Source of the DNA: Acanthamoeba castellanii str. Neff
Taxonomy: Eukaryota > Discosea > Longamoebia > Acanthamoebidae
Reading direction: 5' to 3'
Length of the DNA stretch: 44,421 bases
NCBI RefSeq assembly: GCF_000313135.1
Contig: NW_004457712.1
Span: 893,176-937,596 of the forward strand
In this document: piece after piece, positions 1-44,421 of the stretch
How the letters are laid out: each line of letters opens with the position of its first letter
Numbering within the stretch: the stretch's first letter is position 1
Notes under the pieces: model-generated
Databases searched by the model: none
Told to the model about the DNA's origin: nothing
Seen by the model: only the letters and a program-made list of their open reading frames with translations
Position numbers and translations under genes: made by a program

Positions 1-1210
1 TTCATCGCACACGCACACGCACGACGCGTTCGTCTTATACCCGGGTGAGTGAATGAGCAGGCAAGGAGGTCGAGCAGGCACTCGAGCAGACTTCGCTGAC
101 CGCGTGGGCGATCGTTGTGCGCCTGCTCGAAGACGACGACGACACCGTGCGCGACGAGGTACACACACACACACACGCACACACACACGCACGCAACTAA
201 CGCTCGACATGCACACATATCAGGCGGCGTTCGACGTCAGCGTCACCGTCTTCGCCACCTTTGCCTCGTTCTCGCCCGCGTCCGCCCTCCTCGCGCCCAC
301 CGCCGCCTACGAGCTCGCCCTTGCCTACCTCTCCGAGCACACTTCCTCCGCACCGCCATCCGGGCCTCAGTCCCGCCCACCATTCCCCCGTATCCCTATC
401 TCGGTACAATCACGCGCAGATTTTGTTGAGAAGCGGCGGCTCAAGGCGGAGAGCATCAAGGACCTGCTGCAGCACTTCCAGACCTCGCCCTACTCTGCCT
501 CACCGAGATCCCCGTGCTCCAGTGCCCTACTTCCGCAGCCAGGTGGACCACGTGAGCGAGGCCGAGCTCTACCGCATGTCGTGCCCGCTCGAGCCCCACT
601 CGCGCCAGCGCGGCGCCTCCCATCGTCACCGCGCCTCACGAGGGTACCCTCGCCCCCCCCCCACCACACACAACCACCTTAACCATTCCCTCTGACCCCG
701 TGTGTGCCATGTGTTCGTGTGCCGTGTGTGCGCACGCAGGATGGCCGACCAGCTGAGCACGTCGGGGGCGCTCGATCTGCTGGAGTCGTCCGACGGTGTG
801 AGCGGCTGCTCGGCGGCCAGCGACCCGCCTTCGTCACCGAACTCCTCTTTGCCCTCGTCAAGCTTCTCGACAAGGTCCGTGTGCGGTTGCGTGTGTGCGG
901 TTGCGCGTGTGCGGCCGCACTCACAAGCGTGTGTGTGTGTGTGTGGTGACGTGCAGCGTCCGGCGTGCTTTGATGCGGCGGCGGTGGCGGGGATGGTGGG
1001 TCTGTACAAGAAGCAGCCGGTCCCGCTCGCCGCGCACTTTGCCACCGACGAGGCCGAGGCCGGGCTGGCCGACCGCCACGACCGCCTCATCGAACTCGAA
1101 GACCGCGAGGGCGTCCGCGCCATCCAGACCTACACCAATACCCGCCACTGCTGTCTGCAATATATTGTTGTCGTTTGCCAAACTCAATGGTGCAAAATTC
1201 GTCGAGGTGG
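1..1210 (+). CDS. 3' part of an unrecognised helical-repeat (HEAT/ARM-like) protein, possibly THADA-like
   Basis: A coding trail runs left to right in several exons. An intron seems to end at base 60 (AG). The next exon (about 61-156) encodes a helical stretch containing AWAIVVRLLEDDDDTVRDE, then donor GTACACAC and a CA-rich intron. The exon from about 222 joins in phase and continues with FDVSVTVFATF and YELALAYLSEH. Later exon-like pieces include KRRLKAESIKDLLQHFQ (about 428-484), YFRSQVDHVSEAELYRMSC (about 525-590), a piece ending ELLFALVKLLDK (to about 873) and FDAAAVAGMVGLYKKQPV (from about 958), with NILLSFAKLNGAKFVE near 1157-1204. The acidic WxxxxxLLEDDDxxVRDE pattern recalls helical-repeat proteins such as THADA/Trm732, but that is a guess. 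The 5' end lies outside the window and several exon joins are unresolved. Coding signal stops within a few bases of the left duplication arm, so the gene may be truncated there. Confidence 0.4.
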
Positions 1211-1374
1211 GTAACAGACGGAGGAGCCGGGGAGTGGAATGTGGAGGGAAAACGGGCGAATGGCTGGCTGCACCCACGCGGGTGCACTCACCAGACGCCC
1301 GCGCGCGAGGGGTAGGGGCACACTTGGCGCTGCACTTGGCCAGCCACAAGAGAGAGCTCTAACACAACCGGTTA

Positions 1375-2016
1375 TGGCGGCGGCGGCGGCGGCGGTGATG
1401 GGTGGCGGCGGCGGCGGTTATGGGTGGAGGCGGCGGTGATGGGTGGCGGCGGCGGCGGTTATGAGTGGAGGCGGCGGTTATGGATGGAGGCGGCGGTGAT
1501 GGGTGGCGGCGGCGGCGGTTATGGGNNNNAGCGGCGGTTATGGATGGAGGCGGCGGTGATGGGTGCGGCGGCGGCGGTTATGGGTGGAGGCGGCGGTGGC
1601 GGTGATGGGTGGCGGTGGCGCCGGTTATGGGTGGTGGCGGCGGTTATGGGTGGTGGCGGCGGTTATGGATGGTGGCGGCGGTGATGGGTGGCGGTGGCGC
1701 CGGTTATGGGCGGTGGCGGCGGTTATGGATGGAGGCGGCGGCGGCGGTTATGGATGGAGGCGGCGGTGATGGGTGGCGGCGGCGGCGGTTATGGGTGGCG
1801 GCGGCGGCGGTTATGGGTGGTGGCGGCGGTTATGGGTGGCACGCGCACAGGAAGTGGGTATTGGTGGCGGCGGTTATGGATGGAGGCGGCGGTGATGGGT
1901 GGCGGTGGCGGCGGTTATGGGTGGAGGCGGCGGCGGCGGGTGGCGGTTATGGGTGGCGGCGGCGGTGATGGGTGGAGGCGGCGGCGGTTATGGGTGGAGG
2001 CGGCGGTTATGGGTGG
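1375..2016. repeat. GC-rich minisatellite (GGCGGTTATGGGTGG-like units), left copy
   Basis: Roughly 640 bp built from variants of GGCGGCGGTTATGGGTGG and GGCGGCGGTGATGGGTGG, with unit length varying between about 15 and 21 bp. All three + frames stay largely open and read as Gly/Tyr/Trp/Arg-rich strings; I regard these as by-products of the repeat, not as a protein. Four N bases at 1526-1529 show that the assembly is uncertain here, so the true length may differ. Confidence 0.85.
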
Positions 2017-3050
2017 CACGCGCACAGGAAGGCGTGGGCGTGCTCGGTGTGCTGGGCGTCGACCCGGAAGAGGTGGTCGCGGTAGGGGACCGGACCCAGG
2101 CACCCACCTCCTCCTCTGTCGTGCGTGTGGCGTGGTGTGTGTCGTGCGTGTGTGTCGTGCAACACTCTTTTTCTTACCCTTGTGTCGTGTGGTGGTGTAC
2201 ACCGCACAGCAGCCTGGGGAGCGCTGGTGACGAAGAGGAAGAGGAGCTGGGCCAGCCATGTCTCTCAAGCATGCCTGTACGTTGGCGCTTCTCTTCTCTT
2301 TCTCTCTGATGTTCTTTTCTTACGTGCACACGCCCAACATTCAGCTGCCCGAGGACGCGCGCAAGGCCAAGGACAAGGACGCCTGCAGTGATTGGCCAAC
2401 CTGCCGAATAAGCTCAACAACATGGGCGCCACCAATCTGGTATAATCCGTACAACACACACACACACACCAACGCACGCACACACAACTCACGCTCTGCC
2501 ACGACGCTGACTTCATGGACGTGTGTGATATTAGAGTCTCCACTTGATACATCGTCGTTGCGCCAAAGGAAGACCGGGTGGTACCACCAGGCGCTGAAGC
2601 TGGGGGGAAGAGGTGCAGGTGGTACATGCTCCAGTAGTGCTTCGTCAACGGGCAGGAGGAGGAGGGCTTCTTCCCCCCACTCGCACATGCACATGCACAC
2701 ACGCACACACGAGAAAGGCTCACTCTTTTGGTGCCTCCTTGCAGAAAAGCAGCAGTTCCACTTCCGGCTGCTCGAGCGGAAGCGGGCACAGGAGCACCAG
2801 AGGACCGCAGCCAACGCCGTCCTCTTCAGGAACGGCAAGTTCGGGTACGTCCGTCGGGAGAGATCCTGTGTTGCGTGCGATGATCGCGCAGCTCTCCTCA
2901 CCGCACTTCTCTCTCTCTCTCTCTTTTCACCATGATGACTAGTCGTCCACGAGCCACGAAGTGAAGAAGACCAAGAAGAAGCGGACGCTGGTGCCCGAGT
3001 TCGAGGTCCTCGGATGGCGGCCCTCAAGCGCGAGCGACGTGCCCTCCGGC
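2017..3050 (+). pseudogene. Decayed gene-like sequence in the left arm, product not recognised
   Basis: Several segments look like exons on the + strand: one ending at GDEEEEELGQPCLSSMP before a GTACGTTGG donor (about 2278), ANLPNKLNNMGATNL near 2396-2440, FVNGQEEEGFFPP near 2642-2680, QQFHFRLLERKRAQEHQR near 2752-2805 followed by AVLFRNGKFG and a GTACGTCC donor, and HEVKKTKKKRTLVPEFEVLG from about 2955. The segments do not join into one open frame: in-frame stops separate the middle pieces, and the acidic exon differs by one base from its partner copy (2226-2229). The final piece differs from the right copy by a clean 6-bp in-frame indel (VPEFEVLG against VPEVLG), which suggests past coding constraint. 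No family could be assigned. Confidence 0.35.
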
Positions 3051-3370
3051 GCTTTTTCGTTCTCTTTTCTTTTCTTTTCTTTTTCTTTCCTTCTTTTCTG
3101 TGGCCGCGGAAGCTGCCGTTGAGAGATAGTAGGGGGGGGGCCTGCAAGGCCGCCGTGACCGAGCAGGCTGTTAGGCAAGCCACCACCACCACTGCGGTGG
3201 TAGGTACCCTTTTGGGTGGCCAGGATTGGGACCCCGTTGCTCTCTGCCGGCCACACGTGTGGCAGTTAGGCCTTTTCTGGAGGAGGCCGAGGCAGTTAGG
3301 CCTTTTCTATACCCCACCACGTGTCCGCGAAGATGATGGCGGCCAACGTTTTAAAGGGTGTAATCTCTCT
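3051..3370. other. Intergenic stretch after the left arm
   Basis: No gene is supported here. A pyrimidine-rich run (CTTTTCTTTTC-like) lies at about 3055-3095. A near-perfect direct repeat of GGCAGTTAGGCCTTTTCT occurs at about 3262 and 3292. The segment ends at the stop codon of the RGS gene on the opposite strand. Confidence 0.6.
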
Positions 3371-4560
3371 TCATGATCGTTCGTGGCTCTGCGCGTATCG
3401 TTCGAGCATGATGAGAGATTCGCTTCGCACTTCCCGGTTGGCGGGGTTGGGGGCCTCTAGCTTCTTCTTCACCTTCTTCGAGTCCTTCCTCTTCCGTCCC
3501 TTCTGGTTCAGCACCCCTGGTCGGTGCGGTATTGCGCGTGTCGCACCGAGTGTGGTGCATGTGGCGCGTGTCATTCAACACAACCAAGAGGCCAGAGAGG
3601 GGGAGGGGTTGTTGACGTGTGAACCGTGCGAACCTTGTTCGTATTCTTTGTACAGGTCGCTGTCGAGGAAGCGCGGGAAGCAGTCAGTCTCGAGAAGGTT
3701 GAAGATTGAATGCTGGATCTTGTTGAACACGTCCGGATTCGCTCCGGCCAACGACGCGTCCAACTGCCGCTTCTGGTCGTTCGTGATGTTGATCTGCCAT
3801 CCGATGTTTGTATTCGTTCGATGCAGGTAGGGCCAAAATAAAAGAATATTATCTCTCCACCACCAACACCAGGTGTCCACTTGCGTCCCAGGAAGGAAGG
3901 CTAGTTACCTCGTAATCAGAGTTGGGGCGGAAGTACTTGCCGTAGATCTCGTCGGCGCGCTTCTTACGCTCCTCTCGCGGCAGGCCCTTGTAGTCCTCCA
4001 CCGCCACCCAAAACGCCAGGTTCCTGAACGGAGCACAGCCGTTATGTGGTCAGCCTTGTGGTTATATTATTCTTATTTATAAGTTAAATAATATTATTTT
4101 TCTTATTTGCAGAATAGAATAACCAACGAACAGAATTGAAACAATAAATAGAATAGGGAGTGGTCGTACTCGTTGGAGTACCACTTGTGGAGGAATTGGC
4201 GGAAGCTGAGGGCCAGCTCCCGGTTCTCCAGCACCTCGAGCAGGGAAGGCCGCGGCAACTTCTCTTCTTTCTTCTTCTCCCCGCTGTCTTTGCTCTTCTT
4301 CTGCTCACCGCACCCCAAGAAATCAGGTGAGCGCAACAGCCCACATGTCGGCCTGGCAAGATGAGGGCAGCGCACCATGGTGGCGGATGTGACAGTCCTT
4401 GTGGGGGGGGGCTGCGCCCGGAGAGAGTTGGGTGGTCGGCAGGGCGGCACTCACTCCCAGCTGTCGTGATGCCTCAAGACGGTGGCGGTTGATCAGCCCA
4501 AACCGAGGGGGCGGCGCTGTAACGTTTCTTTCTGTTCTGGCTGGCCTTGCTCCTCCGCTC
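3371..4560 (-). CDS. RGS-domain protein (regulator of G-protein signalling)
   Basis: RGS domains speed GTP hydrolysis by heterotrimeric G-alpha subunits at the cytoplasmic face of the plasma membrane. Exons on the minus strand, with all phases agreeing: 4170-4300, 3909-4023, 3634-3793 and 3371-3516 (stop). The RGS box opens with LLEVLENRELALSFRQFL, continues across the first two introns with HKWYSNE|NLAFWVAVEDYK, and closes with NLLETDCFPRFLDSDLYKEY. These match the canonical start (L..F..FL....SEENL.FW) and end (D.FPRF..SDLY) of the family. The tail is short and basic (NQKGRKRKDSKKVKKK). A likely upstream exon at about 4451-4560 reads GLINRHRLEASRQLG and joins in phase; the true start codon is not resolved. 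No DEP, GGL or kinase partner domain was seen in the part that can be read. Confidence 0.8.
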
Positions 4561-4793
4561 GCGAGAGTTCCCTCTCCCTTCCTGCGTCCTCAACGGTCGC
4601 GAAACCCAGAATAGGAACGTGGAAGGACGAAAATGGAAATGGTACCGCACACGTGGTTGGCTGAAATGCAGCTTGCAGAAACAAATAAGAAGAAATAATA
4701 AAATGTGTTAAATGAAAGAAACATGTTGTGTTCCCATTGACGCTCGTACAGAGTGGGAGGGCTAGTAGTATGGCGGGGTCGAGCTCGCGAGTC

Positions 4794-6112
<1,319 letters not shown>

Positions 6113-6529
6113 CTCTATATATCTATCTATTGATCTATACTGAAATGATGTGAGGAAAGAGGGGTGCTGCACCGTCCTCAGCAATCTACAACAAATCGAT
6201 GGGTAATCCAACTCAGCGGTAGGAAAGAAATCCCAAAAGAAAATGCAATAATTATGTCCGGATAAATCCTGCCACTGGGTAATATTGAGGGAACTCATAA
6301 ACTGGGAGACAACAAGAAGGGACACCCGATCGTCCCTCCCACCTCGGAAACGCTTCGAACGCTTCTCTTTTTCCACTGGCCCTGTGAGCGAACCTCAACT
6401 CACGGAGGAGCAAAGATAAAAAGAACGAAAGCGATAGAGATAAAAGAAGAACGAAAGCGACGCGTAAAATCAACGTAAAGAACGAAGGAGGGAAGAGAGA
6501 AATAGAGGGATAAAATAATATAAAATAAG
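6113..6529. promoter_or_regulatory. Divergent intergenic region between NDUFV2 and the PP2C gene
   Basis: About 417 bp with lower GC than its neighbours separates two start codons pointing away from each other, so it should hold both promoters. A 14-bp direct repeat, AAGAACGAAAGCGA, occurs at about 6421 and 6449 in an A-rich tract close to the PP2C start. No TATA box or known factor site could be assigned. Confidence 0.45.
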
Positions 6530-9500
6530 ATGAAGGGCGTGCTGAAGAGGAAGGGCGGAAGTCGCGTGGGTGGCGAGGAATCGGCGGACGTTCCGTTTCC
6601 GGGGATTCGCCACCACGACGTGACCACGCCGCCCCTCTCCCCGCACTCCAACGGGCGGAAGAGCCACACCGGGAGCGAAGACGAGGACACCAAAGCTCAT
6701 CATCAACAACGACAAGATGATGAAGATGACGCCTTGGCCTCCGGGGGCTTCTCCCCGCCCTTCCCGGGCGTCCGCTTCCACCTCCCCTCGGCCGCCTCGC
6801 CCTCCTCCTCGCCCCACTCCTCGCCCGGCGAGGAGCGATTTCGTCCGCTGGCGGCCCAGGCCGGCCGACCGGCCGCTGTCTTCGCGCCGGCTCGGCCTCA
6901 GCCCTACCTCCTCGCCACTCACGTGCGCCCTCCTCTCTCTTCCTTGCTCTTCTCTGTTGCTGACGTTGGTGTGAACTACACGACACACACGACACACACA
7001 CACACACACGACGCACGCTATCTCAATCATGTCGTCTGTCAGGGTGGCGCGGCCTCCAACATCGGGTGTCGCGAGACGATGGAGGACGCCCATGCCGTGC
7101 ATGATAGGTGTCAATCGTGTCGTGTGTGTGGTGCGTGTGTCGTGTGTTGTCGCTGATGGCGCGAATGGCCAGGCAAGGTGCGCCGTGGCGGGATCTGAGG
7201 AAGGGCCGGCAGGCGCCCACGCAATTCCCCAACGATTGCCTCTCCTTCTACGCCGTGTGCGACGGACACGCGGGTGCGCTCCTCGCTCTCTTCCCCCAAC
7301 CCCAACCCACAACCCATGGAATGTGTCCTGAATGCGGTCTGGGTGGTGGGCATGCCCAGGCAAGACGGCGGCCAACATCTGCGCAGAGGTCCTGCCGTTG
7401 AAGGTGGCCGGGACCACCGCCTTCGCCGAAGGCAACTTTCAAGGTTCAGCGGCGGCCGCTCCTCCTCTCCACCTCCAACCCAATGCCGCGCGTGGCGTTT
7501 GCTGACGTGGCACATGCGTGTCGTACAGAGGCGCTGAAGGAGGGGTTTAAGAAGGCGGATGAGGTCATCCTCGCCACTCCGGATCCCGGACTGGCAGCCG
7601 CTGCGGCTGCAGAGAGAGGCGCCGCGAGTCTCGACGTCGACGCCGTTTCCGAGAGCCAATCACCAGGTGGGCACAGTTAACTTCTCCCCACATTCCTCAT
7701 CTGATTGGTTGCTGACGCGTGTGTCGTGCTCCGTGCGTGTCCTGTTGTCTGTGACGATCAGCCCAACCGGCGGCTGTAGTGACCTCACCGCCGGCGCGCC
7801 GGTTGAACAAATCCAATGGCGGCGTGGGCGATGGACGCCTTCACATCGGCCAGGTCAGCACTTCCTTCTCATTGTTTTCTTTCTTTTGGTCTTTGTGCGA
7901 CGACTAAACCGCACACGCACACGCACACGCACACGCACACGCACACGCACACGCACACGCACACGCACACGCACACGCACACGCACACAACGCACGCACA
8001 CGCACGCACCACACACGCATACAACGCGCAGATCAAGGAGTTGAAGAGCATGGAGAAGGTGGGCGGTTCGTGCGTGGCGGCGTGCATGGTGGTGGGCCAC
8101 CGCCTATTCGTCGCCAACGTGGGCGACTGCGAGGCCGTATTGGCCCGATGGCAGCCCGCACTCGAACAGTACCAGGGTTCGTCTCTCCGCAAACCGCACA
8201 CACCGCAATCGCACGCGCACACACCGCACGCGCCCACACCGCACGCGCCGCTGACGACTACTTTGGCACGCGCAGGGGTGGTGTTGACGGAAAAGCATCG
8301 GGTGAGCGAGAAGAAGGAGAGGGAGCGCATCGACAACCTCGGCGGTACCGTCATTTTCGGCCGTCTGTTCGGCGATCTCTCCGTCACTCGCGCCCTCGGC
8401 GATCGAGAATACAAGAAACCCGTCCAAGTGCGTGTTGTATGCGTGTCGTGTGTGTCGTGTGTGCCGCGTGTGTCGTGTGCGCTTGCTGATGGAGAGCGAC
8501 GGACGACAGACGGAAGACTTTGTGAGCTGCGACCCTCACATCTCGGGCATGCGATTGCGGCCGGACGACGAGTTCGTGGTGATGGGCTGTGACGGCCTGT
8601 GGGACCACGTGGCCTACGACACGGCCATCGAAATCGTGGCTGCCCTCAAGAAGGCCGGCAATAGTGCGTCACTCAACCACCTTAACCGCGACGACCACCT
8701 TAAACAGTCCGTGCTATCGGTTGATGTCACACGCCACCTTAACGATTTTGATGATCTCTCAGGCGCGGAGATGGCGGCGGACGCCCTGGTGAGGGAAGCG
8801 CTGGATCAGCACTCCACGGACAACATCACCTGCGTCGTGGTCTATCTCGACTGGCAACGTACCACACGCGCCTCTTCTTCGGACTCTCCCGAATTGCAGC
8901 ATGACCCACGCCACCGCACTCGCACACGCGCGAACAATCGTGACACGCACACGCACACGCACACGCAGGAACGGAGAGACCGCCTTCGCGCATCTACATG
9001 CGGTCGAATTCGACCAACTTCCACAAGCGACGATCCACCACCGTCGGACCCAACGCTTCGCCCGGCTCCCCCGCCGCGCCCACCTCTCCAGGTTCCCTCT
9101 CACTAAACGCTTCGGTCGCCACCACCAATCACAGTTCATCATCTCAACAATCTTCTCTGCTCAATGGCGGCGGCGGTGGTGGTGGCTGGTGGTGGGCGTA
9201 GGCTGGGTGCGTTCGCTGCCGCGCGGGCTGTCGGGGTCACCGTCTCGGAGGGAGGAGGCGCGCTCGCCGCCGGTGAAGCCGGACAAGGGCGAGGCCAGCC
9301 TGTGGCGCAACAAGTCGTCCCTCGGACTCAAGAGCGCCATGACCGGCGGCCGGTCGCCCAACGCCACGCACCACCTGCTCGATCTCGGGTATCTATTCGT
9401 TTTTCGCTTTTCGCTTTTTCGTTCTTATGTTCGCTGACACGCACACACCGCACACGACACACGACACACGACACACGACACGACAGGCTCGCAAAGAAGA

Positions 9501-9760
9501 GAGTGTCGGTGGTGGTGAACTGGTCGAGTCTGAAGGAGGAAGACCTCGAGGAGCTGGAGGACGATGGCTGGATCCTGGACGATGTCGACAGCAAACAGGA
9601 CCCATCGGCCGATGGCGAAGAGGCAGAAGCAGAAGCAGAAGCAGGCGAAGTAGATGAACAACAACAACAACAGCAAGAAGGAGAAGATGAAGGACCCGAA
9701 CAGCAGCAAGTGGCGTCGCCCTACGTTGCACCCACCGCCGTTGCGGACATAAATGGGTAA
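6530..9760 (+). CDS. PP2C-family (PPM) Ser/Thr protein phosphatase with N- and C-terminal extensions
   Basis: PPM phosphatases are Mg/Mn-dependent protein Ser/Thr phosphatases. Thirteen exons: 6530-6922, 7043-7107, 7173-7273, 7360-7443, 7529-7666, 7762-7853, 8032-8176, 8276-8427, 8510-8663, 8763-8858, 8969-9197, 9251-9388 and 9487-9760. All phases agree, total 686 aa. The first about 130 residues are Ser/Pro-rich and probably disordered. The catalytic core then shows IGCRETMEDAHAVHD (motif 1), FYAVCDGHAG (metal-binding DGH), GGSCVAACMV, LFVANVGDCEAVL, RLFGDLSVTRALGD, VVMGCDGLWD and HSTDNITCVVV. The C-terminal about 210 residues are Ser-rich, then acidic and Gln-rich. Two points need care: intron 11 would be only 53 bp (9198-9250), and intron 6 holds a long (ACACGC)n run. 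Substrate unknown. Confidence 0.92.
7911..7988. repeat. (ACACGC)n hexanucleotide microsatellite in a PP2C intron
   Basis: About 13 near-perfect copies of a 6-bp unit sit between donor 7854 and acceptor 8031 of the PP2C gene. The repeat is open in several frames and produces a spurious [12 protein letters not shown] reading frame. Confidence 0.9.
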
Positions 9761-9852
9761 AAAAGAAAAATAAAAGGAAAATAATAAAATGAAAGGAAAA
9801 CCAGACAATAATTTCTTGTATTTATTTTACGGCTGAAGACGAGTAGCACAAC

Positions 9853-12800
9853 ATGGAGCGCGACGACTTGCCAGAAGCGATGTCCCGGCGCTCCACGGGC
9901 ACGCCGCGGCCTTCTTCGCCAGCGCGAGCCACTCCGCCCAGGTACACATCCAGATCATGATTTTCAATCAATTTTATGTTCTCGATTGGCCCTGTGGCGT
10001 GACGTCGTATGTGCGGGGCAACAGGACGTTGGTGCTGGGTCGCGGCAAGCTGATCGCCAGCCCGAGCAAGTCCACGCCTGGCGCAGGCAGCACGCCGACG
10101 CGGCGTAACACCACCACTACCACCACCATCAACAACAACACAAACAAGAACAAGAAGCCTCTACACGACGATGACAAGAAGAAGACTCAACACGATGAAG
10201 AAGAGAACGATGAAGAAGAACTGCAGGAGAAGGCCAAGGAAGAGAAGATGAAGAAGAAGAAGAAGAAGAGAGGAGGAAAGGAAGAGGCGGAGGTGGAGAA
10301 GGAGAAGACGACGACGACCCAGACGCAGAAGACGAAGAAGCGGAAACGAGAGGCCGAGAAGCGAAGCCCGCCGAAGAGCAAGCGAAAAGGGAGGCACTTG
10401 GCCAGGGAAGAGGAAGGCAGCGACGATGACGAGCTGTCGCGGGAGGACAGCTTCGACTTGAACGGTACCATCCTTCGTGCCCAGCGCTACACACGACACA
10501 ACACGACACGACACACGCGTGTGCGGTCAAGACTGACTTTTGCGCCCCGGGAGAAGACTTTATGGAGGACCTCGACAGCACCATGGTGGAGGAGGAAGAG
10601 GAGCCACACACCTCGTCGACCACCACAAGTGGTACGCGTGCGACGTCGACACCGCCCATCTCACACCTCACATTGCGTGCGAGACTCTGACATACGTTTC
10701 TTCACATTCCACACACACGCACACACGCACGCACGCACGCACCACACTCCACATGCGCGCCACACTCAGGGCGGGCGCTGACGGAGGAGGATGACTTTCT
10801 ATTGGCGTCGGCGTTCGCCGCCGCTATCGAACCGAAACCGGTGAGCAGCCGGTTACGACCACGACGCCAGGACACCGCCGCGTCTGCCCCTCGCCCCAAG
10901 CCCAGCCCTCGTCCCGCTGTGACCTCCAGAAAGCGGCACGACACACGCTGACACAAACGCTGCCACACACGACACACACGCTGACACACGACACACACCC
11001 ACACCCACATGACACATGACACATGACACACACACACGCTGACACGGGCGGGCAGGAGGTCAGCAGAGGGTAAGTGGAGTGTGAACAAGCTGTTGGCCGA
11101 CCTCGTCGAAAACCAGGACGCTGACGCCGACGCCGAAACGGGCAACGGCTACGACGAGGAGACTCTGGCCTTCATCCAGCAGGAGACCGCCCTGCGCCAG
11201 CAGGTTCCCTCGCATTCCCGCGCCGTCGACGCTGCTTGCCCGATTCAAATTTTCACCACACACACACACACACACACAATCGCACACACACGACACGCGC
11301 ACGTGTTTAGAGGACGCAAGGAACGAGCGACAAGTTCGACAGGCAAGAGCGCCGGTTGGACGTGTTTCCGCACTGGCCGTGGGTATGTGTGCGAATAGAG
11401 AGATCGCTCGAGCGGTGACCGACTCGTGTATGTGCTGACTGACTTGATGCGTGTGTCATGCCTGCCCGGGTGTTTTGTGCAGAAATTGCCCGCGACCGAA
11501 CCTCCGAGTGCCCTCGATCCTGATGTGCTCCTCCCGAGTATGATCGACGGTACGCGTGTGTCGTGTCGTTGGTCGTGTCGTGTCGTGTCGTTGGTCGTGT
11601 CGTGTCGTGTCGTGTCGTGTCGTGTCGTGTCGTGTCGTGTCGTGTCGTGTCGTGTCGTGTCGTGTCGTGTCGTGTCGTGTCGTGTCGTGTCGTGTCGTGT
11701 CGTGTCGTGTCGTGTCGTTGGTCGTATCGTGTGTACTGACGGGATAGGCATGGATGCACGTGCAGAGGACACGTGGCCTCTTTTTCTGGGAAGCGGCGAA
11801 TGCCTGCGGTTCGTCAAGACCACCCGCGACGTGCCCGAGTCCTTCCTGCGATGGCTCTTCCACATCACCGCCCTCGAAACGGCCAACGAACACATCGTCT
11901 GGGCCGCCGGCAAAGCCCTCAAGGCAACCGCCACTAAACGAACAGTACGCACAAAGCACACACGTGATACACGACACACGACACACGACACACGACACTC
12001 ATCGGAACGACAGGCAGCACGGAGCCTTTGGGTGGCGTCGATCCGCGACTTCGAGGACGTCCTGCGGTGGTACGGCGCTGCCGATGTTTTCAGCAGCGCC
12101 GCGCGGCTCGACACCGACGCCTCAGTCTCCTCCGGGGCAGCGACCGCACCCGACGCCGACGACGACTCGTCGTCACCGGAGGACCATCGGTCGGCGGACT
12201 CGCCGGAGCGATTCCCCGTCGCCAACCTTGAACGCGTCCTCGACTACATGGCCCGGGCCATCCGCCACCGGTGCGTGTGCGCGTGTGCGCGTGCGTTCTG
12301 CCATCAGTCTTCTCACTCTTTCGTCTTTGCGTTGATGCGTGTCGTGTCGTTGGTCTGTCGTGTGCGTGTGCGTGTGCGTGTGCGTGCGGTGTGTGTGTGT
12401 GTGTCGCGTGTTCGTTGTAGACCGGGCGAGTATCTGGAGCATGACGTGGTGGCAATGCTGCGATGGGTGGGGGTGCTGCTCCAGGACCGTCGCGTGGGGT
12501 CGCGCTGCTACGCCTCCCTCCGCGCGTGCCTCTGCGCCATCTTCGACCACCCCGTCTTCTCCCCCGCCGACCCCCTCCTCTTCCGTACGCCGTGCTTTCC
12601 TTACGTCATCCGCCGCACACACCGCACACGCTGGCTGCTGACGAGTGCGTTTGTGGTTTGGTTCTGTGGGTGCACAGAGGAGGTGGAGCTCCGGCGGGTG
12701 ATGACGGAGCTGCTGGTGACGGGCCACGGCGGCCACGTGCCCAACCAGGCGGTCGTGCTGTCGCTCCTCCCGACCGCCGCCTCGCCGCGGGTCCTGCAGC

Positions 12801-13468
12801 TCCGCAAGCGGATGGCCCTCGCCCTGCTCGAGGACCACTTCGGAGCCACCGCGGCCGTCGTGGTCTCGGTGCTCGCCAACGAGTCGGTACCGGCCGTGGC
12901 CGGAGGCGATGGCGGCGATGGCGGCGGCGGGCTCGAGGAGGGGGAGGCGGAGGCCCGCGCGCGGGACGAGGCGAGCCTGGACCGCATGTCTGCGATGCTG
13001 GCGGGCGTCGAGATCGGGGCGGACACCGACTACGCCCTCCTGTCGTGCATGATCGACTTCATCGACTTTGCCGCCATCGCCATGGTGCGCACGATATCAA
13101 TTTCCTTGCATCACCCCAAACGCAACACGCTCACCGCACACGCAACACGCTCACCGCACACACGTAACGATGTAGAGCGGGCGGGTGTTGCGTTCGGAGG
13201 CGGGACAGCGGCTCACAGTGGCCCTCAAGGCCCTCAACGCGCGCATCCGAGAGATACACGGGTTCAACCTCGCCATCACACGCGTACCGCCTCCTCCCTC
13301 TGTCGTGCGTGTCGTGTCCACAAAGTCTCGCCTCACACTACACGCAACCGATAGGTCAAGGACAAGCTGATCGTCTTGTCGGGCAAGCTGGACCAGCTCA
13401 AGCGACTCAAGGGGAGCAGCGCACCCAGCCCCAGCCTCCGCTCCTTCCTCACCTGTGACTCGCCGTAG
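9853..13468 (+). CDS. 725-aa nuclear-looking protein; helical C-terminal half, possibly SLF2/CANIN-like
   Basis: Exons: 9853-9941, 10025-10464, 10557-10631, 10770-10840, about 11069-11203, 11311-11382, 11483-11549, 11766-11944, 12014-12270, 12421-12584, 12678-13084, 13176-13283 and 13355-13468; phases agree, total 725 aa. The N-terminal third is low-complexity: Ser/Pro, an Asn/Thr run, then long Lys/Glu tracts with nuclear-localisation-like clusters (KTKKRKREAEKR, KSKRKGRHL) and acidic patches. A middle part includes RRLDVFPHWPW. The C-terminal half is helical, with FLRWLFHITALETANEHIVW, RVLDYMARAIRHR, LEHDVVAMLRWVGVLL and a long Ala/Leu-rich segment. The layout (disordered N-terminus, helical C-terminus) recalls SMC5/6-loading factors of the SLF2 type, but no diagnostic motif was recognised, so this is a weak suggestion. 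The acceptors of exons 5 and 8 have in-phase alternatives. Confidence 0.75.
11555..11722. repeat. (TGTCG)n pentanucleotide microsatellite in an intron
   Basis: About 30 nearly perfect copies of TGTCG, with a few TTGG interruptions at both ends, fill most of the intron between 11550 and about 11765. None of the frames contains a stop, so the repeat reads as a false VVSCR string on + and as THDTTR-type strings on -. Confidence 0.95.
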
Positions 13469-13577
13469 ACCTAAGCTCAGCCCCCCATTCGCGGAACGGA
13501 TCGAACGAAACTTATCAATGTTCGATTGGCCTTTTCATCTTCGGCCGAAGACCACCACCACAGGGCAGCGTCGCGCT

Positions 13578-15869
13578 CTACGACTGGGTTGCGTTCGCAG
13601 GCGTGGCAGTACCGCGGCTGCGGAGGATTTCGAGCATCTGCTGGCTGGCCTCGTCCGGGCACGACACCACAAACGCGTCCGTAATCCCAAGAACCTGTCC
13701 ACGACACACACGCGACACACGACACGACACGACACGACACGACACGACACGGGTTAGGGCGTGTGGTGTGCGGCTGCGAGAGTGCGGGGGGAGTTGAGTA
13801 CGGTGGCGATGGGGAGGGGCGTGTCGAGGGCGTCGGGGAAGGGGATCATGCCGCGGAGCAGGTTGAGGTAGGCCGCGTGGCGGGCCTCGACGGAGGCGAT
13901 GGTGGCGCCCGTCGTCTGCAGCTGCGGGCTCGTCAGGAAGGCCAGCGTCCCGTCGTAGGCGCTCACGCCCACGTTCTCCAATCGCTGCCACCCACACAAA
14001 CCACCACATCAGCAATCATTTATTCTACTTCGTTATTCGTTTTCGTTATTTTGGTTTATTATTTTTGGTTATTTATGTTATTTCCTAGTTATTGCCATTT
14101 AGTTATCATTATTTTCGGCACATTTTCAATGTGGAGAAGGGGACGTACCTGGGCGATCTCGACGAACTGGGTCACGTTGCTGACGGGGAAGCTGTAGTTG
14201 CACTGCTGCACGGGAGTACCGCCCAACGAGCTGCACTCACCGCACACGCACACGCACCACCGCACACGCACACGCACCACCGCACACGCACACGACACAA
14301 AGATGATGAAGTCAACGGCGGTGTGGTGGCAGAGGCGGGAGTAGGTGTCCGGACCCGATGGCGGACTGGAGGGCGGCGGCGTGGCCGAGCTCGTTGTCGC
14401 GGATGCGGGTGATGAAGTCGAAGGTGGTGTTGGGGAAGCCCGCCGCCTCAAAGTCCGCAGCGGTGAAGTTGTTGAGCCCCTCCGCGAAGAACGTCGAGTC
14501 CAACAGCTCCAGCGTCAGCGCAAAGTTGAGAATCTGCACACAACACGACACACGACACACGACACACGACATGAGTGAGCGAACAAAGTGTGACAGCCGA
14601 GAGGGAGGGTTGGTGCCTGGATGTCGTTGGCGTTGGTGGCTTCGGTGGCGTTCTCGGCAATGAAGACGCGGAGGCAGGTGTCGTTGCAGAGGTTGGCCGA
14701 GCAGGTGGCACTGCAGATCTTCTCGATCGTCAGGGCCTGCCCCTGCGCCTGGGCCGACGCCTGGAACGTGGTCGCATTCGCCGCCATCGTCTCGTTGGCC
14801 GCCGCCGTTGCATTGGCCGCCATCGTTTCATTTGCCGCCGCCGTCGCATTGGCCGCCATCGTTTCGTTCGCCGCCGCCGTCGCGTTGGCCGCCATCGTTT
14901 CATTCGCCGCCGCCGTCGCGTTGGCTGACGTGGCGTTGACGGAGGGGGCGGAGGGGGGCTGCTGGTTGGGGAGGGCGGTGGTGCCGTTGCAGTTGCAGTT
15001 GAGCTGCAGCGGGCGGAGGGCCAGCAGCATCATCTCGAACGGCTGCATGGGGGTGTCGCACGGCAGCGGGCTCCGATCGAGGCTCTCGCAAGTCGTCAGG
15101 TCTGCCGCCACCGCACACACGCAACGCGACACCGCACGACACGACACGACACGACACGATACGTCACGGGTCAGTCCCTGCCGGAGCCCTCATGATTGGG
15201 CCTGGCGGAAACGAACTCGCGGTCACATTGGCCGCGCCGCCGACCAATGGCGTCGCAGAGGGCGAGGGCGAGGCCGTGGCGTTGGCCGCGGGCGAGGCAG
15301 TGGCGTTGGCCGCCGGCGAAGGCGAAGAGGTGGCATTAGCCGCCGGCGAGGCCGTGGCGTTGGCCGCGGGTGAAGCCGTGGCGTTAGCCGCCGGCGAAGG
15401 CGAAGCGGTGGCATTGGCGGCCGGCGAGGCCGTGGCGTTCGCAGAGGGCGAGGGCGAGGCCGTGGCGTTGGCCGGCGTGGTAGCGTTGAGGCACTGCACC
15501 TGGCACGGAGTCGTGCAGTTCGCGCCCTGCACCTCATACGTACCCTGCACGTGTCCACACCAGTATGAGTGTATGTGTCGTGTGTGTCGTGTGTGTCGTG
15601 TGTGTCGTGTGCGTGCGGTGTGGGAGGTGTACGTTGGCGTTGGGGTAGCAGCCGTTGGAGTCGGCGTAGAGGACGCCGACGGAGGTGAGGGTCGGGTAGC
15701 ACCCGCGGGCGTCGCGGTAGAAGGCCCCGCCGGCCATCGCCATCGGGCAGCACCCGCTCGCGTCGCTGAAGAGGCCCTGACCGCAGCTCGCGCTCTGTGC
15801 CGTCGCCCCCATCATTACCATCACCATCACCATCGTCGCCGCCATCAACTGATGCATCGTCGTCTTCAT
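13578..15869 (-). CDS. Secreted ferritin-like-domain protein with N-glycosylation-sequon repeats
   Basis: Minus-strand exons: 15633-15869, about 15168-15544, about 14617-15100, 14355-14533, 14149-14230, 13802-13984 and 13578-13694. The start is a signal peptide: MKTTMHQLMAATMVMVMVMM followed by GATAQSA. Next come three short Cys-containing repeats (SGCCPMA, ARGCYPTL, SNGCYPNA), a region of repeated NATASP, a Cys-rich stretch, and four tandem ANATAAANETMA units. The C-terminal part is a ferritin-like four-helix domain of the Rds1/desiccation-related type: ILNFALTLELLDSTFFAEGL, NFTAADFEAAGF and ATIASVEARHAAYLNLLRG, with Glu and His in the usual metal-ligand positions. Each NAT/NET is an N-glycosylation sequon. 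The join between exons 2 and 3 (15100-15168) does not phase cleanly with the nearest acceptor. The donor after exon 3 is GC, not GT. Whether it binds metal is unknown; a stress or cyst-wall role is speculation. Confidence 0.85.
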
Positions 15870-16153
15870 GTCGTGTGGTCTGGGCAAGTGGATTGGAAAA
15901 CAAACAACGGCCGTAGCAATTGCCTTAAGTAGTGGTGTGGGCCAGGTGAGTTGTTGTCTGGCCAGCAGCTTGCGGTGGAGTGGTGGGCGAGTATTCGGCC
16001 GGGCCTGGTAGAGGGCATCAACAATCTCATCGTCCAGCTCTCAATTCAGTCAGTCGTTGCCAATCCTGGTCAGAAATCCAGGTGAAACCAGGCGTACTGT
16101 AAATACATAAATATAAACAGATAAATAAAGGAAAATAAACAATATTGAAATAA
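15870..16153. other. Intergenic region upstream of the ferritin-like gene
   Basis: About 284 bp between the ferritin-like start codon and the ATG10 stop codon, both on the minus strand. It should hold the promoter of the ferritin-like gene and the 3' end of ATG10. It becomes AT-rich towards 16100-16160. No specific site was recognised. Confidence 0.5.
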
Positions 16154-17182
16154 TTAATTATGGTAGGGTGGTGCATTGGTAGAGGCGGGCGACAGCCAGG
16201 CGGTGAGCGGCAGGTGGAGGCCCACGACGGGTCCCACGGCCGACAGCCACGCCATGAGGTAGTTGCTGCTGCTTGGGCTGGGGGTGGAGGCGTCAGCTGT
16301 GAGGCTGGTCATGAGGGCCTTCGTCTCGCACGGGTGGATGTGGTAGCACGGCACCCCCGTCACTGGATGCTCCTGCCATGTCGTGTGTGTGTCGTGTCGT
16401 GTCATTGGTCGTGTCGAGCAGATGGCGAAACTACGAAACACAGGCAAGACACACAACCAGCACGATGCACGATGCACATCGAGGGGTACCTGCTGGGTGA
16501 TGAAGTTCCATCGCATGTCTTCGTCTCGGTGGTGCGAGGGCACGTCGGCCCACACCTCCTCCCACGTCAGCATCCGACCGTCTGTGCGTGCGAACACATG
16601 TGAGCAGCTTGCACGACACACGCACACGACACACGAGGCCCGCGTACCGAGGTGGGAGGCCTGGAAGTAGAGTACGGGGACCTGGTAGGTGGAGCTGTAG
16701 ACCACGAAGTAGTCGTACACGTGGACCGCGCTGGCGCTGGGGTCGTGGCCGGCGGCGACCACCACTGCGCAGTCGTCCGGGTCTTCCACGATGATCGGAG
16801 CGTCACTGGCCACCTGGTCAAGCACGTGCTCACCTTCTACCGGTTGATGGCGTGGGGTCTTCTCGTCGGACACGGCAGCCACACGCCTTGTGTTGTTCCT
16901 GCACACCAAGTACGCACCCCCCTGACGAGAGCACTTTACATTAGATGAAATTTACAACAAGAGAGCAATAAATAGATGGATGAATAATGATGGAGGCGGA
17001 GGGTGTACGTGGCGCGCGTGTAAAGTGATGTACTCCCACCCGCCACCGACTCGCTCTGCAAATTGGGCGGACTCTTGCGCAAACTGCGGCAGCGTTCAAC
17101 GTCGGTAAGGTGAGTGAATGCCAGGCAACCTTTCCCCTTCCATAGCCCCAGCGCAGGTCGGCACCTGTGCCCAGCTCAGCAT
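16154..17182 (-). CDS. ATG10: Autophagy E2-like enzyme ATG10
   Basis: ATG10 takes activated ATG12 from ATG7 and conjugates it to ATG5, a cytosolic step needed for autophagosome formation. Five minus-strand exons: 17165-17182 (an 18-nt first exon, MLSWAQ), 17009-17083, 16648-16921, 16490-16581 and 16154-16372. All phases agree, total 225 aa, close to the family's usual size. Recognisable segments in order: ESAQFAERVGGGWEY near the N-terminus, HVYDYFVVYSSTYQVPVLYF, DGRMLTWEEVW, RWNFITQQEHPVTGVPCY, HIHPCET with the presumed catalytic Cys in the HPC motif, and LMAWLSAVGPVVGLHLPL at the end. The gene starts 289 bp from the oppositely oriented CUL1 and 18 bp from a perfect palindrome. Confidence 0.93.
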
Positions 17183-17199
17183 CTCGATCTGTGCAGCAA

Positions 17200-17238
17200 T
17201 TTGCGATTTCAATTGAAATCGCAAAATACTCAGTATTT
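17200..17238. promoter_or_regulatory. Two adjacent palindromes in the ATG10/CUL1 divergent promoter
   Basis: 17200-17225 is a perfect 26-bp palindrome (TTTGCGATTTCAA and its complement, no loop). It is followed by AAATACT-C-AGTATTT at 17224-17238, a second palindrome with one central base. An E2F-like TTTCGCGC lies at 17236-17243. The block sits 18 bp upstream of the ATG10 start codon, in a 289-bp region shared with CUL1. It could be a dimeric factor site or an RNA hairpin in the ATG10 5' leader. Confidence 0.7.
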
Positions 17239-17471
17239 CGCGCCCTTTCTTTTCTGCGAACAACCATTTTCTGTCTTTTTTTGTTGAGAGTACAACACAT
17301 CATCTCGCGTGGATCGAAGCTTGCGCACAGGTATGCCAATGCGACCGTTTTTCTCGCCCTTGTGCGCTATTCTTTTGCGTGGCATCTGAGAATCTTCAAT
17401 GAACCTCGCTGTTTACATTTAATTTAACAATATGGCTGATTTTGATCTTTCTTTCGATTGGGTTGGCGCAG

Positions 17472-21011
<3,540 letters not shown>

Positions 21012-21362
21012 GTAGTGTAGTTGTAGGCCCACAACTGAAATGTGAATTGGCCCACAACTGAAATGTGAATTGGTTTCAACCTCCAGCCTTGCTGTCACTC
21101 TCTTTTGTTGTGATGTTGTTGGTGTTGCCTTGGTTCCAGGAGTTTGTGCTTGTGCTCCACCCACAGGTGGTGACCACCAGGGGGACATCCGTTGATGGCC
21201 CTCTTCCTTGGCTGCTCCAGCTCAAGTGCACGTGTTGTTGTTTTCATATCAATAATAAATAATATATATATGAACAATATTTACAGAATTACATGTGGGA
21301 AGGAGGGATCATGTACAACATATAACAGAGGTATAGAAGAAGTGAAGAAAGGAGAGAACTGT
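21012..21362. other. Convergent intergenic region CUL1 / fork-head gene
   Basis: About 350 bp between two stop codons facing each other. It holds a perfect tandem pair of a 23-bp unit (CCCACAACTGAAATGTGAATTGG) at 21028-21050 and 21051-21073, directly after the CUL1 stop. An AT-rich tract (AATAATAAATAATATATATATG-like) at about 21250-21275 probably carries polyadenylation signals for one or both genes. Confidence 0.6.
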
Positions 21363-22400
21363 TCAGGCGAGAAGATGGCTCAGGAAGTCCTCCTGATCGG
21401 GCGAGAGGCCGTCGGCGCAATCGGCGTTGTTGTCCTCGAGGAGGCGGTGGATGTCCTGCTCCAGAAGCTCCTTCTGCCGAAGCAGCTGCGCCATCCGCTC
21501 CTCCTTCACGAACTGCTCGACCAGCACGTCGGGAAGGTCGTCCAGCTCGTCCATCAGCTCCTGCGGGTGAACCATCACCAGCTCCTGCGCCTTCTCCTCC
21601 TGCTGATGCTGCTGCTGCTGTGGTGGTTGTTGCTGCTGCTCCTCGACAAGTCGAGCGTGCCGGGTGGTCATCCGTCGCGTAGTGGTGGCTCGACGGCCCG
21701 CGGGTCGTCCGCGCCTCACAGCCGGCCGCGTAGCGCCACCCTCGCGCGGTACGACGAGGGACCAGAGGTGGTCCTTGCCCGATCCGGCGGCGAGGCTCGA
21801 CCCGTGGGCGTGGGGCTTGTAGAACTTGCGCTTCTCGTTCTTGGAGAGACACGAGCGGATGGCCGCCTTCCAGTTGCGCTTGCCATCGACCTCCTCGGGG
21901 AAGGCGGCCTCGATGGTGGTGTAGATGTCGGCCAGGGTGCCCTTGCCCCCGCGTCGGCCGAGCGCCCACTCGACCTTGGCCACCCATGTTCGAGGCGGCG
22001 GGTGCGGCACCTCGATTACGTCCTCGTTGTCTTCCTCGTTCTCTGAGCTGCTGCTGGTGCTGCTGTCCTCTTCATCGTCTTCCTCGTCGAGTAGCGGCGA
22101 CGAGGGCACCTGCCACTCGTCGGTGCACCCGCTCTGCTTCTCGTCGGCCTCCTCGACGTGGCGCGACCGCTTGGGCGCCGGCTCCTCGTAGTCTACGTCG
22201 CCAGAAGCGGGAGGCTGGTAGTCTTCATCGGCGTAGTTGCTGTTGCTGTCGCTCGACGCGCTGAGCGCCAGGCGTCGCTTCCTGCCGACCTGCTTGACCT
22301 GGCCCTTCTCGCCGCCCCTCGACACGTTGTCATCGACGAGGTGCTCGGATGGGGCCGCTACGTGCGTGGCCTTCTGGCACCGCGGGTCGTGGCTCACCAT
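21363..22400 (-). CDS. Fork-head-like winged-helix transcription factor
   Basis: A single-exon gene of about 345 aa, if it starts at the Met at 22400 (MVSHDPRCQ); an upstream in-frame extension to 22586 is also open. The N-terminal half is acidic and Ser-rich with basic patches (VGRKRRLAL, PAPKRSR). The DNA-binding domain at about 21770-21990 reads GTLADIYTTIEAAFPEEVDG, then NWKAAIRSCLSKNEKRKFYK and, after a wing, GSGKDHLWSLV. This matches the fork-head pattern (hydrophobic-x-x-IY..I...FP, W..SIRH.LS.N..F.K, G....W.L). The C-terminus is Gln-rich and then helical (LVEQFVKEERMAQLLRQKEL), suggesting activation and oligomerisation segments. Histone H1-like winged helices are the main alternative. 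Role: probably a sequence-specific nuclear regulator; targets unknown. Confidence 0.78.
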   Translation of the reverse strand: MVSHDPRCQKATHVAAPSEHLVDDNVSRGGEKGQVKQVGRKRRLALSASSDSNSNYADEDYQPPASGDVDYEEPAPKRSRHVEEADEKQSGCTDEWQVPSSPLLDEEDDEEDSSTSSSSENEEDNEDVIEVPHPPPRTWVAKVEWALGRRGGKGTLADIYTTIEAAFPEEVDGKRNWKAAIRSCLSKNEKRKFYKPHAHGSSLAAGSGKDHLWSLVVPREGGATRPAVRRGRPAGRRATTTRRMTTRHARLVEEQQQQPPQQQQHQQEEKAQELVMVHPQELMDELDDLPDVLVEQFVKEERMAQLLRQKELLEQDIHRLLEDNNADCADGLSPDQEDFLSHLLA

Positions 22401-22739
22401 TTCGTTGTGCTTGCGGGCAGCCGGATCCTCCTCCTCGAGGCGTCTACTTGTCGTTGTGTAGAAAGTAGTACTGGTTGGTGTAAAAAGAAGTGTTTTTTGC
22501 TGTTGGGGTACTAGCTCCTGTCTCGTGTGTCCAGGTGCCAAGAGAAGCAATATTGTTGTGTGTGCTCGGTTGGGTGGTGGCCCCAAGTCTAGTTTCTGGT
22601 CTTGCCTGTTGTTGCCGCGTGCGTACGTGGCGTTTGCTTTGTGTTTTCGGTCTATGGCGCGTTGTGCTGTTGTTGTTTTGCCCGTTCGGTTACGGCGGAA
22701 TCGGCTTCTCTCGGAGCTTTTCTGCGAACCTTCCCACCT
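22401..22739. promoter_or_regulatory. Divergent intergenic region between the fork-head gene and the TBC gene
   Basis: About 340 bp between two diverging start codons. The frame upstream of the fork-head Met stays open to 22586, so part could be coding. It is GT-rich on the + strand near 22480-22680. No recognisable factor site was identified. Confidence 0.4.
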
Positions 22740-24132
22740 ATGGCGCCACGGCAGTGGCGGAAATTCCGGCGTTACCTGGTATCGGGCGAGCTGAGCCCCA
22801 GATTTATCAGAGGAATGTTAGAATGCTTGGTATGAGAATTTTCTGGTTTCTTTTTCTTTTCTCTACATTTCAAGCTCTGGAAGCTTCGAGACTTTCCCGC
22901 CAAAGGGGCCACGACAAGGCGCCAAGATTTTCATTGCTAACAAATTGAGACCAGGAGGCGAGGATTTATACGACATGTTGCGGAAGGCCACGTTTTGGGC
23001 GGAGGAGGGAGAGGCGCCGCTCTTGCAGAGGAACGATGGCTTCCTGAAGCCGGGAGATGATGTCGAGGGGGTGCTCCGACTGGTGCAGAGATGGCCGGAG
23101 TTGGCCGGGGCCAAGCCGCTTCCAGAGGACTTTGAATGGCCGGCGGCCACCGCCATTAGCGAAGAGAATCAGCGCATCGTGCTGCGAGATGCTGAGCGAA
23201 CGTTCCTGGGCGAGGCCCAGCGGGAGAAGCTGCAGCGGGTGCTCACCGCCATCATCCACCGATTCGGCGACTACGCGCAGGGGCTCGGCTACGTGACCAG
23301 CTTCCTCATGCTGACCCTCGACGAGGCCTCGGCCGTGACCATCCTCGCCGAGCTCAACGAGAACGAGCGCTACGTGCCCGGCTACTGGAAGCACGAGGCC
23401 GTCGGCTTCGCCACCGATGCGCTGGTCTTCGAGGAGATTCTCGCGCGGGAGCAGAACGAAGTAGTCCAGCATCTCAAGCAGCGATTCATCCTGCCCGATA
23501 CCTACTGCCAGAAGTGGTTCGTAGGCCTGGGCGTGCATGTACTCCCCTTTGAGCTCCTCTTCACCTTCTTCGAGGGCTTCCTCGCCGGGGGCAGCCGCTA
23601 CCTCTTCCAGTTCGGCCTCTCCGTCGTCGACCACCTGCGCGACGAGGTTCTGCGCACCAAGGACGCCGCCAACCTCTACGCGCTCCTGCGCCTCGACCCC
23701 AAGCACCGCGCCATCACGCCCGAGCTCCTCCGCTCGATCGTCGCCCGCGCGCCCGAGTTCGCCGCTGCCGTCGCCGCCGCCGACCTGTCCGTCCTGCGCC
23801 GCGAGGTCTACGACACCAAGCTCCGACCGCGCCTCGAAGCCGCGCGCCGCTCTTTTGCCGAGGCCGCCAAGCAGAAGGCCGAGGCCAGCGACGACTCGGA
23901 TGACGATGGTGACTCGGATGATGATGATGAAGAGGGTGAGGGCGAGGAGTGCCAGGTGTGCAAGGAGATGTCGCCCGAGCTCTTCTGCAAGGAGTGCAAG
24001 CTGCTGCTGTGCGGTGCGTGCCACGAGGGCGGCAAGGGCGGGCACGCGGCGTCGCACGAGGTCGAGGAGGACTGGGAAGAGGAGGCCACCAAGCTCGCCG
24101 AGCTCATGTCCAAGGCCAAGATCTCTGCCTAA
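22740..24132 (+). CDS. TBC-domain RabGAP with C-terminal B-box-like zinc module
   Basis: TBC proteins accelerate GTP hydrolysis by Rab GTPases on endomembranes. Model: exon 1 22740-22829, exon 2 22891-24132, total 443 aa. The TBC dual-finger residues are present: arginine finger in IVLRDAERTF (IxxDxxR) near 23179 and glutamine finger in YAQGLGYVTS (YxQG) near 23272. Downstream helices include KWFVGLGVHVLPFELLFTFF, typical of the TBC C-lobe. After an acidic linker (DDSDDDGDSDDDDEEGEGEE), residues from about 23949 to 24057 show CQVC, FCKECKLLLCGAC and HAASH. This Cys/His spacing resembles a B-box-type zinc finger. The intron 1 acceptor is inferred from phase; the ATTTCAAG and GGAAG sites nearby do not phase. 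Confidence 0.87.
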
Positions 24133-24329
24133 GTGTTAACAAACAAAGAAAGAATAGTGAGTAACAAAGATACTATTATATACACTTGTGAGTGGCCAAG
24201 TTTGTGTCGCAAGTTGCACACAACCAATTGTTGTTGTTGTTGCCTGTCAACGGAGCTACGGGCATTAACATTCTTTTAAATAAATCAATAAATTATTGTC
24301 AAAAAAAGAGGTTTTACAAAACGTCGAGG

Positions 24330-27300
24330 ATGTTACGGCATCAGGTGCGCAGGTCATGGAGCACGGGCACTGGGCTGGCCTCCCGCAGTGTGGCCCACAC
24401 CGGCGCCGAGGGAATGCAGGCTGCCCGCCTGTTCCGATCTTCCTCCGCCAAAATCGCATCTCCGTCCTGGCCATCTGCTGGTAATCAACACCAAGCCTGT
24501 CGCCTCCGGACTGGGCTGCAGTCCGAACTCCGCCTCTCCGCCCTCACTCGCCGCTTCTTCGCCTCTCCCTCCTACGCCGGTACGCTGCCCATCTCTTTAT
24601 TTTATTTTATTATTATTTAATCGTTTATGCATCATGATTATTTTTCTACTCCAAATAAATAACAATAAATAATAAATCACAGATAAGATGAAGGCGCGGG
24701 TCAAGGACCAGAAGGTGAAGGAGACCGGCAAGGAGGCCAACAAGGCCGAGCGGCTCCAGAAGAAGGGCAAGGGACAGAAGGTCGGCGGCCGCTTCGTGTT
24801 CTCGTGCGAGGGCCTCTCCAAGACCCTGCCCGACGGCCGGCCCCTCTTCACCGATCTCTCCTTCTCCCTCTACGAACGGTGCGCACCTGTGCTTGCTGCT
24901 GTGTCGTGTGCGGTGGTGCGTGTGTCGTGTCGTGTCGTGTGCGGTTCGCCTGCAACTGCCTGACTCGACTGTTTTTGAACCGCGACTCAGATCGAAGATC
25001 GGCGTGCTCGGCCCGAACGGTACGTTGATGCTCGCCACGTGGGTGGTTGTGGTGGCCACACTGTGGCGGTCCTGACATGACACACACACACACACACACA
25101 CGACCAACGACACGACACGACACGACAGGCGCGGGAAAGTCGTCGTTGATGAAGGTCATCGCCGGGCTCGACGACGATTTCGACGGCCGGGCGCACGTCC
25201 ACGATGGCGTCAAAGTCGGATACCTGCCACAGGTCTCAACCCTCCCTCGCAGAACTCTTTGGCCTTTGGGTCGTGTTTTGACATCACACACGCACCGCAC
25301 ACGCACAGGAACCCGAGCTGGATCCCACAAAGGACGTGCGCGGCAACGTGTTGGCTGGCGTGCAGGACAAACTCGACATCCTCGAGGAGTACAACGAGGT
25401 AACACGACACGCACCACACACGACACACACGACAGCACGCACGCACAGCGCGCGCGGCAGATGGTGACGCTGCGGGTCTTTTATTGCAGGTGTGTCGAAA
25501 ATTGGAGGGGGAGAAAGAGGAAGACGACGATGACGATGATAGCGAAGACGAGGATGAGGAGGAGCTGCTCGAGCGCAAGGCCGAGCTCGAGGCGCAGGTG
25601 GAGCAGCTGGGCATCAAGGACCTCAGCTGGCGCATCGACCGCGCCATGCACGCCCTCCGCTGCCCCGAGCCCACCAAGCAAGTCCACTTCCTCTCGGGCG
25701 TACGCCTCACCCACCACCTTAGCCACCATCACCCACCGCCACCGCCACCNNNNNNNNNNNNNNNNNNNNNTGGCAATGGTGGTGCAGGGCGAGCGTCGCA
25801 GGGTGGCGCTGTGCAGGCTTCTGATCTCCGAGCCCGATCTGCTGCTGCTCGACGAGCCCACCAACCACTTGGACGCCGAGTCGGTGGCGTGGCTCGAGCG
25901 CTTCCTCTCCGAGTACAAGGGCACCGTCATGGTACGAACAAACCTCGTCCGGGGGGGGCCGGCTTGCGTTCTTCGCATTCCGTACAGTTCGGTTCTGACC
26001 CGCTGCTAGGCCGTTACACACGACCGCTACTTCCTAGACAATGTGGCCGGCTGGATCCTCGAAATCGACCGAGGTACAAAAAACACCGCACACACGACAC
26101 GACACGACACGACACACGCGCACACCGCACGACACATGTGCTGACGTGGACCGTATTGTGTTGCAGGCGACTGCTTCGTGTACGAGGGCAACTACTCGAC
26201 GTGGCTCACGGAGCACCAGAAGCGAATCGATCTCGAGCAGAAGAAGGACGTGGCGCTCTCGAAGCAGATCGACCAGGAGCTCAAGTGGATCCAGCAGACG
26301 CCCAAGGCCCGCCAGTCGAAGAACAAGGCGCGCGTGAAGGCCTACGAGCAGCTGCTCGAGCAGGCCCGCGTCAAGCCCTTCCAGCCCGGCACCATCCTCA
26401 TCCCGCCCGGACCACGCCTGGGTAACACGTGTGTTGTCGTCGCGCGTGTGCGGTGTGTGCGTGTGCGGTGGCGCGTGTGTCGTGTCATGTTGCTCACACG
26501 GAACCGCAGGGCGAGTTGTGGCTGAGGCGGAGCGTCTGCGGAAGCAGATAGAGGACCGAGTGCTGATCGATGACTTCAGCTTCTCCCTCAAGCCCGGCGC
26601 CATCGTCGGTACGGCACACCGCCTTTTCGTTGTAGTTTGGCTATTCTTGTTCTTCGTGCTTCGTGCTTCGTGCTTCGTGCTTCGTGCTTCGTGCTTCGTG
26701 CTTCGTGCTTCGTGCTTCGTTGTCATTTGCTATTCTTTTCTGTGTGGTGCTTAACAAGCCTGGGCGTATGCGCGCAGGTGTGATTGGGCCGAATGGTGCG
26801 GGCAAGACAACCCTGCTCAACATTCTCTCGGGTGAGGATAAGGACTTCGAGGGCGACCTGAAGATCGGTGAATCGGTAACATGCCCCCCCCCCCACGCAT
26901 CAGTTGTGACGCCGTGTGTGCTGCTGGTGCTTACGCACGCATGACACGCACCACAAAACGCACACGCACGCATGGTACTCACACGACACCGAACACGACG
27001 ACACGACTCATCGCTGCTGCGTGTTGGCCGCTAGGTGGTGCCGGGCTATGTGACGCAGCACCGACAGGACCTGACCGAGGGCAACACCATCTATGAAGAG
27101 ATCTCCGAAGGCGACGACTACATCGAGATCTCCCCCAATAACACCATCCACACCCGCCAATATGTCGCCGCCGTACTTAATCCCCCCTCCCCTCCCCTCC
27201 CAACAGTCGTCATCTTCTTCGTAATCGTCACTCACCACCGTCTTCGTTTTTCGTTCTTTGTCTTCGTTCTTCGTTCTTCATCATCATCAGTTCCGGTTCT

Positions 27301-27650
27301 GGAATCAGCAGCAGGAGAAGACGGTTGACGTGCTGAGCGGCGGCGAGCGCAACAGGGTGCACCTGGCCAAGCTGCTCAAGCGGGGCTGCAACCTGCTGCT
27401 CATGGACGAGCCCACCAACGATCTCGACGTGCACGTGCTGCGCAACCTCGAGGAGGCGATCGAGGCCTTCGCCGGCTGCGCGGTGGTGGTGACCCACGAC
27501 CGGTGGTTCCTGGACCGCGTGTGCACGGACATCATCGCCTTCGAGGGCGACGGCCGCGTGGTCTACTTCGAGGGCAGCTACGGCGAGTACATGGACCGAC
27601 GCGAGAAGCTCAACGGCCCCACACGACACAAGTTCATCAAGCTCAAGTAA
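24330..27650 (+). CDS. EttA-like ABCF ATPase with probable mitochondrial presequence
   Basis: ABCF proteins bind the ribosomal E site; bacterial EttA gates entry into elongation according to ATP level. Thirteen exons: 24330-24579, 24683-24878, 24991-25019, 25129-25232, 25309-25398, 25490-25699, 25788-25931, 26010-26073, 26167-26421, 26510-26608, 26778-26875, 27035-27172 and 27291-27650. All phases agree, total 678 aa. The first about 84 residues are Arg/Ser/Ala-rich and end [11 protein letters not shown], like a matrix-targeting peptide. First ATPase: Walker A GPNGAGKSS, signature [15 protein letters not shown], Walker [16 protein letters not shown]. The linker has [17 protein letters not shown] and IPPGPRLG, as in EttA. 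Second ATPase: [35 protein letters not shown] and [29 protein letters not shown] and the tRNA-contacting linker are far closer to bacterial EttA than to eukaryotic GCN20/ABCF1-3. The arm in domain 1 has an acidic insertion. Confidence 0.93.
25750..25770. other. Assembly gap (21 N) in an intron
   Basis: Twenty-one N bases lie between donor 25700 and acceptor 25787 of the EttA-like gene, next to a CCACCG-rich stretch. Flanking exons join in phase across it (LSG|GERRR), so the coding sequence appears intact. Confidence 0.95.
26652..26720. repeat. (CTTCGTG)n heptanucleotide repeat in an intron of the EttA-like gene
   Basis: Nearly ten perfect copies of a 7-bp unit between donor 26609 and acceptor 26777. 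The unit differs from the GTGTCG family that fills most other introns. Confidence 0.92.
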
Positions 27651-27761
27651 TTGGGACACCGAACTGAATTAAGAAAGCAACAACGGAACTACGCTACACC
27701 ACATCACTACATTTTTTTTTGTTATTCTTGTATTAATTATTAGAATTTTATAAGGATATGG
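27651..27761. terminator. Convergent 3' ends of the EttA-like and F-box/Ras-like genes
   Basis: An AT-rich 111-bp spacer with a T-run at about 27712-27720 and TTAATTATTAGAATTTTATAA-like sequence lies between two opposing stop codons. It presumably contains both polyadenylation regions; no canonical signal was assigned with certainty. Confidence 0.4.
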
Positions 27762-29442
27762 TCAGCTGACGAGGCACTTCTTGTCCTTGGCGTCTCCTTC
27801 GCTGCTGCTTGGGCGGAGCTGCTTGGCGTGGCGCCACGCGTCGATCTGGCGCACCATCTCCTCGAACACGACCGTCATCTGGTCCCGATGCACCGTCCAC
27901 AGGCCCTTCGCCTCGGCCGGCGGCTGCACTCCGTGGCCCGACGACCACCTCGTGGCATCGTGGGCCGTGGCGAAGAAGCGCGGGTGGTAGTCGATCACGT
28001 AGTTCTCCTTGACCGAGCACTCGAAGAAGTTTCGCACGAATCTGAAGCACTGGCCGTCGTCGTTCTTGATCGTCGTCGTCTTCTTGTTCTTGTTCTTGTT
28101 CTTCTGCTTCGCCGTCTTGTTGTCGCTCGCGATTGACCGCGAATAGACGGCGAACTGGTCGGCCAGCTGCTTGCCCTGGGCCGGCACGATGGCGCGCTCG
28201 GTTGAGAGGTCGAGCTTGTTGCCCAGAAGGATGATCGGCGGCGCGTCGCGGTCGTCGGTCTCCTTGGTCTGCCGCACGAGCCTGAGCGAGTCCTCCACTT
28301 GGCCGAGATGGCCTTCATTCGTGACCGAATACAGCGCCAGCACTCCCTGCATTGTCGTGTCGTGTCGTGTGTGTCGTATCGCGTGTGTCGTGTCGCATGT
28401 GTCGTGTTAGGGCCACGCGCCACGCGACGACGTCACCAGGAGGAGCTCAACGGACGTACGTCACACCCGCGGAGGACTGGTTCCAGCAGCGCCTGGAACT
28501 CCTCCTGGCCGGCGGTGACCGTTATCTCGAGCGTCGCCATCACCCCGTCGACTTCGATCTCCTTCATGTAACTGAATGAAAAGAATGAAAGTCTGAGCAG
28601 GTCAGACATAATTAAGTCCGCTCGAACATGTGTGCATGCGTGCGTGTGCGGTCGTGAGTGTGCGGTCGTGAGTGTGCGTGTGCGCTGTGGTGTGGTGGTG
28701 GATTGTGCGCTGACCTCTCTTCAACCACGGGATCATACTTGAGAGAAGAAGCCAGGGCGCAGCAGTCAAGCAAACAAGCAAGCAAGCAAGCAACAACAAC
28801 GACCAAGAAATGAGGGGTCGGCCGGTCAATCAACGCAGCAGGCTGTGCGCATCAATCGACCATGCCGGGGCGAGGTACAGCGGTCAAAAAGTGGCCAGAG
28901 GCGAAGTACTGCACGAACGCATTGCGTCCACCGCCGCCCGGACCCACCATCACGATCTTGTATCTATGAGCGCGCGTGTGTGTGCGGTGTGTGTAGTGGT
29001 GAGTGTGCGACCGACAATGTTGGTCCAACCACAACAACATTGCGTCATTGTTGAGTAGATCATAGCGCACATTTGTTGAGTGGTGGCCAGGCGCCTCGGC
29101 ACCCTCCTGCCGCCCAGAGACTGCTGCGCGGCTTCTGTCGCCCACCATCAGTCGAACGGCGCCGTGCGAAAGGCGAATATGTCATTGGGGCACCAGTCCA
29201 GGCGGGGAGGGCTGCGATAATGGCCCACCACTGGCGGCACACGAGCGCGCCCTCGTAGAGGTCGGCCACGCCCAAGTAGCTCAGCACGTGCTCTGCCACC
29301 TGCTCCAATGAGAGATGGATTTTGGAGCTGATCTTCGATGAAAGATGTAGATTTGATTGAGCACCTCATTGGGGAGTTGCGAGAAATCGAGCTGAGTTGC
29401 CGCGTCCCTCCTCCCCGCCTCATCCAAATTTGGTGCCCACAT
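27762..29442 (-). CDS. F-box domain fused to a degenerate Ras-like GTPase with a CAAX tail
   Basis: Seven minus-strand exons: 29365-29442, 29194-29299, 29012-29123, 28879-28963, 28715-28737 (23-nt microexon), 28460-28571 and 27762-28346. All phases agree, total 366 aa. Residues about 20-55 form an F-box: LDFSQLPNE|VAEHVLSYLGVADL, then GALVCRQWW. After a short linker comes a Ras fold: YKIVMVGPGGGGRNAF (P-loop), YDPVVEESYMK (switch I), LEITVTAGQEEFQ (switch II), GVLALYSVTNEGHL, IILLGNKLDL (G4 intact) and ECSVKEN (G5). It ends in CLVS, a prenylation box. Against Ras, P-loop Lys16 is Arg, Ser17 is Asn, Thr35 is Val and Asp57 is Val, so normal Mg-GTP binding is unlikely. A Lys/Asn-rich insert precedes G5. 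If the 70-bp intron (29124-29193) is not used, the locus is instead two genes: a short F-box ORF ending at 29060 and a GTPase starting near 29040. Confidence 0.75.
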
Positions 29443-29606
29443 GTTTACGAGGTTTGGGTTGCAGATGTATTTTTTCAAATCAAAGATGAAGAGAGATTGA
29501 CAACAAGGAGGAAAAGGGTAGGAGAAGAGCGTAGCAACACAATAAATAGTTTACTTTCATTCATTACAGGGTGGTGGAGAGGGGCGAGGCCATGGCGATG
29601 AGACAC

Positions 29607-32600
29607 TCACGCCCGTCGGTTCCAGGCGAACGGGTTGAGCGGGATGCTCTTGAACCCGCCGCTGTTCTCCCGCTGCTCTCTATCTTCGGCCGACGAGGCG
29701 CCCGAGCCCAACGACGCCGACGGCGACGAGCCCAGGCCGATGACAGGGGAAGACGACGAAGCCGATGGCGACGAGCCCAGAGCGCCCGACGGCAGGGGCG
29801 ACGCCGGTTGGCCGCCCCGGGGCGAGAGCGCCGTGGTGCTGAACGAGCCACTGTTGCTCGCGCTGCCCATGGTCCCTCGGGGCGACGGGGCTGGGGCTCG
29901 GGGCGACGGCGCACCACCGACACCGCGGGGCGAAACGGCGCCGCTGCTGCCGGCCAGGCCCGGCACGGCCAGGAGGCGCTGCTGCTGCGACTCCTGGCGC
30001 TCGCGGATGAGCTTCTGCATCTCCTGCACCCACGAGTCCCGCTCCATACGCGACCGCGCTCGCCACAGCATCTTCTTGCCCGTGGGCAGCCTGGCATTTA
30101 ACGGCGGTTAAGGTGGTGGCGGACGTGGTAGTGACATGATTTTAAGGTGGCTGTGGTGAGTGGTGGCAAGTACCGCATGATGATGGTGTAGACGTCGGCG
30201 CGCTCGTCGGTGAGGGTCATGATGGAGACGCCGTCGAGGCTCACCTCCTGGCTGTGCTTGAAGGACCGGTTCATGCTGGTGTTGCCCCGCTTCTTCTTTT
30301 TCTCCTTGGCCGTCGTCACGAGCAGGATGTCGTTGAAGAGGAACAGGTAGAAGTCCTTCTCGTTCCGCTTCGACTTGACTCGCGCCAGCGTTCCCTCCTT
30401 GATCAGCTCTCGCCCCGGCTGGATCAAGTTTTTCTGTGTGTGTAGTGTGTGTCGTGCGTGTCGTGCGTGTTGGCGTAAATCGAACCAGTGGGGAAAGGGG
30501 GTGGGGTGGGCGTACGACGGTGGTCTTGCCGGAGAAGGGCGTGCGACGCGAGCGGTCGTAGACGTTGGTGGTGAGCTCGTGCATGCGCTCGGCCCGGTCC
30601 GCCACCCGCTTGCTCTCGTTGATGTAGCTCGCAATCACCTTGACCTTGTCGAGGGCAGCCTGGATGTTGTCGTGGTCGGGGTGGTCGGGCGGGGTGATCT
30701 TGAGGAGATCCCGCAACAGCAGCTCGTAGCGCGGAATTCGCTGCACCGGGCTCTGTTGTTGGGCACACGACACGACGACACACGACACACGTCAATGGCC
30801 GCGGACGACACGTGTGTGTGTGTGTTGGGGGCAGGCGTACGATGAGGAGAGATGGCAGGTCGACAATCTTGTCGCGCGTCGACTTTTCCTTTTCCACACG
30901 CTGCACGCACGCAGGCACGCACAACGATTACAAGAGTGTGAGTGAGCCTCTGCGCCTCGCCATGCATATGACTGGTAGTGGCGGTGCTGACTGGCAACGC
31001 GGGTTCACCTGAATGTGGAGCCTGAAGGCGTTGCTCTGGTTGGTCAGCTCGCGCAGCGTGCGCAGAGCCTTGTCGTAGCCGTTCACGTAGCCCGTGTACG
31101 ATCGCAGCGAATCACTCTGATAACGCACGACACGACCCACACGACATGCGCATATAAACGTTGGCATGAGAGGAATGTGTAGACACATGAGGCGATGGTG
31201 GCGGGGTGCATACCATGTTGAGGAAGACGGCGCCGACGAGGGAGGTGTAGGGGTGCCAGGTGGCGAGGAGGGGCTCGAGCTGCTTGAGGAGGGCCGTGTT
31301 GGTGGTCACCAGCACGTCGACGTCGTTGAAGATCACCTGCACCTCCTCGTGCGGGATGAGGTCCTTGTCGCCGTCCTTCGCCACCAACAGCCCGTCCCGG
31401 AACTACTCGCCACACGACACGACCAGAGACACGACCAGCGACACGACACGACCAACGACCAACGACACGACAAGACGCGTCAGTCGTGCATCCTTGGTTG
31501 GTCTACAGAATGTGCCCAGTTACCTGCTCGAGAAGGAGGAGGACGTCGACGTAGGACTGCTCGGTGGTGAGCATCTCGTTGACCACCTGCCTCCGCTTCA
31601 CGCTCTGCAGACCTGCGAACGACCACAACAGCCAAAGGGAGGGGGTCAAGCCACATTCCAGTCTCGACATTCCTCATATAACCCACATTCCTCGCAATTG
31701 AGAGGGACCACGCACGGAGACGCTGGAGCTGCTTGCGGGCGAGCCATCGGCGGATGGCGCACTGGGCGGTCACGATCTTGCCGTGCTGCCAGCGTGTAGG
31801 GTCGCTCGTACGCCGCGACACGGGCCGGCGGGACTCGCTCAGCGCCCGCTTCTTGCGGGCCTCGTCGAACTCGCGCTGCGCGCGCTCGACCTCCTCCCGC
31901 TCGCGTTCCTCGCGCTCGCGCTTCTCCCGCTCCCTCTCCTCCTCCTCGGCTCGCCGTTTTCGCGCCAATTCCTCTTCGGACGCCTGCTGCTCCCTCCACT
32001 CTTCGAATACCACCTGCACGCCGGCCTTGCTGCGGCCCGCCAACTGGCCGCCGCCGTTGGAATGCAGCGCGCCGGCGCTGGCCGCATTCCGTGCATGCTT
32101 GCCACCGTCGTGGTGATGGTGATGCCGTGTCGAGCCACCATTGATGGTTTGGTCGCTCTCGAAGTCGGACCCGGCCTCGGTCTCATCGTCGTCGTCGTCG
32201 GAATCGGAGGAGGAAGAGGACGAGTCGCTGTCCATGTCGGTGTCGGTGTCGGTCTCGAGGTCGGTGTCGAGCGAGGACACGTCCACCACTTCGCTTTCGA
32301 ACGCGCGCAGCTGGCGCATGCGCTCCAGGTGTCGCCTCGCGTCTTCGTCCTGCTGCAGCTGTTGTCGCCTTCGCTTCTCCTGCTCCTCGCTTTCCCTTCG
32401 CTCTTTTTCGCGTCGTTCGCGCTCTTCCCGCTCCCTCCGCGCCCGCTCCTCAGCCTCCTCCCTCTCCCTTCGCTCTTTCTCCTCCCGCTCCCTTTTCGCC
32501 CTTTCCTCTCTCTCCCTCCGTTCCCGCTCCTCCCTTTCACTTCGCTCTTTCTCCTCTCTTCGTTCTTTCTCCTCCCTCTCCCTCTTCGCTCTTTCCTCTC

Positions 32601-34802
32601 TTTCTCTCCGCTCACGCTCCTCCCTCTCCCTCCGCTCCCGCTCGAGTGCGAGCTGTCGCTCGCGTTCCTCCAATTCCCTGCGTTCGCGCTCTTCGCGCTC
32701 CTGCTGCTCCCTCGCCTCGCGCTCGGCCCTCTCCCGCTTCCGCTGCTCCCTCGCCTCGCGCTCCCGCTGCCGCTGCTTCTCCCGCTCCTCCCCCTCCTCG
32801 CGCTGTTGACGCCGCCTCTCCTCCTCCTCGCTCTCCTTCCCATGAGCCTCGGCCCGATGGCCGTCGCCGTGGCCGTGGCCGTGGTGGCCATGGCCGTGGC
32901 CGTGACCGCGGGGACGGCCATGGTCGTGGCTCTCCGGTTCACTGTTGTCGACAAGTGCGCACACGTCAGCAAAAAAGAACTCTTGGGTACACGCAAGGAA
33001 TGTGAGATACCCGGAGGAATGCTGGTGGTGGTGTTGCTGTGGAACGGCCGGGAATTCGCTGCTGCGTTCGTCTTCGCTCCGCTTGGACGCGCGCTCATCG
33101 GTCCGGTGGCGCCGCTCCTCTTCCGCCGCCATACGCACCCTCTCCACTTCCTTCTTCTCCTCTTTCTCGCGCTGATGCTGCGGCGGCGGCGGCGGCTGTT
33201 CTGCTTCTTCGTTGGCGTCGACCCCGATGATCGCGTCGGTGACGTGGTAGACGTGGACCACCTCGTTGCGCCGATCGTCCTGCGACGTCTTTTGGCCCTG
33301 TTCCCAGGCCAGCCGCTTCATCGCTTCCTCCTTGTCGTCCGCCGAGGCCTTTTTCCCGTCCCAGGGCGCCACCTTCTCCGCATTCTCGGCATTCTTCGTC
33401 TTGTGGGTCAGTTCGTCGCTGGCGGCCGCGACTTCGTCGAGCGTGACCAGCTTGTCGTCGGCCTCCTGCTCCTCCTGCTCCTCGACCACCGCCTCCTTCA
33501 TCTTGTTGTCGACAACAACACGGTGGCGCTCGCGATCACTGCCGACATCGTCGACCACATGCCGGCCCGCGCCGCCGGCGTCGCTGCTCGAGTCCTCGCT
33601 CTCGGCCGCGCTGTGCCGGGGGTCGGCCTCCTCCTCGGGTTCCGTCGAGTCCTCCATCTCCTCCGTCGCCGGGACCTCGTCCGACACCACGCGACCCCGG
33701 ATCGCGGGCGGCCCGTCGTAGTAGTGCTGCTGCTGCGGCGGCGGCGGCGGGTGGTGCCCATGCGGCTGCCCGTAGCGCTGCTGCTCATGCAGCTGGTGTG
33801 GGTGCGACTGGTGTGGGTGCGGCTGGTGCGAGTGCGGCTGCGGGTGGTGAAAGAGTTCGCCCACGGGGCGAAAGTCGTGCGGTCGGTCGTGGTGAGGCTG
33901 AGGCGGCGGCTGCTGGTGCTGGTGCTGAGGAGCGGGTGAGCTGGGGCGAGAGCCGCGGGGCGACCGCGATCGGGGCGATCTCTGGCGCGGCGACACCGGG
34001 AGCTCGCGCGACATGGACATGGCCAACGGCACGCTCTTCTTCCTCTGATGCCGCGCCTGCTGCTGGTGGTGCTGCTGCTGCTGCTGCGGCTGCTGTCGGC
34101 CCAGTAGCGCCCACTCCTCCGCGTCGAGCACCAGCTCCTCGGTCGGAATGTCGTCGTACCAGTGATGCTGAGGCTGCGCGGAATGCTCATCATTCCCCAC
34201 CACGGCGCCGTAGCTGGCACGCATCGGCAGCGTCATGGAATGCGCCATCGCGTGTTGATGTTGATGGTGATGGTGTTGGTCATGTTGTTGGTCATGTTGT
34301 TGTTGCGGCGGTTGGTGTGGGTGGCCGCGCGGAGAGTGGAGTGGAGTGGCGGAGAGGGAGCGAGACGGGCCGCCGCGGGCAGCGGCTGCGGCTGCGGCTG
34401 CGGCGGTGGTGGGAGGCACGCCGAGCAGCGGCTGGCGTTCGTCGGGGTGCTGGCCGCCGCGACCTCGACCTCGGCCTCGTCCGCGCCCGCGGCCGGCGTC
34501 GCCGGGTGCGGCGCCCAGGGGCCTTCCGCGGCCCCGGCCGACTCCAGTCTGCGGCCGGCCGCCCAGGTACTCGACCGACCCTCCCTGAATTTATAATCAC
34601 TTTTATAAATAATTATAATAAAGGGTAAAATATCATTTGTTGGCCAAATAGAATAAAAATATAAATAAAATAAGTGATATTGGTGTGCAGGACTGCAGAA
34701 GGGGGTGTCGGTAGGCACCTGTGTGTGCATGGAGAAGCCGCAGCAGGTGGCCTCGCGCTCGTAGTCCTCGCCATCAGATGGAGATGATGAGGCGCCTCCC
34801 AT
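29607..34802 (-). CDS. Large acylated RhoGEF: charged helix, IQ motif, DH and PH domains
   Basis: DH-PH proteins load GTP onto Rho/Rac GTPases at membranes. Nine minus-strand exons: 34719-34802, 31716-34584, 31524-31612, 31214-31402, 31009-31116, 30841-30900, 30516-30752, 30174-30433 and 29607-30090. All phases agree, total 1459 aa. The N-terminus MGGASSS fits N-myristoylation, and CC at residues 20-21 could be palmitoylated. Then come Gly/Arg-rich, His/Gln-rich and Ser/Pro-rich disordered regions, a long Glu/Arg repeat (about 32390-32830) likely to form a single alpha helix, and an IQ-like motif (VTAQCAIRRWLARKQLQRLR). The DH domain runs from VVNEMLTTEQSYVDVLLLLE to SPVQRIPRYELLLRDLLK, and the PH domain from IKEGTLARVKSKRNEKDFYL to MERDSWVQEMQKLI. 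The tail has SPRG repeats. The IQ motif implies calmodulin or myosin-light-chain binding. Confidence 0.92.
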
Positions 34803-35407
34803 CTTTCAAATCAGATTTGGATTCGAAAAAAAGGTCGTCTGGCAGAAGGCCTAAGAGGACAGAGATTCAATCTCGCCAGGTTCAGTTCGCGGGAGCAGAG
34901 ACTGAAACTCGATGGGAGGATCAAATCCTGTGTTGCCGTGGTTGCGTGTTGCTGGAAAGAAGGAAAGAGAGAAAGAAGAACTGGCCTGCACACCGCGTTC
35001 CTCTGTCCTCTGGTCTATTGCCTCCAGCCCCCAGAAGTGCCGACCTTGCACACAGCAGTAGTACTGGTCTCCAAGAGAGCAGACACGAGTTTGTTGTCGT
35101 ATGCGCCCACTCCGCTTCTACAGGCCGAGCTTCTCTCGTTTTGGCCGATAAACTCCCCGAAATGCGAAGTATTCACCTGTTGTCGGTGCACTTTTGTCAC
35201 GTTGTGGGTAGAGCTCTCCCAATTCCACATAAGGCCTCGGCCAAAAAAATGATTGATGATCGTCTTTTGCAGGTGCTCCTTTGTCTTGAATGGCTTAGAA
35301 ATGTTGATGGTGGATGGGGGGGTATGATGTTTTTTGTAGTTTATTTTTATTTGTGCATGCCCTTCGCCGAGGTTTTGCCGCGTCAAGAGAGAACTGTCAT
35401 CACCAAT
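34803..35407. other. Intergenic region upstream of the RhoGEF gene
   Basis: About 605 bp between the RhoGEF start codon and the RPS11 stop codon, both on the minus strand. A 268-codon reading frame on the + strand spans 34721-35527 but overlaps the first RhoGEF exon and the last RPS11 exon, shows no domain and no splice-like structure, and I do not call it a gene. The region should contain the RhoGEF promoter. No specific element was recognised. Confidence 0.55.
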
Positions 35408-36120
35408 TTAGAAGATACGGAAGGTCTTCTTCTTCTGGAGACCCTGGATGTTCTGGGGCTGGTGGGCGATCACGTTGAAACGGATGGTCTTGGAAAGAGG
35501 CCTGGAGGCACAAACGCGAATTGGTGAGACATATGATTGCAAAACCAGCTAAAGATATTGAGCAGCACGGTACCTGCACTGGCCGACAGTGACGACGTCA
35601 CCCTCCTTAAGAGTGAAGGCGGGCGAGCAGTGGGCGGGGATGTTCTTGTGCCTCTTCTCGAAACGGTTGTACTTGGGCACGTAGTGGAGGTAGTCACGAC
35701 GCACGATGATGGTCCTCTTCATCTTCGTGGAGACGACGACGCCCCTGAGGATACGACCACGGATGCTGACGTTACCGGTGAAGGGGCACTTCTTGTCGAT
35801 GTACTTGCCCTCGATGGCCTCCTTGGGGGTCTTGAAGCCAAGACCGATGTTCTTGGTGAAACGGACACCCTTGCCCTTGCCGGCCTTGGTGCCGAGCACG
35901 CGGGCCTTACCGACGTAGACGGTAGGCTGCTTCTGGAAAGCTCTTTCGGTCTGTGCATGTAGAAATGGGGCGCAATGCGGTGAGAAATGGGCAGATGGAT
36001 GGCTACGATCACGGTGATCTTGTTAAGCCCTCTCATGTCTTAGCACCACCAACCACCGACCCCACGAATCACGAGGCCACACAGCGAGAGGCAGGGCGGA
36101 AGTACCTGGGCGGCTTCCAT
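35408..36120 (-). CDS. RPS11: 40S ribosomal protein S11 (uS17)
   Basis: A core protein of the small cytosolic ribosomal subunit that contacts 18S rRNA. Three minus-strand exons: 36106-36120 (MEAAQ only), 35574-35950 and 35408-35501. Phases agree, total 161 aa, the usual eukaryotic length. The first five residues sit on a 15-nt exon, a common arrangement in ribosomal protein genes. Diagnostic segments: [79 protein letters not shown] and the C-terminal TFRIF. The short first exon follows from the phase (CCCAG|GTACTT) and from the match to S11 N-termini. Confidence 0.96.
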
Positions 36121-36327
36121 CGTTGGTCAGGGGATGACGATGCGGGAGGAGAAGGAAGAAAAGAAGGAAATCAAAGCGCGAGACCGCACAAAAAGCGGGA
36201 AGGGAGGGTCATTTGCGGAGAAATGAAATTTCATTGTGTTTGAGGCATTTAAACAATTCGAGCATTTTCTTCGCATTTCTTCTTGGTTCGGAGGTCTCCT
36301 CTCCTCCGGCGCCCAGCAGAGGTCCAC

Positions 36328-38521
36328 TCACTCCTGGCCGCCCTTCTTGATGACGTCGTCGATCTTGAGGATCATCTTCACGACCTGCGTGGCCAAGAGG
36401 AACTGCTGCTGCTTCGAGATCAGCGGGTCGTGCACGTTCTGCTCCTTCATGTCTGTAGAAAATCCAGAAAGAAGAGTTTTTGGTTCAAGGTCAGCTCTCC
36501 GTTTCATGACGACGTGGAGGTAAACAGCAGAAAGGGTGGTGTGGTGATGTACCCCAAGTGCCCTTGTTGGCGGCGTCGATGCCGAGGCGGTGGTTCTTCT
36601 CGGTGACCTGCTTGGCCTTGACAGTGGCGAGGGTCTCCTGAGCCTGGTAGCCGCTGTTCTCGGCGAGGGCGAGGGGCGTGGCCTCGAGGGCGTCGGCAAA
36701 GGCCCTCATGGCGTACTGTTCGAGGGACGCCACCTTGTCGGCGGCCTCCGACACGGCGAGCGAGCAAGCGATCTCTGGCGAGCCACCACCGTACACCACT
36801 CTGTTGTCCCGGATGAGGTTTCGCGTGACGCACAGGGCGTCGTGAAGACTCCTCTTGGCCTCCTCCAAAATCTGCACAACACGTGTTGTGATGACACTCG
36901 TGAGATGCAACGGAGACGAGGGCGAGAGCTAACAAACAGCGATACGAACGGACGAGAGATGCGTGGTGGGGGAGGGGGGGGGGCTTACCATCTTGTTGCT
37001 GCCACGAATAAAAATGGTAACAGCGCGCGAGTTGGAGCACTCCTCGATGACAAGCATCCTGTCCTTGGTCGTGCCGAAGCTAATCTCACGCACCACGCCC
37101 GCCTTACCGAGCTTCTCCGGTGTGATCTCCGAGAACCGGGGAATGATGCGGCCACCGGTGGCGATGGCGATCAACTGCGCAGCAGAAACCCGAATGTCAG
37201 TGGCCGCTGGGATCCCTGCGTACAGCAGCCCGAAGAGGGAGTTAAAACGCACCTCGAGCTCGACACCACCGACCCAACGGACAGCGGGGAGTTCGTTTTG
37301 GAGGAGAAGGTGGTTGGCCTCGTCGTCGAAGCCCCACTGGCAGATGGCGAGGGTAGCGCCAGAGTCCTTGATCTTCTTGACCATGTCGCGGAAGTACGCC
37401 TGCTCCTGCTCGGCGAGCTTGTTGTAGTCCTCCACGGACTTGACGTCAACCTTGTGCTTGGTCTTGGGCTTCGGGGGTTCGAACGGGCAGGTGAGGATGG
37501 CCATCTTGACGTCCTTCAGCTCCTTGGGCGTCTGAGGGTGTGCGAACTCCTTGTCGAGGACGATACCGTTGATGAGCTGCGTGTCTTCGAGCCTGCCGCC
37601 CACCTTGGTCTCAATCTTGATGAGGTCGAGATTGACGTCCTTCCTCTCGAGATCGGCAACAGCGAGGATGGCCTTGACGGCAATCTCAGCCATCTGCCTG
37701 TGGCACCGGCTCACACTGCAGTCGTTTGAAGTTAGCCATAGAGAGGCACGAAAAAGAGGAAGTGCCAAGAATGACGATCATCGATCGCAATCCGAAGAAT
37801 CGACACAGGCGAAAAATTGGAGAAGGGAGAGGCGTACATCTTGGAGCCAAGGCAGGTCATGGCGGTGTTGATGAGAGGCTCAATGTTGTCAGGACCCCAC
37901 TCGATCACGTCGGAAATGGCCTTCAAGTGATCGACAGCGATGCTGGCAGCCATCTCGTAACCATCGGCGATACGGATGGGGTGAATGCCGCGATCGAGCA
38001 GAGACTCAGCGTGCTCGAGCAGAGCACCAGCCAACACCACGACGCCGGTAGTGCCGTCGCCAATCTCTTCGTCCTGCGACTTCGAGAGCTGGACGAGCAG
38101 CTTCGCGACTTGGTTCTCCACGTCCTTGGCAATGAAAAGAATTCAGCCTTCATCATATGGAGGAACGAAATGTAGCGAAAATTGAGCAAAAGCGCACCAT
38201 GTTGTCCAGAATCGTGGCACCATCATTGGTCACCGTTACATCACCATCGGGGCTGACAAGCATCTTGTCCATGCCCTTAGGACCGAGGGATGTCTTCATG
38301 GCATTGGCCACTGCCTTGGCGGCCACGACGTGTGACTGCAATCGACCAAAAACGTCGAAAATTAATGGATGCGAAGTAATAGGAGGCAAGGTAAAGAAGA
38401 GCAATAATGCGACAAACATTTAACGCACCTTGAGGGCCGCAAGACCGGTGATCCTCTCCTGCTCCCCCTGATCCCGCAGGATGATGAAGGGACGGCCAAA
38501 TTCGTCGAAAGCGAGCGCCAT
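36328..38521 (-). CDS. CCT5: TCP-1/CCT chaperonin epsilon subunit
   Basis: CCT is the eight-subunit cytosolic chaperonin that folds actin and tubulin. Seven minus-strand exons: 38429-38521, 38198-38335, 37838-38124, 37253-37715, 36989-37174, 36553-36871 and 36328-36452. All phases agree, total 536 aa. The N-terminus [18 protein letters not shown] is specific to the epsilon subunit. ATPase motifs are present: [31 protein letters not shown] and [10 protein letters not shown]. Apical and C-terminal segments include [15 protein letters not shown] and [14 protein letters not shown]. The start is fixed by the epsilon N-terminus. The gene diverges from BCKDHB across a 42-bp tandem-repeat array. Confidence 0.97.
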
Positions 38522-38605
38522 GATGATCTCTCCTCAACAAGCAGACAAGAATTGAGATGGAGATCGAGCGGTGTTTGGCCGTTTTGCCGGACGAAAAAAA
38601 GCGAA

Positions 38606-38888
38606 GAATTCTACGCTCGGGCACGCAAGGCATGCTGGAGTGAAACAGAATTCTACGCTCGGGCACGCAAGGCATGCTGGAGTGAAGAAAGAATTCTACA
38701 CTCGGGCGCGCAAGGCATGCGGCGAAAAGAAAGAATTCTACACTCGGGCACGCTAGGCATGCGGCGATAAGAAAGAATTCTACACTCGGGCGCGCAAGGC
38801 ATGCGGTGCGGAAAAAGAATTCTACACCCGGACACGCTAGGCATGCGGCGATAAGAGAGAATTCTACACTCGGGCGCGCAAGGCATGC
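38606..38888. repeat. Seven-copy 42-bp tandem repeat in the CCT5/BCKDHB promoter region
   Basis: The core GAATTCTACACTCGGGC, followed by RCGCAAGGCATGC, starts at 38606, 38648, 38691, 38733, 38775, 38817 and 38859. The period is 42 bp (43 once). About 30 bp of each unit is well conserved (GAATTC at one end, GCATGC at the other), and about 12 bp between cores varies (TGGAGTGAAACA, GGCGATAAGAAA and similar). The array begins 85 bp upstream of the CCT5 start codon and ends about 75 bp before the BCKDHB start codon. Because 42 is a multiple of 3, several frames are open, giving 14-residue repeats that I treat as non-coding. Confidence 0.92.
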
Positions 38889-38963
38889 AAAGACATTTGA
38901 AATATTCCGCCCATTCTCGGCGATCCCGGGTTATCCCGCACTGTCCCCGCCGTACAGCACACG

Positions 38964-40617
38964 ATGAAGAAGCGAATTAGCGCGAGCATTGGCAGTTCTG
39001 CTACGGCACACCGACTGGTTGGTGGCTCTGTGTCCGGAGCCTCCCCGGCCCGTTCGCTCCTTCAGCCATCCGTACGCCCCCCCCCCCGTATTGCTTCCAT
39101 TCAAGCAAGATCTCGCTTGTTCGCATTTGTCCCAATTTCTTCTTTTATGTTTGATATGTTGTCGCATTTTCCCGCTACGTCGTTCAATCAATTTCTCTGA
39201 TTACTTTACTCTACTCTACTTTTAATCACTCTGGCAATTGTCCGTCTTCAAAGGCGCGTGCGTTCCACGTCTCCCCGGCCCACGCTGCCGCGACCGCGCA
39301 TGGTGGGTCATCATCAACCCATCAGCAGCAGCCGCAGGGCGAAGGCGAGGTGGCGCGCATGAACTTCTTCACAGCCGTCAACAACGCGCTGGACATCGCC
39401 CTCGGCGCCGACCCCAAGGCCGTCATCTTCGGCGAGGACGTGGCCTTTGGCGGCGTGTTCCGGTGCACCATCAACCTGCGCGAGAAGTACGGCAACAGCC
39501 GCGTCTTCAACACGCCCCTCAGCGAGCAGGGCATCGCCGGCTTCGCCATCGGCATGGCCGCCGTCGGCGCCACCCCCATCGCCGAGATGCAGTTCGCGGA
39601 CTACATTTTCCCCGCCTTTGATCAGGCACGTGCGGTGTGCGGTCGCGCGTGTCGTGCGGTGTGTGTCGTGTCGTGTGTGCGTGCGGTGACAATTTAATAA
39701 CAGAGGTGTGCGGTGTGTGCGTGTGTGTGCAGCTGGTGAACGAGGCGGCCAAATACCGGTACCGATCGGGCGGCCAGTTCGACGTGGCGGGTCTCACCGT
39801 CCGCACGCCGTGCGGTGCCGTCGGTCATGGCGGCCACTACCACTCCCAGTCGCCCGAGGCCTACTTCTGCCACACGCCCGGCCTCAAGGTGCCCAACTTC
39901 CTCACATTCCAACGTCAAATGACACACCACCCACCAACGCGTTCGTGTGTCGTGCGTGTCTTGTGTGTCGTGTGTTGTGTGCGTGTCGCACACGCAGGTG
40001 GTGATGCCCAGCACGCCCAAGGAGGCCAAGGGTCTGCTGCTGAGCAGCATCCGCGACCCCAACCCGGTCATCTTCCTCGAGCCCAAGATCCTGTACCGGT
40101 CGGCCGTGGAGGACGTCCCGCTCGGCGACTACGAGCTGCCCCTGGGCAAGGCCCGCATCGTGAAGGAGGGCTCCGACGTGACCGTGGTCGGCTGGGGCTC
40201 GCAGCTGCACGTGCTCACCGACGCCTGCGGCCTGGCCGAGAAGGAGGGCATCTCGTGCGAGCTCATCGATCTCCGCACCCTCGCCCCCTGGGACGTCGAC
40301 ACTGTAATTGCCCCCCCCCTGCGTTTCGTTTTCGCTTTCGTTGTTTGTGTTGTCGACTCACGATCGTGAGGCGTGTGCAGGTGGAGGCGTCGGTGAAGAA
40401 GACGGGCCGGCTGGTGGTGTCGCACGAGGCGCCCAAGACCGGCGGCTTCGCCGGCGAGATCTGTTCGACGATCCAGGAGCGGTGCTTCCTGCACCTCGAG
40501 TCGCCCATCCGCCGCATCTGCGGCTACGACACGCCGTTCCCGCTCGTCTTCGAGAAGTTCTATGTGCCCGACAAGCTCAAGAACCTCGAGGCCATCCGCA
40601 GCACCGTACACTTCTGA
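38964..40617 (+). CDS. BCKDHB: Branched-chain 2-oxoacid dehydrogenase E1 beta subunit, mitochondrial
   Basis: E1 beta pairs with E1 alpha in the thiamine-diphosphate-dependent decarboxylation of leucine, isoleucine and valine ketoacids in the mitochondrial matrix. Five exons: 38964-39071, 39254-39625, 39733-39888, 39998-40303 and 40381-40617. Total 392 aa, the same length as the animal protein. A presequence ([18 protein letters not shown] to RAFHVSPAH) has a typical RAFHVS-like cleavage context and is split by intron 1. The mature part shows [75 protein letters not shown] and [14 protein letters not shown]. These fit BCKDHB better than pyruvate dehydrogenase E1 beta ([20 protein letters not shown]). 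Intron 2 has a GC donor (CAG|GCACGT); using the next GT would break the frame. Confidence 0.96.
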
Positions 40618-40770
40618 AGTCGCTCTCCTACGCCCCTCTCTCCCACCATCATCATCACCACCACTTGTTCGCCCACATTCCTCGCTCGGAGCGGCCAATA
40701 CAGCCCCAGCTATTTATTACCGTTGGTAGGGGGACTTGCTGCACCAAGAGGCGTTGGGGTGTGTGACGTC

Positions 40771-42149
40771 TTAGCCGAAGGCGATCTTCTTGCGGCCGCG
40801 CAATCGCACTGCGTGGTCGATGATGGTGGTGATGGTGGTGAGCGTGAGAAAAAGAGAGAGAAGCGAGTGTGCCAGCGGGGGACAAATGTGGTGATGGCGA
40901 TAGCTCGGTTAGCAAACAGGGTATCCGCACCTTCTTCAAGTCGTGGGAGCACGGTCTTGGACTTGTTGGCGCTCTTGCGGTACTCCTCGATGATGCACGC
41001 GAACTATGATTGATTATTGGCACCGCGTCAGGTGCGTGCGTCGTGTCCGTGTGTGGTGCGCGGTGGAAGTGTGTGTGCAGACGCTGGAAAACGAATCGCC
41101 CGTGGCGAGTTCGTGGGTCTTGGATGCGTACCAGCTCCTGAGAGGAGGGGTGGGTCGAGGTGAAGGCGCGCTCGAGCACGTAGAGGTCGACCGCAGCGTC
41201 CTCCACGTGGTTACGGGTGATGTAGCTCAGCCCAAAGTCTATCATTACCTGCATGTACATACCACCATGGAACCGCACGACACGCACACATACGACACAA
41301 CACACATGAATAAAAAGCAGCCCATGTCAATGTGTCGTTGGTCGTGTGGTCGTACGAGGGAACCGTCCTCCTTGATCATCATGTTGGAGGTGGTGAGATC
41401 GCCGTGGATGACCCCCGCATTGTGGAGGCGGCCCAGCGCCTGCCCGATCTGCGCTCCGAGCTCCAGCGCCTCTGTTTGTTTAAGTGCACACAACATCAGC
41501 TTCTGTTCGCGCGAGCGAGGCTCTGTGTAGTGTGTCGTGTCGTGTGCCGTGTGCCGTGTGTCGTGTGCGCACGTGCGAGAGTGAAGTAAGTAAGTACCGG
41601 GGCTTTGGGTGCCGCGGGCGAAGAGGAAGTGCTTGACGGCCTGGCCCTCGATGTGCTCGATGTAGAGCCGCTTGGTCGGGTGGTCCACGAAAAAGACCGC
41701 TGGCGTGCACACCCCGGCCGCCCGTCCCTTTACCAGGCATCGCGCCTCCTGCTCCACCGCACACGCACCACCGCACACGCACACACGTTCAGTTGCCGCA
41801 CCACCGCACACGCACACGCGTTGTCGTCGGTGGGCGCACCTGCGTGATGCGGGACTGGTTGAGCTTGACGTCGAGCTCAGGCAGGCGGTAGGCTTTGGTG
41901 AACCGCTCCTTGACGATCGTTGGCCGCCCCAGGAAGGTGGCCTGGTACACTCGCTGCACGGCACCAGATCGCGCAAGATGAATAAATTAACAGAATAAAA
42001 AAGATGAAATCGATTTGCAGTTGGAGAGGGCGTACAGCCTCAGCGCCCTGGCTGATGAGCTCTGGATTGAGAGGGCGCAAGTCGTCAGGTATGCCCGCCT
42101 TCTCCCACACCTCGGAACTGCGATCGCCCCCTGTCGTCTCCAACTCCAT
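40771..42149 (-). CDS. TP53RK: KEOPS-complex kinase PRPK/Bud32
   Basis: PRPK/Bud32 is the atypical small kinase/ATPase of the KEOPS complex, which makes the t6A modification of tRNA. Seven minus-strand exons: 42036-42149, 41840-41953, 41598-41748, 41356-41471, 41132-41248, 40931-41003 and 40771-40808. All phases agree, total 240 aa. Family motifs in order: LISQGAEA|RVYQATFLGRP at the nucleotide-binding lobe, TIVKERFTKAYR with the ATP-anchoring Lys, VIHGDLTTSNMMI (catalytic Asp and Asn), VMIDFGLSYI (metal-binding DFG), AAVDLYVLERAFTSTHPSS, and the basic C-terminus VRLRGRKKIAFG, which in the family is needed for tRNA-related function. A 38-nt last exon carries that tail. No other KEOPS gene is in the window. 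Confidence 0.95.
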
Positions 42150-42600
42150 TCTTTTTTTGGTGGTATGCCTCCTTATTTTTCCTTTGTTTATTTCCGCTGT
42201 TTATTTATAAATTATTTATAGAACTGCTTCCCCTTGGGAACACGCACCCGTTGGCACTGCTGGCCCGTACGCCACACGTCTCTCAGACCAGGGGCGGCGG
42301 TGTACCGAACGGGCCGCCTCGGCCTGGTCTGAGAGCCCCCTACTATCTCTCAACGTTCAGTTCGCTCCCTTCTTCTTCTTCTTCTCTTCCAGAAGAAGCG
42401 AACGAACAAGGCCAAGATCCTAAAGGTACTCAGGCCTGTCGCAAACCCACCAGAAATAAAAAGAGAAAAGAAGGGAACACAAAGAGAAAAAGGAAATAAA
42501 AGAGAAAAGAAGGAAAGAGAAAAGAAGGAGATAATAAAAATAAAAAAAGAAAGAACGAAAAAAGCAGGTGCGTCGGAGGAGCGACGCAGCGGCCGGCCAC
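42150..42600. other. Intergenic region between PRPK and the right duplication arm
   Basis: No gene is supported. It holds a strong hairpin at 42280-42335 (13-bp perfect arms), then a purine-rich tract (AAGAGAAAAGAAGG-like) at about 42460-42560. A short exon-like phrase, QKKRTNKAKILK before a GTACTC donor at about 42390-42426, is too little to call. Confidence 0.5.
42280..42335. repeat. Hairpin-forming inverted repeat
   Basis: CTCTCAGACCAGG at 42280-42292 is perfectly complementary to CCTGGTCTGAGAG at 42323-42335, and the inner GGGCGGCGG / CCGCC can extend the stem. The loop is about 15-30 bp. It lies upstream of the PRPK start codon and about 265 bp from the duplication boundary. It could be a small mobile-element relic, a promoter element or a transcript-end structure. 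Confidence 0.7.
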
Positions 42601-43560
42601 ATCGCTCGCGCGTGAGGGCCGCCATCCGAGGACCTCGGGCACCAGCGTCCGCTTCTTCTTGGCCTTCTTCCCTTCGTGGCTTGTGGACGACTAGTCATCA
42701 TGGTGAAAAGAGAGAAGTGCGGTGATGAGCTGCGCGATCATCGCATGCGACACAGGATCTCTCCCGACGGACGTACCCGAACTTGCCGTTCCTGAAGAGG
42801 ACGGCGTTGACTTCGGTCCTCTGGTGCTCCTGTGCCCGCTTCCGCTCGAGCAGCCGGAAGTGGAACTGCTGCTTTTCTGCGAGGAGGCACCAAAAGAGTG
42901 AGCCTTTCTCGTGTGTGCGTGTGTGCATGTGCATGTGCGAGTGGGGGGAAGAAGCCCTCCTCCTCCTGCCCGTTGGCGAAGCACTACTGGAGCATGTACC
43001 GCCTGCACCTCTTCTCCCCAGCTTCAGCGCCTGGTGGTACCACCCGGTCTTCCTTTGGCGCAACGACGATGTATCAAGTGGAGACTCTAATATCACACAC
43101 GTCCATGAAGTCAGCGTCGTGGCAGAGCGTGAGTTGTGTGTGCGTGCGTTGGTGACGCGTCCTCTGGCGGCTTTTCCAGCAGAGTGTTGAGCGTGTGCAA
43201 GTAAGAAAAGAAAATCAGAGAGAAAGAGAAGAGAAGCGCCAACGTACAGGCATGCTTGAGAGACATGGCTGGCCCAGCTCCTCTTCCTCTTCGTCACCGC
43301 GCTCCCCAGGCTGCTGTGCGGTGTACACCACCACACGACACAAGGGTACGAAAAAGAGTGTTGCATGACACACACACGCACGACACACCACACCACGCCA
43401 CACCACACGCACGACAGAGGAGGAGGTGGGTGCCTGGGTCCGGTCCCCTACCGCGACCACCTCTTCCGGGTCGACGCCCAGCACACCGAGCACGCCCACG
43501 CCTTCCTGTGCGCGTGCCACCCATAACCGCCACCCACCGCCGCCTCCACCCATAACCGCC
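42600..43560 (-). pseudogene. Decayed gene-like sequence in the right arm, product not recognised
   Basis: This is the partner of the left-arm gene-like sequence, with the same exon-like phrases on the minus strand: GDEEEEELGQPCLSSMP, FANGQEEEGFFPP, QQFHFRLLERKRAQEHQR and HEGKKAKKKRTLVPEVLG. The segment encoding NLPNKLNNMGATNL in the left arm is deleted. The stop codons between the middle segments are shared with the left copy, so they predate the duplication or lie in introns I cannot place. No family recognised. Confidence 0.35.
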
Positions 43561-44036
43561 GCCACCGCCGCCGCCATCCATAACCGCCGCCGCCACCCAT
43601 CACCGCCGCCGCCGCCACCCATCACCGCCGCCGCCACCCATAACCGCCGCCGCCGCCACCCATCACCGCCGCCACCACCACCCATAACCGCCGCCACCGC
43701 CTCCACCCATAACCGCCACCGCCACCCATCACCGCCGCCACCACCACCCATAACCGCCGCCACCGCCTCCACCCATAACCGCCGCCACCGCCACCCATCG
43801 CCGCCGCCACCGCCGCCATCCATAACCGCCGCCACCACCCATAACCGCCGCCGCCACCACCCATAACCGCCGCCACCGCCACCCATCGCCGCCGCCACCG
43901 CCTCCATCCATAACCGCCGCCACCACCCATAACCGCCGCCACCGCCTCCACCCATAACCGCCGCCACCGCCACCCATCGCCGCCGCCTCCATCCATAACC
44001 GCCGCCTCCGCCACCCATCGCCGCCGCCGCCATAAC
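43521..44036. repeat. GC-rich minisatellite, right copy
   Basis: About 515 bp of CCGCCGCCACCCATAACC-type units, the complement of the left copy, about 125 bp shorter than the left copy. Open in several frames without being a convincing gene. Confidence 0.85.
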
Positions 44037-44190
44037 CGGTTGTGTTAGAGCTCTCTCTTGTGGCTGGCCAAGTGCAGCGCCAAGTGTGCCCCTACCCCTC
44101 GCGCGCGCGGGTCTGGTGAGTGCACCCACGCGGGTGTAGCCAGCCATTCGCCCGTTTTCCCTCCACATTCCACTCCCCGGCTCCTCCGCC

Positions 44191-44421
44191 CACACATTCC
44201 ATTCGCGTTCCATTTGCTGCCGACACCCATAATAACAGTTTTCTTTATTTTTTTTTGGCGCCATTTTCTGTGCCCGGCCACGTGTTGCGAGACAGTCCTT
44301 CGCGATCTGGAGCGTGCCGGCGCCGCCCACACCATTAATGGTGCGCCGGTATCGGCCGGGTCGGCGCAGGCCATGGTGCCTCCCTTCCCCCCCCTCTCGA
44401 TGGTCACGTTGCCGGCCACAA
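44191..44421. other. Window end outside the right arm; possible partial coding sequence
   Basis: Sequence beyond the right arm does not match the left flank. One minus-strand frame reads VAGNVTIERGGKGG and GAPLMVWAAPARS from the window edge; the opposite strand has VLRDLERAGAAHTINGAPVS. Neither can be tied to a family, and the gene, if any, continues outside. A T-rich run at about 44245-44258 follows. Confidence 0.25.

What the first reader, a model, noticed from the sequence alone, without database searches (positions are those of the whole stretch)
27762..29442. F-box domain apparently fused to a Ras-like GTPase with a CAAX box
Seven exons join with consistent phases into a 366-aa frame: F-box (LPNE|VAEHVLSYLGVADL), short linker, Ras fold, CLVS tail. 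An F-box would recruit the SCF ligase (a CUL1 gene lies in this window), and the CAAX tail would place it on membranes. I know of no described protein with this architecture. The key join is the 70-bp intron at 29124-29193, which has a GACTGAT branch-like motif and removes an in-frame stop.
Basis: partly seen in the sequence, partly recalled or inferred. Interest (0 to 1): 0.88.

Follow-up and report, generated by a model that had tools for sequence, protein, structure and literature searches.

The report
F-box fused to degenerate Ras GTPase
An Acanthamoeba gene very probably joins an F-box (a handle for a ubiquitin ligase) to a Ras-like domain that has probably lost normal GTP binding and to a membrane-anchor tail, and the same genome holds about twenty similar F-box plus small-GTPase genes, hinting at a family of membrane-addressed protein-tagging adaptors.

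Summary
A paralog (C109) and an intronless relative (P0002) fix the frame: the protein has 350 aa, not 366. Intron 2 ends at 29135 (59 bp), not 29124; intron 3 starts at 29070, not 29011; the 37-residue linker is out of frame.

All six corrected introns match C109 introns in position and phase. Pfam finds F-box-like and Ras; the protein ends CLVS.

The Ras domain is degenerate (K16R, S17N, T35V, D57V; NKxD kept); C109 shares K16R, T35V and D57V, with S17C. Probably a pseudo-GTPase.

It is not a one-off. In this Acanthamoeba castellanii-like genome I count 21 loci with an F-box part upstream of a small-GTPase part on the same strand (seven rest on similarity to one deposited protein), with Ras/Rap-, Rac- and Rab-like GTPases. 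NCBI already holds some, named only "Ras" or "Fbox".

Likely role (inferred): membrane-tethered SCF substrate receptor, the CUL1 counterpart of RhoBTB (CUL3) and Rab40 (CUL5). F-box-ARF fusions were mentioned in 2021, so this is a new variant of a known kind. No expression or binding data.

The parts
29365..29442 (-). exon 1: ATG (29442) to LPNE; start of F-box
   Evidence: same first residues in deposited protein P0001
29194..29299 (-). exon 2: rest of F-box (VAEHVLSYLGVADLYEGALVCRQWWAIIAALPAW)
29213..29385 (-). F-box (residues 20-55; interrupted by intron 29300-29364)
   Evidence: Pfam F-box-like E 2.1e-8
   Evidence: frame test; same position and phase in paralog C109
29071..29134 (-). exon 3, corrected: linker EAAQQSLGGRRVPRRLATTQQ
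28879..28963 (-). exon 4: start of Ras domain with degenerate P-loop
28921..28944 (-). P-loop GPGGGGRN, residues 90-97 (Ras GxxxxGK[ST]; K16R, S17N)
28715..28737 (-). exon 5: switch I region YDPVVEE(S) (T35V)
28460..28571 (-). exon 6: VTAGQEE (Ras DTAGQ; D57V)
27762..28346 (-). exon 7: NKLD, SVK, inserts, C-terminal helix region, CLVS, stop
27765..27776 (-). CaaX box CLVS
   Evidence: CLVS also in P0005, P0006, P0007; CLLM in P0002 and P0003

Best explanation
The gene encodes a substrate receptor of an SCF-type (SKP1-CUL1-F-box) ubiquitin ligase in which a Ras-derived pseudo-GTPase takes the place of the usual substrate-binding module. The N-terminal F-box docks SKP1/CUL1. The Ras fold, no longer a normal Mg-GTP switch, is a fixed recognition surface, perhaps for Ras regulators or effectors. 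The prenylated CLVS tail holds the ligase at a membrane. Shown: the gene structure by homology, both domains, the tail, the degenerate motifs, and the family in this genome. Inferred: SKP1 binding, prenylation, loss of GTP binding, substrate choice.
For: F-box-like and Ras over Pfam's cut-offs in the corrected model. The paralog C109 has the same order F-box-Ras-CaaX, and its introns 1-6 match the window's six introns in position and phase 0,1,2,0,2,0; window introns 1, 4, 5 and 6 were set, before any paralog was seen. P0002 carries both domains in an intronless 342-aa frame on a 1169-base contig. On C65 the F-box and the P-loop stand in one uninterrupted 490-aa frame (Pfam scores the F-box there, the P-loop piece is too short for Pfam, but aligns to a canonical Ras together with the next exon). 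K16R, T35V and D57V are shared by the window gene, C109 and P0002, so they are not a local sequencing slip. A Skp1-family domain (3 placements) and cullin segments are present in the genome. The CaaX box is kept in 3 of 3 last-exon relatives P0005-P0007.
Against: No transcript or protein of the window gene itself was seen; the deposited protein P0001 is spliced differently, lacks part of the F-box and the P-loop, and its F-box-like score (18.0 bits) is below Pfam's cut-off. In the corrected model PF00646 (18.9 bits) is also below its own cut-off (20.5), though PF12937 passes. Loss of GTP binding is read from motifs only; NKxD and an SAK-like motif are kept. In the AlphaFold model of P0002 most Ras-core blocks are 74-94, but the F-box blocks are only 55-59, and the 50 structure matches shown are to Ras-family chains. 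Related F-box-GTPases such as P0016 keep all five G motifs, so degeneracy is not general.
Confidence: 0.6

Rival explanations
1. Two adjacent genes: a short F-box protein that ends at 29060 and a separate Ras-like gene whose first exon lies near 29040.
For: Without splicing of intron 2 the F-box frame stops at 29060.
Against: The paralog model C109, the intronless P0002 and the deposited P0003 each carry both domains in one frame. On C65 no splice is needed between F-box and P-loop. In the corrected model the region near 29040 is intronic.
Confidence: 0.04
2. The protein works as a nucleotide-regulated Ras that happens to carry an F-box, so that GTP loading switches the ligase on.
For: NKLD and SVK are kept. 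The related fusion P0016 keeps all five G motifs. RhoBTB2 binds GTP despite deviations (PMC4931677, passages).
Against: K16, S17, T35 and D57, which contact phosphate and Mg2+ in Ras (recalled), are all changed in the window gene and in its paralog.
Confidence: 0.2
3. The gene makes the transcript of the deposited annotation (P0001): the F-box cut short after GALV and joined to exon 6, leaving no complete domain at the N terminus.
For: P0001 is the deposited Neff model: first 46 residues, then an exact 231-residue suffix of the corrected protein.
Against: It removes the second half of the F-box and the P-loop that the paralog and P0002 keep. An annotation error in introns of a small GTPase of this strain is documented for Rab7A (PMC10913462, passages).
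Confidence: 0.06
4. An F-box protein with non-proteolytic or SKP1-only function: the F-box serves stability or trafficking and no ubiquitin ligase is formed.
For: Such F-box proteins are known (recalled). Nothing here tests cullin binding.
Against: Nothing found here speaks against it directly.
Confidence: 0.1

Closest known systems
RhoBTB proteins (CUL3 adaptors)
   Same: A small-GTPase domain with deviant motifs in one chain with a cullin-adaptor domain; RhoBTB3 also has a CaaX box (PMC4931677, passages)
   Different: Rho, not Ras; two BTB domains and BACK lie after the GTPase; CUL3, not SKP1/CUL1
Rab40 family (CUL5 adaptors)
   Same: A small GTPase in one chain with a ligase-recruiting box (PMC10509765, passages)
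   Different: Rab with a C-terminal SOCS box and CUL5; said there to have originated in bilaterians
ARF-family proteins with an F-box or BTB domain
   Same: The 2021 survey mentions ARF-family proteins with BTB or F-box domains as lineage-specific architectures (PMC8358228, passages)
   Different: ARF, not Ras, Rho or Rab; the word Acanthamoeba does not occur in that main text
FBXL2
   Same: An F-box protein with a C-terminal CaaX box, prenylated and so placed on membranes (PMC9141697, passages)
   Different: Leucine-rich repeats instead of a GTPase domain
P0003, P0012 and P0016 (deposited A. castellanii Neff proteins)
   Same: Same F-box, then small GTPase, then CaaX order
   Different: Named only 'Fbox domain containing' or 'Ras' protein; P0012 and P0016 carry ankyrin repeats, and P0016 has a Rab-like domain with intact motifs

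Membership tests
F-box proteins | F-box domain over the curated threshold | tested here: met
   PF12937 34.3 bits, cut-off 24.3; PF00646 18.9 bits lies below its cut-off of 20.5
F-box proteins | binds SKP1 | not testable with these tools
   Skp1-family domain at 3 placements in the genome
Ras superfamily fold | homologous Ras domain | tested here: met
   PF00071 99.1 bits, cut-off 21.6; for the relative P0002, Foldseek to Ras structures, TM-score normalised by target 0.79-0.92 in the 50 rows shown
Canonical Ras GTPase | G1 GxxxxGK[ST] | tested here: not met
   GPGGGGRN; paralog GPGGVGRC
Canonical Ras GTPase | G2 threonine (T35) | tested here: not met
   V in the window gene and in the paralog
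Canonical Ras GTPase | G3 DxxGQ | tested here: not met
   VTAGQ; paralog VSAGQ
Canonical Ras GTPase | G4 NKxD | tested here: met
   NKLD
Canonical Ras GTPase | G5 SAK | tested here: inconclusive
   SVK in the window gene, SIE in C109, SIK in P0002
CaaX proteins | C-terminal CaaX | tested here: met
   CLVS, also in 3 of 3 last-exon relatives; CLLM in C109 and P0002
CaaX proteins | prenylated in the cell | not testable with these tools
   motif only
RhoBTB | Rho-type GTPase followed by BTB domains | tested here: not met
   no BTB match in Pfam at E up to 0.01
Rab40 | Rab-type GTPase with a SOCS box | tested here: not met
   no SOCS box match at E up to 0.01; best solved relative R-Ras2

The most novel reading that the evidence does not exclude
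Acanthamoeba has evolved a family of about twenty SCF substrate receptors whose reading head is a small GTPase: Ras-, Rac- and Rab-like domains fused behind an F-box, mostly with a CaaX anchor. They would be compartment-addressed ubiquitin ligases, some with live Rab domains that could be switched by GTP and some, like the window gene, frozen as pseudo-GTPases. That would be a third, SKP1/CUL1-based class beside RhoBTB-CUL3 and Rab40-CUL5.
Probability: 0.4. Interest if true: 0.8.

Novelty: new variant of a known kind. Interest (0 to 1): 0.62.

Why it matters
Small GTPases joined directly to cullin adaptors are rare among characterised proteins; [quoted passage not shown] A multigene F-box-GTPase family in an amoeba that can be transfected (PMC10913462, passages) would show that this coupling arose on the SKP1/CUL1 side too. 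It would also give live and dead GTPase versions of one architecture for asking what the nucleotide switch adds to a ligase. It also corrects a deposited gene model.

Tried and rejected
Two-gene reading: rejected because the C109 model, P0002 and P0003 have both domains in one frame. Partial circularity: I chose the corrected sites of introns 2 and 3 with P0002 in hand; introns 1, 4, 5 and 6 were set before.

Structure: the first AlphaFold job on P0002 with 7 sequences failed (mean pLDDT 35.5). The second with 13 sequences gave 68.3; it supports the Ras core but not a confident F-box, and the 50 PDB rows shown match Ras-family chains. tblastn of P0002 against the phage collection found no match. 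In the viral structure library the best rows are giant-virus Ras/Rab proteins, not pursued further.

Database reach: among the hits of the three protein searches (4, 10 and 5 proteins), those with both F-box and GTPase domains are P0003, P0012 and P0016 (A. castellanii Neff) and P0002 (no name); P0001 has a sub-threshold F-box piece. The tool finds only relatives sharing exact short words, and searches scored only the roughly 8000 candidates sharing most words, so absence elsewhere is weak evidence. No scan of metagenome contigs was available.

Literature: ten searches, eight aimed at such fusions and two at comparators. One search listed 20 of 55 papers, one search listed 8 of 9 and one search listed 8 of 28. 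No listed title or abstract start was about an F-box-Ras, F-box-Rho or F-box-Rab fusion; only six papers were opened, by find passages. The library lacks most subscription journals.

Full report
What is there. The window lies in an unnamed 38.4-Mb genome. The corrected window protein and a protein deposited as 'Ras subfamily protein [Acanthamoeba castellanii str. Neff]' (P0001) share their first 46 residues and an exact 231-residue end, so the source is that species or a very near one.

Correction of the gene model. A relative, P0002 (342 aa, on a 1169-base contig), has F-box and Ras in one intronless frame. It matches my spliced model of the paralogous gene on contig C109 at 311 of 339 aligned residues; that gene has seven introns, 574 bases in all, so P0002 is most likely from a spliced transcript (inference; the source code 'lgn' I take to be Logan, recalled). 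The corrected exons are 29442-29365, 29299-29194, 29134-29071, 28963-28879, 28737-28715, 28571-28460 and 28346-27762, giving 350 aa. All six introns sit at the same place and phase (0,1,2,0,2,0) as introns 1-6 of C109, which has one more. Sites 2 and 3 were chosen with P0002 in view, so they are not independent; sites 1, 4, 5 and 6 were set, before. The global score against C109 rises from 595 to 630 and against P0002 from 569.5 to 605.5; identity rises only slightly (152 of 329 to 155 of 324 for C109). The deposited model P0001 skips the rest of the F-box and the P-loop, and its F-box piece scores below Pfam's cut-off.

The Ras domain is degenerate. Aligned to a canonical Ras of the same genome, the P-loop reads GPGGGGRN (K16R, S17N), switch I YDPV (T35V) and DTAGQ becomes VTAGQ (D57V), while NKLD and SVK remain. 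C109 and P0002 share K16R, T35V and D57V and have S17C. These residues hold phosphate and Mg2+ in Ras (recalled). The best solved relative is R-Ras2. For P0002 an AlphaFold model with 13 sequences (mean pLDDT 68.3; most Ras-core blocks 74-94, F-box blocks 55-59) matches Ras structures; an earlier model with 7 sequences was useless (35.5).

It is a family. Between the 145 F-box placements and the 150 Ras placements listed of 176, 15 pairs lie within 4 kb: 7 on the same strand, all with the F-box upstream, at 6 loci, and 8 on opposite strands; no same-strand pair has the F-box downstream. About 0.42 same-strand F-box-first pairs within 1.5 kb are expected by chance; the Poisson tail for six or more is 6e-6. 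The 8 opposite-strand pairs also exceed the like estimate for 4 kb (2.3), so neighbours are not random in this genome; within 1.5 kb the opposite-strand pairs are 2, both at one locus on C93. Neither the window nor C109 is among the six, so the scan undercounts.

I fetched 15 further loci (L029-L043): C109, the six, the C65 near-copy C128, and seven more from a search with the C207 frame. Both parts are supported on one strand, F-box first, in 13 of 15. The exceptions are L036 (C128), cut by the contig end, and L040 (C190), with F-box and linker but no GTPase match. A search with P0016, whose F-box is at residues 97-138, shows eight further groups by my eye (five on C133, two on C84, one at C124:184k). 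Seven have segments over at least part of the F-box and over the GTPase; the C124 one has no F-box segment. None of these seven appears in the Pfam F-box lists, so they rest on similarity to P0016 alone. With the window that makes 21 loci (1+13+7). In three loci (C65, C207, C124:54k) the F-box and the start of the GTPase stand in one stop-free genomic frame. Pfam scores both domains in that frame only for C207; for C65 and C124 it scores the F-box alone, the P-loop of C65 being seen by alignment and that of C124 by eye.

The GTPase type differs: C65 is nearest Rap1, C15 nearest Rac1, P0016 nearest Rab proteins. A frame ending in a CaaX-like box is seen in 10 of the 13 loci (CLLM in C109; CLLQ, CTLQ, CVLQ or CLVQ in C15, C207, C189, C101, C124, both C131 loci, C133 and C93); C65 has none in my model, and I did not see one for C171 and C235. 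Ankyrin repeats are scored by Pfam in P0012, P0016, C207 and C189. Motifs vary: P0016 keeps all five; C65 has G15D and lacks NKxD; P0012 keeps G1-G3 but not G4 or G5; C15 has DTAGS and CKKD. Degeneracy is therefore not universal, which speaks against one simple pseudo-GTPase story for all.

How it most likely works. SCF adaptors dock through the F-box to SKP1 and CUL1 (established knowledge). A Skp1-family domain and cullin segments exist in this genome. The window gene would then be a membrane-tethered SCF receptor with a frozen Ras surface as bait. SKP1 binding, prenylation, loss of GTP binding and the substrate are all inferred. The CaaX box is kept in three of three last-exon relatives (72-78% identical), which suggests it matters.

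What is known. RhoBTB proteins join a deviant Rho domain to CUL3-binding BTB domains, and RhoBTB3 has a CaaX box (PMC4931677, passages). Rab40 joins a Rab to a CUL5-binding SOCS box (PMC10509765, passages). FBXL2 is a prenylated F-box protein (PMC9141697, passages). A 2021 survey mentions ARF-family proteins with F-box or BTB domains (PMC8358228, passages). The main text of the A. castellanii genome paper does not contain the word F-box (PMC4053784, find), and a study of A. castellanii Rab7-like proteins does not contain the word ankyrin (PMC10913462, find) or, by the search listing, F-box. Eight literature searches aimed at such fusions listed no title or abstract start on F-box-Ras, -Rho or -Rab fusions; one search showed 20 of its 55 papers. 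Database entries with the architecture exist (P0003, P0012, P0016), so the sequences are not new; what seems unreported, within these searches, is the family. I call it a new variant of a known kind.

Noticed in passing
C133:5831-33005 (own genome): A cluster of five loci related to P0016 (ankyrin-F-box-Rab), on both strands, looks like local duplication.
   Followed up: partly
C65:63635-64147 and C128:25737-26252 (own genome): A canonical-looking Ras gene sits divergently about 2.4 kb from the F-box of the C65 fusion gene; contig C128 repeats the arrangement and ends inside the second copy, so it may be a haplotype or a segmental duplicate.
   Followed up: no
window 30098-30791 (-): The neighbour just upstream on the same strand has RhoGEF and weak PH matches; in my reading of the frames it ends at 29607, about 165 bp before the F-box-Ras start.
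   Followed up: partly
window 27225-27650 (+): The convergent neighbour matches ABC_tran and ends about 110 bp from the stop of the F-box-Ras gene.
   Followed up: partly
window 17643-20705 (+): Cullin gene; one exon matches CUL2 and CUL1 chains about equally.
   Followed up: partly
viral structure library: The best viral structure match of the P0002 model is a 342-residue 'Ras GTPase' of Marseillevirus LCMAC101 over 251 columns; whether it has an F-box-like N terminus was not checked.
   Followed up: no
window 28346-27762 (-), residues after NKLD and after SVK: Two inserts in the Ras domain, partly shared with the paralog C109, have no counterpart in the canonical Ras.
   Followed up: no
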